Assembly: GCA_000342265.1 (NCBI GenBank)
Contig: CP004348.1
Coordinates: forward strand, 1,178,001-1,242,000
Origin: a beta proteobacterium CB
GTDB taxonomy: Bacteria; Pseudomonadota; Gammaproteobacteria; Burkholderiales; Burkholderiaceae
Length of the DNA: 64,000 nt
Direction of reading: 5' to 3'
Shown here in pieces: positions 1 through 64,000 of the stretch; the stretch's first letter is position 1, and every line of letters begins with the position of its first letter. The notes under the pieces were generated by a model. The model was not told where the DNA came from. It worked only from the letters and a program-made list of their open reading frames with translations, and did not search any database. Both the position numbers and the translations under genes were made by a program.

Positions 1-222
1 CCCCTTGCCAACGGTAGCAGCAACGCTGAGATGAAAAATGAAAATAGCCAAGAAGTTAAAGAAGGCGGCAAACACTACTGCCTGCTGAGGCTTGAGCACT
101 CCAGTGGATACAACAGTGGCAATGGAGTTGGCAGCGTCATGAAATCCATTCATGAAATCGAATGCCAAAGCCAGCACTACCAAGAGCGCTACCACCCAAA
201 ATGCGACTTCTATTGAGGCCAA
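1..222 (-). CDS. pit: Inorganic phosphate transporter, Pit family (N-terminal part, runs off window)
   Basis: The frame is open from the window edge to a TTG start and encodes 74 residues. The first 30 residues are a hydrophobic helix ending in the Pit/PNaS signature N-G-F-H-D-A-A-N, followed by a second hydrophobic segment. No ATG lies in frame; TTG at 222 is preceded by AAGG nine bases upstream. Pit proteins are inner-membrane symporters of metal-phosphate with protons. The gene starts 11 bases after the stop of the PhoU-like gene, so the two form an operon, the usual pairing of low-affinity phosphate permeases with a DUF47 partner. The rest of the gene is outside the window. Confidence 0.85.
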   Translation of the reverse strand, partial: MASIEVAFWVVALLVVLALAFDFMNGFHDAANSIATVVSTGVLKPQQAVVFAAFFNFLAIFIFHLSVAATVGKG

Positions 223-233
223 CTTATTTAACC

Positions 234-881
234 TTAAGAATTTTCAAGAACGATGCCTTCAACCAAATTGGCAACGTCTTCACATTTATCGGTAACTTCC
301 TCAAGCAACTCATAAATACGCTGCAACTTGATCAACTCACGCACTTCGATATCTTCACGGAACAGCTTAGTAATCGCCGTTGAGAGCAAACGATCTGCGC
401 CAGACTCTAAATGGTCAATCTCATCACAAGTCTTGAGAGCCGCCTTTGCAACCTCAGGGTCAGAGATGTCTTTAAGCATACCTACAGCGTTTTTCATACC
501 AATACAGCATTGATTACAAAGCTCAGCCATGTACAGCATCTCATCGGTCATTTGCTTGACGTTATAAAGATGCATTGCTTCGGTACCGTTCTGAATTAAA
601 TCAGCAACGTCATCCATCGTATTAATCAAATCAAAAATTTGATCGCGATCGATTGGGGTAATAAAGGTCTTGTGGAGGCGACGATGCACTTCTTTCACAA
701 CATCATCGCAAGCATGTTCTGCACTATCTACTTCTTGCGTGTACTTGGCGCGCAATGATTCATCGTTATAGTGCTCAATGAACTTCAGGAACGATTCGGA
801 TGCAGCAACGATGTGCGCAGCATGTTCGTTGAACAATTCAAAGAAATTACCATCGTGAGGCATTAACTTACTGAAGAACAT
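234..881 (-). CDS. DUF47 / PhoU-like phosphate transport accessory protein
   Basis: A 215-residue, strongly helical and acidic protein of the DUF47 (TIGR00153, Pit accessory protein) family. It begins M-F-F-S-K-L-M-P and has the PhoU-type helical bundle with regularly spaced acidic residues that bind metal clusters in the family. It lies directly upstream of the pit gene on the same strand, as is usual; family members are thought to modulate Pit transport from the cytoplasmic side. Length matches the family norm (about 210). The exact biochemical role is not visible from sequence. Confidence 0.88.
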   Translation of the reverse strand: MFFSKLMPHDGNFFELFNEHAAHIVAASESFLKFIEHYNDESLRAKYTQEVDSAEHACDDVVKEVHRRLHKTFITPIDRDQIFDLINTMDDVADLIQNGTEAMHLYNVKQMTDEMLYMAELCNQCCIGMKNAVGMLKDISDPEVAKAALKTCDEIDHLESGADRLLSTAITKLFREDIEVRELIKLQRIYELLEEVTDKCEDVANLVEGIVLENS

Positions 882-959
882 AATTCACGATCCTTTAGAA
901 ACAAAAAGCTGCGAGATTTGCTAGCGACTGGCTAGCTTGCGTACATTCTAAACAATGCC

Positions 960-1154
960 TTAATTCGATACGGGAAATCCGGCATCTGTTATAAGCTCTG
1001 CAGCCAATTGGGGCGAAAGAGTTGTTTCAAGCGTGACTAATTGCGTAGCCAGATCCGCCTGAACTTGAGCTTGGGGATCTTGAGCCTGAACGGCCCGGGT
1101 AACGGCATTGATACAGCCACCACAAGTCATTCCTGAAACCTTGAGCGTAAACAT
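960..1154 (-). CDS. copZ: Heavy-metal-associated (HMA) domain copper chaperone
   Basis: A 64-residue single HMA domain with the metal-binding motif G-M-T-C-G-G-C (Cys11, Cys14), as in CopZ/Atx1 chaperones that carry Cu(I) to CopA. ATG at 1154 is chosen because a strong GGAGGGG ribosome site lies seven bases upstream; an upstream in-frame start at 1205 would place that site inside the gene. It is divergent from the copper ATPase gene with 73 bp between them, which supports shared copper regulation. Copper rather than another soft metal is inferred from the neighbour. Confidence 0.85.
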   Translation of the reverse strand: MFTLKVSGMTCGGCINAVTRAVQAQDPQAQVQADLATQLVTLETTLSPQLAAELITDAGFPVSN

Positions 1155-1211
1155 AGCTACCCCTCCAAAACTGTCAAAATACGATTGTCGATGGCTTTTT
1201 TTCACCTTGAA

Positions 1212-1227
1212 GTAGATTATCTTCTAC
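1212..1227. promoter_or_regulatory. Short dyad in the copZ-copA divergent promoter region
   Basis: GTAGA and TCTAC form an inverted repeat with a six-base spacer that abuts the proposed copA start codon. The 73-bp region between the divergent copZ and copA genes must carry both promoters. A copper-responsive regulator such as CueR would be expected here, but the dyad does not clearly match the usual CueR operator and no regulator gene is nearby. Offered as a candidate only. Confidence 0.25.
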
Positions 1228-3516
1228 ATGAGCACCACAGAATCTAATAATTCAGAGTTTTTTACCCTAGATATAGGCGGAATGACCTGCGCATCTTGCG
1301 TTAGTCGCGTAGAAAAGGCTTTGGACAAAATTCCCGGGGTTGAGGCAGCTACCGTCAATTTGGCCACCGAACAGGCAAGAGTTAGGATAAAACGTGGCTC
1401 ATCCAGTCTAGACGAGATCATCGCGCTGGTTAAAAAGACTGGATACGAAGCTAAAGAAAGCTCTGTTCGAGGCAATTTGGATCAGAAAATTGCCAAGTCA
1501 TTTTGGGCCGATGATGGCTTAGGTCGCGTGATTCTGAGTTTCCTGCTTTCAGCCCCACTCTTCTTGCCAATGTTCTTCATGCCTTTTGGCATTCATTGGT
1601 CACTATCGGGCTGGTGGCAACTAGCCTTGGCTACACCCGTGCAGTTCATTTTAGGATGGCGTTTCTACGTGGCGGGCTATAAATCCTTGATTGCTAGCGC
1701 AGGCAATATGGACTTGTTGGTTGCTCTCGGTACCAGCGCTGCCTACGGACTCAGCCTCTATATCTTGCTCACCTCAAGCCATGCACATGAACTCTACTTT
1801 GAAGGATCGGCAGTCATCATTAGCATGGTCTTATTGGGCAAATGGCTAGAGGCACGTGCCAAGCAACAAACCAGTGAAGCAATTCGTGCCTTGCAAAAAC
1901 TCTGGCCTGAGCATGCAAAAGTTTTAAACGCGGCTAGTGAGCTCCAGGGTAATACGGGTATTGGTGCGGACCAATACCGCAACTTACCTTTGGATCAAGT
2001 CCTGCCTGGGGATCGGGTGTTAATACTTCCCGGTGAACGCATCCCAGTTGATGGTGTCGTTTTATCTGGCGCTAGCCACGTTGATGAATCCCTGCTCACC
2101 GGTGAAAGCGAGCCCGTTAAGAAATTAGCTGAATCAAAAGTCATTGGAGGCGCTCTGAATGGTGAAGGTGCACTGGTAGTAAGCGCGCAAGCAGTTGGCA
2201 TTGAAAGCGTACTTTCAAAAATCATTAACTTAGTAGAAGAAGCGCAAACTCAAAAAGCGCCGATTCAAAAATTGGTGGATCAGGTAAGCGCGATCTTTGT
2301 GCCTAGCGTTTTGATTCTGGCCCTCATTACTGGCATCGGCAACTTGCTTTACTTGGACTCCACCTCTATCGCCATCTTGCGCGCTGTTTCGGTTCTCGTG
2401 ATCGCCTGCCCCTGCGCGCTTGGCTTAGCCACGCCAGCAGCAATCATGGCTGGCACTGGTATAGCCGCACGCTTTGGCATTCTGATTAAGGACCCGCAAG
2501 TGCTAGAGCTGGCCCATAAACTCAATATCGTTGCCTTTGATAAGACTGGAACACTGACAATTGGCAAACCACGAATGCTTGCCCTACTGCCTTTTGATGG
2601 ATCGCTCTCAGATATTGATCAAATTCTCGCCACTGCTGCAGGCTTGCAATTGGGAAGTGAGCATCCTTTAGCTAAAGCGCTCCTAGATGCATCCAAAGAA
2701 AAAGGTGTCACACCGATTGCAACTTCATCTAGCAAAGGCTTGCCTGGTATTGGGATTGAAGGCGTGCCCAGCGCAGGTCCTTTTATGGGTCAAACGCTTC
2801 GCCTGCAAAGCGTAGCCTCCCTGAAGGGCAGTAGTCAACATCATCTTATTTTGCAAAAGGCGCAGGCTTGCTTTGAACAGGGTCAGACTGTATCTGTCCT
2901 GATGAACCTAGACAGCGCAAGCAAACAAGTACCATCTCCAATCGCAGTAATTGCTTTTGGAGATGAGCTAAAGCCTAATGCCAAATCAGCGATTGATGCA
3001 TTACACGCAATGCAGATTCGAACAGTGATGCTTTCTGGCGATAACTTAGCTGCCGCTACCCGAGTAGGAAAAACTATCGGCATCGATGAAGTCTTCGCTC
3101 AGATTATGCCGAGCAATAAAGCAGAAATCATTCAACGATTGCAAATTGGCCTTGAAGGTCAAAAACAATTTGTGGCGATGATTGGTGATGGCGTAAATGA
3201 TGCGCCAGCATTGGCAATGGCAGATGTTGGTATGGCCATGTCAACCGGAACTGATGTGGCAATGCAGGCCGCTGGAATTACTTTAATGCGCGGAGATCCT
3301 ACTCTAGTGGCCGATGCGATTGATGTCTCCAAGAAAACTTGGAACAAGATTCGTCAAAATTTATTTTGGGCGTTTGCATTCAATACGATTGGCATACCGA
3401 TGGCAGCTTTGGGTTACCTATCACCTATGCTGGCTGGTAGTGCGATGGCACTCTCTAGCTTCTGTGTATTAAGTAATGCGCTGCTCTTAAAGCGCTGGCG
3501 CCCTAAGCACGCTTGA
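1228..3516 (+). CDS. copA: Copper-translocating P1B-type ATPase
   Basis: 762 residues with one N-terminal HMA domain (G-M-T-C-A-S-C, Cys21/Cys24), a transmembrane block, the actuator motif T-G-E-S, the Cu(I)-type channel motif C-P-C (394-396), the phosphorylation motif D-K-T-G (Asp438) and the hinge motif G-D-G-V-N-D (from 653). These define an inner-membrane Cu(I) exporter. No good ribosome binding site precedes the ATG at 1228, so translation may be leaderless or weakly initiated. The adjacent divergent HMA chaperone supports copper specificity. Another soft metal cannot be fully excluded from motifs alone. Confidence 0.93.
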   Translation: MSTTESNNSEFFTLDIGGMTCASCVSRVEKALDKIPGVEAATVNLATEQARVRIKRGSSSLDEIIALVKKTGYEAKESSVRGNLDQKIAKSFWADDGLGRVILSFLLSAPLFLPMFFMPFGIHWSLSGWWQLALATPVQFILGWRFYVAGYKSLIASAGNMDLLVALGTSAAYGLSLYILLTSSHAHELYFEGSAVIISMVLLGKWLEARAKQQTSEAIRALQKLWPEHAKVLNAASELQGNTGIGADQYRNLPLDQVLPGDRVLILPGERIPVDGVVLSGASHVDESLLTGESEPVKKLAESKVIGGALNGEGALVVSAQAVGIESVLSKIINLVEEAQTQKAPIQKLVDQVSAIFVPSVLILALITGIGNLLYLDSTSIAILRAVSVLVIACPCALGLATPAAIMAGTGIAARFGILIKDPQVLELAHKLNIVAFDKTGTLTIGKPRMLALLPFDGSLSDIDQILATAAGLQLGSEHPLAKALLDASKEKGVTPIATSSSKGLPGIGIEGVPSAGPFMGQTLRLQSVASLKGSSQHHLILQKAQACFEQGQTVSVLMNLDSASKQVPSPIAVIAFGDELKPNAKSAIDALHAMQIRTVMLSGDNLAAATRVGKTIGIDEVFAQIMPSNKAEIIQRLQIGLEGQKQFVAMIGDGVNDAPALAMADVGMAMSTGTDVAMQAAGITLMRGDPTLVADAIDVSKKTWNKIRQNLFWAFAFNTIGIPMAALGYLSPMLAGSAMALSSFCVLSNALLLKRWRPKHA

Positions 3517-3517
3517 G

Positions 3518-4324
3518 TTATTTCGGATTCTTGCGCACTAACTCAATGTCGCCGTAAAGGGCACGAGTCTCTGATTTAGTGTTGTCGGTATCAGTCAGAA
3601 GTGCAATGCCAATGACATTACCCGGTACTTCGCCATAAGCCAGCTTGTAGTCCGCCACTAGATCTCGCTCATGCTTGCGCCACTCACCCAAACCATCCCA
3701 ACCAGAATCAACCACAATCATCTTCACGCGCGAGGTGTGCGCATTGTTCAAAACCGTATTGATTGGATTCTTTCCAGACCATACATACATCACTGTGGCG
3801 TAGGGCATCTCTTGACCACTAATTAAACTGGCCATCTCAAAGGTTAACTTTTCTTTGAGAGATAACTTTGACTTATTGCCATCAAAAGCTACCAAGATGC
3901 GAAGTGGCGCATCGTCATACTGACTATCTGCATTATCCGCTTGCGTTATGGCGCCTACGGCCTTCCACTCCCACTGCAACCATAAGTTTTGCGCTGAACG
4001 GGGACGAAGTTTTACCGCAAGCCCTGATGCCGAAGTTTTGGAATTGGCAGCAAGCACTGTTCGGCCTTGGTACTTCTCGAGTCGATAAATTGTGTTCTTT
4101 TTATAGGGCGCTATGCGATAGAAATGCCAACCATCCGGCATGCCGTCGCGCGGTTTCTCGACGGAGAATTTCGGCAAATCTTCTTGGGCTGGTAACTGTT
4201 CAGCATTAAATGCTTGCCCCGCCTCATTCTCAATTGAATTACCAGTGAATCCTGCGCAGCCACCCAAAGAGACAGCTACAGCAGTCAGAAGCAGGAGGGA
4301 TCGAAAGCCGTTTTTTGTAAGCAT
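3518..4324 (-). CDS. DUF3047 family lipoprotein
   Basis: 268 residues from ATG 4324, which has an AAGAG site just upstream; starting there places a classical lipoprotein signal at the N-terminus (hydrophobic stretch ending L-G-G-C, Cys about residue 23). The remainder matches the DUF3047 pattern as I recall it (a W-E-W-K motif, a Y-V-W-S-G motif and a C-terminal T-R-A-L-Y-G-D-I-E segment). Function is unknown in the family; an outer-membrane or periplasmic lipoprotein is predicted. It is convergent with copA, separated by one base, and divergent from the GT39 gene. Confidence 0.75.
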   Translation of the reverse strand: MLTKNGFRSLLLLTAVAVSLGGCAGFTGNSIENEAGQAFNAEQLPAQEDLPKFSVEKPRDGMPDGWHFYRIAPYKKNTIYRLEKYQGRTVLAANSKTSASGLAVKLRPRSAQNLWLQWEWKAVGAITQADNADSQYDDAPLRILVAFDGNKSKLSLKEKLTFEMASLISGQEMPYATVMYVWSGKNPINTVLNNAHTSRVKMIVVDSGWDGLGEWRKHERDLVADYKLAYGEVPGNVIGIALLTDTDNTKSETRALYGDIELVRKNPK

Positions 4325-4368
4325 CTCTTGAATTGTCCCAAAGAATGGGGTGCTAAGTCTAAAATCGT

Positions 4369-5868
4369 GTGATGCGCCAACAATCACCCTCAAGCTGGGC
4401 CGCCATCAGCATCTGTATTGCTGCAGTAGTGCATTTTGCCCTCGGCTTCTCGATTGAGTTCTCTGTGGATGAAGCCCATTACGCTTTATACGCAAAGCAT
4501 CTTGCTTGGAGTTATTTTGATCACCCACCACTAGTGGGTTGGATCCAATGGCCGCTAGTTACCCTGACCTCATCTGAAGGAATCATTCGCTTAGTTCCAG
4601 AATTGCTTTGGGCGCTTTCTGCCTTCTTGGTCTATCAAGTGACCTTAGAAATTCATCGACTCATTCAAGGGCGTAATGCAGGCTACCTGACCACCACCCT
4701 TCCGTCAGCAAACCTGTGCGGATTTATGGCTGTTTTAACAATCATTGCGGCTCCATTACCCCATGTTTTAGCAATTGGTCTTTTGCCAGACACGCTACTG
4801 ACCCCATTAAGTCTTGGCTTGATGTTGATGGCTTTGCGCTGGATCCGAAAAAATCACTTCTCACTTGCAGACTGGGTCATTACCGGCTCAATACTAGGCT
4901 TGGCAGGTCTTAGCAAGTACACCGCCGCATTTACCGCATTTGCCTTGCTCTTCGTTTTCTTGGCCTCACCCAAGAAAGCCTGGATTACTAAGGCAGGCTT
5001 CTGGGCAGCCGTAGTGATCGCCTTGATCTTTATTAGCCCGGTGCTGTATTGGAATTGGGTCAATGACTGGATCTCATTCAAATATCAAATTGCGCATGGT
5101 AGCGGCGGTACTTGGGCATGGCGCAGGGTCGGAGCTTTTATTGGTATTCAGATTGCGTGCTTTGGAGCTCTATTTATTTTAGGCACCTATACATTCCTCA
5201 AGAATTGCCTGCACTCGCAGAAGTTCATTCTGATTGCTTTGCTGAGTTTTTTCATAATCCCATTTGCAATTTTTGCATCGCTGTCGGGTGGCGGCAGCCT
5301 ACCCCACTGGACTACACCGGCGTGGTTTTGTCTTGCCCCGTTTGCTGGCATTGGCCTAGCTAAGGCATGGGCCATGCAGCATCGCATGGCAATTCGAATC
5401 TTACTTATTGGTCAATTGCTCATTTGCCTTCTAGGCTTTGCCTACGTTTTAGCAGGAGGGATTAATACTGCTGCTATCAAGTCCAACCCAATTGCTGACC
5501 TCTACGGCTGGAAGCTTGCCGGAGAAAAAGCAGCTCAGTTGGCACAGGCTACTAAAGCAAACGGTATTGCAGTTCAAAACTGGACCTTAGGTAGTCGCGC
5601 TGCTTGGTATGCCCAACCCCTCCCGGTCTTTGTGTTGGACCAGCGACAGGATCAATTTGACCTCTGGTTTGGGCAATTGCCAGCCGGGGCGAGCGTCTTA
5701 CGGATGAATTGGTCAGGAATGGCTTTTAAGCCCCCCGTAGGTGGGAATCTCGCCTTTGAGGGATGCGTAGCCCTAGACAGCCTAGAAATCATCCGATTTG
5801 GGCAGGTTTTATCCACATTTGACTATAGCCTCTGCCGCAACTGGCAGGACGCTGGCGCAGCGCGTTAA
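4369..5868 (+). CDS. GT39-family (ArnT/PMT-like) membrane glycosyltransferase
   Basis: A roughly 499-residue polytopic membrane protein. The N-terminal loop carries D-E-A-H-Y-A-L-Y and a D-H-P-P-L-V motif, characteristic of GT39 enzymes (ArnT, dolichyl-phosphate-mannose transferases), where the acidic residue is catalytic. Such enzymes transfer sugars from polyprenyl-phosphate donors at the periplasmic face. Start is GTG 4369 or ATG 4372; neither has a clear ribosome site. It heads a same-strand run with a flippase-like protein, a GT9 transferase and a PAP2 phosphatase, suggesting lipid-linked sugar or LPS modification. Acceptor and donor are not predictable. Confidence 0.8.
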   Translation: MMRQQSPSSWAAISICIAAVVHFALGFSIEFSVDEAHYALYAKHLAWSYFDHPPLVGWIQWPLVTLTSSEGIIRLVPELLWALSAFLVYQVTLEIHRLIQGRNAGYLTTTLPSANLCGFMAVLTIIAAPLPHVLAIGLLPDTLLTPLSLGLMLMALRWIRKNHFSLADWVITGSILGLAGLSKYTAAFTAFALLFVFLASPKKAWITKAGFWAAVVIALIFISPVLYWNWVNDWISFKYQIAHGSGGTWAWRRVGAFIGIQIACFGALFILGTYTFLKNCLHSQKFILIALLSFFIIPFAIFASLSGGGSLPHWTTPAWFCLAPFAGIGLAKAWAMQHRMAIRILLIGQLLICLLGFAYVLAGGINTAAIKSNPIADLYGWKLAGEKAAQLAQATKANGIAVQNWTLGSRAAWYAQPLPVFVLDQRQDQFDLWFGQLPAGASVLRMNWSGMAFKPPVGGNLAFEGCVALDSLEIIRFGQVLSTFDYSLCRNWQDAGAAR

Positions 5869-5888
5869 TTCCCCAAATTCAATATCTT

Positions 5889-5919
5889 AGGAGCCATAGG
5901 CATTATCCTTACGCCTATG
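5889..5919 (+). promoter_or_regulatory. Hairpin overlapping the start codon of the flippase-like gene
   Basis: An AGGAG sequence at about 5889 is followed by a perfect 7-bp inverted repeat, CATAGGC (5895-5901) and GCCTATG (5913-5919), whose right arm contains the ATG at 5917. The ribosome site is too far from that ATG unless the stem forms. This could control translation, or initiation could occur at an in-frame ATT at 5902. Seen in sequence; function is inference. Confidence 0.3.
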
Positions 5920-6960
5920 AGTTCACAACCCCAAGCCACCCCAAAAGCCACATCTGGGTGGAAAGCAATTCTGAAGCGGGCTTGGCCCACGATTCGCATC
6001 TTGCTGTCGGTCGCCCTTCTCTGGAAGGCCACTAGCGGAATTGATTGGCACGCGCTATTGGATTCTGATATTCAAATGCAGCCTTGGTGGTTTTTAGCTG
6101 CAGGATTCACGATGCTCTCAGCGTTTATTTGCGGTGGGCTACGCTGGGGGTTTTTAATGCGCAAAGTGGGGTTTCAGGGAAGCCTAACCAATTTTGTAGC
6201 GCTCTACTTTGCCGGCGGATTGATTAACCAAGGATTACCGAGCACGCTTGGTGGTGATAGCTATCGCGCCATTACTGCAACCCATTTAAATAGTACCGGC
6301 AAGTTAACTGAAGAAAAAGAATTAGATGAAGAGCTTCATCACTCAGTTGACCTCGAGCATGCCACCCCTAAATTGCGCCTCAGTTTTTCCATGGTTTTAG
6401 TAGATCGTCTACTTGGCTTAGCAGGAAACAATCTACTGGGTGGACTAGGTCTCATTCTGGGTGGCGCCACTTTAGCCGCCTGGGGAACAGACTTAGGCTA
6501 TGCCGTAACTGGCATCATGGTTGTAGCGGGCTTGCTGATTGCCGCAATTTTGGCCTGGGGTCCCAGCTGCAATCTGTTGCAAAAACTACTAGACCGCCTG
6601 CAAATGAATCATGCTCTACCTGGCATTAAGTTGGCTTTTTCTTGGCCTATGAATGTGGCTCAAGCCGCATTTGCAATTGGCATTCACTCCCTCACTATTT
6701 TGACGCTGCTCTTCTGCCTCAAGGCCTATGGAGTAGACGCACCCATTGAAGCGCTCATGATTGGCTTACCTGCACTAAGCCTCTTGTTAATGCTACCAAT
6801 CAGTATCTCCGGCTGGGGCTTACGTGAAGCCACACTCTCCTCAGTACTGGCATTGTGGGGTGTAAGCCCCTCTATGACTGTATTAGCATCTATTAGCTAC
6901 GGCGCTATTACCGTGTTATCGGTATTGCCTGGAGCTTACTTTTTATTAAAACGGAAGTAA
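5917..6960 (+). CDS. Lysylphosphatidylglycerol synthase-type transmembrane protein (UPF0104/DUF2157-like flippase domain)
   Basis: 347 residues with about eight hydrophobic segments and the family motifs F-A-G-G-L-I-N-Q-G-L-P-S-T-L-G-G-D and V-D-R-L-L-G-L, typical of the LPG_synthase_TM family. Related domains act as lipid flippases or membrane parts of transferases. The soluble synthetase domain of MprF is absent, so this is a stand-alone membrane domain. It lies 48 bp after the GT39 gene and 18 bp before the GT9 gene on the same strand. An insertion of about 25 polar, Glu/His-rich residues sits in the middle (around residues 130-155). Function in glycolipid handling is inference. Confidence 0.78.
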   Translation: MSSQPQATPKATSGWKAILKRAWPTIRILLSVALLWKATSGIDWHALLDSDIQMQPWWFLAAGFTMLSAFICGGLRWGFLMRKVGFQGSLTNFVALYFAGGLINQGLPSTLGGDSYRAITATHLNSTGKLTEEKELDEELHHSVDLEHATPKLRLSFSMVLVDRLLGLAGNNLLGGLGLILGGATLAAWGTDLGYAVTGIMVVAGLLIAAILAWGPSCNLLQKLLDRLQMNHALPGIKLAFSWPMNVAQAAFAIGIHSLTILTLLFCLKAYGVDAPIEALMIGLPALSLLLMLPISISGWGLREATLSSVLALWGVSPSMTVLASISYGAITVLSVLPGAYFLLKRK

Positions 6961-6978
6961 TTCTTTTAGAGTCATACT

Positions 6979-8238
6979 ATGAGTATTAGCGTTAACACCA
7001 TGCGTGCCATCGACCATTGGGTTGGTGTGCCCCTCTGTGCGGTAGCAAGCCCAATAGTTGGTCTGATTGATGGCATCAAAAATATATTGAGTCGTGGTCC
7101 TGATGCTCCACGCAAGCTACTCTTTATTGAGTTATCAGAAATGGGTAGCGCAATTTTAGTAGATCCAGCCATGCGGAATGCACAGGCTCGTGGTGCTGAA
7201 TTATTTTTCCTGATCTTTAAAAGCAATCGTGCCAGCCTCACTTTATTAAACACTGTTAAGCCTGAGAATATTTTCACAATTGACTCCTCAAGCTTAGGCG
7301 GCTTAATTAAAGACACACTCAAATTTTTACTGCTAGCTCGCAAGCATCGTATCGACACAGTGATTGATTTGGAGTTGTTCTCACGCTTTACTGCATTGCT
7401 TACTGGGCTTTGTGGTGCACGTCGTCGCGTGGGTTACCACATCTTTCATGGTGAAGGCTTATGGCGTGGCTTTATGTTGACTCGCAAAGTCCATTACAAC
7501 CCGCACATCCACATTACTAAGAATTTTCTTTCCCTCATTCATGCAGCATTTGCTAAAGAGATTGAAGTACCGTTTAGCAAAATACATATTGCAGATTCAG
7601 AAGTGCGCCTGGAGCAGGCGGTAATTGATCCAGCGGTATTGAACAAAGTGCGTGAGCGAATTGAGAGGCTTAGCGAGACTTTTGGCATTCAATTTAAGCA
7701 AGGTGAGCAACGCCTCATTTTGGTAAATCCCAATGCAAGCGACTTATTGCCGCAAAGACGCTGGGCACAGCAACGCTTCTCCGAACTTATTCAGGGATTA
7801 AATCAACTTTATCCAAATGATCTGATTTTGATCACTGGCTCCCCAGCTGAATTTGAATATGTGGAAAAAGTACACTCAGTTGCCAACGTGAAAAATGCCT
7901 TGAATTTTGCAGGCCAAGTAAGCTTCGCCGAATTACCACCGCTCTACACGCTATCTGATGTGATGGTGACCAATGATTCTGGGCCTGGCCATTTCTCTGC
8001 TGTTACTCCACTGCGCACAGTCGTCCTATTCGGACCAGAAACTCCAGCGCTCTATGGCTCTGTCGGCAAGTCAATTTCAATTACAGCGAATCTGGCATGC
8101 TCTCCTTGTGTCAGCGCAGCTAATCATCGCAAGACACCCTGCCATAACAATGTCTGCATGCAAGCTATTACTGTGCCTCAAGTATTGGAGAAGATGGTGC
8201 ATCAACTCAATAAAGCCGATCAAGAGCGAGTACGTTAA
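6979..8238 (+). CDS. GT9-family (heptosyltransferase-like) glycosyltransferase
   Basis: 419 residues. The C-terminal half shows GT9 hallmarks: an N-P-N-A-S region followed by R-R-W, the T-N-D-S-G-P-G-H-F motif and F-G-P-E-T-P-A-L-Y-G, as in ADP-heptose:LPS heptosyltransferases. The N-terminal half has a short hydrophobic membrane-associating stretch and a Rossmann-type fold. A Cys-rich segment near the C-terminus (A-C-S-P-C-V, then C-H-N-N-V-C) is also seen in other GT9 members. It is about 70 residues longer than WaaC/WaaF, so it is probably not the core heptosyltransferase. Same strand and tight spacing with neighbours. Confidence 0.8.
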   Translation: MSISVNTMRAIDHWVGVPLCAVASPIVGLIDGIKNILSRGPDAPRKLLFIELSEMGSAILVDPAMRNAQARGAELFFLIFKSNRASLTLLNTVKPENIFTIDSSSLGGLIKDTLKFLLLARKHRIDTVIDLELFSRFTALLTGLCGARRRVGYHIFHGEGLWRGFMLTRKVHYNPHIHITKNFLSLIHAAFAKEIEVPFSKIHIADSEVRLEQAVIDPAVLNKVRERIERLSETFGIQFKQGEQRLILVNPNASDLLPQRRWAQQRFSELIQGLNQLYPNDLILITGSPAEFEYVEKVHSVANVKNALNFAGQVSFAELPPLYTLSDVMVTNDSGPGHFSAVTPLRTVVLFGPETPALYGSVGKSISITANLACSPCVSAANHRKTPCHNNVCMQAITVPQVLEKMVHQLNKADQERVR

Positions 8239-8243
8239 TTAGC

Positions 8244-9041
8244 ATGACTGAGCAGCGCAAATCAGTTTTAGCAATTGCATCAATTTGGGTTTGGTGTATT
8301 CCACTGCTGCCCCTTGGCTTAGCAATCGCTATTTATATTGGTGAATTGCAGACCCCAACCTTTTTATTCATTAATCGCTATACCCAGATTCTCCCAGATA
8401 CCGTGTGGACTTGGCTTACCTTTATTGGTAATGGCTGGGGCATCTTTGCGCTGTGTTTTCCACTGCTGCTACTAGCTCCTCGCTTGCTTTGCGCAGGAAT
8501 ATTGGCCTCTACGATTGGTGGCACCCTTAGTCAAATTATCAAACCTTTTTTAGCCTTCCCTCGCCCTGCAGGAGTCTTGGCTTTAGAAGATTTTTACCGA
8601 ATTGGCGAACCTTTATTGCACAGGGCCATGCCCTCGGGACACACGCTTACTGCTTTTGCAGTGGTTTCTGGCATCTACTTTGCTAGTGATCGAGATAAGA
8701 AAACCTCTTTGTGGTGGATCTTCATCATTGCTGGCTTTGCCGGCATCTCTCGAAATGCGCTTGGCGCCCACTGGCTCACCGATGTCCTAGCGGGCTGCGC
8801 TGTTGGATTGTGGTCTGGAATGCTTGGAGCGGGGCTGGCTAGGCTAATTCCAGAGGCGCAACTGGCTACCAATAAAATCTTGCCACGCTTGCTTGCTTTA
8901 GGCGGCCTTGCGACGATCTATGTGCTTCTAACCCAAACCTTAGACTCAGAGCTCAATCAATCTTTGCAATATGCTTGCGTGGCATTAATCAGTATTACTT
9001 TGGCTTTATTTATTAAAGCGCAAAAACCTAGGGCCATTTAA
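8244..9041 (+). CDS. PAP2-family membrane phosphatase
   Basis: 265 residues with several transmembrane helices and the complete acid-phosphatase triad of motifs: K100-x6-R107-P108, P-S-G-H (130-133) and S169-R170-x5-H176 followed by W-L-T-D (Asp180). These residues form the PAP2 active site that removes phosphate from lipid phosphates such as undecaprenyl diphosphate. The gene follows the GT9 gene by five bases and precedes rlmJ by two, so all are probably co-transcribed. Role in recycling the lipid carrier for the preceding transferases is inference. Confidence 0.85.
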   Translation: MTEQRKSVLAIASIWVWCIPLLPLGLAIAIYIGELQTPTFLFINRYTQILPDTVWTWLTFIGNGWGIFALCFPLLLLAPRLLCAGILASTIGGTLSQIIKPFLAFPRPAGVLALEDFYRIGEPLLHRAMPSGHTLTAFAVVSGIYFASDRDKKTSLWWIFIIAGFAGISRNALGAHWLTDVLAGCAVGLWSGMLGAGLARLIPEAQLATNKILPRLLALGGLATIYVLLTQTLDSELNQSLQYACVALISITLALFIKAQKPRAI

Positions 9042-9043
9042 AG

Positions 9044-9910
9044 ATGTTTAGCTATCGCCATGCTTTTCATGCAGGCAGTCATGCAGATATCCTGAAGCAT
9101 CTTGTGATGATTCATTTGGTGGAGTATCTACAAGAAAAACCTGGGGCTTTGACCATTGTCGATACCCATGCAGGCGCTGGCATTTACAGCCTGATTGATG
9201 GCTTTGCCAAAGTCAGCAATGAAGCAGATCAAGGTATTCATCGATTAGCTAAATTTTCGGAGACCCACTCCGTAAGTCCAGGGATTGCCAATTATCTAGA
9301 GTGTATTCGGGCGGAGAATACTGCCGATGAGGTGACGATCTATCCTGGTTCACCATTTATTTTGGCGCGATTACTCAGAGCACAAGATCGTCTGAAGCTC
9401 TTTGAGTTGCACCCGAAAGAGATTGATATCTTGCGCCACAATATCAGTCAGCTAAAACAATCGAAGCAAATTGATATCTATGCAGAGGATAGCTTTGCAA
9501 GATTAAAGGGTTTGATGCCGCCGCCTAGTAGGCGCGGACTTGTCTTGATTGACCCCTCATACGAAGATAAGCAGGACTATCGCTATCTTGAAACTACGAT
9601 GGAGGAAGCGCTACATCGCTTTGCTACTGGGTGTTATGCCATTTGGTATCCATGCCTCTCTCGACGAGAATCAGCAGCCCTGCCTGATCACATGAAAAAG
9701 ATTGCGGCAACCTATAAACGCTCTTGGTTGCAGGTTGAATTGCGGGTTGAGAATGCCCCTAAGGAACGCCGACTTCAGGCTAGCGGCATGTTCATCATTA
9801 ATCCGCCGTGGACTCTAGAAAAGCAATTGGCTGAAAGCATGCCCATTCTTGTGAAAGCGCTGGGGCAAGATGGTGGTGCTGGGTTTGTATTAAAGAGTTT
9901 TGAGGCTTAA
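9044..9910 (+). CDS. rlmJ: 23S rRNA (adenine2030-N6)-methyltransferase
   Basis: 288 residues, the usual RlmJ length (about 280). The N-terminus M-F-S-Y-R-H-A-F-H-A-G-S-H-A-D is characteristic of this family, and the catalytic motif appears as D-P-S-Y (Asp170 to Tyr173), in place of the canonical D-P-P-Y. RlmJ methylates A2030 of 23S rRNA in the cytoplasm. It starts two bases after the PAP2 gene stop. Convergent with the SOUL gene. Confidence 0.92.
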   Translation: MFSYRHAFHAGSHADILKHLVMIHLVEYLQEKPGALTIVDTHAGAGIYSLIDGFAKVSNEADQGIHRLAKFSETHSVSPGIANYLECIRAENTADEVTIYPGSPFILARLLRAQDRLKLFELHPKEIDILRHNISQLKQSKQIDIYAEDSFARLKGLMPPPSRRGLVLIDPSYEDKQDYRYLETTMEEALHRFATGCYAIWYPCLSRRESAALPDHMKKIAATYKRSWLQVELRVENAPKERRLQASGMFIINPPWTLEKQLAESMPILVKALGQDGGAGFVLKSFEA

Positions 9911-9930
9911 ATCCCAAGCCTGCGCACCCC

Positions 9931-10578
9931 TTATTCTTGGATTTGAATCAATACTTCGTTACGGCGCATAAAAGGCAGGGTCCAAGGTGGGTTGTAGCGA
10001 GCAAACTGCGACTCGCCAGTTGAATTTAAATTCCTACTCTTCATCCAATCGCGCAGTGCTTGGGTCTTTTCTTTGACCTTCTCCTCATTGTAGAAACCGG
10101 AAAAAGTAATTACTGCCTTTTTTTCTGCGGGCAGCTCTCTTATTTTGACCTGTGGATCCAATGGCTTTGGCAAGCTAGCTAAGGTGTACTCAGAAGGCAT
10201 AACAAACGATACCGTCCATTGATTGCCTGTACTCTCAATGCCTACAGGAGCAGTCATGGCAATCTTTGTACTCTTATTTTGTTCGCTTGACTCAATGCCG
10301 ACAGGCGCAGTCATGGCAATTTTTTCAGACACCTGATTTTTTCCAAAAATATAAGCTGCAATCAATCGAAACCCTTGATTAGAGGCAGTATCCAAATCAC
10401 CATCTACTTTGACCTCTGCCACAATCAGTGGCGCATAGGCACGCAATTCAAATGGCTCAGATTTCTCTAGGAGAAGATACTTCGGCTCTTCAGTCGCCAT
10501 TACAGTACTCGCAATCAATATGCTGGTGAGGAACGCTAAAACTCGCAAGGAGAAATTCCTAATATGAAGTGTTACCAC
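9931..10578 (-). CDS. SOUL-family haem-binding protein
   Basis: Up to 215 residues. After an N-terminal signal peptide ending around V-M-A, the protein shows the SOUL signature I-A-M-T-A-P-V, here present twice within about 20 residues (K-I-A-M-T-A-P-V-G-I-E-S repeated), and the C-terminal A-R-Y-N-P-P-W motif. The start is uncertain: GTG 10578 overlaps the stop of the LD-carboxypeptidase gene, while a TTG about 30 bases downstream has an AGGA-like site and begins directly at the signal peptide. Related proteins bind haem or tetrapyrroles; the bacterial role is unknown. Confidence 0.85.
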   Translation of the reverse strand: MVTLHIRNFSLRVLAFLTSILIASTVMATEEPKYLLLEKSEPFELRAYAPLIVAEVKVDGDLDTASNQGFRLIAAYIFGKNQVSEKIAMTAPVGIESSEQNKSTKIAMTAPVGIESTGNQWTVSFVMPSEYTLASLPKPLDPQVKIRELPAEKKAVITFSGFYNEEKVKEKTQALRDWMKSRNLNSTGESQFARYNPPWTLPFMRRNEVLIQIQE

Positions 10579-11516
10579 TGAGACTGAATAGTAAATCCTG
10601 ATGCATCGTATTGAATATGCGCCTGCGCACCCACCGGTAGAGTGAGCTTCTCGGCTTGGTGGCCAAACGGCAAACCGGTCAATACGGGGACATTATTTGG
10701 AAGGCGCCTGCTGATAGCCTCAACAGCACTTTCCAGTGTGTAACCACGATCATTGTCATACAGGCGATAGGCCGAGAATCCACCCAAAAGAATGGCGCTT
10801 TGATTGCTTAATATGCCTGCATCCAATAATTGCATCAACATACGCTCAATCCGGTAAGGGTGCTCATTTACATCTTCCAGAAACAGAATCCCACCTTGGG
10901 TTTGTTGTTCACTTGGCATGTAGGGCGTTCCCACTAGACCTGCCAGCACCGTTAAGTTTCCACCCCAAAGCATTCCAGAGACATTGCCTTTAGCAGTCTT
11001 TTTTAAGAAAGTCTGTTCAGTCTGGATGGTGCAATCCAACTTACGCTCGTTGACGGCTTTTTGAAAATGCGTCCACATGAATTCATTAGGAGTAATGCCT
11101 TTACCCTGCTCGCCCTGACAAGCAAAATCAAAGTTGAGCATGGGACCCGCCAAAGTTACTGCGCCAGTCTTTGTCAACAAGCCCAACTGAAAGACTGTGA
11201 AATCACTATGCCCACAAATCTGCAAACCACTCTTAATAGCGTTAGCAATTGCACCCCACCGAATATCTGGCAGTAGGCGATGAAGGCCATAGCCACCGCG
11301 CATTGCGATAACAGCAACTTCAGGAGAGAGTTCGGCGAGTTGATTGATTTCAGCCAAACGCTCAGCATCGGAGCCAGCAAAACGTTGATCAACTCGGTCT
11401 ACACAAGCAGTATTGAGAACTTCAATGCCCTGCTTCTTTAGCCATTCAATTCCAATCAATGGGCTACGAGTATCTAGACTAGCTCCTGAAGGAGCAATCA
11501 AATGAATTTGCTTCAA
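10572..11516 (-). CDS. ldcA: LD-carboxypeptidase (peptidase family S66)
   Basis: 314 residues. Family S66 features are the nucleophile region A-M-R-G-G-Y-G-L-H-R-L (Ser replaced context typical of the family), G-H-S-D-F-T with the serine, E-D-V-N-E-H-P-Y-R-I-E and a C-terminal L-P-F-G-H motif with the catalytic histidine. These cytoplasmic enzymes remove the terminal D-Ala from murein tetrapeptides during peptidoglycan recycling. The start is a TTG that overlaps the tadA stop codon (TTGA), pointing to translational coupling. Confidence 0.88.
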   Translation of the reverse strand: MKQIHLIAPSGASLDTRSPLIGIEWLKKQGIEVLNTACVDRVDQRFAGSDAERLAEINQLAELSPEVAVIAMRGGYGLHRLLPDIRWGAIANAIKSGLQICGHSDFTVFQLGLLTKTGAVTLAGPMLNFDFACQGEQGKGITPNEFMWTHFQKAVNERKLDCTIQTEQTFLKKTAKGNVSGMLWGGNLTVLAGLVGTPYMPSEQQTQGGILFLEDVNEHPYRIERMLMQLLDAGILSNQSAILLGGFSAYRLYDNDRGYTLESAVEAISRRLPNNVPVLTGLPFGHQAEKLTLPVGAQAHIQYDASGFTIQSQW

Positions 11517-11968
11517 CGCCGCTCCTTAAAAAAATTGCGAAGTATTTGTCCGCACTCTTCGCTCATGATGCCACCTTCAACTTGGGTCTGGTGGTTAATC
11601 TGCTTTTCTGAGAATACATTGAGTACGCTTCCCGCAGCCCCTGTTTTAGGGTCGGTAGCGCCAAATACAACGCGATCGACCCGCGCATGAAGCATCGCTC
11701 CAGCGCACATGGTGCAGGGCTCCAGGGTGACATAGAGGGTGGTGCCCGGCAATCGATAGTTAGACTCCTCTAGGGCGGCTGCACGCAAGGCCATCATCTC
11801 GGCATGGGCGCTGGGATCACTGTTACTGATTGGCTGATTAAAACCAGTGGAGATAACTTGCCCATCTCGCACTAATACGGCGCCGACGGGTACTTCGCCA
11901 GCAACTGCAGCGAGCTTGGCTTGATCTAAAGCTTGCTGCATAAATTGACGATCAAGCTCTGCTTGCAT
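11513..11968 (-). CDS. tadA: tRNA-specific adenosine deaminase
   Basis: 151 residues with the complete zinc deaminase site: H55-A-E57 and P-C85-x2-C88 within T-L-E-P-C-T-M-C-A-G-A-M, typical of TadA rather than cytidine deaminases. It converts A34 to inosine in the tRNA-Arg(ACG) anticodon. ATG 11968 is preceded by AAGAAG. It is flanked closely by queD upstream (8 bp) and ldcA downstream (overlap), so the que and tad genes form one RNA-modification operon on this strand. Confidence 0.95.
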   Translation of the reverse strand: MQAELDRQFMQQALDQAKLAAVAGEVPVGAVLVRDGQVISTGFNQPISNSDPSAHAEMMALRAAALEESNYRLPGTTLYVTLEPCTMCAGAMLHARVDRVVFGATDPKTGAAGSVLNVFSEKQINHQTQVEGGIMSEECGQILRNFFKERR

Positions 11969-11976
11969 ATTGCTTC

Positions 11977-12441
11977 TTAAGGATGAGAAACGTCAGCCCA
12001 GCAATTGGGGGTTTCATAAAGACGAATAGATGCTAGCTTAAGTCGGCCATCAAAGGCTTTTTCAAAAACAGGCTGTAAGACTCTAAAAGCTGCGCTAGCC
12101 AAGTTCTCAACAGTAGGCACATGCTCCATCACTACCGTCTTATGGTTTGGAATTGAATTTAAGTAATCCACCAATCCAGCATCTTCTTTAGCCACCAAAA
12201 ATGCATGATCCCAAGGCTCAACTACATATTGATTAGTGAGTCGCTTGATATCTCCAAAATCTAAGACCATGCCGTCGTCTGCCTTGCCAGGATGATCCGC
12301 GATCACGCCAGTTAGGGTGACTTCAATTGCATAGCGATGACCATGCAGATGACGACATTGCCCATCATGATTTGGAATGCGATGACCCGAGTCAAACTCA
12401 AGTCGACGGGTAATGGAAATGGCTTCTTGCTTAGCGCTCAT
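11977..12441 (-). CDS. queD: 6-carboxy-5,6,7,8-tetrahydropterin synthase
   Basis: 154 residues. Zinc ligands His20, His33 and His35 (in H-L-H-G-H) and the catalytic Cys29 are present, followed by D-F-G-D-I-K and W-D-H-A-F-L, the standard QueD pattern. It makes carboxytetrahydropterin from dihydroneopterin triphosphate in queuosine/preQ0 synthesis. Length is somewhat above the E. coli enzyme (about 120) because of a longer N-terminus and C-terminus, common in betaproteobacteria. It lies between queE and tadA. Confidence 0.95.
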   Translation of the reverse strand: MSAKQEAISITRRLEFDSGHRIPNHDGQCRHLHGHRYAIEVTLTGVIADHPGKADDGMVLDFGDIKRLTNQYVVEPWDHAFLVAKEDAGLVDYLNSIPNHKTVVMEHVPTVENLASAAFRVLQPVFEKAFDGRLKLASIRLYETPNCWADVSHP

Positions 12442-12482
12442 GATTACTTTTCTAAATACTTAAATATCGCCCGGTAGGACTA

Positions 12483-13136
12483 CTAACGAATACCGATCAT
12501 TTTATGGGTCTGCACACTCAAACGCCATAAAGGCCGCTTTTGACATAGACGAACTGCTAATGCGAGATTTTCCTGGAGGTTTGGACCATCCATTGCCTGC
12601 AAGAAGCGGTTGCGATAATCCATCTTCTCAAATCGAGCCAATAAAGTCTCAACAGAACCATGTCCTTGCTGAGGAATCACCACCTTAATTTCATCAGCCT
12701 GCAAGACAATTAACTCTGAACCAGCCTTGGGGCTGACACATACCCAATCAACACCCTTAGGAACCTTAATCGTGCCGTTGGTCTCTATGGCAACAGCAAA
12801 GCCTTTGGCATGCAAAGCATTAATCAAATCAGTATCGAGTTGCAGGAGTGGTTCGCCGCCAGTGAAAACGACATATCGCTGCTGTGGTCCAGCCAATGTG
12901 CTGTTCCAGACCTCTTCAATGGTGTCCGCCAATAGAGAGGCGGTTTCAAACTTTCCACCACCGACACCATCACTACCAACAAAGTCGGTATCGCAAAATT
13001 GGCAAACCGCAGTCGCACGATCTTCTTCGCGACCGCTCCAAAGATTGCAGCCTGCAAAGCGACAAAATACAGCTGCCCGACCAGCGTGGGCGCCCTCACC
13101 CTGAAGGGTTGGAAAGAGTTCTTTTACGGTATACAT
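12483..13136 (-). CDS. queE: 7-carboxy-7-deazaguanine synthase (radical SAM)
   Basis: 217 residues with the unusual QueE cluster motif C30-x14-C45-x2-C48 embedded in C-N-L-W-S-G-R-E and C-Q-F-C-D-T-D-F-V-G, as in the E. coli type enzyme, and the SAM-binding F-T-G-G-E-P-L-L-Q. It converts the QueD product to 7-carboxy-7-deazaguanine with a [4Fe-4S] cluster. It is 41 bp upstream of queD on the same strand. No queC is in the window, so the next step is encoded elsewhere. Confidence 0.95.
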   Translation of the reverse strand: MYTVKELFPTLQGEGAHAGRAAVFCRFAGCNLWSGREEDRATAVCQFCDTDFVGSDGVGGGKFETASLLADTIEEVWNSTLAGPQQRYVVFTGGEPLLQLDTDLINALHAKGFAVAIETNGTIKVPKGVDWVCVSPKAGSELIVLQADEIKVVIPQQGHGSVETLLARFEKMDYRNRFLQAMDGPNLQENLALAVRLCQKRPLWRLSVQTHKMIGIR

Positions 13137-13164
13137 AGCTATGTGCTGATTTTAAGCGCTTTGC

Positions 13165-13893
13165 TTACTTCCAGGACACAAGCTCCCACTCTAAGTAGTC
13201 TTCCCAGAGAGCATTGCTCCAAAACATACCGGCCCATAAATAGCGCCCATAGCCTCGCCTGATAACCCAGCGACCGATTTCCGGAGAAAACCAAACATCT
13301 TCTTGACGGTAGTTGGCCACTCGAGAAAAGTCATTGCTAGTGAAAAAAGGTGCCTCATTTTGATACTTCAAGACCGGGAATTGCCCAGCGGGCACACTAA
13401 CACCCTCCCAAGTTATAGCAGATACATTTAATCCCCAGTAATAGTCATTATCGGGATAGCCAAGGACTTGATAGCGGTCGCGATAGAACCCAGACCATCC
13501 TGGTACAAGTTGCTCTGGCCACAAGGGGAGTGGCTGCAAAAACTTTTGAGGAGGATTCCAGTGCGGATCCTGCAAGATATAACCCCAAGGCTGCTGAATT
13601 TCATCGGGAAGTGGCCCTGCTTTTAGTCCACTACGCTCGATCCGAATCTGGGGGCCAACAGAAACCACCCTCTCAGTAACAATATCCACCAACTCTTGGT
13701 TAAAGACATTGCGCACGTTGTAGACCCACTGCTGCCCTACTTGTGGCGCCCTCACCTTAGGAGGGTTGACGGGTTGAGGCAAAGGCGTTGAAGCCGGGTA
13801 AGGCTGACCAGATATACACGCCACCAATAAAGCCGGCGCCAGGAATACAAGCAGTCTTCGCATCAGATTTATTTGTAGGAGCTGAGTTGCCAT
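13165..13893 (-). CDS. Exported lipoprotein, paralogue of its upstream neighbour
   Basis: 242 residues from ATG 13893, which has GGAAGG nine bases upstream but overlaps the preceding gene by 25 bp; an internal ATG at 13863 also fits. A signal peptide ends in L-L-V-A-C, a lipobox. The mature part shares with the next gene the pattern P-Q-V-G-Q-Q-W-V-Y, D-I-V-T-E-R-V, W-P-E-Q-L, V-P-A-G-x-F and V-W-F-S-P-E-I-G-R-W-V. No family is recognised. The conserved W-F-x-P-x-I-G-R-W-V-x-R ending resembles periplasmic beta-sheet proteins, but no function can be assigned. Confidence 0.6.
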   Translation of the reverse strand: MATQLLQINLMRRLLVFLAPALLVACISGQPYPASTPLPQPVNPPKVRAPQVGQQWVYNVRNVFNQELVDIVTERVVSVGPQIRIERSGLKAGPLPDEIQQPWGYILQDPHWNPPQKFLQPLPLWPEQLVPGWSGFYRDRYQVLGYPDNDYYWGLNVSAITWEGVSVPAGQFPVLKYQNEAPFFTSNDFSRVANYRQEDVWFSPEIGRWVIRRGYGRYLWAGMFWSNALWEDYLEWELVSWK

Positions 13894-14567
13894 TGATAGC
13901 TACCTTCCAGAATAACTGCACCAATTTGCCCCTGAATTTGATAGGAACCAGATGCCTCACGCGCAACCCAGCGGCCAATTTGCGGAGCAAACCAAACTGT
14001 TTCTTTACGAATGCAATCAACCTTATTGGGATCGTCACTCTCATAATTAATCAGGGCCTGAAAACGAAGCGCTACAAACTCTCCAGCAGGAACAGTAATT
14101 TTTTCCCAGCCCTGTACGCTCATATATTCCTGCCAGTTCATGCGTGAGTCTGAGTAACCAGCAATACTGTATTTAGTATTGAATTGTTTTGCCCATGTGG
14201 TGGACAGTTGCTCAGGCCAAAGCGGCAATGATGGACTGAAGTTCAGCAAGCGTGACCACTGCGTATCTGTAGAAACCATTCCCCATGAAGTCTGGATTTC
14301 ACTAGGTAAACGGGCGCCATCAGCAGTCATACGGTCAATCACAATAGTTGAGCCAATATTAGAAACGCGCTCAGTAATCACATCTAGAGTTTTGCCATCA
14401 AAGATGTTTTTCTTGATATAGGTCCACTCTTGTCCAATTTGGGGTGGGCGAACCACTGGCAGTAGTTTTGGTTGAGCAACCGGAATCCCATGCTCATACG
14501 AAAGACCACCACAGGCAACTGGAGCTAAAGCGGCTGATACGATGAAAGTGCGGCGAGATAAATTCAT
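13869..14567 (-). CDS. Tat-exported lipoprotein-like protein, paralogue of its downstream neighbour
   Basis: 232 residues from ATG 14567. The N-terminus M-N-L-S-R-R-T-F-I-V is a clear twin-arginine (Tat) motif followed by a hydrophobic stretch and P-V-A-C, so it is probably a Tat-exported lipoprotein. The mature protein parallels the downstream gene along its length (P-P-Q-I-G-Q-E-W-T-Y, D-V-I-T-E-R-V, W-P-E-Q-L, V-P-A-G-E-F, V-W-F-A-P-Q-I-G-R-W-V). The pair looks like a tandem duplication in which one copy uses Tat and the other Sec. A GTG at 14579 is an alternative start. Function unknown. Confidence 0.6.
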   Translation of the reverse strand: MNLSRRTFIVSAALAPVACGGLSYEHGIPVAQPKLLPVVRPPQIGQEWTYIKKNIFDGKTLDVITERVSNIGSTIVIDRMTADGARLPSEIQTSWGMVSTDTQWSRLLNFSPSLPLWPEQLSTTWAKQFNTKYSIAGYSDSRMNWQEYMSVQGWEKITVPAGEFVALRFQALINYESDDPNKVDCIRKETVWFAPQIGRWVAREASGSYQIQGQIGAVILEGSYQWQLSSYK

Positions 14568-14623
14568 ATTGCTACCCACAGTAATTGAATTGAATGAGTT
14601 GGATGAATCAAGTTTACGTATTT

Positions 14624-16519
14624 TTATTTACGCTTCAATGCTTTTGCTATTTTATTGCGCCCTACCGAGGTTTTTGGAATACCCGCCACATCAAACCACT
14701 TATGGGTGTCTTCCTCAAAGCCTACGCCATGCATAAAGTTGTAAATCGCTTTTTTGAGTCCAAGACCAAGAAGATCATGATCTACTCCGGTGGGGTCGAT
14801 GAAGGCAACATCATTCTTGGCAAAGCTAATGGGGGGCAGTGGCACAAGCTCAATTCCATAAGCTGCAGGATCAAGCCCTACCGGTGAATGCACCGTGCAA
14901 GTAAATCGATGGAAGAAACCACTTTGGATGCAGCCATTTTCAAAAAGTTGACGAACGTATTCCAGAGAGTCGACGGTCTCTTGCACGGTTTGCGTTGGGA
15001 AGCCGTACATTAAATAAGCGTGTACTAAGATGCCGGCATCCGAGAATCCTTTAGTTACTCGGGCAACCTGCTCGACTGAAACACCTTTTTTCATGAGATC
15101 AAGAAGCCTATCCGAGGCAACCTCTAGGCCTCCAGACATTGCAATGCAACCGCTTTGCGCTAATAACTCACATAACTCGGGTGTAAACGTCTTTTCAAAG
15201 CGAATATTCCCCCACCAAGAAATCACTACCCTGCGACGTATTAATTCCTCAGCAAGGGCTTTCAAGATTTTAGGTGGTGCTGCCTCATCTACAAAATGAA
15301 ATCCCGTCTGACCAGTCTCGGCAACGATTGCTTGAATACGATCAACCAAAAGGCTCGCTGAAGCAGTTTCATAGCGAGAGATGTAATCTAGACTGACATC
15401 ACAGAAGCTACATTTTTTCCAATAGCAACCGTGGGCAACAGTGAGCTTATTCCAGCGCCCATCACTCCAGAGGCGATGCATGGGGTTGAGCATATCCAAT
15501 AAGGATAAATAGGAATTGAGCGGCAAACCATCCCAAGTGGCAGTACCGACATCCTCAAATGGGATATCTGGCTCTTGCCAGTTAATGTAACGCACTTCAT
15601 TAGTAGCGTTACGGATAAAGGTACGCACCAATCGTTCTGCAGAGCGCTTACCATTCAAATGCTCAATCAGAGCAAGTAAGGGTCGCTCCCCAGAATCTAG
15701 AGTGATGTAATCGACAAAATCAAATATGCGCGGATCAGTAAGCTCACGTAACTCAGTATTAACGTAGCCACCACCAAGACCGATTTTGATGCTGGGGAAA
15801 TCTTGCTTGATGGTTTGGGCAATTCGTAATGCGGCGTACATTGCCCCAGGGAATGGAACTGAAAGCAATACTAGGCTAGGCTGATGCTTATCGATCGAGG
15901 ATCTTGTCAATTCCTGTAAATGCGAATCCATTAAGGTAGGACTTGCCGCCAAAGCATCTGCTAAAGGCGTAAAAGTAGGCTGACTACCCGCGAGTGATTC
16001 TGCATAGCGAACAAACTCAAAGCGCTCATCTACTGCATCACGCAGCACGTCGGATAAATCATTAAGATAGAGGGTTGCTAAATGTCGCGCCCGATCCTGA
16101 GAGCCTAGCGCGCCAAATGCCCACGCTAATGAGTCGGCACCCTCTTCCTCATCATAAGCATCCAAGGATGTGAAGCGCGGGCCTTCAGGCAACAAAGCAC
16201 GGCTATTAATGCGATGCGCAAGGGTGCTGTCGCGCCCCTGCAAAAATGCAATAGCTAGAGAGATGGTACTTTGATAATCAGCAAAGTAATCCAGGAAGAA
16301 GTTCACGCTCGCACTGCGATTTTCTTCAGCTAGCTTTAAGGCCTGGTCTTTAATCTCTAATAAGCCCTGTGGAGTAAAGAAACCCAGAACCAGGGCTAAT
16401 GCCAAATCTTCTTGAACGGCATCAAAACCACGCGAACGCAAAAAGCCAGTGAGATAGGCGGTCGACGGATACGGCGTATTGAGCTGCGTCATCGGCGGAA
16501 TGAGACTCAGAATCCTCAT
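14624..16519 (-). CDS. B12-binding domain radical SAM protein
   Basis: 631 residues. A Rossmann-like cobalamin-binding region (around residues 215-290, with G-L-G-G-G-Y-V-N and D-S-G-E-R-P) precedes a radical SAM domain whose cluster cysteines are C365-x4-C370-x2-C373, in H-G-C-Y-W-K-K-C-S-F-C. The spacing is four residues, not the usual three, between the first two cysteines. The substrate is unknown; class B radical SAM enzymes include methyltransferases and ring-forming enzymes. Its ATG overlaps the stop of the DUF455 gene by four bases, indicating translational coupling. Confidence 0.85.
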   Translation of the reverse strand: MRILSLIPPMTQLNTPYPSTAYLTGFLRSRGFDAVQEDLALALVLGFFTPQGLLEIKDQALKLAEENRSASVNFFLDYFADYQSTISLAIAFLQGRDSTLAHRINSRALLPEGPRFTSLDAYDEEEGADSLAWAFGALGSQDRARHLATLYLNDLSDVLRDAVDERFEFVRYAESLAGSQPTFTPLADALAASPTLMDSHLQELTRSSIDKHQPSLVLLSVPFPGAMYAALRIAQTIKQDFPSIKIGLGGGYVNTELRELTDPRIFDFVDYITLDSGERPLLALIEHLNGKRSAERLVRTFIRNATNEVRYINWQEPDIPFEDVGTATWDGLPLNSYLSLLDMLNPMHRLWSDGRWNKLTVAHGCYWKKCSFCDVSLDYISRYETASASLLVDRIQAIVAETGQTGFHFVDEAAPPKILKALAEELIRRRVVISWWGNIRFEKTFTPELCELLAQSGCIAMSGGLEVASDRLLDLMKKGVSVEQVARVTKGFSDAGILVHAYLMYGFPTQTVQETVDSLEYVRQLFENGCIQSGFFHRFTCTVHSPVGLDPAAYGIELVPLPPISFAKNDVAFIDPTGVDHDLLGLGLKKAIYNFMHGVGFEEDTHKWFDVAGIPKTSVGRNKIAKALKRK

Positions 16520-17340
16520 ACTGCCAGCGTCCGTTTCTCGTCAAGAGATTCTAGCAACGCTAACTCCTCAGAGGTAAAGCCAGCTTGCTCGCGCGCATCA
16601 AAATTGAACGGCCCTCTTAAAGTGGGTGCACGGTATTTCTCGGCCAACTCTCGATAGGTCACAATTGGGGATAGCTTGTCATTGGCGCACAAGAAATTAA
16701 ACCAGCGATTGCCAACAAGCACATGGCCAATTTCATCATGAAGAATGATTTCTAGAATTTCTACAGCGCGATCATCTTTGATTTGCTTAAACCGATCCCG
16801 AATCTCCGGAACCGCATCAAGACCTCTTGCCTCCATCGTTCTGGGAACTAGAGCCATCCGAGCAATGACTGAATCTGTCGTTCTCTCAACCATCTCCCAC
16901 AAACTATTGTGAGCCGGAAAATCGCCATAACTAAATCCAAAGGACTGTAAATGGGCATTGATCAAGCTAAAGTGATATGACTCTTCTTTTGCCACCTTCA
17001 ACCAGTCTTCGTAATACGCCTTAGGCATATTCGGAAAACGCCAAACTGCATCCAGCGCTAAATTCATGGCATTAAATTCGATATGGGCTAAGGAGTGCCA
17101 AAGGATAGCTCTGCCTGCAACCGTATCCATTTTTCTTTTGGGAACAAGCTTCGGCGCAACTAAGTCCGGCTTAGCGGGTCGACCCGGGAGGCAATGATTT
17201 TTACTATCGAGATTGCCAGATGGATTTACAACAATGCGCCCGGCTTGATACTCATCGAACAAGTTGGCCAACTGGCCAACCTTAGATTGCACATCGGTAT
17301 TTGCCAGTATTGCGAGGGAAGTTTCTCGTAACTCAAGCAT
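16516..17340 (-). CDS. DUF455 family ferritin-like protein
   Basis: 274 residues from ATG 17340. The DUF455 pattern is clear: E-L-R-E-x-x-L-A at the start, H-S-L-A-H-I-E-F-N-A, K-E-E-S-Y-H-F, P-R-T-M-E-A-R-G-L-D and H-D-E-I-G-H-V, giving a ferritin-like set of Glu/His metal ligands. An upstream in-frame GTG at 17379 lies in the remnant of the guaA 3' end left by the island, so it is rejected. The original neighbour upstream was guaA, whose remnant stop is 30 bp before this ATG. Role unknown; coupled to the radical SAM gene downstream. Confidence 0.85.
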   Translation of the reverse strand: MLELRETSLAILANTDVQSKVGQLANLFDEYQAGRIVVNPSGNLDSKNHCLPGRPAKPDLVAPKLVPKRKMDTVAGRAILWHSLAHIEFNAMNLALDAVWRFPNMPKAYYEDWLKVAKEESYHFSLINAHLQSFGFSYGDFPAHNSLWEMVERTTDSVIARMALVPRTMEARGLDAVPEIRDRFKQIKDDRAVEILEIILHDEIGHVLVGNRWFNFLCANDKLSPIVTYRELAEKYRAPTLRGPFNFDAREQAGFTSEELALLESLDEKRTLAV

Positions 17341-17369
17341 GGCTATGGGCAAAGGCGAACTTAAGTCGC

Positions 17370-17387
17370 CTATTCCCACTCAATAAC
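17370..17387 (-). pseudogene. Remnant of the guaA 3' end at the left island junction
   Basis: Read on the minus strand this stretch encodes V-I-E-W-E-stop, matching the I-E-W-E-stop end of the intact guaA at 24855. The shared core TCCCACTC(A/G)ATA occurs at 17374-17385 and again at 24859-24870. It marks the point where the original guaA ended before the element inserted and supplied a replacement end. Confidence 0.75.
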
Positions 17388-17636
17388 TACGTAAGTTTTT
17401 TTCTCTTTAAAATCAATCACTTACGTCTCCTAAATATTAGTGTGCAACTTTTGTGTTGCTACGAACAGCAAACCCAATAGCTACGTGCGTCTTAAAAGTT
17501 GTGCAATATCAATAGTTTAGTGGATTAATGGTTACACAACGTGCAATTGCTGAATTAATAATGTATTGCAGTAATAACAAAATATGCTGTACATTAATTT
17601 TATTAGAAATAATATAACTAATGCTTGGAGTTAAAA
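17388..17636. other. Non-coding left end of the island
   Basis: No gene is seen. It holds a perfect 8-bp inverted repeat ACGTAAGT (17389-17396) / ACTTACGT (17419-17426), the left copies of the two end repeats (17405-17424 and 17436-17455), and AT-rich DNA with a TATAAC-like element near 17613 that could serve the following small gene. It probably includes recombinase arm-binding sites. Confidence 0.5.
17405..17455 (+). repeat. Left pair of island-end direct repeats
   Basis: Two 20-bp sequences (17405-17424 and 17436-17455), each with a one-mismatch direct copy at the right end (24825-24844 and 24792-24811). Order is mirrored but orientation is direct. They fit recombinase or accessory-factor binding sites of an att region. 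Confidence 0.7.
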
Positions 17637-17879
17637 ATGAACGGAATTGCTAGATACGACGAAAGAAACAATAGACTTATTGTTGTTCGAAATGGTGAAA
17701 ATATGGAAAGATATATACCTTGTACAAATTTCAATCCAAATTCGGATAAGTATTTTGGAGTAGAAACAAATGGGGATGAAATATATTTGCTAGTTGGTCC
17801 AACCAATAATAGCCGTCCAAACAGAAAAATAGTTTACAAGTTCTCCAGCTTAGGCGGAGGCGCAAGTAAGTCAATGTAA
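17637..17879 (+). CDS. Small hypothetical protein of the island
   Basis: 80 residues from ATG 17637 with TTGGAG seven bases upstream. The protein is polar and asparagine-rich (A-R-Y-D-E-R-N-N-R-L, then N-F-N-P-N-S-D-K) and has no recognised motif or membrane segment. A weakly similar pattern (Y-K-D-E-S-N-R) occurs in a 24-codon reading frame at 21801. It is convergent with the 186-residue gene downstream, with 12 bp between stops. Function unknown. Confidence 0.5.
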   Translation: MNGIARYDERNNRLIVVRNGENMERYIPCTNFNPNSDKYFGVETNGDEIYLLVGPTNNSRPNRKIVYKFSSLGGGASKSM

Positions 17880-17891
17880 CAATCAGCAATA

Positions 17892-18452
17892 CTAAACTTT
17901 AAAATTTAGTATCTCCCACTCAGCAATAGGTAATTTATTCTTGCGTGCCTCATTTTCAATTAATGTAAATCTTTTTTTGTGCTCATCTAAAGAATTTACA
18001 AAAGTCCAGGTAGCATCAACACCTTTTGCCTCAGTAAGCCTTAAAACAACATTGTCTATTGGACATATTGGCGGCATGAAAATTCTACCTAAGCACCACA
18101 AATGCTTAAGGTATATGGATAAACTTTTTTGAGCATGAGATACGCGGAAACCATTTCCACCTTTGTGATAGCTTAAAAAATTGCCACGATATAAGTTATT
18201 CATTGTGGATTGCAATGAAATGAAATCTATTTCAAATTGAGATACAGACTGAGAATTAACGTACTTCTCTGCTTTACTAGCTAACTCAGCCTTCCACGAA
18301 TCTCTAATTTTCCTTCTTAAGGTTAAGTCAAGATTAGATGAATAAAGTTTATTGTGCTGAACGGATGCAGAAATAGCTTTCGATTGAGCAACAACAATAG
18401 AATGAGTTGGATTATACTTTTGTAAAAATTCTAACTTTTTTTGCTCAATCAT
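17892..18452 (-). CDS. Unrecognised protein linked to the MmeI-like restriction enzyme (third gene of operon)
   Basis: 186 residues from ATG 18452, which has AGGTGG six bases upstream and sits nine bases after the stop of the preceding gene. The second half carries what looks like a conserved core: Y-L-K-H-L-W-C-L-G, P-P-I-C-P-I-D-N-V-V-L, W-T-F-V and a terminal I-A-E-W-E. I do not recognise a named family; I have an impression of similar proteins in accessory regions of other proteobacteria but cannot verify it. No membrane segment. Position suggests a function with the restriction enzyme or an independent defence role. Confidence 0.6.
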   Translation of the reverse strand: MIEQKKLEFLQKYNPTHSIVVAQSKAISASVQHNKLYSSNLDLTLRRKIRDSWKAELASKAEKYVNSQSVSQFEIDFISLQSTMNNLYRGNFLSYHKGGNGFRVSHAQKSLSIYLKHLWCLGRIFMPPICPIDNVVLRLTEAKGVDATWTFVNSLDEHKKRFTLIENEARKNKLPIAEWEILNFKV

Positions 18453-18461
18453 CGTTACCAC

Positions 18462-18938
18462 CTAGACATTATAATTAGCTAAAGTAATAGTTAACTCTTC
18501 GTGAATTAAATTAGCCTCTTGAGACAAGAGATTTACAGTTTCATCGTTGTTAAAGGTTTTTCCAAGCGCACTATCATCTTCAAAAAGCTTCTCACCAATA
18601 CCAAAAAAATCCTTAATTGCTAATGTAAATTTATTTGGTGGATTATCCTTTTGCACTTCATACATAGAATGGATAATTGGGTAGATATCTGTGTGTTTTT
18701 GCTTATAACGAATGGATAATTTACCGTCAGCGAATGCTAATTGCTTTTTGAAACTGTAGAAATTGTCTAAAGTAAAGTTACTTAACAGATCGTTAAATAA
18801 AACTGAAATTTCTCGTATTGCTAACACGTCATCGTCATACAATTCATCAGTCTTATCAAGCAATTGTTGAATTTTTATCAATAAAAATTTATATGAAATA
18901 AGTACATTCTTAGCCATTGCGGTGTGCGTAGCATTCAT
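18462..18938 (-). CDS. Unrecognised helical protein linked to the MmeI-like restriction enzyme (second gene of operon)
   Basis: 158 residues, predicted mostly helical, with long runs of charged and hydrophobic residues (for example L-L-I-K-I-Q-Q-L-L-D-K-T-D-E-L-Y-D-D-D) and no recognised motif or signal peptide. ATG 18938 has AAGGAAA seven bases upstream. It starts 10 bases after the stop of the restriction enzyme gene and stops 9 bases before the next ATG, so the three genes are almost certainly one operon. Function unknown. Confidence 0.6.
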   Translation of the reverse strand: MNATHTAMAKNVLISYKFLLIKIQQLLDKTDELYDDDVLAIREISVLFNDLLSNFTLDNFYSFKKQLAFADGKLSIRYKQKHTDIYPIIHSMYEVQKDNPPNKFTLAIKDFFGIGEKLFEDDSALGKTFNNDETVNLLSQEANLIHEELTITLANYNV

Positions 18939-18948
18939 AATATTTTCC

Positions 18949-21759
18949 TTAAATTAGCAATTCACCATCATTAGTTTTCTTAGCACGCTTCTTCTTAACT
19001 ACAGTAGCTGGCAACAAGCTGGTTAACTCTTCATAACGCTTAAACAAGAATGCAACTCTGCTTGCATCATCATCGCCACCTTTGTAGCCATATGCTTCAT
19101 CAACAGCTTTATTATTAGCTTGATGTGCTTTAACGAGCTCAACTGGCATTGTTAAGGGATCGTATAAATCTGCTAATGATGCGTTTTTATAAAGGTTTCT
19201 TGCGTCTAAAATTGATTGTGCTGTTAATTTAAGGCTATTACATAAATTGCTATCATCTAAGTTACACCAGACATAGTTGTTATAAACAACATCTTTACTG
19301 TAACGATAATCACTTTTAAGCCTTCCACAAATAGTTCTCATCCAAGCATTGTGCATTGATGAATTGATAACAGAAAAATGCTCTAAGCCAGCATTTTCTA
19401 CCGTTAATAATGCATCGCTTGCAATAACATCACTGTTAACGTAAGCAATTGGCAAATATATTCTTCGCTCTGATGAGTGCCGAGGAAATGCAAGCCAGCT
19501 TGAATTTGGTTGCGCTATTTGGCAAAATAAATGGGGTATTGATGCAAATTTTCTAGTAGATTCTGCTTTACTGTCAAGTCTAAATTGTTTAGTACGCTCT
19601 ACTCTTTTAAGAACTTTTGGCAACTTTGATAAAACATTCGGCTCAATACCAACCAGCCACAAACAGTAACGCTCTCCGTTATTAATTAAGTCATCTGCGC
19701 CTAAAAACCTTCGTATCCAACTTTTAGCATCAGACTCAGTACTCAAAATATCATCTTTATCATCTTTAGTAAGCAATAAATTTCCACCATCACGAGGCAT
19801 ATTTCCATACCTCATTACAGGAACATTGCTAACTGGCGAATCCCTATTAGTAATAAAGATATTTGGGGCGCTAATTAAATAAGGATTAATATTTGAAGAA
19901 AAGGAACAAATCGGATCACTTGTTGCATCCTTGTAACTAAAAAGCTGCTTTTCACAATTTTTAACATTACTAAAACCAATAATTACACAATGAACGGCTG
20001 CAACTCCTCTTCCCTCATTGCTCCATTTAAATGTTTGATGGGCAAAATTAATTTGTATTCCATACTTAGTCACTAAAGGTGCCCATAAAATTGAAACCTG
20101 CTCACCTTGCGTAATACTATTAGTTGAGACAAAAGCACAATTAATATTAGTGTTTTTAATATATTCTGCAGTTTTCCAATACCAGCACGAAACATAGTCA
20201 AGTGTTCCACTGCCTTTTAATCCGTCAAAAACTAATTCTATATCTTTACGTTGCTCTTCATTCAATAACATTGCACCATAAAACGGGGGATTACCGAACA
20301 CGTAACTACAATCCTCAGCATTAAGTACGCTATTCCAATCCATACGTAATGCGTTACCACAATGTATATGTGGGGTTGCTACTAAAGGAACTGTTGCACG
20401 TGTTTCGCCAAACCTACTACCACTTTCTAAGTTAAGCTGATGGTCAGTTATATACATAGCTACACGTGCAATATGTACTGCTGCCTCATCAATCTCAATA
20501 CCGTAAAACTGTTCTATGTTTACTTTGCAATATTCCTTAACGTCTAATAAGCCACCCTGTTCGCCTTTAAAGTACAGCTTAGCAATTACGTCATTTTCAA
20601 TACGCCTTAATTCTCTATATGCAATAACTAAAAAGTTACCGCAACCACACGCTGGATCAAAAAAATTAAGTGTATGTAACTTATCGTAAAGTGCTTGTAA
20701 CTTAGGTTTAGTTACAGCTTGTTCAAATTCCTTATGTAACTCATCTAAAAAAAGCGGTTGAATTACCTTAAGTATGTTGCGCTCGCTTGTGTAGTGTGCA
20801 CCTAACTCTCTTCTACTTTCTTTGCGATGTGCTGTATCTGTAGCACCTGACTCTAGTACGCTTTGGAACATTGCGCCGAAAATAGCTGGACTAATACCAC
20901 TCCAGTCCAATTCCGAGCACTTAACTAATATTGTTCTTAAGTCAAAGTTAAAGCTAGGTATTGCTATTTGTTCCGCAAATAATCCACCATTTACATATTC
21001 AAAAGCCTTAAGTGCTTCGTCTAATGTAGTTTGTCGCTTGTCGTGTGGTGTATTAAGTACTTGAAATAGCATAGCAATAGCCATTCCCAAGTCACTACCA
21101 TCTTCCTTAGTCTTAGCAACTAATCTTCTAAATTGTCCATCTTCACCAAATATCCCTGTATCGTCTGCAAATAAACAAAACAGCAATCTTGTCAAGAAAC
21201 TCTCTAAATCCTTACCAGTGTAATTAGCCTTAAGTAGTGCATCGTGTAACTTAGCAATCTGTTCTACAGCTTTGCGGTTAATTGGCAATTCCTCGCTGTA
21301 AGCAATAACCTGCTTGTCAATTAAGAAATTAAACCAATCTGCACGCTTACTTATTTCTTCTAACTTACATACTTGAGGTTCTTTGTCTAAGCTGTGTAAG
21401 TTATACAGATGGAATGTTTGAAAATCACAAACTAGGATGTACTTGGGCTTTTCAAACTCATTAGTAATAGCCATTGCATAGTCAAGAGCTTGCTCATATG
21501 CTTTATATAAGTTCTCACCAGTAGTTTTCTGCTCCACAAGCAATACACCAGGGATAAAGCTGTCAATAAATCCACGTGTATTGCCAAACTTCAATACCTT
21601 CTTCTCAAACATAGAAGCAGAGCTTTTGCTTAATCCAAAGCAAGCATAGAAATCACGCATAAATTGCTGTGCGTATTGCTTCTCTTCCCTATCGTTTTCG
21701 TGCTCTTTAGCGAATAGCTGTAAGCGTCTACGAACTTCGTTGATGGTTATATCTGACAT
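18949..21759 (-). CDS. MmeI-like (Type IIL) single-chain restriction-modification enzyme
   Basis: 936 residues, close to MmeI (919). Domains in order: N-terminal nuclease with the MmeI pattern D66-x9-E76-x-K78; a helical spacer (about 150-320); gamma-class adenine methyltransferase with motif I D-P-A-C-G-C-G-N-F (near 368) and motif IV N-P-P-F (489-492); a presumed target recognition domain (about 640-830); and a C-terminal helical part with a Lys-rich tail. Such enzymes both methylate adenine on one strand of an asymmetric site and cut about 20 bases away. All key residues are intact. It heads an operon with two unknown genes; no separate methyltransferase is needed. Recognition site not predictable here. 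Confidence 0.88.
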   Translation of the reverse strand: MSDITINEVRRRLQLFAKEHENDREEKQYAQQFMRDFYACFGLSKSSASMFEKKVLKFGNTRGFIDSFIPGVLLVEQKTTGENLYKAYEQALDYAMAITNEFEKPKYILVCDFQTFHLYNLHSLDKEPQVCKLEEISKRADWFNFLIDKQVIAYSEELPINRKAVEQIAKLHDALLKANYTGKDLESFLTRLLFCLFADDTGIFGEDGQFRRLVAKTKEDGSDLGMAIAMLFQVLNTPHDKRQTTLDEALKAFEYVNGGLFAEQIAIPSFNFDLRTILVKCSELDWSGISPAIFGAMFQSVLESGATDTAHRKESRRELGAHYTSERNILKVIQPLFLDELHKEFEQAVTKPKLQALYDKLHTLNFFDPACGCGNFLVIAYRELRRIENDVIAKLYFKGEQGGLLDVKEYCKVNIEQFYGIEIDEAAVHIARVAMYITDHQLNLESGSRFGETRATVPLVATPHIHCGNALRMDWNSVLNAEDCSYVFGNPPFYGAMLLNEEQRKDIELVFDGLKGSGTLDYVSCWYWKTAEYIKNTNINCAFVSTNSITQGEQVSILWAPLVTKYGIQINFAHQTFKWSNEGRGVAAVHCVIIGFSNVKNCEKQLFSYKDATSDPICSFSSNINPYLISAPNIFITNRDSPVSNVPVMRYGNMPRDGGNLLLTKDDKDDILSTESDAKSWIRRFLGADDLINNGERYCLWLVGIEPNVLSKLPKVLKRVERTKQFRLDSKAESTRKFASIPHLFCQIAQPNSSWLAFPRHSSERRIYLPIAYVNSDVIASDALLTVENAGLEHFSVINSSMHNAWMRTICGRLKSDYRYSKDVVYNNYVWCNLDDSNLCNSLKLTAQSILDARNLYKNASLADLYDPLTMPVELVKAHQANNKAVDEAYGYKGGDDDASRVAFLFKRYEELTSLLPATVVKKKRAKKTNDGELLI

Positions 21760-21800
21760 AGATTACATATTAACTGGTATTGGACTAAGGATAAACACTA

Positions 21801-21875
21801 ATGACTAGAAACAGAATATGGGCATATAAAGATGAAAGCAATAGGTTTTATTACTATTCTGTTAAACATAACTAA
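21801..21875 (+). CDS. Possible 24-residue peptide
   Basis: A short frame from ATG 21801 to TAA 21875 just upstream of the 93-residue gene. It resembles weakly the start of the 80-residue island protein (D-E-x-N-R with aromatic residues after). No clear ribosome binding site. It may be a leader peptide, a fragment or chance. Confidence 0.2.
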   Translation: MTRNRIWAYKDESNRFYYYSVKHN

Positions 21876-21889
21876 CTGGAGAATTGAAT

Positions 21890-22171
21890 ATGGCAAAAGG
21901 TACACGTACAGCTAAGACAGCAGAACAGCTAAAAAAGGATGTTGAAATTGCAGAGCAGAAATTAATTGCATTAAAAAGACGTGCATTTTCTGGTGAGATT
22001 ACTGAAATGATTAAAAACTCAACTATAAAAGCTGAATTCGATAAGATTTTAAAAGAAGCTAAAGGTGTGACTGATATTGCAATACTTGAAGCTATTGGTA
22101 CGATTGTAGGAATTAAGCGTTTAGTTATTAGCCAAAGCCCTAAAGCTACACGTAAGCCAAAAGCAAAGTAA
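21890..22171 (+). CDS. Small basic, coiled-coil-type protein of the island
   Basis: 93 residues from ATG 21890 with GGAG nine bases upstream. An N-terminal amphipathic helix (A-E-Q-L-K-K-D-V-E-I-A-E-Q-K-L-I-A-L-K-R) could form a coiled coil, and the C-terminus is a basic tail (K-A-T-R-K-P-K-A-K). This layout recalls nucleoid-associated or small DNA-binding proteins, but no H-NS or MvaT motif can be confirmed. It lies three bases before the next gene, so the two are co-transcribed. Function unknown. Confidence 0.55.
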   Translation: MAKGTRTAKTAEQLKKDVEIAEQKLIALKRRAFSGEITEMIKNSTIKAEFDKILKEAKGVTDIAILEAIGTIVGIKRLVISQSPKATRKPKAK

Positions 22172-22174
22172 GTT

Positions 22175-22543
22175 ATGCCACGTAAGCCAAGCAAAACAAT
22201 TGATGAGCAGATATACGAAGCAAGGCTGAAGATTACTGAGGCTAAGGAAAAGTATTCTGCCCAACGTTATTTTGAAACAATGCCTACGTATGATCCCCTT
22301 TATAAGTATTGCTATACAACATCAAACCGAACAATACCTGGCTATGAGCAAAATGTAGATGATTGGCTACGTGCAGTAATTAAGCATATGGGATTGCGAC
22401 ATAGAGGACACGGTGGCGAGTTAACTAAAGCTGTACTTATATCAATACCTACAGGACTTAGCACTAAGGATATTGATACGTGGATTGATTATGAAACACG
22501 TAAGTTAAGAAAACTTGCTACTGGCAGAGCTAAGAAAAAGTAA
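22175..22543 (+). CDS. Small basic hypothetical protein of the island
   Basis: 122 residues. It starts three bases after the preceding stop and ends with TAA overlapping or abutting ATG 22544 (TAAATG). It is rich in Lys/Arg at both ends (M-P-R-K-P-S-K and G-R-A-K-K-K) and contains W-L-R-A-V-I-K-H-M-G-L-R-H-R-G-H-G-G-E-L in the middle. No recognised family. Basic character and context suggest nucleic-acid binding; this is inference. Confidence 0.55.
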   Translation: MPRKPSKTIDEQIYEARLKITEAKEKYSAQRYFETMPTYDPLYKYCYTTSNRTIPGYEQNVDDWLRAVIKHMGLRHRGHGGELTKAVLISIPTGLSTKDIDTWIDYETRKLRKLATGRAKKK

Positions 22544-22591
22544 ATGTCTAAGTCATATCCAACATCTTATTCACAATTTAAGAAACTGTAG
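22544..22591 (+). pseudogene. Short frame that may be the cut-off start of the DUF6641 gene
   Basis: ATG 22544 follows the stop of the upstream gene directly (TAAATG), the arrangement of a coupled next gene, but after 15 codons (M-S-K-S-Y-P-T-S-Y-S-Q-F-K-K-L) it hits TAG at the very start of the 102-bp inverted-repeat segment. The DUF6641 reading frame resumes in another frame on the far side of that segment. A natural reading is that one gene was interrupted by the segment. Confidence 0.35.
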
Positions 22592-22688
22592 TATCCCCCG
22601 TCAAGCCGACATTCCTAGCGATCTAATACGCCTTGGCTATGGCCGTGAGCGGTATCTTTTAAATGTACGAATCTAAGGGGATACTACA
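22587..22688. repeat. 102-bp segment bounded by perfect 12-bp inverted repeats and carrying a guaB fragment
   Basis: TGTAGTATCCCC (22587-22598) and GGGGATACTACA (22677-22688) are exact reverse complements. The 78 bp between them include the 40-bp guaB copy. No target duplication is evident at the edges. If transcribed rightwards with the flanking genes, the RNA would fold into a long stem-loop presenting antisense guaB sequence. It could instead be the scar of a template-switching event. Confidence 0.75.
22618..22657 (-). repeat. Exact 40-bp copy of an internal guaB segment
   Basis: Bases 22618-22657 are identical to 27192-27231 in guaB; the match begins GCGATCTAATACGCC and ends GAGCGGTATCT, and stops abruptly on both sides. 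In guaB it encodes [13 protein letters not shown] (residues 246-258, the conserved D-x-A-H-G-H-S region). It has the same orientation in both places, so plus-strand transcription in the island gives RNA fully complementary to guaB mRNA. Chance is excluded by length. Confidence 0.95.
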
Positions 22689-23040
22689 ACAGGAACAGTT
22701 AGATATGTGTGAAGCTAAGCGTAATCAGCAACCATACGCACCTAAACGTCTTAAAACTGTTGTTAATAAAGAAACTGGTGAACGCACTACTATTGAGACT
22801 ATTAAGCGTGTTAAGGAGTGGTTTTGGATTACGGAAGATGGCAAGATTAACTTGGCTGTTAAGTATGGTGCGAAAACACTGACTTTGGACAAGAAAAAAG
22901 GCTGTAACGCAATTGAGTTAATGAATGGTACTGCTTTGATTGGTACTTTACACAAACTTAAAGAAGCTGTAATTGCTGGTGAATTTGATGATGCAATTAG
23001 TGAAGTTAGTGATGCTACACGCAAGGCATTTAAAAAATAG
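22663..23040 (+). CDS. DUF6641-like protein, N-terminus probably altered
   Basis: 125 residues from ATG 22663, or 112 from ATG 22705, which has AGGA about ten bases upstream. The core (Y-A-P-K-R-L-K-T-V, then W-F-W-I-T-E-D-G-K-I-N-L-A-V-K-Y-G-A-K and K-K-G-x-N-A-I-E) matches what I recall of DUF6641, small proteins common on betaproteobacterial mobile elements. Homologues usually have about 25 further N-terminal residues, and here a stop codon directly precedes ATG 22663 and the 102-bp inverted-repeat segment replaces that region. Function unknown. Confidence 0.65.
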   Translation: MYESKGILQQEQLDMCEAKRNQQPYAPKRLKTVVNKETGERTTIETIKRVKEWFWITEDGKINLAVKYGAKTLTLDKKKGCNAIELMNGTALIGTLHKLKEAVIAGEFDDAISEVSDATRKAFKK

Positions 23041-23046
23041 TGTTAG

Positions 23047-23084
23047 TTACGTGCCCCATTGTTTTAAGGATTTGGGGCACGTAA
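23047..23084 (+). terminator. Stem-loop after the DUF6641-like gene
   Basis: TTACGTGCCCCA (23047-23058) and TGGGGCACGTAA (23073-23084) form a perfect 12-bp stem with a 14-base loop, seven bases after the stop codon. There is no strong U-run after it, so it is either a weak terminator or an RNA-stabilising hairpin. Confidence 0.55.
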
Positions 23085-23108
23085 ATGTAATAAAACAATA
23101 AATACTTT

Positions 23109-23252
23109 ATGAGACGTTATAAAGCTATTGTGAACGCGAGTGGTATGTGGGTTGAGACTATTTTGTATGCACAAAATCAAGCACAAGCATATAAGCTATT
23201 CCAAGCAATATTTGGTAGCAGTAATGTGCCACATCAACCTACACAACTTTAG
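23109..23252 (+). CDS. Very small hypothetical protein of the island
   Basis: 47 residues, M-R-R-Y-K-A-I-V-N-A-S-G-M-W-V-E-T, then an Ala/Gln-rich helix (Y-A-Q-N-Q-A-Q-A-Y-K-L-F) and a G-S-S-N-V ending. The pattern beta-hairpin, then helix resembles short proteins found beside integrases on betaproteobacterial islands, from memory. No clear ribosome site. It is followed four bases later by the 55-residue gene. Confidence 0.4.
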   Translation: MRRYKAIVNASGMWVETILYAQNQAQAYKLFQAIFGSSNVPHQPTQL

Positions 23253-23256
23253 TACT

Positions 23257-23424
23257 ATGAAGATACTTGAAATTACAGCAATTAAGCCACCTAATCCACA
23301 ACAAGCACGGATTGATGGACTTAAGAGACAGAAGGAAGCTAGTACGAAAGCATTAAAGGCTGAGCGTGATAGGCAGAAGATTACTAAGGCACAGCAGACT
23401 ATTGCTAGTGTTAGGTTGGGATAA
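23257..23424 (+). CDS. Very small basic helical protein overlapping the integrase 3' end
   Basis: 55 residues from ATG 23257, highly charged and helical (Q-Q-A-R-I-D-G-L-K-R-Q-K-E-A, then K-A-L-K-A-E-R-D-R-Q-K-I-T-K). A longer frame could begin at 23140 but has no sensible start. Its last 14 bases overlap the 3' end of the convergent integrase gene. A small basic protein next to an integrase could be a directionality factor, but no excisionase motif is recognised. Confidence 0.4.
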   Translation: MKILEITAIKPPNPQQARIDGLKRQKEASTKALKAERDRQKITKAQQTIASVRLG

Positions 23425-24694
23425 GCAAGCCGTCTTTAAGTGTATATCCTGCAAACGCATTAGCAATTAGCTTAGCGTCTGTTGTGTGATAGTACGTATT
23501 TTCTATTTGCGTAGTACTTGTTCCAGCAATTTCCGATACTGATGTTGGTGCTAAGCCACTGTTAACTTTACTTGTAATGTAATAGTGTCTAAAGCTATAC
23601 GGCACTATGTTGCGTTTCTCTAAATTATCAACTTCTGCCAATTGCATTATCTTGTCAAAGTGATAAGCGATTGCACGGTTACTTATTGCTGTATCTCCAT
23701 TAGCACTAAAAATTAACGTATTGCCAAACTTCTTCTGCTCATCTTTTTCTTTTGTTTTTTGGTAGGCTGTTATGCGTGGATATTGCAAGTTGAATAAGTC
23801 TGCAAAAAAACCAATATCTTTTTCAACAATCCTACGTGTTCTATTAACCTTGCTTGTTTCAGCCCTAATCGTTAACTTAACCAATCCATAATCTTCGCCA
23901 GCTACCTTATGCTCAAACTCCTCATAATCTCGCCACTCTAACTGTATCTGCTCACCTCTACGCAAACCAAACATTAAACTTATCATTAAGTAGTAACCAG
24001 CAATAGCTTTAACTAAGTTACCTTTTTCATTAATGTTTTGCTGTGCGTCTGTTATGTATTTTTCTAATTCAGTTCTTATAGCCACTACTTCATCGTCTGT
24101 AAAGCTATTACGCCTTAAACTTTCATCACCTCTATCAGCACGCTTTAGTTTCGTAAATTCAAAGCCATTTATATTAGTTTCACCGTCTTTGTACAGCACC
24201 TTCATCATTGCGTTAATCGTAGCTTGCTCGTTTTCTATTGTTGTTTGACTGATTGATTTTTTCTTACCTACCCCATTTTGTCTTGCTTTAAAGTAATCTT
24301 CACAAGCACCAATTCCCAACTCTTTTAGCTTAGTATCACGCTTAATATAGTCAAGCCAATGTTCTAAGTGCGTCTTAATAGTACTAAATCTACCTTTAGT
24401 AATGTTCACACCAATATTTTTTTCACGCTTTGCCAAGTACTTCTCAACACCATCTTTAGCTGTCTTGCTAAAGTGCGAAACTCCCGCAAACTCCTTAGCC
24501 TTAAGTTCGTAATAGTGTTTTTTAAGCTCTTCTTTAGCTGTGTTTAAGTTAGTAGTGTTTAAACTTAAGCGTACATATTTGCGCTCTTTAGCTAACCACA
24601 TCCTAAAGTGCCAATACTCTCCACGCTTGTAAATAACAGCGTCTTCAAATACAGCAATCTCAGTTCCGTTTGTTTTAACTTTTTTAGTTGGCAT
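23411..24694 (-). CDS. Tyrosine recombinase (site-specific integrase of the island)
   Basis: 427 residues with an N-terminal arm/SAM-like DNA-binding half (about 60-170) and a C-terminal catalytic domain. The first catalytic Arg is in F-G-L-R-R-G-E-Q; the box II motif reads Y-S-F-R-H-Y-Y, so the first histidine of the usual H-x-x-R-H is replaced by Tyr/Ser while R and the second H remain; the nucleophile is in E-N-T-Y-Y-H-T-T. It lies 160 bp from the right junction and points inward. No clear ribosome binding site at ATG 24694. It presumably inserts the element at the guaA end. Confidence 0.88.
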   Translation of the reverse strand: MPTKKVKTNGTEIAVFEDAVIYKRGEYWHFRMWLAKERKYVRLSLNTTNLNTAKEELKKHYYELKAKEFAGVSHFSKTAKDGVEKYLAKREKNIGVNITKGRFSTIKTHLEHWLDYIKRDTKLKELGIGACEDYFKARQNGVGKKKSISQTTIENEQATINAMMKVLYKDGETNINGFEFTKLKRADRGDESLRRNSFTDDEVVAIRTELEKYITDAQQNINEKGNLVKAIAGYYLMISLMFGLRRGEQIQLEWRDYEEFEHKVAGEDYGLVKLTIRAETSKVNRTRRIVEKDIGFFADLFNLQYPRITAYQKTKEKDEQKKFGNTLIFSANGDTAISNRAIAYHFDKIMQLAEVDNLEKRNIVPYSFRHYYITSKVNSGLAPTSVSEIAGTSTTQIENTYYHTTDAKLIANAFAGYTLKDGLLIPT

Positions 24695-24854
24695 TTAATT
24701 TATGTGTAGCTGTCTATTTTCATAGCTACAAAAATGTGTAACTATTTCAACAACTATAAATTAAATTTATAACGATTACAATGACTTAGTAATTAGTGTG
24801 CCACTTTTGTGCTACTCGTAAATCCTTTAAAATCAATGACTTACAAGCGTGTTT
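24695..24854. other. Integrase-proximal right end (att region)
   Basis: Non-coding. It contains an inverted repeat GTAGCT / AGCTAC near 24706-24730, the right copies of both island-end repeats (24792-24811 and 24825-24844) and a further AATGACTTA half-repeat at 24779-24787. The guaA stop at 24855 begins the core. It should also hold the integrase promoter. Confidence 0.55.
24792..24844 (+). repeat. Right pair of island-end direct repeats
   Basis: Right-end partners of 17436-17455 and 17405-17424, one mismatch each, in direct orientation but reversed order relative to the left end. They lie between the integrase gene and the guaA stop. Confidence 0.7.
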
Positions 24855-26462
24855 TCACTCCCACTCGATAGTTGCCGGCGGTTTTCCGCTAATGTCGTAG
24901 ACCACGCGATTAATACCACGCACTTCATTGATGATGCGATTAGATACCTTGCCCAGTAGATCATGCGGCAAGTGAGCCCAATGCGCAGTCATAAAGTCTT
25001 GCGTTTGAACCGCTCTGAGAGCGACAACGTATTCATAGGTTCGACCGTCACCCATAACGCCTACAGACTTCACTGGCAAGAACACTGCAAAGGCTTGACT
25101 AGTAAGGTCGTACCAAGATTTTTGACTTGCTTCATCAATCGTATTGCGCAACTCTTCAATGAAGATGGCATCAGCACGTTGTAAGAGGCTAGCGAATTCT
25201 GTTTTGACTTCACCTAAGATGCGCACACCAAGACCAGGCCCCGGGAATGGATGGCGATAGACCATCTCACGTGGCAAACCTAAAGCAACACCAAGCTCAC
25301 GCACTTCATCTTTAAACAACTCACGTAATGGCTCAAGCAATTTGAGATGCATATCTTCAGGCAGGCCACCCACATTGTGGTGACTCTTAATCGTATGCGC
25401 GCCCTTTTTACCTTTACCGGCAGACTCAATCACGTCTGGATAAATAGTTCCCTGAGCAAGCCACTTGGCATTTTTAATCTTGCCAGACTCTGTTTGGAAA
25501 ATCTCAACGAATTCTTTACCAATGATTTTGCGTTTCGCTTCTGGATCAGCAACACCAGCAAGCTCAGACATAAACTTCTCTTTGGCATCTACACGAATGA
25601 CTTTGACGCCGAGGTTGCGGGCAAACATTTCCATCACCATGTCGCCTTCGTTTAAACGCAGCAAACCATGATCAACAAATACGCAGGTGAGTTGCTCACC
25701 AATTGCACGGTGAATTAATGCCGCCGCCACACTAGAGTCAACGCCGCCAGACAAGCCCAGAATGACTTCTTCATCGCCAACTTGCTTACGGATGTGCTCA
25801 ACTGCTTCGCTAATGTAGTCGCCCATTACCCAGTCAGGCTTGCACTTGCAAATATCGTGCACAAAGCGAGCCAAGATGGCCTCGCCTTGCAAGGTATGTG
25901 TTACTTCTGGATGGAACTGGAATGCGTAGAATTGACGCTCTTCATCAGCCATACCAGCAATTGGGCAAGACTCGGTTGAAGCCATTAGCTTAAAAGCTGG
26001 TGGTAGTGTCGTTACCGAGTCGCCATGACTCATCCACACCTTGAGAATGCCGTGACCCTCGCTAGTGGAGAAGTCTTGAATGCCTTTCAGCAAATTGGTG
26101 TGGCCATGGGCACGTACTTCAGAGTAACCAAATTCACGGGCTTTACCCAAGGACTCTGCAGAAGCAACGGCGCCACCGAGTTGGGTCGCCATGGTTTGCA
26201 TACCGTAGCAAATACCGAGAACTGGGACACCTAATTCGAAAACAATTTGCGGCGCACGAGGACTTCCGTCTTCTGTAACCGAGCTTGGCCCACCAGAAAG
26301 AATAATTCCTTTACCACCCTGCTCTTGAATGAATTTACGAATAAATTCTGGATCGCAATCGTAGGGATGGATTTCAGAATAGACGCGGGCATCACGCACG
26401 CGTCTGGCAATCAATTGGGTGACTTGTGAACCAAAGTCGAGAATCAGTATTTTGTCGTGCAC
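24855..26462 (-). CDS. guaA: GMP synthase (glutamine-hydrolysing)
   Basis: 535 residues. The N-terminal class I amidotransferase domain has the nucleophile Cys85 in G-I-C-Y-G-M-Q and the H-P-E-V motif; the ATP pyrophosphatase domain has the P-loop G-L-S-G-G-V-D-S-S; the C-terminal dimerisation domain ends in I-E-W-E. It converts XMP to GMP. The final codons overlap the island core (24859-24870), so the present 3' end came from the element and the gene stays intact. It follows guaB by 36 bp, a guaBA operon. Confidence 0.97.
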
Positions 26463-26498
26463 GAAAGGATTACCTTAAATTCAGCCTACTTTTACTTC

Positions 26499-27974
<1,476 letters not shown>

Positions 27975-27991
27975 CTAGTCGCAAAAACCGA

Positions 27992-28342
27992 TTATAGCCT
28001 CCTAGCCTTTCTTTTAGCTGCGGCAGCCTGGAATTTAGCATCCTGATTCTGGTTGGCCCTCTTGCGGCGGACAGTCTTGGGGTCCACCAGGAGCGGTGAA
28101 TACAACTCCAGACGATCCCCTTCGTAAATCGGGCTATCCCAATCCTTGCGCTTGCCAAAGACCCCAAAACAGCCTTTTCTAGCCAAAATGGGATCATCGA
28201 AACCCTTAGCGATTCCAGCCTTAATAAGAGCTAGCCCCACTGTGGGAGCCTCAGATGGTGATAAATGGAGTGTGAAGGGCTGTAGCTGGGGCTCACCCAA
28301 GCGGGCATCGCAAATCAGAATCTCCATCGACTGATTAGCCAT
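27992..28342 (-). CDS. RnfH family protein (UPF0125)
   Basis: 116 residues with a ubiquitin-like fold pattern: I-C-D-A-R at the first strand, A-G-I in the helix end, G-C-F-G-V-F-G-K and G-D-R-L-E-L-Y-S-P-L-L-V-D-P-K, followed by R-R-K-R-A typical of RnfH. It overlaps the ratA gene by 8 bp, the conserved ratA-rnfH pair. The C-terminal tail is longer than usual and Lys/Arg/Ala-rich. Function is unclear in the family. Confidence 0.88.
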   Translation of the reverse strand: MANQSMEILICDARLGEPQLQPFTLHLSPSEAPTVGLALIKAGIAKGFDDPILARKGCFGVFGKRKDWDSPIYEGDRLELYSPLLVDPKTVRRKRANQNQDAKFQAAAAKRKARRL

Positions 28343-28766
28343 AAAGGTCTTCAGCTCGCTTTACGAAGCAATCTACAAAGGTACCTGCAATATGGCCAAA
28401 TACTGGGCCAATGATCTTATCTAAGATGACGCTCTTGAACTCCCAATGGAGCTTAAATTCCACCTTACAAGCATCTTCCTTGAGCGGAATGAAGTTCCAC
28501 TGACCGGAAAAATGCTTGAATGGGCCATCCACAAAGACCATATCAATGGTTTCAGGGCGGCGATTGGTATTTCGAGTATGAAAGTACTGATTAATACCCT
28601 TGAAATGGATGTTGATTTTGGCGTCCAAAACAGTTTCAGATTGCTCAAAAATTTCCACCCCGCCACACCAGGGCAGGAACTCAGGGTAGCGCGCAACGTC
28701 GGTCACTAAGCCATACATGCGGTCGGCTGATTGGCCAATTAAAACGGTCTTGTAGACGTCTGCCAT
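28335..28766 (-). CDS. ratA: RatA-type START-domain protein (ubiquinone-binding/ribosome association)
   Basis: 143 residues with the COQ10/RatA START fold pattern: Y-P-E-F-L-P-W-C near the N-terminus, D-G-P-F-K-H-F-S-G-x-W in the middle and the C-terminal helix D-C-F-V-K-R-A-E-D-L-Y-G. E. coli RatA inhibits 70S formation; related Coq10 proteins bind ubiquinone. It is divergent from smpB with 26 bp between starts, the conserved ratA/smpB arrangement. Confidence 0.9.
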   Translation of the reverse strand: MADVYKTVLIGQSADRMYGLVTDVARYPEFLPWCGGVEIFEQSETVLDAKINIHFKGINQYFHTRNTNRRPETIDMVFVDGPFKHFSGQWNFIPLKEDACKVEFKLHWEFKSVILDKIIGPVFGHIAGTFVDCFVKRAEDLYG

Positions 28767-28792
28767 AATCGATCTTGAGAAGCTAAATAAAT

Positions 28793-29245
28793 ATGAGTAT
28801 CGTCGATAACAAAAAAGCCTTCTTCGATTATTTTATCGAGGAACGGTTCGAGGCAGGACTAGTTCTGGAAGGCTGGGAAGTAAAAGCCATCCGCGCTGGT
28901 CGAGTCCACATTAAAGAAGCGTATGTTGTCATCCGTCGGGCGGAGCTATTCCTGATCGGCTGTCATATCACCCCCCTGCTTTCGGCCTCCACTCATATCG
29001 TCCCAGACAGCACCCGTACCCGCAAACTTCTCCTCAATGCGATTGAGATTAAAAAACTCATCGGTAAAGTTGAGCAAAAAGGCTACACCCTCGTCCCATT
29101 GAATCTGCATTTCTCCAAAGGAAATGTGAAGTGTGAGATTGGACTGGCTCGGGGTAAGAAGCAGCATGACAAGCGTGCCGCAACCAAAGAACGTGAATGG
29201 GAAGTCCAAAAGGGACGGATTGCCAGGGGCGATCTCAACGCTTAA
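28793..29245 (+). CDS. smpB: SsrA-binding protein SmpB
   Basis: 150 residues with the full SmpB pattern: [21 protein letters not shown], and the basic C-terminus [10 protein letters not shown]. SmpB delivers tmRNA to stalled ribosomes. No ssrA gene is in the window. The divergent arrangement with ratA is as in many gammaproteobacteria and betaproteobacteria. Confidence 0.96.
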
Positions 29246-29364
29246 TTGGATAGACAAGTCCAAAGCTATCAAAGTGAAGAATTAATGCACCAATAAAGTG
29301 CATAGAGCACCAAGCTGCTCCATCCCTCCGTTTTTTAAAAACTCAAAGGCGTTAGTTTGTAACT

Positions 29365-30777
29365 ATGAAATTGCCTTTTGATGAAATGCTCGACGCCAGC
29401 GGAAAAGCGCGTCCCCATTACCAAGTTTTCCATAACTGGCTAAAGCAACAAAGCGATGCTCTGATGGGCCTTAAGCGTGCTGAAGCTGACCTCATCTTCC
29501 GACGAGTCGGGATTACCTTTGCGGTCTACGGAGATGATCTTGGCTCTGAGAGGACTATCCCTTTCGATCAAGTGCCTCGCATCTTTACCGCTAAAGAGTG
29601 GGAACAGCTTGAGGCTGGCTTGCGCCAACGGGTTAAGGCGCTCAATCGCTTTATTTACGACGTGTATCACGAGGAAGAAATTATCAAAGCAGGAATCATT
29701 CCTGCTGAGCAGATTTATAACAACGCGCAATATCGTCCAGAAATGCGTAACGTCAATGTTCCACGAGACATCTACGCGCAAATCGCTGGAATCGATATCG
29801 TGCGCGCTGGCGAGGGTGAGTTTTACGTTCTAGAAGATAACTTACGCGTTCCATCTGGCGTTTCTTATATGGTTGAAGACCGCAAGATGATGATGCGCCT
29901 CTTTCCCGATCTGTTTCAAAAGTATCGGGTTGCACCTGTCGAACACTATCCAGATTTTTTATTGGAGTGCTTAAAGTCTGTCAAACCCGATGACGTTAAA
30001 AAACCCAATGTCGTAGTGCTCACACCGGGCATGTATAACTCGGCCTATTTTGAGCATAGCTACCTCGCCCAACAAATGGGGGTTGAATTGGTTGAGGGCA
30101 AAGATTTGTTTGTGAAGAACGAACAAGTGTTTATGCGAACTACTCAAGGCCCTGAACGTGTGGATGTGATTTATCGCCGCGTTGATGATGATTTCTTAGA
30201 CCCACTCGCATTCCGCTCCGATTCAACGTTAGGTGTTGCTGGATTACTCTCAGCACATCGTGCAGGTAATGTGACTTTAGCCAATGCAATTGGTACTGGT
30301 ATTGCGGATGACAAGTCAATCTACCCCTACGTTCCCGACATGATTGAATTCTATTTGGGTGAAAAACCCATTCTCAATAATGTGCCGACTTTTCAATGTC
30401 GTAAGCCAGATGACCTTGCTTACACCTTAGCCAATTTAGATAAGTTGGTTGTGAAGTTGACCCATGGCGCTGGCGGTTATGGCATGTTGGTTGGACCGGC
30501 ATCTACCAAAGCAGAGATCGAAGAATTCCGCGGGCATCTGATTGCTAATCCAGATAAATATATTGCGCAACCAACGCTGGCATTGTCCACCTGCCCAACT
30601 TTTGTTGAATCCGGTGTTGCACCCCGCCATATTGATTTGCGCCCATTCGTACTATCCGGCAAAACAATCAAGATGGTTCCAGGTGGTCTTACTCGCGTTG
30701 CCCTTAAAGAAGACTCTTTAGTTGTGAATTCCTCACAAGGTGGCGGCACTAAAGACACCTGGGTTTTAGAAGAATAA
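29365..30777 (+). CDS. Circularly permuted type 2 ATP-grasp protein (Anbu cluster)
   Basis: 470 residues with DUF404/DUF407 signatures: Q-I-A-G-I-D-I-V-R-A-G-E-G-E-F-Y, E-D-N-L-R-V-P-S-G-V-S-Y-M and V-K-L-T-H-G-A-G-G-Y-G-M. The family is a predicted peptide ligase (COG2308). It starts a four-gene set with alpha-E, transglutaminase and Anbu proteins at 16, 8 and 60 bp spacing. That set is a known conserved bacterial association, proposed to make and remove a peptide modification; substrates are unknown. Confidence 0.9.
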   Translation: MKLPFDEMLDASGKARPHYQVFHNWLKQQSDALMGLKRAEADLIFRRVGITFAVYGDDLGSERTIPFDQVPRIFTAKEWEQLEAGLRQRVKALNRFIYDVYHEEEIIKAGIIPAEQIYNNAQYRPEMRNVNVPRDIYAQIAGIDIVRAGEGEFYVLEDNLRVPSGVSYMVEDRKMMMRLFPDLFQKYRVAPVEHYPDFLLECLKSVKPDDVKKPNVVVLTPGMYNSAYFEHSYLAQQMGVELVEGKDLFVKNEQVFMRTTQGPERVDVIYRRVDDDFLDPLAFRSDSTLGVAGLLSAHRAGNVTLANAIGTGIADDKSIYPYVPDMIEFYLGEKPILNNVPTFQCRKPDDLAYTLANLDKLVVKLTHGAGGYGMLVGPASTKAEIEEFRGHLIANPDKYIAQPTLALSTCPTFVESGVAPRHIDLRPFVLSGKTIKMVPGGLTRVALKEDSLVVNSSQGGGTKDTWVLEE

Positions 30778-30792
30778 AAGGGATAAGTCATT

Positions 30793-31800
30793 ATGTTGAG
30801 TCGTACCGCCGATTGCCTGTACTGGATGGCCCGCTACACAGAACGCGCAGAAAATACTGCCCGCATGTTAGATGTCAATCACCAAACCTCTCTTCTTCCA
30901 CAGCCTGCAGAATTTTTAGAGCAAAGCTGGAAGAAGCTGCTCACAATCTCCAAGCTAGAAGACTCATTCTTGATGAAATATGATGTCGTGACGCGTGAGA
31001 ATGTTTTGGATTTCATGATTTATGAAACCAGCAATCCATCGAGCATCGTATCCTGCCTATTTGCTGCCCGTGAAAATGCCCGCGTCATTCGCGGAAGAAT
31101 TACTTCAGAGGCATGGGAAACCCAAAATACCACGTGGTTAGAGTTACAGCGAATTCTGGAAGCTCGCAATCAAGCAGACCCTAGTCGACTATTAGAATGG
31201 GTCAAACATCGCTGCCATCTCTTTAGAGGCGTGATGCATGGCACCATGCTCAAAAATGAGGCCTTCTACTTCATGAATGTGGGAACGCTTTTAGAGCGCG
31301 CCGATAACACCGCTCGTATTTTAGAAACTAAGTACGAAGACCAGGCATCCCTCAAGGTATTGCGTACCGATAAAAAAGGTAAGGCGGCTGATGGTGAGAC
31401 TATAGAGATCATCGATGGTGCTGATGGGAACTTCTTTGATTTTTATCATTGGGCCGCCCTACTCCGCTCCGTTTCTGCATTTGAGATCTACCGCCAGATC
31501 TATTCAGATCAAGTGACGCCAAAGCAAGTTGCAGAACTCTTAATTTTTAACAAACAAATGCCTCGCTCTCTTGTTAGCTGCGTGAACGAACTCATTCCAT
31601 TGATTTCAGAAGTAAAGAATCAGCAATCAAAAGAAATTGAGCGCCTTCTTGGTAAGCTCAAGGCAAATTTAGATTATTCCGATATTGATGAAGTCTTTTC
31701 ACAAGGGCTAGAAGAATTTATTGAGGAGTTCTTGGAGCGTATCAATCATATTGCTGATGAATTCAGTAATGCCTATCTCATTCCATTAGCTGTAGCCTAA
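30793..31800 (+). CDS. Alpha-E domain protein (DUF403, Anbu cluster)
   Basis: 335 residues, all-helical, with the family start M-L-S-R-T-A-D-C-L-Y-W-M-A-R-Y-T-E-R-A-E-N (COG2307) and the S-I-V-S-C-L-F-A-A-R-E-N-A-R motif. It is a frequent partner or fusion of the permuted ATP-grasp enzyme immediately upstream (16 bp) and is thought to assist peptide synthesis. No enzymatic motif of its own is known. Confidence 0.92.
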   Translation: MLSRTADCLYWMARYTERAENTARMLDVNHQTSLLPQPAEFLEQSWKKLLTISKLEDSFLMKYDVVTRENVLDFMIYETSNPSSIVSCLFAARENARVIRGRITSEAWETQNTTWLELQRILEARNQADPSRLLEWVKHRCHLFRGVMHGTMLKNEAFYFMNVGTLLERADNTARILETKYEDQASLKVLRTDKKGKAADGETIEIIDGADGNFFDFYHWAALLRSVSAFEIYRQIYSDQVTPKQVAELLIFNKQMPRSLVSCVNELIPLISEVKNQQSKEIERLLGKLKANLDYSDIDEVFSQGLEEFIEEFLERINHIADEFSNAYLIPLAVA

Positions 31801-31808
31801 AGATCACT

Positions 31809-32606
31809 ATGCACCTGAAGATTCGTCACCGCACAGAGTACCGCTATGAAATGCCAGTGCGTTACTCCATTCAAGAGTTACGTCTCACGCCTCCCGATGT
31901 CGCTGGTCAGACTATTGAAAAGTGGAAAGTCAGTACACCGATTAAGGCAAGCACTTCACTTGATGCCTTTGGAAATTTGTATAGCGTTTTTGTTCAAGAG
32001 AGTTCCTACACCTCAATGATGATTGAGGCTGAGGGTGATGTTCATACTCAAGATGCTTTTGAGTTTATTGATGAGCCCAAGGCAGTTTCTCCCTATCACC
32101 TCCTACAGCAAACCAATTTAACTGAACCGACCGCAGAAATGCTGGCGTATTTTTCAGCCTCTCTACCAAAGACAAACTCGATTGATGAGGTTCTAGAGTT
32201 GGCAGCAGCAGTTCAAGGAACTATTCTGTATTTCCCGGGACAAACCAATTCCGCAACCACCGCTGCTCAATCTTTTGCCATGAAATCCGGTGTTTGTCAG
32301 GACCATGCACACATCATGCTTGGCCTGTGCCGCGCGTCGGGTATCCCGGCACGTTACGTCAGTGGATACTTTTTTGCCGAGGATTCACCAAACCTAGCAA
32401 GCCATGCTTGGATTGATTTCTGTGCGGATATTGATAAAGGGCTTTGGCTCAGTATCGATATTACGAATGCCTGCTTTACTGATGCCCGCCATGTACGCCT
32501 CGCAATTGGCAGAGATTACTACTCAGCAGCGCCGGTTAAAGGGGTTCGCTCCGGCGGAGGTGGCGAAGAGTTAAGCGCTAGCATCTCGATTACCGAAGTA
32601 AAGTAA
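31809..32606 (+). CDS. Transglutaminase-like cysteine peptidase (Anbu cluster)
   Basis: 265 residues. An N-terminal bacterial transglutaminase N domain (R-H-R-T-E-Y-R-Y) precedes the catalytic core: Cys in G-V-C-Q-D-H-A-H, His in A-S-H-A-W-I-D and Asp in S-I-D-I-T-N. In this context it is predicted to hydrolyse peptide bonds rather than cross-link. Eight bases after the alpha-E gene. Third gene of the cluster. Confidence 0.92.
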   Translation: MHLKIRHRTEYRYEMPVRYSIQELRLTPPDVAGQTIEKWKVSTPIKASTSLDAFGNLYSVFVQESSYTSMMIEAEGDVHTQDAFEFIDEPKAVSPYHLLQQTNLTEPTAEMLAYFSASLPKTNSIDEVLELAAAVQGTILYFPGQTNSATTAAQSFAMKSGVCQDHAHIMLGLCRASGIPARYVSGYFFAEDSPNLASHAWIDFCADIDKGLWLSIDITNACFTDARHVRLAIGRDYYSAAPVKGVRSGGGGEELSASISITEVK

Positions 32607-32666
32607 GCAGCCCTTGATAAAGCCAAGTAAGAGATAATCCAAGGAAATAATTAAAGGGGCTGCAGG

Positions 32667-33548
32667 ATGACGTATTGCGTTGGGCTTTGCCTAAAAGATG
32701 GCTTGGTATTTTTATCTGACACCCGCACCAATGCGGGCGTTGATCAAATCGGCACCTTCAGAAAAATGTCTTTATTCCAAAAGGATAAAGATCGATTTTT
32801 CACCCTCATGAGCGCTGGCAATCTTGCCATTACCCAGGCAGTTAAAGAGATCTTGCTACAAGGCCAACTCCTGAATGGAAAGAATCTGTGGAATGTAGAC
32901 AGCACCCACGATGCAGCTGTTGTCATTGGCGATGCAATAAAACAGGTTTACGACAGAGATCACAAAGCCCTAGAAAAAGCAGGGATTGATTTCAATTGCA
33001 ACCTGATCTTTGGCGGGCAGATTAAGGGCGAGCGCCCAAGACTCTTCAACATCTATTCAGCTGGTAATTTTATTGAGGCTACGCCAGAGACGTGTTATTT
33101 CCAGATTGGAGAATCGAAGTACGGCAAACCAATCCTGGATAGAGTGATCAGTTTTGATACGCCACTCAACTTGGCCACTAAGTGTGCCCTCATCTCCATG
33201 GACTCCACTCTAAATAGCAATATTTCTGTTGGTGTACCACTAGACCTATTGGTCTATGAAAAGAATTCATTACAAGCTAGCAAGCTGGTCACTATGGATG
33301 AGTCCAACCCCTACTTCCAAATGATTCATCAGTTATGGGGTGAAAAATTACGCTCTGCATTTAATTCCATTGCTGAACCCAGCTGGTCGGGAGCAACCCC
33401 CTCACGCTCGATTGCATCTCCCGCCAAGAAGATGGGTGCAGTACCGATTCATCGCAACAGCAAAGCTGTTAAGAAAGTAGCTTCGCCCACTAAGACAATA
33501 GCGAAAGTCAGCCCAAAGAAAAGAGTGGCTGTAAAAACTAAACCTTAA
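32667..33548 (+). CDS. Anbu (proteasome-type) peptidase
   Basis: 293 residues beginning M-T-Y-C-V-G-L with Thr2 as the predicted N-terminal nucleophile after Met removal, then L-V-F-L-S-D-T-R-T-N-A-G as in Anbu, the ancestral bacterial proteasome-like subunit related to HslV. The first ~240 residues match the usual Anbu length. An extra tail of ~50 residues rich in Lys, Ser, Pro and Ala (with repeated K-K-V-A/K-R-V-A segments) follows, which looks disordered and basic. Last gene of the four-gene cluster, followed by a terminator. Confidence 0.9.
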   Translation: MTYCVGLCLKDGLVFLSDTRTNAGVDQIGTFRKMSLFQKDKDRFFTLMSAGNLAITQAVKEILLQGQLLNGKNLWNVDSTHDAAVVIGDAIKQVYDRDHKALEKAGIDFNCNLIFGGQIKGERPRLFNIYSAGNFIEATPETCYFQIGESKYGKPILDRVISFDTPLNLATKCALISMDSTLNSNISVGVPLDLLVYEKNSLQASKLVTMDESNPYFQMIHQLWGEKLRSAFNSIAEPSWSGATPSRSIASPAKKMGAVPIHRNSKAVKKVASPTKTIAKVSPKKRVAVKTKP

Positions 33549-33568
33549 TTATTTGATACTCAAAAGAC

Positions 33569-33600
33569 ATAAGGCCTAGATTTTCATCTAGGCCTTATTT
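33569..33600 (+). terminator. Bidirectional terminator between the Anbu gene and ppsA
   Basis: ATAAGGCCTAGA (33569-33580) and TCTAGGCCTTAT (33587-33598) form a perfect 12-bp stem with a six-base loop, followed by T-rich sequence. It lies between two convergent genes and can end both transcripts. Confidence 0.85.
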
Positions 33601-33629
33601 ACATCTTGCTAGAAATTAGCAACTGAGAA

Positions 33630-36032
33630 TTACGCCTCTTTCTTACCCAACATTTCCCAAGTAGCCACTACGCTATCCGGATTGAGTGAGATCGAAGTAA
33701 TACCCTTAGCAACCAACCAACGAGCAAAGTCTGGGTGGTCTGAAGGACCTTGACCGCAAATACCAACGTATTTGTTTTGCTTACGGCAAGCCTCAATAGA
33801 GCGAGCAATCATGAACTCAACTGCAGGATCACGCTCATCAAAGTCAATTGCCAGCAATTCCATGCCTGAGTCACGATCTAGACCCAGTGTTAATTGAGTC
33901 ATATCGTTTGAGCCGATTGAGAATCCATCGAAATGCTCGAGGAATTGGTCGGCCAAAATAGCATTGGAAGGGATCTCGCACATCATGATCAAACGCAAAC
34001 CATTGACGCCGCGCTTTAGGCCAAACTTCGCCATCATGTCAATCACGCGTTCAGCTTGCTTAATGGTACGAACAAACGGCACCATGATCTCGACGTTATC
34101 TAGGCCCATGTCTTCACGAACACGCTTCATCGCAGCGCACTCTAATGCAAAGGCTTCGCCAAAATCTGCTGACACGTAACGGGATGCGCCACGGAAACCG
34201 AGCATTGGATTCTCTTCGTCCGGCTCATAGCGTGAACCGCCAATGAGTTTTTTGTACTCATTTGACTTGAAGTCAGACAAGCGCACGATCACTGGTTTTG
34301 GATAGAAAGCAGCAGCAATCGTTGCTACACCCTCAACCAATTTATCTTCATAGAACTGACGTGGGCTTGCATATCCACGAGCAACGCTTTCAACAGCACG
34401 CTTGAGATCAGGATCAATGTTTGGGTACTCCAATACAGCACGTGGATGCACACCAATGTAGTTATTGATGATGAACTCGAGACGAGCAAGACCAACACCA
34501 GCATTTGGGATTTGACAGAAATCAAATGCCAATTGAGGGTTACCAATATTCATAGTGATCTTGACTGGAATCTCTGGCAACACACCACGAGATACTTCAG
34601 TCACTTCGGTTTCAATCAAGCCGTCATAAATATGACCTTCATCGCCCTCTGCGCAAGAGACCGTCACCATCATGCCATCTTGCAAATGCTCAGTCGCATC
34701 GCCGCAACCCACCACTGCAGGAACGCCCAACTCACGAGCAATAATCGCTGCGTGACAAGTACGGCCACCACGATTAGTCACAATCGCAGAAGCGCGCTTC
34801 ATGACTGGCTCCCAGTTAGGGTCAGTCATATCAGCAACCAATACGTCGCCCGGCTGTACACGGTCCATCTCGCTTGGATCACGAATCACGCGAACCGGGC
34901 CTGCACCAATCTTTTGACCAATCGCACGACCTTTGGCGAGAACCTTAGATGTACCCTTAAGCTTGTAACGCATCTCTACTTGACCAGCAGCCTGACTCTT
35001 CACCGTCTCTGGTCGTGCTTGCAGGATGTAAATACGGCCATCTTGACCATCTTTACCCCACTCGATATCCATTGGACGACCGTAGTGCTTCTCAATGATG
35101 ACAGCATATTTTGCTAATTCAGTGATGTCTGCATCTTCCAATGAAAAACGATTGCGCTTTTCTGGGGCAACATCTACAGTCATCACCTTCTCAGCTGAAC
35201 CTGCTGGGGCGAATTGCATCTGAATCAACTTGGAACCTAAAGAGCGACGAATAATCGCCTTTTTATCTTGCGCCAAAGTTGTCTTAAAGACATAGAACTC
35301 ATCTGGGTTCACCGCACCCTGCACTACCGTCTCACCTAAACCATAGCTAGAAGTGATAAAGACTACATCTTCGAAGCCGGATTCAGTATCCAGAGTGAAC
35401 ATGACGCCAGCAGCACCTAGGTCAGAACGAACCATACGCTGGATACCAGCAGATAAGGCTACTTCAGCATGGGCAAAACCCTTGTGAACGCGGTAAGAAA
35501 TCGCACGATCGTTGTACAAAGAAGCAAATACTTCACGAATCTTCTTCAGAACATCGTCAATACCCTCAACGTTCAAGAAGGTTTCTTGTTGTCCAGCAAA
35601 TGAAGCGTCAGGCAAGTCTTCAGCGGTTGCGGAAGAGCGTACTGCGAAAGAACCTTTGCCAGAGTCATCTAATTTTTTAAACGATGTACGAATCTCTTCA
35701 TCAAGACGTGGTTGAAACGGAGCAGCCTCAATCCAGCCACGAATTTCTTTACCGGCCTCAGCCAAAGCGCGTACATCATCAATATTGAGATTTTCCAAAC
35801 GCTTCTGAATGCGCTCGGTCAAATTGTTGTGCTCTAAGAAATCACGAAACGCCAATGAGGTAGTTGCAAATCCAGTAGGCACACGAACACCCGTGGAGGA
35901 CAACTGAGAAATCATTTCACCAAGTGAAGCATTTTTACCGCCGACTGACTCAACGTCAGTCATGCGGAGTTGCTCAAAAGGCAAAACATAGGCATTTGCT
36001 ACATCGTTACTTTGTTGCTGTTGGTTGGACAT
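33630..36032 (-). CDS. ppsA: Phosphoenolpyruvate synthase (pyruvate, water dikinase)
   Basis: 800 residues: N-terminal ATP-grasp domain ([10 protein letters not shown]), central phosphohistidine domain with the catalytic His427 in [10 protein letters not shown], and the C-terminal TIM barrel with G-L-A-R-L-E-F and a C-G-Q-G-P-S motif. It makes PEP from pyruvate and ATP for gluconeogenesis. The divergent neighbour is its regulator PSRP, 106 bp away, which phosphorylates or dephosphorylates a threonine next to the catalytic His (Thr425 in R-T-C-H). Confidence 0.97.
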
Positions 36033-36138
36033 AAAATACTCTCTAAAGATAAGGAAACTGGTCGAGCGGCCGAATAAAATACGGCATACTTCATTAACTA
36101 CATATTGTAGTGCTGACCACGACTTTTAGGCCAACCTC

Positions 36139-36966
36139 ATGTCTACCCAAACCCGCATTGTTTTTATCGTGTCTGATGGCACCGGTATTACCGCCGAGAA
36201 CTTCAGCCAATCGATTTTGGCCCAATTTGAGGCCACTTTTAAGCACATTCGGGTGCCTTTTGTGGATAGCCCAGAAAAAGCTCATGACGCCGTTTCTAGC
36301 ATCAATCAGGCAGCCTCTAAATATGGGGTTCAGCCCATCGTTTTCACCACTTTGGTGAATCCCGAGCTCAACCAGATTGTCGGCAAGGCTAATGGCTTGA
36401 TTTTGGACATGTTCCAGACTTTTGTGGCGCCCTTGGAGCAAGCTCTGGGGGTCAAATCGACCCATGCCATGAACCGCTTGCACCATAACGCAGATACTGA
36501 GGCCTACAAAAACCGTATCGAGGCAATTAATTACTCTCTAGCTCATGATGATGGACAGTCAAATCGGAACCTTGCTGAAGCTGATGTCATTCTGGTTGGC
36601 ATATCTCGCGTAGGCAAGACACCAACTAGCCTATACCTGGCAATGCAATACGGTATGAAAGCAGCTAACTACCCTCTGATACCGGAAGACTTTGAACGTG
36701 GGCAGTTGCCAAAGGATTTAATTCCCTATCGCAATAAGATTTTTGGCTTGATGATTGATGCTGAACGTTTATCCGAGATTCGTAACGAGCGGCGCCCTGG
36801 TAGTAACTATGCCAAGTTAGAAAACTGCCGCTATGAAATTAATGAAGCCACCGCCATGATGAAAAAAGAATCTATCCCCTGGGTGGCTACCACCAGCAAA
36901 TCCATTGAAGAGATTGCTACAACTGTATTGCAATCTATCAAGTCGGATAAAACAATACTAGGTTAG
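36139..36966 (+). CDS. ppsR: Phosphoenolpyruvate synthase regulatory protein (PSRP, DUF299)
   Basis: 275 residues, beginning M-S-T-Q-T-R-I-V-F-I-V-S-D-G-T-G, with the P-loop G-I-S-R-V-G-K-T-P (from residue 154) and Y-P-L-I-P-E-D-F. It is an ADP-dependent kinase and Pi-dependent phosphatase that switches PEP synthase off and on. Divergent from ppsA, the standard arrangement. Followed by an inverted-repeat element. Confidence 0.94.
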   Translation: MSTQTRIVFIVSDGTGITAENFSQSILAQFEATFKHIRVPFVDSPEKAHDAVSSINQAASKYGVQPIVFTTLVNPELNQIVGKANGLILDMFQTFVAPLEQALGVKSTHAMNRLHHNADTEAYKNRIEAINYSLAHDDGQSNRNLAEADVILVGISRVGKTPTSLYLAMQYGMKAANYPLIPEDFERGQLPKDLIPYRNKIFGLMIDAERLSEIRNERRPGSNYAKLENCRYEINEATAMMKKESIPWVATTSKSIEEIATTVLQSIKSDKTILG

Positions 36967-36996
36967 AAAAGTATTCTTCAAGGTCTGCTTTCGACC

Positions 36997-37085
36997 TTGA
37001 TTTCAACCCGTCGATGCAACAGTTAGAGCAACACTCCTTGCGCTTACGCAGTTTGTAGTGTGTTGCATCGACGGGTTGAAATCAA
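36997..37085. mobile_element. 89-bp element with 25-bp perfect terminal inverted repeats (MITE-like, IS30-type ends)
   Basis: The left end starts TTGATTTCAACCCGTCGATG and the right end (37061-37085) is its exact reverse complement over 25 bases. GACC occurs directly on both sides (36993-36996 and 37086-37089), as a target duplication would. The end sequence with G-C-A-A-C-A-G-T-T-A resembles, from memory, IS30-family termini. There is no room for a transposase. It could also act as a terminator for the PSRP gene. Confidence 0.65.
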
Positions 37086-37109
37086 GACCCAAAGTAGACA
37101 TTGGCGGAG

Positions 37110-37511
37110 CTAACTCATATGTGCACAGCAAATATCGAGCCAGCCATTTAATCTAGCTTTTTCGTAGGGGTAATGGAATTTTTCTTTAAATTCAGAGCGT
37201 TTATGGCATTGCTTGGCGATTTCTGCGCACCGCTCCAGCGTCCAAATTACCGGCACAGCAGGCTTTCGCTTAAACCCGACAATATGAGTTGTACATTTAG
37301 TTAACCAGCCCCTATTAATTGCTTTTTGATAGCTAACTGGGCTCCCTCTCTCCCACTCATCTCTTGTCTGGTATTTCTCTGCTTCTTCTTTACATAGGGC
37401 TAGAGTCCAATAACTATCATCAGATAACATTTGGTTGGCACACCAGGTTCTGACTGGGAAATTACTTCTAAAGGATTTAATAAAACTGCTTTGGATATTT
37501 TCAGAACGCAT
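37110..37511 (-). CDS. Small protein with W-x-L-E-x-C...G-W-L repeats
   Basis: 133 residues containing at least two repeats of about 45 residues with the pattern W-T-L-x-x-C-x-E-x-A-x-K-(8)-E-W/F-(6-8)-Y-x-K-A-x-x-x-G-W-L-x-x-C-x-x-H: first about 35-80, second about 90-131, with a degenerate remnant at the N-terminus. Similar repeats are, from memory, found in phage and homing-endonuclease-associated proteins as likely DNA-binding modules. No nuclease motif is seen. It sits beside the MITE-like element and is oriented with the ttdB gene. Function unknown. Confidence 0.6.
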   Translation of the reverse strand: MRSENIQSSFIKSFRSNFPVRTWCANQMLSDDSYWTLALCKEEAEKYQTRDEWERGSPVSYQKAINRGWLTKCTTHIVGFKRKPAVPVIWTLERCAEIAKQCHKRSEFKEKFHYPYEKARLNGWLDICCAHMS

Positions 37512-37590
37512 GAATTTTTCCTAACAATCAAACCTTTTTAAGTAATGACGTGGGCCACAAAGTAAGCTCACGTCATTTCATTAAAAGCTA

Positions 37591-38199
37591 TTACTTAATA
37601 AAACGAATTTTCTCGTTAATCTTGCTCAGAATTGGGCCCTTCTTGGCATTGAAGACTTTCTTATTTTCTTCAATCAAGTTTTTACCCTTAGTATCAATTG
37701 AGATAATTAGTGGACCAAATTCTTTGACCCGGTTAACCCACAGCGTTTCCGGCATCCCCAAGTCTTTCCATTGAGCATCTTCAATTTTCTCAACCTTAGT
37801 TGCCGCTAATACCGCACAGCCTCCTGGGAAAATGGCGTGAACCGCCTTGTTCTCAACGCAACCTTCTTGCGTTTCGATACCCATACCACCCTTACCAACA
37901 ATCAACTTAACGCCTGTTTGTTTGATAAATTCTTTTTCAAACTTTTCCATACGCATGGATGTTGTTGGTCCAATAGAAACCATTTCGTATTCGCCATCTT
38001 CCTTTTGACGAACAATCGGGCCAGCATGAAAAATTGCTCCGCCCTTAAGATCAACTGGCAACTCACGTCCCAACTCGATTAAACGACGGTGAGCAACGTC
38101 ACGACAAGTCACCAAGGTTCCAGTGAGATAAACCACATCACCGATGTTTAATGCTTCTAAATCTTCGTCTTTGATTGGTGTTTGTAGAATTTTCTTCAC
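37591..38199 (-). CDS. ttdB: L(+)-tartrate dehydratase / class I fumarase beta subunit
   Basis: 202 residues, matching E. coli TtdB in length (201) and closely in sequence as recalled ([45 protein letters not shown]). It provides the C-terminal half of a class I iron-sulfur hydro-lyase. It overlaps the alpha-subunit gene by four bases. Tartrate rather than fumarate as substrate is suggested by resemblance to TtdAB and the neighbouring LysR and TctC genes; fumarate hydratase activity is the alternative. Confidence 0.82.
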
Positions 38200-39116
38200 A
38201 GCTTGAACCCTTCGTGGGAAATAACTTCGTAAGACATATCAGCATTGATCTTGATCTTGCCGCGGCGATGCGCCCAGCATCCAGTTGATACAGCCACACC
38301 AATTGTGGAAGGGTGACGTGCGGATGACTCAATGTTTACACCCATCACGCTATTTGCTCCTGTCAAACCCTGAGGACCCAATCCCAATTCATTTAGGCCA
38401 TCAGTAAGGAGCTCTTCCATCATCGCTGCATTTTCATTAGGATGACTTGAGGTCACTGGGCGAAGAATCGCCTTCTTAGATAAGCGGGCAGCAGTCTCAG
38501 CTGAAGTAGAAACACCAACACCAACCAATAACGGTGGGCAGGCATTTACACCGCGTGATGTGATGACATCAAATACAAACTCAGCGACACCTTCATAGCC
38601 TTGTCCTGGCATCAGTACCTTAGCAGCACCGGGCAATGTACAACCACCACCAGCCATATAAACGTCAACGATACAGTGATCAGCACCAGGAATAATTTCC
38701 CAGTCTAGCCATGGAATCTTTGACCCAGTATTGGTGCCAGTATTTTTTTCTTCAAAAGTTTCAACTGCGTTATGACGTAATGGACCTTCTTTGGTAGCGC
38801 CTTTAGTAGCATTAAGCAAAATATCTTCCAACTCGCCCAATAAAGGAAAGTTTGAACCCGCAGACAAGAAGTACTGAATGACTCCGGTATCTTGGCAACT
38901 TGGACGATCTAACTTATCTGCCAACTCTTGATTCTCGCGCATTGACTCAAAAACTTCTTTTGCCAAAAAGTTCACTTCCTTGCTTCGTAACTCACCTAAT
39001 TTGGTAGTTACATCTGTTGGCAAACGCTTGCCGATGTATGAAGTAAATTTAGAAAGGACATTAGTTAAGTCCGCTACCGCTACTTCTTTATCCACTACGG
39101 ATGATTGCTTATCCAC
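38196..39116 (-). CDS. ttdA: L(+)-tartrate dehydratase / class I fumarase alpha subunit
   Basis: 306 residues (E. coli TtdA 303). Three conserved cysteine contexts for the [4Fe-4S] cluster are present: [14 protein letters not shown] and N-A-C-P-P-L-L-V-G; the ending [10 protein letters not shown] is as in TtdA. It pairs with ttdB (four-base overlap). Tartrate dehydration gives oxaloacetate; fumarate hydration is the related reaction. Downstream of a TctC-type binding protein gene on the same strand. Confidence 0.85.
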
Positions 39117-39146
39117 GAGTAATTTCCTTTTTAAGTCGTCGGGTGA

Positions 39147-40118
39147 TTACTGAATTGAAATGTTTGCTGCCTTAGCAACCTCAGAGAACTTGGCAGTCTC
39201 ATCTGCGATTTGCTTTGCCATTTGCGCCTGAGTATTACCAACAGGCTCAGCACCAATATCAAACATTTGCTTTTGAAACTCTGCTGACTTAATAATCTTT
39301 ACAACCTCAGCATTTAACTTGGCTGTGACCTCTTTTGGTGTTGCTGCGGGAGCCAACAATCCAAACCAAGTGCCTATGTTTATTCCTGGAACGCCTGCCT
39401 CAGCCAATGTTGGTACGCCTGGCAAAGTTGATGAACGCTTGGCCGTTGTTACCGCCAATGGGCGAAGCTTGTTTTCGCGGATGAATGGGAGAACTGGTGT
39501 GATCGTGTCAAATGACATGGTCACTTGACCACCCAACAAGTCAGTCGTCAGAGGGGCACTACCCTTGTAGGGAACATGCAATAGCTTTGTACCGGTGATC
39601 ATTTGAAACTGGGTACCAATCATGTGCTGTGCTGTGCCATTGCCATTTGAACCATAAGAGAGATCATCTGGCTTGGCTTTTGCCGCAGCAATAACTTCCT
39701 TAACACTCTTGTATGGAGAGCTGGCACTCACAACCATAATGTTTGGCACTAAAGCGACCGTAGTAATCGGTGCAAAGTCTTTTTCAAAGCTATATGGCAA
39801 TGTTTTGTATACGCTAGGAGCTATCGTGTGGTGTACTGCACCCATAAACAAGGTATAGCCGTCAGGATTGGATTTAGCTACTAGTCCTGCACCTAATGTG
39901 GCTCCAGCGCCTGGCTTGTTCTCTACGATCACTGATTGACCAAGAACTGGTCCTAATTTTTGAGCAACTGCCCTTGCCAACACATCAGTGGTCCCGCCCG
40001 GTGGAAATGGCACAACAATGGTGATTGTTTTAGTTGGGTAACTTTGCGCGGATGCCGCGCCAACCATTCCGCACAACAAAATACTCGCCAGGCTATTTTT
40101 TGTTACTTTCTTTAACAT
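39147..40118 (-). CDS. Tripartite tricarboxylate transporter substrate-binding protein (Bug/TctC family)
   Basis: 323 residues from ATG 40118, which has GGAGGGG seven bases upstream. A signal peptide ends A-S-A-Q-S, followed by the Bug signature P-T-K-T-I-T-I-V-V-P-F-P-P-G-G-T-T-D and K-P-G-A-G at about 80. These periplasmic proteins bind carboxylates for TctAB permeases, but no TctA/B gene is nearby, so it probably uses a permease elsewhere. Located 30 bp upstream of ttdA in the same operon, so tartrate or a related acid is the likely ligand. Divergent from a LysR gene. Confidence 0.9.
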   Translation of the reverse strand: MLKKVTKNSLASILLCGMVGAASAQSYPTKTITIVVPFPPGGTTDVLARAVAQKLGPVLGQSVIVENKPGAGATLGAGLVAKSNPDGYTLFMGAVHHTIAPSVYKTLPYSFEKDFAPITTVALVPNIMVVSASSPYKSVKEVIAAAKAKPDDLSYGSNGNGTAQHMIGTQFQMITGTKLLHVPYKGSAPLTTDLLGGQVTMSFDTITPVLPFIRENKLRPLAVTTAKRSSTLPGVPTLAEAGVPGINIGTWFGLLAPAATPKEVTAKLNAEVVKIIKSAEFQKQMFDIGAEPVGNTQAQMAKQIADETAKFSEVAKAANISIQ

Positions 40119-40211
40119 TTTGTCCCCTCCAATAATTGACTCCATCAGCCCATTAGAGGCTTGGAATATTGGCACTATAAATTTGAAGGGTATTAAAAAA
40201 TCATGTATAAA

Positions 40212-40228
40212 GTTAAACCATAGTTAAC
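40212..40228. promoter_or_regulatory. Candidate LysR operator between tctC-like and lysR genes
   Basis: GTTAA-ACCATAG-TTAAC is a 17-bp palindrome with the T-N11-A layout of LysR-type binding sites, 20 bp before the regulator start and in the divergent promoter region. Its role is inferred from position and shape. Confidence 0.5.
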
Positions 40229-40247
40229 TTTTACTTAACAATCGAAA

Positions 40248-41165
40248 ATGGCTAAAAGTATTAATCCTGCTGATTTAGGATTCTTTTCTACACTCATCAG
40301 CTCAGGAAGCCTCGGAGCTGCTGCACGTGAGCTTGGGGTGACAACTGCGGCAGTAAGTAAACATTTAGCGCAAATGGAATCTCGCCTAGGATTGGTGCTC
40401 GTAAATAGAACCACGCGAAGAATGAGTCTTACCCATGAGGGCGAAATCTATCTAGACCATGCCAGAAGAATTTTGGGTGAAATTGATGATCTTGAGCATA
40501 TGCTGTGGGGCTCAACAAAAGCTCCACAAGGCTTACTTAGAGTCAATGCGACACTCGGATTTGGACGCAGTCATATCGCGCCTTTAATAGCTGAATATGT
40601 AAAACAATTTCCACAAGTAGATATTCAATTACAGCTATCCGTAAACCCTCCCCCGATTACCGATGATGCCTATGATGTTTGTTTTCGATTTGGTCACCCA
40701 CCTGACTCTAGATCAATTGCCAGACTGATAGCCCCCAACAAAAGAATACTTGTAGCCTCTCCCGCCTACATTAAGGAATATGGCGAACCAAAGTCACCCA
40801 GTGAATTAATTAAACACAACTGTATTGGCATACGCCAAGGTGATGAGGGTTATGGACTGTGGCGCTTCTCGAGCGGTAAAGGTAAGTCAAAAAATGAATT
40901 TACCGATAGCGCAAAAGTTCGCGGTAACTTAACAACAAATGATGGTGGCATTGCCGTGAACTGGGCACTAGATGCCCGAGGCATTGTTTTGAGGGCTGAA
41001 TGGGATGTCACACAACACCTTAAGTCTGGCAGATTAATACAGGTAATGAAAAACTTTGAAACACCAGATGCTGATATCTATGCTGTCTATGCTGAACGCC
41101 ATAAAACATCTGTGAGGGTGAAAACATTAATTGACTTCGCTATTGAGTTATTTGGAGCCAGGTAG
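40248..41165 (+). CDS. LysR-family transcriptional regulator
   Basis: 305 residues with an N-terminal winged helix-turn-helix (A-A-R-E-L-G-V-T-T-A-A-V-S-K-H-L-A-Q-M-E) and a periplasmic-binding-type effector domain (typical G-x-I-R/R-x-G motifs such as C-I-G-I-R-Q-G). It is divergent from the TctC-ttdAB operon, the usual layout for a regulator of the adjacent operon, and a 17-bp palindrome lies just upstream. A TtdR-like role in tartrate use is inference. Confidence 0.88.
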   Translation: MAKSINPADLGFFSTLISSGSLGAAARELGVTTAAVSKHLAQMESRLGLVLVNRTTRRMSLTHEGEIYLDHARRILGEIDDLEHMLWGSTKAPQGLLRVNATLGFGRSHIAPLIAEYVKQFPQVDIQLQLSVNPPPITDDAYDVCFRFGHPPDSRSIARLIAPNKRILVASPAYIKEYGEPKSPSELIKHNCIGIRQGDEGYGLWRFSSGKGKSKNEFTDSAKVRGNLTTNDGGIAVNWALDARGIVLRAEWDVTQHLKSGRLIQVMKNFETPDADIYAVYAERHKTSVRVKTLIDFAIELFGAR

Positions 41166-41183
41166 CTTTTATTGATAGTCCGT

Positions 41184-41199
41184 TATTGGCCGAAAGCAG
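41184..41199 (+). repeat. Dispersed repeat copy 1 (TATTGGCCGAAAGCAG)
   Basis: Identical 16-bp sequence occurs at 46207-46222, each between genes. In this copy the flanking stem is imperfect (CCGTT versus AGCAG). It lies in the 168-bp gap between the LysR and DUF202 genes, which holds no other recognised feature. Confidence 0.6.
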
Positions 41200-41333
41200 C
41201 CAACAAGGATATAGAGCGACGGATACCCGATCCGATGAACAGTGAAGGCCCGAAATCGACCCATAAGGGGCTCTTGGAAAAGTCTTTTGTACTTGACTGC
41301 CCCAGAAAGTACTGGCATCTAAGCTTAATATAT

Positions 41334-41711
41334 TTAAATTAAAAACCCGGATAGAAGCCAAAGCATCATCAAAAGACCACCAAAGAAAATCACATAACCA
41401 ACTAATGGGGACATACACAAAAAGTAGCCAGGCGGAGTTTCTGCGTTAGATAGACTTTTTATAAATCTTTTATGCTGTATTGCAGATAACAATGAGAGGA
41501 TTGTCCCAAGCAAGATCAATGACATTCCAACAAAGGCTGAAATAGCAGAATGCATTGGATTAATTTGGTTTGTTAAATTAAAGAATCTTACAAACAAACC
41601 AAATCTTTCCACTACAAAGCCCAGTGCAATGAATGCTAGGGCAGATCGCTGCCACGCCAATAAAGTTCTTTCAGCAGCAAAATATACCCTAGGATCATCC
41701 AAATAAGACAT
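41334..41711 (-). CDS. DUF202 family membrane protein
   Basis: 125 residues from ATG 41711 (GGAAGA upstream). It matches DUF202 (YidH-like): D-P-R-V-Y-F-A-A-E-R-T-L-L-A-W-Q-R-S-A-L-A at the N-terminus and three hydrophobic segments. An inner-membrane protein of unknown function. No clear operon partner; convergent with the LysR gene. Confidence 0.88.
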   Translation of the reverse strand: MSYLDDPRVYFAAERTLLAWQRSALAFIALGFVVERFGLFVRFFNLTNQINPMHSAISAFVGMSLILLGTILSLLSAIQHKRFIKSLSNAETPPGYFLCMSPLVGYVIFFGGLLMMLWLLSGFLI

Positions 41712-41767
41712 TTTTCTTCCCAATAATCAGAGAATTAAACCTGCAAATCTACAGCCAAATCAAGCTT

Positions 41768-42730
41768 TTAATCGGGCTTGATATTTCTTTGTGCGACTAA
41801 GGTTTTCCATTTTTGAATATCGTCACGAATAAATTTTGCAAACTGGTCTGAAGTTCCTCCAACAGTTTCCATACCCATATCAGCAAAGCGCTGCCTTACC
41901 TCAGGCTGGGACAAAATTTCATTAACATCCTTATTCAGGCGATCTACTATTTTTACCGGTAGCTTAGCTGGGCCAACTAGGCCAAACCATGTATACACCT
42001 CTGTGTTTTTATAACCCAACTCACCCAAAGACGGTACATCAGGCAAAAGGCTTGAGCGTGTGGAGCCAAATACTGCTAACACACGTATCTTTCCACTCTT
42101 CACATGAGGCAATGGAGAAATTATTGGATGAATTCCAGCATCAACCCTCTCCCCTAACAAATCAGTCACTGCAGGGGCGTCCCCTTTATAAGGAATGTGG
42201 TTTAAATTAGATTTAGCAAGGTTGTTAAACAACTCCAAAGCAAGATGAGGCGCTGTTCCATTTCCAGGGCTTGAAATATTTAAACCAGTAGGCTGCTTTG
42301 CAGATGCAGCCAATAGCTCGGCAACGGTTTTAATTGGTGAGTTCGCTGGCACCATCAAAAATAAAGGAGCCCTAACTACTTGCACAACTGGCGTGAAGTC
42401 TTTTAAGGTGTCGTAAGGAAGCTGTCCATACAGCGCTGGATTGGTTGTATGAGGTGCAGCAACCATTACAAAGTTATAGCCATCCGGCTCAGCTCTAGCA
42501 ATTATTTCTGATGCTATCCGAATATTTGCCCCTGGCTTATTTTCAACAATAATTGTCTGTTGGAGTTTTGGTGATAATTTTTCTGCGATTACTCTAGTAG
42601 CTATATCGTTAGAGCCACCGGGTGCAAATGGAGAAATAAATTTTATTGATCTATTGGGCCACTCTTGCGCATTGGCAACTCCAGATACAACAGCGATTGC
42701 GCACATCAAAAACATTAATATTTTTTTCAT
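41768..42730 (-). CDS. Tripartite tricarboxylate transporter substrate-binding protein (Bug/TctC family)
   Basis: 320 residues with a signal peptide ending V-A-N-A-Q-E, then W-P-N-R-S-I-K-F-I-S-P-F-A-P-G-G-S-N-D, the Bug signature, and K-P-G-A-N. Second TctC-type gene in 4 kb, distinct in sequence from the first. It lies 17 bp after the acyl-CoA dehydrogenase gene on the same strand, so it may capture the acid that this dehydrogenase and the CoA transferase then metabolise. No permease nearby. Confidence 0.88.
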   Translation of the reverse strand: MKKILMFLMCAIAVVSGVANAQEWPNRSIKFISPFAPGGSNDIATRVIAEKLSPKLQQTIIVENKPGANIRIASEIIARAEPDGYNFVMVAAPHTTNPALYGQLPYDTLKDFTPVVQVVRAPLFLMVPANSPIKTVAELLAASAKQPTGLNISSPGNGTAPHLALELFNNLAKSNLNHIPYKGDAPAVTDLLGERVDAGIHPIISPLPHVKSGKIRVLAVFGSTRSSLLPDVPSLGELGYKNTEVYTWFGLVGPAKLPVKIVDRLNKDVNEILSQPEVRQRFADMGMETVGGTSDQFAKFIRDDIQKWKTLVAQRNIKPD

Positions 42731-42747
42731 ATAACCTCTTTTATTGA

Positions 42748-43899
42748 TTATTTTAAAATTCGCTTAGCAATATTCAGTAAGTGAATTTGGCTAGTCCCCT
42801 CATACAACCTAAATAAACGCACATCTCTATACAGCATTTCTATTGGGCCACCTGTATCCGCACAATATCCAGCACCCCCAAAAATTTGTACTACGCGATC
42901 TGCCACCCTTCCGCACATTTCAGAGGCATAGTATTTGCAAATAGATGCTTGAGTGGCAATATCCTCGCCTCGATCTCTCGCCCTAGCAGTCTCCAGAACT
43001 AAACTTTTCGCAGCCTCTATCTCAACCTTACTTTCCGCCAACATAGCCTGGATCAGTTGAAATTCAGCGATAGGTTTTCCAAATTGCTCACGCTTTTTAA
43101 CATGGGCAAGTGCTTCATCAAGCAGGCGTATTGCCGGGCCAATACACAAGGCAGCCAAATTGATTCGTTGCTTATTAAGAGCCTTCATGGCAGTCGTAAA
43201 TCCGAGGCCCAACTCTCCGCCTAGAACATCAGAACCCGTGGCACGTACATCTTTTAAAAATACTTCAGATACTGGGGAGCCAGCTTGCCCCATTTTTTTG
43301 TGCTCTGGGCCAGTGCTAATCCCGGGAGTATCTTTGGAAATTAAAAATGCACTAATTCCCTTGTAGGACCGATCATTTAAGTCTGTTCTAGCAAAGACGG
43401 TAAAAAGATCTGCAATTGGGGCATTCGTTATGTAGCGCTTTGTGCCATTAATAAGAAACTCTCCATCCCCATCCAACAGGGCCGTTGACTTTAATGCAGT
43501 AGCATCTGAACCTGCCTCTGGCTCTGTCAACGCAAGGCATCCCGTTATCTCCCCCGATGCCAGCTTAGGTAGCCACTTTTCTTTTTGAGCTTGCGTACCA
43601 TCTTGTACAAGCCCCTCAGAGCCAATACCTGTATTTGTTCCAGCCCTTGCTCGAAATGTAGTTGCCGCCTGAGATATTTCCATATTGGCAAGTGCCAACT
43701 CTTCGGTAGTGAGCCCGCTACCACCAAACTCCTGAGGGATACTCCAGCCAAAGTAGCCGTTAGTGCGCATCAACTCAACAATAGATTCAGGAATTTGATT
43801 GGCCTCCACCACAGCAGCCTCTGCTGGAATCGCTATATCCTTAACAAATTCACGGATACCCCTCAGTCGCTTCAGATTTAACTCGTCATTGGTTATCAC
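42748..43899 (-). CDS. Acyl-CoA dehydrogenase
   Basis: 383 residues with the standard features: C-L-A-L-T-E-P-E-A-G-S-D-A flavin motif near 125-140, N-G-x-K-R-Y-I-T-N, and the C-terminal G-G-A-G-Y and R-L-Y-E-G-T-S-Q-I-H, the latter containing the family C-terminal signature. An FAD enzyme oxidising acyl-CoA with ETF. Five bases after the IclR stop, same operon. Together with the divergent CaiB-type transferase it suggests CoA-linked catabolism of a dicarboxylic or branched acid; substrate unknown. Confidence 0.92.
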   Translation of the reverse strand: MITNDELNLKRLRGIREFVKDIAIPAEAAVVEANQIPESIVELMRTNGYFGWSIPQEFGGSGLTTEELALANMEISQAATTFRARAGTNTGIGSEGLVQDGTQAQKEKWLPKLASGEITGCLALTEPEAGSDATALKSTALLDGDGEFLINGTKRYITNAPIADLFTVFARTDLNDRSYKGISAFLISKDTPGISTGPEHKKMGQAGSPVSEVFLKDVRATGSDVLGGELGLGFTTAMKALNKQRINLAALCIGPAIRLLDEALAHVKKREQFGKPIAEFQLIQAMLAESKVEIEAAKSLVLETARARDRGEDIATQASICKYYASEMCGRVADRVVQIFGGAGYCADTGGPIEMLYRDVRLFRLYEGTSQIHLLNIAKRILK

Positions 43900-43903
43900 T
43901 TGA

Positions 43904-44686
43904 TCATCCTCTATTTAGATAGGCAGTACCGCCATCTCGCTCAATATTTCGTTTTGCTTCCAGTAAGAATGGCAGCACCTTTTTACTAATCTCTAATTGA
44001 GTTGGCCTTGATCCACTCATCGTGCAATTTAATGCAACAAGGGGATCATCATTGCTGCCTACCCTTAGCGGCACAGCCACTGCATAAACATCAGACTCCC
44101 AATCTCCGCGACTTAAGCAATAGCCATTTTTTTCATAAAACTCTTGATCCCGATGAAATATCTGAATGTCACGGCGGTGCTGGGTTGGATTTGCGACTTT
44201 TAATCGATTCAGGATAGATTTTTGCTCTAGATCACCTGATGCAAAAATTAAGGCACGACCAATCGAAGTGGTGAGCAATGGCCTACTACTTCCAATATCA
44301 GGCTTTAAAAAATTTCCACGATCTAGACGCAGTGCATCAACATAAATGACTTCAAGTCGTCCCAACATCCCCAAATTTACGGTCCACCTTGTTTTGGTAG
44401 CCAATTTTTCCATATGCGGCCTTGCAAGATGTCGAATATCCATTCCCGCTAACATTGGATATCCCAACATGAGGACACCGGGGGCAAGTCTGTATTTTTG
44501 TAAGCGCTCCACCCTGGCCAAATAACCCAACTTTTCAAGGGTATAAGTCAAGCGAGAAACCGTTGCTTTAGGCAGGGAAGTCTTTTCACATAGCTCACGA
44601 TTACCCAGCAATTGATCGGTTGGGGTAAATGCACGCAACACATCTAACCCCCTGCTAAGGTTAATAGCAAATTGGCGATCAATCAT
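43904..44686 (-). CDS. IclR-family transcriptional regulator
   Basis: About 260 residues. An N-terminal winged helix (S-L-P-K-A-T-V-S-R-L-T-Y-T-L-E-K-L-G-Y) and a C-terminal GAF-like effector domain (G-R-A-L-I-F, Y-C-L-S-R-G-D-W) define the IclR type. ATG 44686 is used; TTG 44698 is an alternative, and neither has a good ribosome site. Divergent from the CoA transferase gene and upstream of the acyl-CoA dehydrogenase; a good palindrome sits in the divergent region. Confidence 0.88.
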   Translation of the reverse strand: MIDRQFAINLSRGLDVLRAFTPTDQLLGNRELCEKTSLPKATVSRLTYTLEKLGYLARVERLQKYRLAPGVLMLGYPMLAGMDIRHLARPHMEKLATKTRWTVNLGMLGRLEVIYVDALRLDRGNFLKPDIGSSRPLLTTSIGRALIFASGDLEQKSILNRLKVANPTQHRRDIQIFHRDQEFYEKNGYCLSRGDWESDVYAVAVPLRVGSNDDPLVALNCTMSGSRPTQLEISKKVLPFLLEAKRNIERDGGTAYLNRG

Positions 44687-44757
44687 GATTAGAGACAAAT
44701 TTCAACATAATCAGATCCTCTTACTTTCTAATTGAATACACAATCTATTCCAGCCAC

Positions 44758-44776
44758 TGTTTCGCTCTGCGAAACA
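44758..44776. promoter_or_regulatory. Palindrome, probable IclR operator
   Basis: TGTTTCGC-TCT-GCGAAACA is a perfect 8-bp inverted repeat with three-base spacer located between the IclR gene and the divergent CoA transferase gene. IclR-family proteins bind similar T-T-C-G/C-G-A-A dyads. Confidence 0.6.
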
Positions 44777-44833
44777 TTAACCCAAACAATATCAAATTTG
44801 ATTCAATAGGGTTTTAGCTCACAAATTAGACAA

Positions 44834-46036
44834 ATGACCTCTCGCCCACCATTGCTTCAAGATGTTCGGATTTTGGATTTATCCACAGTCATTGCGGCAC
44901 CCTTTGCTGCCACTTTATGCGCTGATCTAGGCGCTACAGTCACGAAAATAGAATTGCCAGACGGATCAGATGCTTTGAGGGGTCTGGCCCCGACAACCCC
45001 TGAGTATGCGCTTTATTGGAAAGCGGTAAATCGCGGAAAAACAGGTATTACGCTTGATGTGCGAACAGCTAAGGGTAAAGAACTGTTTCTAAAGATACTC
45101 AAAAATACTGATGTATTGGTAGAAAACTTTCGCACCGGAACTATGGATCGATGGGGCTTAGATCTAAAAACGCTACTCGAAGCCAACCCCAAATTATTAG
45201 TTTTACGACTAACGGGATTCGGACAAACTGGCCCCTATGCAGCAAGACCTGGATTTGCTCGCATTTTTGAAGCTATGAGCGGCTTAACCAATTTAATCGG
45301 AACTCCCGCTAGTGGGCCACAACACCCCAATTTGCCTATAGGAGACTTAGTAGCCGGTTTATTTGGTGCACTGAGTATTTCTGCCGCAATTGCTTCCATC
45401 AGAAGAGATCCATCGCAGTCTGGTTTTGAAATTGATCTCTCTGCAACTGAAGCCGTATTTCGATTATTAGATCCGCTGGCTGTAGAGTACGAGGTTCTGG
45501 GAGTTAATAGAACACATGAAGGAAACCGTGCCAGCTATACAGCACCCTCAAACATGTATCAAACCAAAGATGGGCTCTGGGTTACGTTAGTAGCCTCCTC
45601 AGATGCGATATTTAAACGCTTATGTACGGCCATTGGTAAAAGTGAATGGGTTGATGACCCTAGATTTTCATCAAACCCCAATCGATGTATCAATGTAGTA
45701 GAGCTAGATACTGGAATAGCAAATTGGTTTGCGCACAATAGGTATCTCGAAATTGAAAAATTATTGAATGAAGCTGGCATCCCCTATACCAAAGTTTATG
45801 ACATCAAAGATGTTCTAGATGATCCTCAGGTGAAAGCTAGAAATGGAATTATCCGACTGGTAGATACGGATCTTGGAAGCATTCCTGCACCATGTGTGGT
45901 GCCTCGAGTGTCAGATATTAAAATGGCGACCATCAAATCCGGGCCTAAGACCGGGGAAGATAATTCAACCTTTTACAAAACTCTAGGACTATCTGATCAA
46001 GAAATAAATACCCTGGAGAAAGATGGGATTATTTAA
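44834..46036 (+). CDS. Family III CoA-transferase (CaiB/BaiF type)
   Basis: 400 residues with family III features: L-D-L-S-T-V-I-A-A-P-F-A-A-T-L-C-A-D-L-G-A at the N-terminus, V-N-R-G-K, N-F-R-T-G-T-M-D-R-W-G and G-F-G-Q-T-G-P-Y. It moves CoA between acids without energy cost. It is divergent from the IclR and acyl-CoA dehydrogenase genes, consistent with activating the substrate of that pathway. Substrate unknown. Confidence 0.92.
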   Translation: MTSRPPLLQDVRILDLSTVIAAPFAATLCADLGATVTKIELPDGSDALRGLAPTTPEYALYWKAVNRGKTGITLDVRTAKGKELFLKILKNTDVLVENFRTGTMDRWGLDLKTLLEANPKLLVLRLTGFGQTGPYAARPGFARIFEAMSGLTNLIGTPASGPQHPNLPIGDLVAGLFGALSISAAIASIRRDPSQSGFEIDLSATEAVFRLLDPLAVEYEVLGVNRTHEGNRASYTAPSNMYQTKDGLWVTLVASSDAIFKRLCTAIGKSEWVDDPRFSSNPNRCINVVELDTGIANWFAHNRYLEIEKLLNEAGIPYTKVYDIKDVLDDPQVKARNGIIRLVDTDLGSIPAPCVVPRVSDIKMATIKSGPKTGEDNSTFYKTLGLSDQEINTLEKDGII

Positions 46037-46244
46037 ACGCCGATCAATACTCTTTGTAAGAACATGAATCGCTTAATGAAATTAACGACACAATCTATTG
46101 CCAACCCAGTAAAAAGCCATCCGAGGAATTTTTTAACGTTATTTGGCGGCTCAGGCAAGACTCGAGAACAGGTATAAGGGTTTCAATCTTTTACTCTTCT
46201 GTCTGCTATTGGCCGAAAGCAGACAATCGAGAAAAGACTGCTTC
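46037..46244. other. Intergenic region without a gene
   Basis: 208 bp between convergent genes. Apart from the dispersed repeat (46201-46224) I see no gene, promoter or strong terminator. Confidence 0.5.
46201..46224 (+). repeat. Dispersed hairpin repeat copy 2
   Basis: GTCTGCT (46201-46207) and AGCAGAC (46218-46224) form a perfect stem around ATTGGCCGAA; the inner 16 bp match copy 1 at 41184. From memory, similar TTGGCCGAAAGC hairpins are scattered in many proteobacterial genomes. Here it could act as a terminator for either convergent gene. Confidence 0.6.
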
Positions 46245-47069
46245 CTAGGTGCGTCTCACCCTGAGGGTCTCAAACAAGCAAACTGCTGCTGCTGTAGAAA
46301 CATTTAGAGATTCGACTCTAGGATCAATCGGAATGGATACCCCTTTGGCTTGAGCCATAAGATCTTCAGAAACACCCTGCCCTTCGCTTCCCATTACCCA
46401 GGCAACTGGATGGATCAATACCTTAGGCATATTGAAGAGATCGAGCTCGCCATCAGCAGTAGCAGCTAACAAAGGCGACGTTACAGCGCTTAGCACTTGC
46501 TGATTTGACCAGCCTTCATAAAGATCGAGCAAGCGATGGGCGCCCATGCCGGCGCGCAATACTTTACTGGACCACAGGTGGGCACAACCCGTTAATGCAA
46601 TCACCTGAGTGAAGCCGGCCGCAGCAGCAGTTCGCAAGATAGAGCCCACATTACCAGCATCCTGAATGCGATCCAAAATGATCACGTCGCCAGAAATCGT
46701 CGCAACAGACTTTTGCGGATTTAGCGCAGATTCAGGCAGATCTAGCAATCCCGCAATTTGCGGAGCATTCACTAAATCAGATAGCAAATCCCATAGACCT
46801 TTATCCAATTGATAAACGCGGGTCTCGGGAAAAATTTCTACATGGTCATAGACGGCCTGAGCAATCTCTGGGTTTTGCAAACCCAACTCTGAGGTAATTA
46901 AGGTCTTCAGTGCTGGATTACCCACCCAGGCTTGTACCAAATGAATACCTTCCAGCAAAGCCTGACCACATGCAAATCTCGCTTTTTGCCCCTTGGGGCC
47001 AGTGGCTTGTAATTGACGAATCTCCTTAAATAGAGAATTGTCTTTTGAGCTGATAAATTCCATTTTCAT
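46245..47069 (-). CDS. TrmH/SpoU-family RNA 2'-O-methyltransferase
   Basis: 274 residues. An N-terminal substrate-binding domain (I-S-S-K-D-N-S-L-F-K-E-I-R-Q-L) precedes the knotted SPOUT fold with the three motifs D-R-I-Q-D-A-G-N-V-G-S-I-L-R-T-A-A-A-A-G, V-A-W-V-M-G-S-E-G-Q-G-V-S and I-P-I-D-P-R-V-E-S-L-N-V-S. Likely an rRNA or tRNA ribose methyltransferase; the exact target is not determined by sequence here. It follows rnhB by eight bases. Confidence 0.9.
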   Translation of the reverse strand: MKMEFISSKDNSLFKEIRQLQATGPKGQKARFACGQALLEGIHLVQAWVGNPALKTLITSELGLQNPEIAQAVYDHVEIFPETRVYQLDKGLWDLLSDLVNAPQIAGLLDLPESALNPQKSVATISGDVIILDRIQDAGNVGSILRTAAAAGFTQVIALTGCAHLWSSKVLRAGMGAHRLLDLYEGWSNQQVLSAVTSPLLAATADGELDLFNMPKVLIHPVAWVMGSEGQGVSEDLMAQAKGVSIPIDPRVESLNVSTAAAVCLFETLRVRRT

Positions 47070-47077
47070 AGTTGTGA

Positions 47078-47671
47078 TTATCGGCTATGCAGAGCTAAGA
47101 CATTGCGAACTGGTGAAAAGCTCCGACGATGCTGATCGCAGGCACCAAACTCTTTTAAGGCTGCAAAATGCGCCTCCGTTGGATATCCCATATGTTGAGC
47201 AAACCCGTACTGTGGATGCAGTTCATGCAAGGCCATCATTTGACGATCACGCGTCACTTTAGCGAGAATCGATGCCGCTGAAATCGCTGGCTCCTTGGTA
47301 TCGCCCTTCACAATAGCCTCTGCTGAGATCGGAAGCTCAGGGCAGCGATTGCCATCTATCAAAGCTTTGTCTGGCCAGCCGCCTAAACGTGTAGTGAGAT
47401 CTTCAATTGCACGGCGCATTGCCAACATCGTCGCTTGCAAAATATTGATCTCATCAATCTCTGCTGGACTGGCCTCACCAATGCCCCAAGCCTTCGCCTT
47501 GAGCTGAATTTGCTCAAATAAAAACTCGCGACTTGTGGCTGATAACTTCTTAGAATCTTTTAACCCAGCAATAGGATTCTCGGGGTCAAGAACAACCGCA
47601 CCAGCGACCACCGCCCCTGCCAATGGGCCACGCCCTGCCTCATCAACACCGCATACCCAAATCACGCTCAC
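47078..47671 (-). CDS. rnhB: Ribonuclease HII
   Basis: 197 residues with the [10 protein letters not shown] active-site motif (Asp10, Glu11), D-S-K-K-L and the [13 protein letters not shown] segment. It removes RNA from DNA-RNA hybrids. It overlaps lpxB by four bases, the conserved lpxB-rnhB pair. Confidence 0.96.
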
Positions 47672-48870
47672 GCATTGACCCGATGTTTGCTAGCGGTAAT
47701 GGTCTGTGCCACAGCCTGGGCAACCAATAGACCAGTAGGTCTGCGCAAGGTCTCATGCATCTTTGCAAAACGTGTTTTTAGTTGAGCAACTTTGCCAGGA
47801 TTATTTAACCAAGCCAATAAGGCATCGGCCAACTTGTTTGGGGTCGCATCATCCTGCAAAAGCTCTGGGACAACAAACTCGCCACAGAGGATGTTTGGCA
47901 AACCAACATAAGGTAAGTAGCCCTGTCGTTTCATGATCTGCGCTGTCAGCCAAGGCACCTTATAGGAGATCACCATAGGCTTTTTCCAGAGTGCCGCCTG
48001 TAATGTTGCTGTACCACTAGCAATCAACACGACATCAGCAGCTTCTAGTACTGCATCAGCTTCACCATCAATCAAGTGAATATGAAGATCTGGGTTTTTC
48101 TCAAGGGTATTTGCAAGTAGAGTCTCTAGCGGTGTGCGCAATCGTGGCGTTGCAACCGGGATGATGAAATGTAGAGATTGTCCTGGCATCCGCTTCACAA
48201 GCTCTGCCATGGTTTCAAAAAAGACCGGTGCGATGAGCTCAATCTCGGAACTGCGACTACCCGGTAGAACGGAAACCACAATGCCATTTAATGCATTGGG
48301 TACGAGGCTCAAGGTCTTTTCTATCTTTTGTCTGGCTGTCGTTGGATTTGGCTCTAGTGGAATCTCGCTCGCTAGCGGGTGCCCAACGTAAGTCGCGCTG
48401 ATGCCAGCACGCTCGTAGATCTCGGTCTCAAATGGAAAGATGCAGAGCATGCGCTCCACTGCCTGCTTAATCTTGCTAATGCGCCCTGCTCGCCACGCCC
48501 AAATAGATGGTGAGACAAAATGTAAGGTAGGAATCCCTGCCTTACGCAAAGCGAACTCAACCCCTAAATTGAAATCCGGTGCATCAATGCCGAGATAGAC
48601 ATCCGGGCGCCCTTCACCCAGTAGATTGGCGATGAGCTCTTTTCGCAGTTTCAGAATAGCGGGCAACTGTTTGATTGCCTCAACGTAACCGCGAACGCTG
48701 AGCGTCTCCATTGGCCAATCCGAACGTAGGCCTTCTGCCTGCATTCGTGGACCGCCGATGCCGTAGACCTCGAGATTAGAAGTATCAGGAATCTGCTTTA
48801 GTGCACTCAGCACTGGTGCAGCCAACAAGTCACCAGAAGGTTCTCCGGCAACACAAGCAAGTTTAGACAC
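47668..48870 (-). CDS. lpxB: Lipid-A-disaccharide synthase
   Basis: 400 residues from GTG 48870, where the protein begins [16 protein letters not shown] as LpxB usually does; a longer frame from 48921 only adds residues that overlap the lpxA end. Key motifs S-G-T-A-T-L-Q and G-S-R-x-x-E-I are present. It joins UDP-2,3-diacylglucosamine and lipid X in lipid A synthesis at the inner membrane. Ten bases after the lpxA stop. Confidence 0.93.
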
Positions 48871-48880
48871 TCGATTTACT

Positions 48881-49678
48881 CTATCGAATAATGCCGCGTG
48901 TAGAGGCGGCAATAAAGTCATGGAACTCTGTTAACTTTTCCGCAGTAGCGGCATCTGAGGCGCTAGCAAGCGCCATCTTCTGAATCTCTGCCTTAGCCTC
49001 TTCGAAACTCAGGCCATCTTTGTAGAGAACCTTGTACGCCTGACGCAATGCAGAAATGGTTTCACTTGAGAAACCGCGACGCTTCAGACCTTCCACGTTA
49101 ATACCATGTGGGGATGCTTTATCTCCGGCAGCAATCACAAATGGCGGAATATCTTGCACTAATGCAGAGGCGCCACCCAGCATGGCGTGTTGGCCAATAC
49201 GGACAAATTGATGTACACCAGACATACCACCCATAATCGCCCAGTCACTCACTTTCACGTGACCAGCAATTTGTGCGTTGCTCGAGAAAATGGTGTGGTT
49301 ACCAATTTGGCAATCATGCGCAATGTGCACATAAGCCATGATCCAGTTATCGTCACCAATTCTGGTAATACCCTCGTCCTGGGATGTGCCAGTATGAATA
49401 GTAGTGAACTCACGAATCGTATTGCGATCGCCGATGATCAGTTGAGTAGGCTCGCCACGGTATTTCATATCCTGGGGAGCGCCGCCAATTGCAGCAAAGT
49501 GAGCAAAGGTATTTTCTTTACCGATCGTGGTGTAACCCTCAATCACGGTATGGGAGCCAATCTTGCTACCAGCACCAATTTTGACGTTTGGCCCGATAAC
49601 AGAATATGGACCAATCTCTACGTCGCTAGCGATCTCAGCCTTACTATCAACTACAGCGGATGCATGAATCCGAGTCAT
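48881..49678 (-). CDS. lpxA: UDP-N-acetylglucosamine acyltransferase
   Basis: 265 residues from ATG 49678, which overlaps the fabZ stop by one base (TAATG); upstream starts are less likely. Left-handed beta-helix repeats fill the first two thirds (I-G-x-x, V-K-I-G), with catalytic His in the A-H-D-C region ([10 protein letters not shown]) and the C-terminal helices. First step of lipid A synthesis. Confidence 0.95.
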
Positions 49679-50127
49679 TACGCACCTTTCGTACGAACAG
49701 CACAAGTGATATTGGCTTCAGCAGCAAGCTCACCATCAACCGTAGCTTGCACTTGAAACTTATAGATGCCAGCACGCTCGCGCTCCAACTTGGCTGTCAT
49801 GATTAATTGATCACCAGGCAATACCGGCTTCTTAAAGCGGGCACCATCAATACCAGCGAAATAGTAAATAGCATTTTCTTCGCGCACTTCAGAAAAGGTG
49901 AGGAGCGCAGCAGTTTGTGCCAGCGCCTCAATAATTAAAACGCCCGGCATGACTGGAAAATCTGGGAAGTGCCCCTGAAAGAACGGCTCATTCATGGTGA
50001 CATTCTTCAAGGCGGTAATACTTTGGCGCGGTTCAATCTCCAGCACCCGATCAACCAATAAGAATGGGTAGCGGTGTGGTAACAACTTCAAAATTTGATT
50101 GATGTCGATAGCGATGGGTTTGCTCAT
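49678..50127 (-). CDS. fabZ: 3-hydroxyacyl-[acyl-carrier-protein] dehydratase
   Basis: 149 residues with the FabZ hot-dog fold motif [11 protein letters not shown] and the catalytic pair His53 (G-H-F-P) and Glu67 ([11 protein letters not shown]). It dehydrates hydroxyacyl-ACP in fatty acid synthesis and competes with LpxA for substrate. It couples to lpxA by overlapping stop and start. Confidence 0.96.
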
Positions 50128-50176
50128 GTATTTACCTGCCGAATAAAGTTTCTAATTTTTTAATATGGTGACGAAT

Positions 50177-51232
50177 TTATTTAGATTTATCTAATAATCG
50201 TAAGCGTTGACGTATTTTATCGAGACCACGCAGAATCGCAGCATTTTTCTCCCAGGCGCCATGCAGCATTGATGGATAAACACCCGTGTAATGCTGGCCT
50301 GGCTCGGTGATCGAACGAATAATTGAGGTGTTACCAGACACTGTTGTTCTGTCTGCAATCGTAAGGTGTCCAGCAAAATTCGCTGCACCGCCAATAATGC
50401 AGAAGTTACCAATCTTAGTACTTCCTGAAATCGCGGCACACCCAGCAATGACGCAACAGTTACCCACCACTACGTTGTGTGCGATTTGAACTTGATTATC
50501 AATCTTAGTGCCATTGCCTATGATGGTGTTGCTCATGGCGCCACGATCGATGGTAGTAGATGCCCCAATCTCCACATCGTTGCCAATCGCTACAGCACCA
50601 GTTTGAGGAATTTTGACCCACTCACCACCAGCAGCAGAAAAGTCAGGTGCAAAACCAAAACCATCGGCACCAATCACAGCACCGCTATGAATAATGCAAC
50701 GCTCACCAATAGCAGTCTCCGAATAAACAGAAACATTGGGGTAGATTAAGGTATCACTGCCAATATTGGAATTTCTGGCAATCGAAGTATTACCCAGCAA
50801 AACAACCCGCTCACCCAATTTCACACCAGGGCCGATTTGTACAAATGGTCCGATATGGCAGGAGACGGGAATAGCTACAGAGGAATCGATTACTGCGCTA
50901 GGATGGATTCCTGGCGCGTAAACAGGCGCCGAGAACTTAGCAAAGTGCTGCGCCATTCTGGCAAAAGTAGCATACGGGTTCTTGGAAACAAAATACACCC
51001 GCCCTGCTGAGTTGCCTCCAGGATTTGCCTCCAGAAAATCGAGATCCGCTTGATTAACAATCAGGCCGCCAGCACCACTATCACTAGCTTGTTGTCGGTA
51101 CAGCGGATTGGAGAGAAAAGAGATCTGGCTTGGTTGAGCTCGCTCGAGAGGAGCGAGGCCCTGAAGCGCGTGGGAGCCGTCCCCCACCAAGCTTACTTGA
51201 AACTGTTCGGCCAGCTCGATGGCGGTGGGCAT
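50177..51232 (-). CDS. lpxD: UDP-3-O-(3-hydroxyacyl)glucosamine N-acyltransferase
   Basis: 351 residues. An N-terminal uridine-binding domain (about 1-105) is followed by beta-helix hexapeptide repeats with [15 protein letters not shown] and I-A-H-N-V-V-V-G-N motifs (catalytic His in [10 protein letters not shown]). Third step of lipid A synthesis. Preceded by the Skp gene by 5 bp and followed by fabZ. Confidence 0.95.
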
Positions 51233-51237
51233 GAAAC

Positions 51238-51765
51238 TTACTTGAGACTATTCAAAGCCTTGATGACATCATCCGTAACATCAACCTTTGGATTGGCATA
51301 GGCTGGATCTTGAATAATGACATCAATTTTTCTTTGGTCAGCAATTTGCTTAAGGGCTTGATTGGCTTTTTCGGCAATCTTGGCGCGCTCTTCAAAGTTA
51401 CGCTGATTCAGATCTTCTGTGTACTCACGTTGCTTACGTTGAAGTTCGCGGTCTTGATCCGCTAACTCACGTTGACGACGTAAACGCTCTGCTTCGGACA
51501 TCACCGCTGAATCACGGTCTAATTTTTCAGCAGCAGATTTAATTTTTTGCGCGCTATCGCGAATTTCAGTCTGGCGCTTCATGAATTCATTTTGCAATTT
51601 AGTCTGGCTTGCTTTGGCCATATTAGATTCGTTGAATACCTTCTCAACGTTCACAGCTGCAACTCGTGTTCCAGCGTCTTGAGCAAATGCCTGAGGCAAA
51701 GCAATCAATGATGATGCGGCAATTAAGCCGTATTGAATCCATTTAGAAGATTGATAAAGCTTCAT
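51238..51765 (-). CDS. skp: OmpH/Skp family periplasmic chaperone
   Basis: 175 residues from ATG 51765 with AAGGAAA upstream; signal peptide ends A-F-A-Q-D. A long helical central region rich in Arg/Glu/Gln ([12 protein letters not shown]) is typical of the Skp tentacles. It holds outer-membrane proteins in the periplasm. It lies between bamA and lpxD, as in most proteobacteria. Confidence 0.92.
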
Positions 51766-51783
51766 AAAACTTTCCTTAAACAA

Positions 51784-54132
51784 TTAAAACGCTGTACCCA
51801 CTTGGAACTGTAAACGCTGCACGTTATCCGTTGGCAAGGATTTGATCGGAATACCGTAACTGAACTTCAGTGGGCCCAGTGGTGATATCCATGATAAACC
51901 TAAGCCATAAGAATATCGCAAGACGAGATTGATATTTTCGTTATAGACATTACCACCATCCACGAAACCAAATACCCGCAAGGTTTTATCAACTCCAGAT
52001 CCAGGAACCGGGACGGTGTACTCAACGTTGCTGACGATTTTGGACTGACCGCCAGTAGGCTGATTCAGGCCGGTATAGGTATTAACGTAGGTAGGCCCTA
52101 GCGATCCTGGGGCATAGCCTCGAACCGATCCAATACCACCAACATAGTAGTTTTTAGTGATTGGGAATGGGTACTTGCCATAGGCCTCACCGTAACCAAC
52201 CTCACCATTAAAGGACAAGATATTGCCTTTTGAGAAGGAGTGATATTTTTGATACTGGCCAAATAGGCGGTAGAACATCATGTTACCCACCGGCGTTCCC
52301 ACCTCGGCATTGAGTTGTTGCAAAGAGCCTGTCGAAGGAATCAGAGCGCTATCACGACCATCACGCGACCAACCGACTGTAATTGGAACGTTGTAAGTAT
52401 TCAATGTTGCAGGATAACCAGGGGCGGCGATGCCATAGTCCTGCATGTAGTTTAAATACGGTGTTGGCGTATTAATACTAGATTGAATCTGGAACACCTC
52501 AAATCCAGTGCCGAAGAAAACCCGGTCTACCTCAGTGTAGGGAACGCCAAACTTAATATTGCTACCAACAGACTTGATTTGGTAATCTGGATCACCGGTG
52601 TAATACAGCGGCTTGGATGAGCGGTAGTACAGATCAGTAAAGCGGCTGATACCATCTTCAGTGAAGTAAGGATCGTAGTTTGATAAAGCCAAGCTTTGGT
52701 TGATCTTACCGAGAGAGAAGTTCAAGCCCACTGCGGTACCTGTACCAAAAGCATTCTCCTGGTTAATACCGGCAGAGAGAATCAACTTCTCAGTAGAGGA
52801 GAAACCAGCGCCTAAAGTAATTGCGCCAGTTGGCTTTTCTGTTACCTTCACGTTCACATCAACTTGATCTGGGGATCCAGGGACATCCTGGGTAGATACG
52901 TCAGTCTCAGTGAAATAACCCAATCGACCTAAACGTTTTTTAGATAGATCAATTTTTTCACTGTCGAACCAAGAGCTTTCAAATTGACGCATCTCACGAC
53001 GAATCACCATATCGCGAGTCTTGGCATTTCCAGTGACATTCACTTGACGCACATAGACACGACGGCCTGGGTCTACTACGAGCGTTAAATCAACCTCGCT
53101 CAGATCACGACGAATGTCTGGCTGTGGATTAATGGTTGCGAACGCATACCCATATGAGCCCAAGATTTCTGCAATCGCCTTAGTGCTCTCTGTCAACTTG
53201 GCAGAGGAGAAGGTGTCACCCGGCTTAAGGCTTACGAGCTGTATCAGCTCAGCCTCTTTACCCAGTAAGTCACCAGCCAAGCGGACATTTTTTACTGTGA
53301 ACTTATTGCCTTCACGAATACTGATTGTGAGGTAGATGCCTTTTTTATCCGGGGTAATAGAAACCTGAGTGGATTCAATCACAAACTCAAGGTAACCACG
53401 ATTGAGGTAGTAAGAGCGAATGTTCTCTAAGTCAGCTGTGAGCTTTTGCTTGGAATACAAATTGTCTTTGCTATACCAAGAAAGCCAGCCACCAGTTTTT
53501 AACTGCATCTGGCTTTTGAGGGTGCTCTCGCTAAAAATATTGTTACCGATGAAATTAATCTCTTGGATTTTGGCTACAGGGCCTTCATCGATGTTGAAAT
53601 AGATCGCAACTTGATTGCGCTCCACCGGGGTGACAGTTGCAACCACCTCAGCGGCATACATACCTTTACCAACATACTGGCGCTTGAGCTCTTGCTCAGC
53701 CTTATCAATCAAAGCTTTGTCGTAGAAGCGGGCTTCTGCCACGCCCACTGCTTTTAAGGATTTACGTACCACTTCCTGGTCAAATTCTTTCATCCCAGTA
53801 AATTCAATACGAGAGATGGTGGGACGCTCTTCAACGATGACAATCAGAACGTTGCCTTGTGCCTGAATTTGCACATCCCGGAAAAAACCAGTGCTGTACA
53901 AAGCCTTGATAGCCTCAGCACTTTTCTCTTCTGTAAAAGTATCACCCACCTGAACTGGTAGGTAGCTAAATACGGTACCCGGCTCCACTCGTTGCAAGCC
54001 TTCAATTCGAATGTCTTTAATAACGAATGGGTCAGCAGCTTGCGCGTTAACGCAGAAACCAGCAGCAAGAATGAAAGCGACTTGAGCAACAAATCGAGCT
54101 ACGGAGCGGAAAGAGGAGATCAAAAAATTCAA
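51784..54132 (-). CDS. bamA: Outer-membrane protein assembly factor BamA
   Basis: 782 residues: signal peptide ending V-N-A-Q-A, five POTRA domains (about 28-430; first begins V-I-K-D-I-R-I-E-G-L-Q-R) and a C-terminal 16-strand barrel with the conserved V-R-G-Y lid-lock motif and a final aromatic F. It folds proteins into the outer membrane. It overlaps rseP by four bases. Confidence 0.96.
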   Translation of the reverse strand: MNFLISSFRSVARFVAQVAFILAAGFCVNAQAADPFVIKDIRIEGLQRVEPGTVFSYLPVQVGDTFTEEKSAEAIKALYSTGFFRDVQIQAQGNVLIVIVEERPTISRIEFTGMKEFDQEVVRKSLKAVGVAEARFYDKALIDKAEQELKRQYVGKGMYAAEVVATVTPVERNQVAIYFNIDEGPVAKIQEINFIGNNIFSESTLKSQMQLKTGGWLSWYSKDNLYSKQKLTADLENIRSYYLNRGYLEFVIESTQVSITPDKKGIYLTISIREGNKFTVKNVRLAGDLLGKEAELIQLVSLKPGDTFSSAKLTESTKAIAEILGSYGYAFATINPQPDIRRDLSEVDLTLVVDPGRRVYVRQVNVTGNAKTRDMVIRREMRQFESSWFDSEKIDLSKKRLGRLGYFTETDVSTQDVPGSPDQVDVNVKVTEKPTGAITLGAGFSSTEKLILSAGINQENAFGTGTAVGLNFSLGKINQSLALSNYDPYFTEDGISRFTDLYYRSSKPLYYTGDPDYQIKSVGSNIKFGVPYTEVDRVFFGTGFEVFQIQSSINTPTPYLNYMQDYGIAAPGYPATLNTYNVPITVGWSRDGRDSALIPSTGSLQQLNAEVGTPVGNMMFYRLFGQYQKYHSFSKGNILSFNGEVGYGEAYGKYPFPITKNYYVGGIGSVRGYAPGSLGPTYVNTYTGLNQPTGGQSKIVSNVEYTVPVPGSGVDKTLRVFGFVDGGNVYNENINLVLRYSYGLGLSWISPLGPLKFSYGIPIKSLPTDNVQRLQFQVGTAF

Positions 54133-55262
54133 GGTGAAAGGTAGCGTTGCAAATCATTAAACAAGGCTAGCAAGGAAAGTGATATCAGTAGCAGAAAACC
54201 CACTTTTTGGAGCTTTTCCTGCATGGATATTGACATTCGCTTACCAACAACCAACTCCCATGCATCATACAGGAGCTGACCCCCGTCTAGCATTGGTAAA
54301 GGCACTAAATTCAAGAGCCCGATACTGATGCTCATGAGGGCTAGGAAGGCTACAAATGGCTGCCAGCCAACCTGGGCAGACTTCCCCGCCATATCCGCAA
54401 TGCTCAATGGCCCACCGAGCTGTTTTAGGGTCGTTTTGCCGGTAAACAAACCCAACATCAGCCTCATCGAGACCTTGCTGATTAAATAGACCCGCTGACC
54501 AGCAAAACCCAAGGCATCAATAGGGCCTAATTTAAGCTCCTTCCACTCCGAGGGTGGGCTGACCTGGGGAAGTAAGCCTAGCGCTTGAAATGGGTCCGAT
54601 TCCGGCGTAACTGGGGGTAAATCATCCTGCCTAAAGGACTTAATGTGACGAGCGCCAGAAATATCCTGCATTTCCAAGGCAAAACCCTGCTCCCCGGTAA
54701 GTGCATCTAACAAAAGCCAACGTAAGGCATTCCAACTTGGGACAACATCAAACTCGTTAAGAATCGGGCTACCACTGTATTCAGATGAGAGGGATTGCCA
54801 ACCAATAACCTGATCCCCTGCCGCCACTCCAAGTTTTGCAGCAATGGATTGCTCGGGCGGAGCCTGCAGCCGAGCAGGCAACTGAGGTACGCCAGAGACA
54901 TAAATTACTGAAAACAAAATAACTGCCAGCAGGAAGTTGGCAAAGGGTCCTGCTGCCACTATCAAAGAGCGTTGCCAAAGAGGCTTCACATCAAAAGATT
55001 CAGAACGTTCTTTTTCTGGAATGGTTTGCGCACTATCGCGACCATCGAGTAACTTGACGTAACCACCCAAAGGAATCGAGGCAAGCACCCACTCGGTGCC
55101 ATTCTCAGCACGAAAAGTAAAAATTGGCTTGCCAAAACCCAGGGCAAAGCGAAGTACTTTGACTCCGCACAAGCGAGCGGCAAGAAAATGACCGTACTCG
55201 TGAAAACTCACCAATACGCCGAGTGTGACTAGAAATGCGCTAAGGGTAATTAAAGCCTGCAC
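54129..55262 (-). CDS. rseP: RIP zinc metalloprotease RseP
   Basis: 377 residues. Zinc motif H21-E-Y-G-H25 in the first membrane helix and N-L-V-P-L-P-M-L-D-G-G in the third define a site-2 protease. The protein is about 70 residues shorter than E. coli RseP (450), so the periplasmic part is reduced and may hold one well-formed PDZ domain instead of two. It cleaves anti-sigma factor RseA and signal peptides in the inner membrane. Confidence 0.93.
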   Translation of the reverse strand: MQALITLSAFLVTLGVLVSFHEYGHFLAARLCGVKVLRFALGFGKPIFTFRAENGTEWVLASIPLGGYVKLLDGRDSAQTIPEKERSESFDVKPLWQRSLIVAAGPFANFLLAVILFSVIYVSGVPQLPARLQAPPEQSIAAKLGVAAGDQVIGWQSLSSEYSGSPILNEFDVVPSWNALRWLLLDALTGEQGFALEMQDISGARHIKSFRQDDLPPVTPESDPFQALGLLPQVSPPSEWKELKLGPIDALGFAGQRVYLISKVSMRLMLGLFTGKTTLKQLGGPLSIADMAGKSAQVGWQPFVAFLALMSISIGLLNLVPLPMLDGGQLLYDAWELVVGKRMSISMQEKLQKVGFLLLISLSLLALFNDLQRYLSP

Positions 55263-55274
55263 AAATCTACCAAT

Positions 55275-56465
55275 TTATTTCTGAAGAGTGCGAATGAACT
55301 GATTCGCAGTCTGACGGGCAAGAACATCGGCCTCAAGAATGGTCTCCAAAGAATCTGCTGCAACTGGAGGCAAGGTATTCAAGCAGTGCTCGACAACATT
55401 CGAAATCTTTAGGTAAGGCAAACCATCATCTAAGAAAGCCGCAACAGCAACTTCATTGGCAGCATTCAATATCGCGGGAGCAGTGCCTCCCGATTTTGCG
55501 GCAGCAAAGGCCAAACTCAAGCAAGGAAATTGACTGAAATTGGGCTCCGTGAAACTCAGGCCAGTTAACTGGGTCAAATTTAATGGGGTAACACCAGCAT
55601 CTATACGTTCAGGCCAAGCTAGCCCATAAGCAATCGGCGTACGCATATCAGGCTGACCCATTTGTGCCAGCACCGAGCCATCGCGATAACGCACCATCGA
55701 GTGCACTACGCTCTGCGGATGAATTAATACCTTAATTTTTTCCAGCGGCAAACCAAACAACCAAAAGGCCTCGATCACTTCAAGACCTTTATTCATCATC
55801 GTTGCTGAATCAACTGAAATCTTTCTACCCATCACCCAGTTGGGATGGGCGCAGGCTTGCTCGGGGGTGATGCTTGCTAAATCTGCAAGCGATCTATCTC
55901 TGAATGGACCACCAGAAGCAGTTAGCCAAAGCTCTTCAACGCCCAAGTGATCCGACGGATTTTTTGTGAAGCGATCTGGCAAACATTGAAAAATTGCATT
56001 GTGCTCACTGTCGATGGGAAGTAATTCACCGCCGCCTGCTTTCATGGCCTGCATAAATAAATTGCCCGACATTACCAAGGCTTCTTTATTGGCCAGCAAT
56101 ACCCTCTTGCCCGCTTGTGCAGCCGCCAGGGCGGGCACGAGACCGGCCGCTCCTACAATCGCCGCCATAACAGTGTCGCATCCAGATTCAGTAACAGCCT
56201 GAACTAGTGCCTGCGGTCCATAGAGAACTTGAGTGGCAATCTTTTTTTCTTGCAAGAGTCGACTGAGTTGGGCAGCACCATCAGCATTGGCTACCACTGC
56301 AATGGCCGGATTGAACTCAATGCATTGCTCGGCTAAACGCTCAATTTGCTTTGCGGCAGTCAAGGCCACCACTTTGAAACGCTCAGGATGTGCACGGATC
56401 ACATCTAAGGTGTTAACACCAATAGATCCTGTAGATCCTAAGATGGCAACCCGTTTAAGCGGCAT
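55275..56465 (-). CDS. dxr: 1-deoxy-D-xylulose 5-phosphate reductoisomerase
   Basis: 396 residues: NADPH-binding motif G-S-T-G-S-I-G near the start, [17 protein letters not shown] and the metal/substrate region around A-S-G-G-P-F. It makes MEP for isoprenoid synthesis. Its ATG overlaps the cdsA stop (TAATG). Conserved position in the block. Confidence 0.96.
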
Positions 56466-57292
56466 TAAATCAATCCAGCTAGCAAAGCGGCAATTGGCAT
56501 GGTTGGGATGAGTGCATCAACACGATCGAGTACACCACCATGACCAGGCAATAAATGACTACTGTCTTTTACTCCTGCTAAACGCTTTAATTGAGACTCA
56601 AATAAGTCTCCAAAGACGCTGAACGCCGCCAATACCGTAACCATCACAAACATGGGCACCCAACCGAATCGGATGGCCCAGGCGCCAAATAAAGTATCAC
56701 CTAGAGGTAAATATGTCACGCATAAGAATGCATAGATATAACAAAGGAATAGACCACCTACTGCACCCTCAATCGACTTCCCCGGGCTAATCTGAACTGC
56801 CAGCTTGTGTTTGCCAAATGCTTTACCAACAAAATATGCACCAATATCAGCAACCCAAACTAAAGCCATGCTACTTAATAGAAAGACTAGACCGAGCTCA
56901 CGTAAGAAGACCAAGGCAAACCAAGTCGCCGGCAGAATAATTAAACCCAAAATGCTATAGAAAGACTTGAACTTTTGAAGAGAAAGATTCATCCCTTTTG
57001 CCAAAATAAATGGCGCTATAAAAAACCAAAATAGGACTGCCATCATGAGTAAAGAGAACTGCCATGTAATGGCCTGCATGCCAAGCAAAAATAAAATGAT
57101 AATCAAACAAAAAACAGCATAAAGCCAGGCAGCCTTCTTAGCTTCTGGAGCAATCATGCGACTCCACTCCCAAGCAGCCGCAACTAATGCGATCAGGAAG
57201 AATGTGCCTAAATAGATCGGTGGCAATAAAAACAAGATAGGCAATAGCACTGCCATCAAGATGGTGGCAGTAATGATTCGGGTTTTTAGCAT
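56465..57292 (-). CDS. cdsA: Phosphatidate cytidylyltransferase
   Basis: 275 residues with about eight membrane helices and the C-terminal signature [25 protein letters not shown] ([11 protein letters not shown], then P-G-H-G-G-V-L-D-R). It makes CDP-diacylglycerol. Operon with uppS and dxr. Confidence 0.96.
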
Positions 57293-57309
57293 ATGGGGAT
57301 ATGAATTAC

Positions 57310-58083
57310 TTAAACTGCGTCGCTCAGTGGCTCAGAAGCCAATTGAGCACTGGTACGTCCGAAGCGACGTTCACGCTGGCTAAACCAGTCGAACGCTTTG
57401 TGTAATTCAGCTTCATCAAAATCAGGCCAAAGGGTGTCCGTGAAATACAACTCGGTATAGGCTAATTGCCACAACAAGAAGTTACTTACCCTTTGCTCGC
57501 CACCGGTACGAATAAATAAATCTGGCTCTGGTGCGTACGCCATCGACAAATGAGCCTGCAGTAATTCTTCAGAGACTTGCTCAGGTTTCAGGCCTGGGTT
57601 GGCAACCAAACACTGACGCATTGCCTGCAAAATATCCCAGCGTCCACCATAGTTAGCGGCGATCGTGAAAGTCAAATCTTTGCAGCCAGCTGTTTTTTCT
57701 TCGGAGAATTGCACCATCTCCTGAATCGCGGAGTCGAAACGGCTTAAGTCGCCTACTAGGCGCAAAGCGATATCGTTTTCAGCAAGACGCGAGACTTCAC
57801 TTTTTAATGACTTTAAAAACAGCTTCATTAAAAAACCCACCTCTTCCGGTGGGCGACGCCAATTTTCAGAACTAAATGCAAATACGGTGAGGTATTCAAC
57901 GCCCAGACGGCGACACTCTTGAACGATCTTACGAACAGCGCCTAGCCCCTCTGAATGCCCAGCAACACGTGGCATAAAGCGCTTGCTAGCCCAACGTCCG
58001 TTGCCGTCCATGATGATGGCAACATGGCGAGGAATAGCACTAACCTCCGGAACAACTAAGGTAGAGCTAGCGTGCTGTGTCAT
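57310..58083 (-). CDS. uppS: Undecaprenyl diphosphate synthase
   Basis: 257 residues with the cis-prenyltransferase motif I-M-D-G-N-G-R-W-A (catalytic Asp), the F-A-F-S-S-E-N-W motif and [15 protein letters not shown]. It makes the C55 carrier for envelope glycans. Start at ATG 58083 gives about 18 residues before the core. Confidence 0.96.
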
Positions 58084-58113
58084 GAAGCGAATAATAAGAA
58101 TTGAGTCTGACGA

Positions 58114-58674
58114 TTAAACCGTCATGATCTCTTTTTCTTTTTCCGAGACGATCTTATCGATCTCAACAACTGCACGATCAGTCATCTTTTGAATGTCGTC
58201 AGTAGCGCGACGCTCGTCATCCTCAGAAATTTCTTTATCCTTAGTGAGGCGCTTGAGGTGCTCATTAGCGTCACGACGCAAATTACGCACGGCGATTTTA
58301 GTTTCTTCGCCCTCGTTTCTAACTACCTTAGTCAAATCACGACGACGCTCTTCAGTCAGCGCTGGCATTGGTACGCGAATCACGGTGCCCTGGGAAGCTG
58401 GATTAAGCCCCAAATCAGAATCCCGAATCGCCTTCTCAACTACAGCAACCATATTCTTTTCGAATGGTTGAACGTTAATCGTTCTCGCATCAGCCAAACC
58501 CAAGCTAGCAACTTGGCTTAGCGGTGTTGGATTGCCGTAGTAATCCACTTGGATGTGCTCCAAAATTCCTGGGTTTGCGCGGCCAGAACGAATCTTTGCC
58601 AAATTGGATTTCAAAGCCTCGAGAGACTTCTGCATCTTTTGATCGGTATTAGTTTTAATTTCTGCTGCGGACAT
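58114..58674 (-). CDS. frr: Ribosome recycling factor
   Basis: 186 residues from ATG 58674 with AGGAGG four bases upstream; a TTG three bases earlier is too close to that site. The RRF pattern R-S-G-R-A-N-P, Y-Y-G-x-x-T-P-L and L-T-E-E-R-R-x-x-L is present. Splits ribosomes after termination with EF-G. Confidence 0.97.
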
Positions 58675-58685
58675 CAAGCCTCCTA

Positions 58686-59396
58686 TTAAACGTGTACTAA
58701 AGTGCCTTCAGATTCACCCTGAACCACACGCATCAGTGCGCCCGGCTTGAGAATCGAAAAGACTTTGATTGGTAATTTGCGATCACGACACAATGCAAAA
58801 GCAGTTGCATCCATCACTTGCAAGTTTTTGATGATTGCCTCATCAAAAGTAATTGTTTTATAAAGGGTGGCTGTTGGATCCTTCATTGGATCGGCGCTAT
58901 AGATACCATCAACCTTAGTGGCCTTCAGAACGATCTCTGCAGCCATCTCAGCACCGCGCAAAGCGGCAGCCGTATCAGTAGTAAAGAATGGGTTACCAGT
59001 GCCTGCGGCAAAGATCACTACCTTACCCTCACTCAATGCACGAATTGCACGCGGACGAATATAAGGCTCAACTACTTGGTCCATTCTGAGAGCGGACTGT
59101 ACACGGGCTTCCACACCTTTTTGGCGCAAAGCATCTTGCAGCGCAAGAGAGTTCATCATGGTGGCCAACATTCCCATGTAGTCTGCTGTTGCGCGATCCA
59201 TACCGGCCGCGCCACCTGCTACACCCCGGAAAATGTTTCCGCCGCCAATCACTATAGCCAACTGAACGCCACTATTCACTACATCGGCAATTTCTTTCAC
59301 CATGGAGTCAATAGTGATTGGATTGATGCCAAAAGCATCATCCCCCATGAGGGCTTCACCAGAGAGTTTTAAGAGAACACGTTTGTAGGCTGGCAT
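58686..59396 (-). CDS. pyrH: UMP kinase
   Basis: 236 residues with K-L-S-G-E-A-L near the start, G-G-G-N-I-F-R-G and [13 protein letters not shown], the bacterial hexameric UMP kinase pattern. It phosphorylates UMP to UDP. Separated from tsf by a terminator, 9 bp upstream of the frr start region. Confidence 0.97.
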
Positions 59397-59504
59397 CGTT
59401 TTATTTTCCGTAATTTGCCAAGCAATTTATATGCTTAGCTTATTGATCTTTAAGTACTTTTTAATATCTTGCCCAAATTATAAAGGGCTTGGCCTAGATC
59501 AAAC

Positions 59505-59540
59505 AAAAGGGCATAGAAACCGAGATTTCCATGCCCTTTT
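59505..59540 (-). terminator. Terminator between tsf and pyrH
   Basis: A 15-bp stem with one mismatch (AAAAGGGCATAGAAA at 59505-59519 with TTTCCATGCCCTTTT at 59526-59540). Read on the minus strand it ends in T-rich sequence after the stem. It would attenuate rpsB-tsf transcription before pyrH. Confidence 0.75.
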
Positions 59541-59585
59541 GGGTATTACAGCCTTACTGGGCAAGCCCAGTAGTTTCGGAGCTGA

Positions 59586-60464
59586 TTAAGCGCCTTTAGC
59601 AGCGGCAACCTGAGCAGCAACTTCAGCCGCAAAGTCGTCTTGACGCTTTTCAATGCCCTCACCCACAACAAACATAGTGAAACCCTTGATTGTGGTGTTG
59701 GCAGCCTTAAGCATTTGCTCAACCGATTGCTTGTCGTTTTTAACGAAAGTTTGGTTCAACAAAGAAACCTCTTTGAGGTACTTCTGAATAGAACCTTCAA
59801 CCATCTTCTCAACGATTTCTGGTGGTTTACCAGATTCAGCAGCCTTTTGAACAGCAACGCTACGCTCTACGGCAATTGCTTCAGCAGGAACATCCGCCAT
59901 CGACAAAGCCACCGGCTTCATTGCAGCAATATGCATTGCTACGTCTTTAGCTGCAGTCTCATCGCCCTCAAACTCAACCATGACACCAATACGAGTACCG
60001 TGGAGGTAAGAAACCAACTTGTTGCTACCGGCGAAACGCTTGAAACGACGCGGCATGATGTTCTCACCGATCTTACCGATCAAGGCGCTACGAACTTCAT
60101 CAACAGTTTGACCATTCATTGGCAATGCAAGTAATGCAGCAACGTCAGCTGGATTCTTTTCAGAAATCAGATTTGCGCAGGCTTGTGTAAACGCTAAGAA
60201 GTCATCGTTCTTTGAAACGAAGTCAGTCTCGCAGTTCACTTCAAGCAAAGTACCTGTAGTGCCATCAATGGCTGAAGCAACAATACCTTCAGCAGTAACG
60301 CGGGATGCCGCTTTACCAGCTTTGCTACCGAGCTTTACACGCAGAATTTCTTCTGCACGAGCCATATCGCCATCAGCTTCAGTCAATGCTTTTTTGCACT
60401 CCATCATCGGAGCATCAGTCTTGGCGCGTAACTCGCCAACCATTGCAGCGGTAATAGCGGCCAT
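59586..60464 (-). CDS. tsf: Translation elongation factor Ts
   Basis: 292 residues: N-terminal [20 protein letters not shown] domain and T-D-F-V-S-K-N-D core motif. It exchanges GDP on EF-Tu. Its ATG overlaps the rpsB stop by one base. Operon rpsB-tsf. Confidence 0.98.
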
Positions 60465-61213
60465 TATTCAGCCTTCCCTTCTTCAACAAACTCTTCTTCG
60501 CCTTCTTTAACGGCAGTCAAGATCTCTTGAACAGAGTTTGATTTACCTTCGAGGATTGCGTCAGCAATGCCACGAGCGTAGAGAAGAACAGCTTTGCTGG
60601 AGTCATCGTTACCAGGGATGATGTAATCAACACCTTCTGGTGAGTGGTTGGTATCCACCACAGCGATAACCGGAATACCAAGCTTGTTAGCTTCGGTAAT
60701 AGCAATCTTGTGATAGCCAACGTCCACTACGAAAATTGCATCAGGAACGCCGTTCAAATCTTGAATACCGCCAAGCGCTTTTTGCAACTTGTCGAGATCA
60801 CGATCGTTAGTCAAAGCTTCTTTCTTAGAAAGCTTTTCCCAATCGCCAGCTTCTTTAGCAACTGCCATATCCTTCAAACGCTTGAGGGAACCTTTAACAG
60901 TTTTAAAGTTTGTGAGCGTACCGCCCAACCAACGGCTGTCGATGTAAGGCATACCAGCACGAGCAGCTTCTTCAGCAATGATCTCGCGTGATTGACGCTT
61001 TGTACCAACGAATAAGATGGTTCCACGATTAGCAGCAACTTGTTTTGCAAATTTCAGGGCGTCCTGAAACATCGGCAATGTTTTTTCTAAGTTGATGATG
61101 TGAATTTTGTTGCGATGGCCGAAAATATAAGGGGCCATTCTTGGGGACCAGAAACGGGTTTGGTGACCAAAATGGCAACCGGCTTCCAGCATTTGACGCA
61201 TAGTTACTGACAT
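60464..61213 (-). CDS. rpsB: 30S ribosomal protein S2
   Basis: 249 residues with the S2 signature [14 protein letters not shown] and the D-T-N-H-S-P motif. Start ATG 61213 has TAGGAGAA upstream. First gene of the rpsB-tsf operon. Confidence 0.98.
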
Positions 61214-61491
61214 AACTTCTCCTAAGGGTTAGTTTCTAAGATTGAGTCCTAGCTGCGCTAAAAAGCGCCACCCTGGAAGGCTCAACCCGCGATTTCAGAT
61301 CAAAATTGACCTGAGAACAAAATTATAGCTTAGATATCAATGATCTAGCCAGCGCCACCCCACTCTCTAAGCCTAGGGAGCCAGGTAAGGTTGCCTTAAA
61401 ACTTGTCTTAGGGACTTCCAAACAAGGAGTATGCCTATATTTTAAGCACTACTGATCTGCCAAAAACTGCCAAGTCGTTGATAATCAAGGC
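61214..61491. promoter_or_regulatory. Divergent rpsB / map promoter and leader region
   Basis: 278 bp without a gene. On the minus strand a TATAAT (61322-61327) lies about 110 bp before rpsB; its -35 is weak. The rpsB leader contains a GCGCT / AGCGC hairpin around 61254-61275, which could be the S2 autoregulatory element known in other bacteria. On the plus strand only an AAGG ribosome site before map is evident. Confidence 0.5.
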
Positions 61492-62328
61492 ATGAATAGT
61501 GTATTTACCGCCGAAAAAGACATCCAAGGGATGCGCGAAGCTGGCCGCTTAGCCAGTGAAGTTCTTGACCACGTTGCCCCACACGTCAAAGCCGGCGTCA
61601 GTACGGCTGAGTTGGATCGCATCTGCCATGAATACATGCGCGATGTCCAAAAGACCATCCCAGCGCCACTGAACTATCAGCCGCCTGGCTACCCGCCCTT
61701 TCCAGCATCCATCTGCACTTCCGTTAACGATGTGATTTGCCATGGCATCCCTGGAGAGAAGATTCTGAAAACCGGTGACGTCGTGAATCTCGATATCACT
61801 GTCATTACTCCCAATGGCTACTACGGCGATACCAGCCGCATGTTCATGGTCGGCGAAGTTTCAGTATTGGCAAAACGTCTGACTCAAATTACTTTTGAAT
61901 GCATGTGGCTTGGCATTGCACAGGTCAAGCCTGGTGCATCACTAGGCGATATTGGCCACGTCATTCAGCAACATGCTGAAAATGCTGGCTACTCAGTTGT
62001 TCGTGAATATTGCGGTCACGGCATTGGCAAAGTGTTTCATCAGGATCCGCAGATTCTTCACTATGGCCGCCCTGGCACCGGTGAGAAATTAAAAGAAGGC
62101 ATGACCTTCACGATTGAGCCAATGATTAACGCTGGCAAGCGCGATATCCGCACCATGCCTGATCAATGGACAGTGAAGACTAAAGACCGCAGCCTCTCTG
62201 CACAATGGGAGCACACCCTCTTGGTAACGGCAACTGGTGTTGAGGTATTAACTTGGTCGGAGGGAAGTAATCCAGCCCCTGATTGCGTTAAAAGCCTATC
62301 CTTTAGGCCAAGCCTAGCAAGCGCATAA
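61492..62328 (+). CDS. map: Methionine aminopeptidase, type I
   Basis: 278 residues with the five metal ligands in the expected contexts: V-N-L-D-I-T, Y-Y-G-D-T-S-R-M-F, Y-C-G-H-G-I-G, T-I-E-P-M-I and Q-W-E-H-T. It removes N-terminal Met. Divergent from rpsB as is common, and followed by glnD after four bases. Confidence 0.97.
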   Translation: MNSVFTAEKDIQGMREAGRLASEVLDHVAPHVKAGVSTAELDRICHEYMRDVQKTIPAPLNYQPPGYPPFPASICTSVNDVICHGIPGEKILKTGDVVNLDITVITPNGYYGDTSRMFMVGEVSVLAKRLTQITFECMWLGIAQVKPGASLGDIGHVIQQHAENAGYSVVREYCGHGIGKVFHQDPQILHYGRPGTGEKLKEGMTFTIEPMINAGKRDIRTMPDQWTVKTKDRSLSAQWEHTLLVTATGVEVLTWSEGSNPAPDCVKSLSFRPSLASA

Positions 62329-62332
62329 GTTT

Positions 62333-64000
62333 ATGAATAAACTCCAGGCAGCCAGCAATATTGCTGATGCAGCTAGCCTGCGTGCAGCGCGCGAAGTTGC
62401 ATACGACGAGTTTAGAAAAACACAGTCAGTAGGTAGGTTAACCAAACAACTTACCAAGATGAGCGATCAAATACTCGCCCATCTCTGGAATAACTGCGGC
62501 TTAAACAATGAAGCTAGTTTAATTGCCGTTGGTGGTTATGGAAGGAATGCTTTATTCCCCCATTCTGATATTGATATTCTCATTCTGCTCCCAGCAGAAG
62601 AAAAACAAGCACTCGCTTTATCGAAACAGGTTGAACAATTTATTGCCAGCTGCTGGGATATGGGACTGGAGATAGGCTCTTCAGTACGGAACACTGCAGA
62701 ATGCATGTCTGAATCTGAGCAAGATGTCACTGTACGAACATCACTCTTAGAGGCGCGACTCCTATGTGGCAATAAACAACTTTATAAGGACTTTGAAAAA
62801 GCCTTTGAAGTGGCAATGGATCCAAAGGCATTCTTTCAGGCTAAGCTGGCAGAGCAAATTCAGCGTCACTACAAATACCAAGACACACCCTACTCTCTAG
62901 AGCCCAATTGCAAAGAGAGTCCTGGTGGTTTGCGTGACCTTCAAGTGATTTCTTGGGTCAGTAAAGCGGCCCATCTAGGCAATACATTTAAAGATCTTAG
63001 TCTTGCCGGCCTAGTTACTCAACGCGAGTTAACTGAACTCAATCGTAACCAGCGCTTCATAGAAACTCTGCGCGCTAACTTGCACCTCCTTGCCAAGCGC
63101 AGACAAGATGTATTGGTATTTGACTTGCAGGCGCCACTTGCTGCAGCCATGGGTATCCAAGAAGAATCCTCTAGATTAGCTAGTGAAGCGATCATGCGTC
63201 GCTACTATTGGGCAGCTAAAGCAGTTAATCAATTAAATGATGTGCTACTGCAAAATATTGAAGCACTTCTCTTCCCTCAAGAATCCAAAACAACTCATGA
63301 GATTGCCGGCGAGGGTAATGAGTGCTTTATTGAGCGTCAAGGTGTTCTAGATATTACTGATCCTCAACTATTTCAGAAGCATCCAGAACAAATTCTGCGC
63401 ACCTTCTTGGTATTTGCGCAAACAGCCAACGTCAAGAGCTTATCTGCGACGATCTTTAGAGCGCTTTACAACGCGCGTCAGAAGATGGATAGCAAATGGC
63501 GTAAGGATCCAGTTAATCGCGCACTCTTTATTGAGATCCTGAAAGAGCCCGAGGGAGTTAGTCGCGCTTTCCAACTCATGAACCGCACCAGCGTTCTGGG
63601 TCGCTACCTCCCTGCCTTCAGAAAAATCGTTGGTCAGATGCAGCATGACTTATTTCACGTCTACACGGTTGATCAACATATCTTGATGGTGCTACGTAAT
63701 GTACGCCGCTTTATGGTGGTTGAGCATACGCATGAGTTTCCTTTTTGTAGCAGCCTGATTGCCCATTTTGAGAAGCCTTGGCTATTAGTCATTGCTGCAC
63801 TCTTTCATGACATTGCCAAAGGGCGTGGCGGCGATCACTCTGAGCTTGGTAAAGCAGATATGCGCAAGTTTGCAAAAGACCATGGTTTAGACAAGGCAGA
63901 TACTGAACTGTTGGTTTGGTTAGTTGCGGAACACCTGAATATGAGTCAGGTTGCTCAGAAACAAGACATTACAGATCCTGAAATAGTTCAAGCATTTGCT
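62333..64000 (+). CDS. glnD: [Protein-PII] uridylyltransferase / uridylyl-removing enzyme (5' part, runs off window)
   Basis: 556 codons are present from ATG 62333 to the window end without a stop. The nucleotidyltransferase domain is clear (A-V-G-G-Y-G-R, then H-S-D-I-D-I-L), followed by the N-G-C/L-R-D-L-Q region (C-K-E-S-P-G-G-L-R-D-L-Q) and the start of the HD domain (A-L-F-H-D-I-A-K-G). It senses glutamine and modifies PII proteins; the C-terminal ACT domains lie beyond the window. Starts four bases after map. Confidence 0.95.
   Translation, partial: MNKLQAASNIADAASLRAAREVAYDEFRKTQSVGRLTKQLTKMSDQILAHLWNNCGLNNEASLIAVGGYGRNALFPHSDIDILILLPAEEKQALALSKQVEQFIASCWDMGLEIGSSVRNTAECMSESEQDVTVRTSLLEARLLCGNKQLYKDFEKAFEVAMDPKAFFQAKLAEQIQRHYKYQDTPYSLEPNCKESPGGLRDLQVISWVSKAAHLGNTFKDLSLAGLVTQRELTELNRNQRFIETLRANLHLLAKRRQDVLVFDLQAPLAAAMGIQEESSRLASEAIMRRYYWAAKAVNQLNDVLLQNIEALLFPQESKTTHEIAGEGNECFIERQGVLDITDPQLFQKHPEQILRTFLVFAQTANVKSLSATIFRALYNARQKMDSKWRKDPVNRALFIEILKEPEGVSRAFQLMNRTSVLGRYLPAFRKIVGQMQHDLFHVYTVDQHILMVLRNVRRFMVVEHTHEFPFCSSLIAHFEKPWLLVIAALFHDIAKGRGGDHSELGKADMRKFAKDHGLDKADTELLVWLVAEHLNMSQVAQKQDITDPEIVQAFA

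Follow-up and report, generated by a model that had tools for sequence, protein, structure and literature searches.

Why does a mobile island beside guaA carry an exact piece of guaB, the neighboring host gene? Self-comparison of the window, by which we mean the whole 64,000-nt stretch of chromosome analyzed here, showed that 22618–22657 (plus strand) is identical over 40/40 nucleotides, in direct orientation, to 27192–27231, and that the identity ends on both sides of the island copy. The source lies inside guaB, which is read on the minus strand, at about codons 245–258 of 488, where it encodes the DTAHGHS stretch. It is 4574 bp from the copy, on the same strand and at higher coordinates, and RNA transcribed along the plus strand through the island copy would be complementary to guaB mRNA. 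The preliminary description of this locus had reported the match, and its account proved accurate in coordinates, borders, coding content, antisense orientation and the AT-richness of the island (35.6% GC, versus 45.2% for the window). It offered two explanations, a trans-acting antisense RNA and a templated insertion scar. We favor the second and estimate at roughly 80% the probability that the guaB fragment is a templated-insertion scar of DNA repair inside a broken insertion sequence (IS).

Chance was rejected as the origin of the match. None of 2000 random 40-mers of the window recurred within it. Among 17 isolated exact direct repeat pairs of at least 20 nt, spaced within 20 kb, in 464 kb of the same chromosome, 16 look IS-, tRNA- or duplication-related when sorted by eye on sequence and position, and the guaB pair is the sole remainder. 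An origin of the fragment in another species was likewise rejected, since the genome's own guaB is the best match. Since the 40-mer agrees with its own guaB at 40/40 positions and the next best among the matches listed, from 151 genomes, agrees at 39/40 (98%), the comparison points to a recent capture in this lineage. Recombination by RecA across the resulting 40-bp direct repeat could in principle remove guaA together with part of guaB, a loss that would harm the cell.

Insertion sequence ends around the guaB fragment

What had been overlooked is that the guaB-identical filler is bracketed exactly by IS ends that terminate in perfectly matched 12-bp inverted repeats, TGTAGTATCCCC on the left and GGGGATACTACA on the right; the sequences on either side of the 40-mer read TGTAGTATCCCCCGTCAAGCCGACATTCCTA and TTTTAAATGTACGAATCTAAGGGGATACTACA. 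Both ends recur elsewhere in the chromosome, as the termini of a 1207-bp IS. The left stub (22587–22617, plus strand, 31 nt) matches IS positions 1–31 at 31/31 nucleotides and corresponds to the end downstream of orfB. The right stub (22657–22688, minus strand, 31–32 nt) matches positions 1176–1207 at 32/32 and corresponds to the end upstream of orfA. Base 22657, a T, is common to guaB and the IS, and the joints of the filler show 0 nt of homology on the left and 1 nt on the right.

The full IS lies on the same chromosome (G000:C1:1546138–1547344; L010) and is flanked on both sides by the 4-bp duplication TCTT. Its two ORFs are in different frames, and in Pfam searches orfA matched HTH_Tnp_1 (E = 6.5e-18) and orfB matched rve_3 (E = 2.8e-29). 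In the best 10 of 144 records of plasmid elements resembling it, nine carry the label IS3 family transposase and the tenth "transposase." Judged by its sequence, the parent is an IS3-family insertion sequence, and its ends were matched in at least 16 of 186 genomes of the genus, this genome included. By the same kind of evidence, 22587–22688 is a 102-bp, MITE-like deletion derivative of an IS3-family element, composed of IS 1–31, the guaB filler and IS 1176–1207 and oriented, by the direction of the lost transposase genes, on the minus strand. The flanks of the element, AAAC and ACAG, show no target-site duplication, and we have therefore classed it as a deletion scar rather than the product of a fresh transposition.

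A hairpin is predicted to close on the 12-bp inverted repeat, with an MFE of −32 kcal/mol and a z of −2.05; of 200 shuffled sequences, 7 were at least as stable. Its arms are plain IS inverted repeats, and ends of this IS would form such a hairpin in any case.

The interrupted island gene

The island (17405–24844, 7.4 kb) lies directly downstream of guaA and is flanked by 20-nt direct repeats that are 95% identical, a probable distal attachment repeat at 17405–17424 and a probable guaA-side attachment repeat at 24825–24844. Its integrase (23411–24694, minus strand) is tyrosine-recombinase-like, with a PF00589 match of 24.3 bits, below the cut-off of 27.1; in genome G011, related island genes adjoin a different ORF of 506 amino acids that we read as integrase-like. 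The island also encodes a 936-amino-acid MmeI-like type IIG restriction-modification protein (18949–21759), which has a 937-amino-acid counterpart in the G011 island.

To the right of the filler lies an N-truncated, DUF6641-like ORF (22663–23040, plus strand) whose match to PF20346 covers profile positions 56–140 of 143 at 26.7 bits, just below the cut-off of 27.0, and whose present first ATG falls within the IS stub. The closest island found, that of G011 (L078), is 95–97% identical to the window starting exactly at 22689, the base after the element, and its DUF6641-like gene has 32 extra N-terminal codons ahead of the shared part. The gene had 24 matches outside its own genome, of which 19 were examined as loci; an ORF with an N terminus farther upstream is present in 18 of the 19, and no ORF was found in the other (L066). 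These comparisons show that the 102-bp element truncated a small DUF6641-like island gene.

On the left, the element cuts off another small ORF after its start (22544–22586, plus strand), which is read from the sequence and begins ATG TCT AAG. The two flanking genes shared with G011 are separated by about 2.6 kb there, versus 145 bp in the window, and the G078 island likewise has about 2.6 kb between them. A deletion on the left side is not certain, and neither is its extent, because no counterpart of 22544–22586 was found in the related islands (L078–L081). A full IS at the site of the element was found in none of the genomes searched.

Could the fragment instead act on guaB? As the preliminary description envisaged, a plus-strand transcript through the element could act in trans. 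Its 40-nt stretch would pair with guaB mRNA and lower IMP dehydrogenase. The complementarity is perfect over 40 nt, the stretch lies within the predicted hairpin and the small island ORFs on either side run in the plus direction. However, a regulatory role would lead one to look for the fragment in island relatives, and there neither the guaB 40-mer nor the IS tips were present in any of the 19 gene-relative loci examined (of 24 matches), nor was there an exact match of more than 14 nt to the guaA–guaB region in the three guaA-side island stretches (G078, G085 and G020, the last two short). The target lies in the middle of the guaB ORF and not in the ribosome-binding region, a simple consensus scan of 22300–22900 found no promoter-like site on the plus strand, and a search of 17000–28500 gave no Rfam match at the gathering score. 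Were transcription to start in the IS end that precedes the transposase genes, the orientation of that end would be expected to give sense, not antisense, guaB RNA. Beyond complementarity, and a hairpin whose arms are the ends of this IS, our analysis added nothing in favor of antisense regulation, which we regard as very improbable.

Because it matches host sequence, lies between inverted repeats and sits in an island next to guaB and guaA, the 40-mer could also be taken for part of a sequence-guided device aimed at this locus, such as an atypical spacer of a CRISPR-like or CAST-like system or a homing or targeting guide. Yet the bracketing repeats are IS ends that occur elsewhere without guaB, the integrase is of the tyrosine-recombinase type, the probable attachment repeats lie beside guaA and not in guaB, and Pfam searches found a Cas or Tn7-like family in none of 10 proteins (eight island ORFs and two IS ORFs). 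We consider this explanation extremely remote.

Sister derivatives and a second filler

If the guaB fragment is a repair scar inside a broken IS, has the same IS been broken and resealed elsewhere? Two further derivatives of the parent IS were found in this genome. One (L012; C1:1590687–1590827) joins IS 1–110 directly to IS 1177–1207, with no filler, and is flanked on both sides by TCTT, the same flanks as those of the full copy. The other (L009; C1:1996844–1996956) consists of IS 1–65, 17 nt of filler and IS 1177–1207. A search allowing two mismatches placed the 17-nt filler at a single further site in the genome, where it matches exactly (C1:2001388–2001404); this site lies inside an ORF of 456 amino acids, presumably sulfite-oxidase-like (stretch L094). 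Genome-wide, the number of such matches expected from base composition is 1.6e-4 to 3.1e-4. An empirical comparison was less favorable to so short a filler: of 2000 random 17-mers drawn from the L094 stretch, 15 had a second copy within it, as did 3 of 2000 drawn from the window within the window; the L094 figure probably reflects repeats in that stretch.

Both fillers are fully accounted for by another site in the genome (40/40 for guaB, 17/17 for L009), and both sites lie about 4.5 kb away in cis (4574 and 4513 bp), on the same strand and on the same side, at higher coordinates. Read by eye, the joints of the 17-nt filler show no homology, and the two filler-bearing derivatives alike lack a target duplication. 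Templated insertions of the polymerase theta type have little or no homology at their joints. All three derivatives share the same stub at the 1207 end, 31 nt long, or 32 nt where guaB supplies the matching T. The filler-bearing examples number two, and both come from one genome. At eight solo IS ends of the genus that were read by eye (L025, L027, L029, L030, L043, L044, L046 and L090), no filler was seen.

An 826-bp segment comprising the start of an integrase-like gene and IS 1–65 is present identically at G000:C1:1996892–1997717 and 1551962–1552787, and the duplicated segment ends exactly at the 17-nt filler of L009. The full IS and the L012 derivative, with their equal flanks, lie in a cluster at G000:C1:1539751–1593505 (L095, L096) that contains 100%-identical direct duplications of 50–2670 bp in mosaic order around IS copies. 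Inspected for signs of general serial template switching, this cluster showed some joints for which normal IS insertion or the duplication of elements could account. In the window, 36979–37103 carries 43-nt inverted repeat arms, 88% complementary and 39 nt apart, which share a stretch with a repeat near the IS copies at C1:1535508–1569032.

That the same pair of IS ends, both tips intact, encloses two cores that differ and each match the chromosome might also be expected of a bacterial MITE of the Pack type, that is, a mobile family that regularly exchanges its core for host gene fragments and can transpose, and the resident full IS could presumably act on it in trans. However, neither filler element has the target duplication expected of a fresh transposition. 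Moreover, no other short two-ended element was seen in 186 genomes of the genus, among the matches listed and paired by eye, a survey that scored part of the candidates in IS-rich genomes and in which several IS ends fell at contig ends. A scan for exact tips 56–116 nt apart returned one record in genome contigs, by our own reading an unrelated GC-rich palindrome, and none in viral contigs. A mobile gene-capturing family is thus quite improbable.

How the broken IS may have been sealed

A templated insertion scar, the other explanation offered in the preliminary description, gains support from both observations: the filler lies between the stubs of a gutted IS, and a sister derivative has a locally matching filler of its own. 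We envision that an IS3-family element, or two copies of one, inserted into the island and that the IS interior was then lost along with adjoining island DNA, leaving two terminal inverted-repeat stubs. To close the break, presumably inside the IS, template switching or templated end joining would have copied in 39–40 nt of guaB, some 4.6 kb distant in the same chromosome. If two IS copies flanked the missing island DNA, its absence, the disappearance of the interior and the failure of the flanks to match would all follow from a single step. Two cases, each with a filler whose match lies nearby and in the same orientation, lead us to infer copying and not the capture of a loose piece of DNA. 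The fragment would, on this account, have no present function.

If a nearby site served as template, how were the two sources placed relative to the replication fork? The first ORF of the contig, at base 34, is presumably DnaA. The GC skew is −0.057 in the window and weakly negative (−0.012) in L094, compared with +0.063 in the first 3 kb. As both sources lie at higher coordinates than their fillers, the DnaA position and the GC skew together make them probably origin-proximal, in which case both would have been replicated before the fork arrived at the IS.

As for the enzymes, profile searches for Ku, LigD Prim-Pol and Prim-Pol families, PF09250 and PF21686 included, found no match in this genome, while in 14 genomes the controls were positive in one, three and two, respectively. 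The lack of such matches makes classical Ku-dependent NHEJ an unlikely sealing route. We tentatively propose, while considering it rather unlikely as it stands, that transposase complexes of the IS3 family set fixed borders of breakage at their own inverted repeats and that a Ku-independent repair process closes the broken IS with a copy, some tens of nucleotides long, of sister DNA lying about 4.5 kb behind the fork. If true, this would be a transposon-tied bacterial counterpart of polymerase theta templated insertion, able to build MITEs that bear gene fragments.

It is also possible, though unlikely, that a transposase-dependent deletion of the kind promoted by the IS excision enhancer (IEE), with a host or mobile enzyme of this type at work, removed most of the IS together with its flank, the filler being added at the joint. 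This would give our favored explanation a named enzyme, and the two are compatible. The portions of PMC9330008 and PMC9397093 available to us report that, under IEE, part of IS629, an IS3-family element, can be lost and large deletions arise next to it, much as proposed here in both respects and within the same IS family. The 31-nt stub kept on one side by all three derivatives also counts in its favor. On the other hand, no PF09250 or PF21686 match was found in the genome, by family profiles that may not cover IEE, and templated filler, which here matches locally, forms no part of the IEE accounts in those portions of the two papers.

Relation to known elements

With bacterial MITEs and internal-deletion derivatives of IS elements, such as MITEAba12, the element shares a size of about 100 bp, a lack of transposase and two terminal inverted repeats, as far as the available portions of PMC6382973 and PMC3189936 describe them; the second of these derives bacterial MITEs from internal deletion of a parent IS. 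Here the repeats are those of a co-resident parent IS. It differs from those elements in its core, which reproduces part of a neighboring host gene exactly, and in the missing target duplication. TIMEs and TIME-based composite elements, in the available part of PMC4133298, are also miniature inverted-repeat elements with differing cores, but they belong to the Tn3 family, measure 256–262 bp and mobilize whole segments when present in two copies, whereas here a 40-nt filler sits between two stubs. Plant Pack-TYPE transposons likewise place terminal repeats around captured host coding DNA (PMC8903248, in part); our cases are single copies holding tens of nucleotides, with no sign of spread. The templated insertions of alternative end joining of the polymerase theta type (PMC5068794 and PMC2895639, in part) also contain a short filler that matches another site, but here the host is a bacterium with no match to the Ku, LigD Prim-Pol or Prim-Pol families.

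IS deletion derivatives and templated insertions are both known kinds. In titles and the openings of abstracts, with few subscription papers covered, we found no published description of host-gene filler inside a bacterial IS deletion derivative, and we have not seen described a bacterial IS remnant with a recent, exactly traceable core from a neighboring host gene and a second case in the same genome.

The birth of bacterial MITEs is usually attributed to internal deletion of a parent IS, and we found few accounts of the way in which the interior disappears and the stubs come together again. At this locus the joints are still fresh, a likely template can be named and the pattern is repeated in a second case. 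The locus also illustrates how a conspicuous antisense-like match can turn out to be the scar of a repair event. Should the 31-bp border and the template distance of 4.5 kb recur in other genomes, both the birth of MITEs and a source of short filler in bacteria would become testable.
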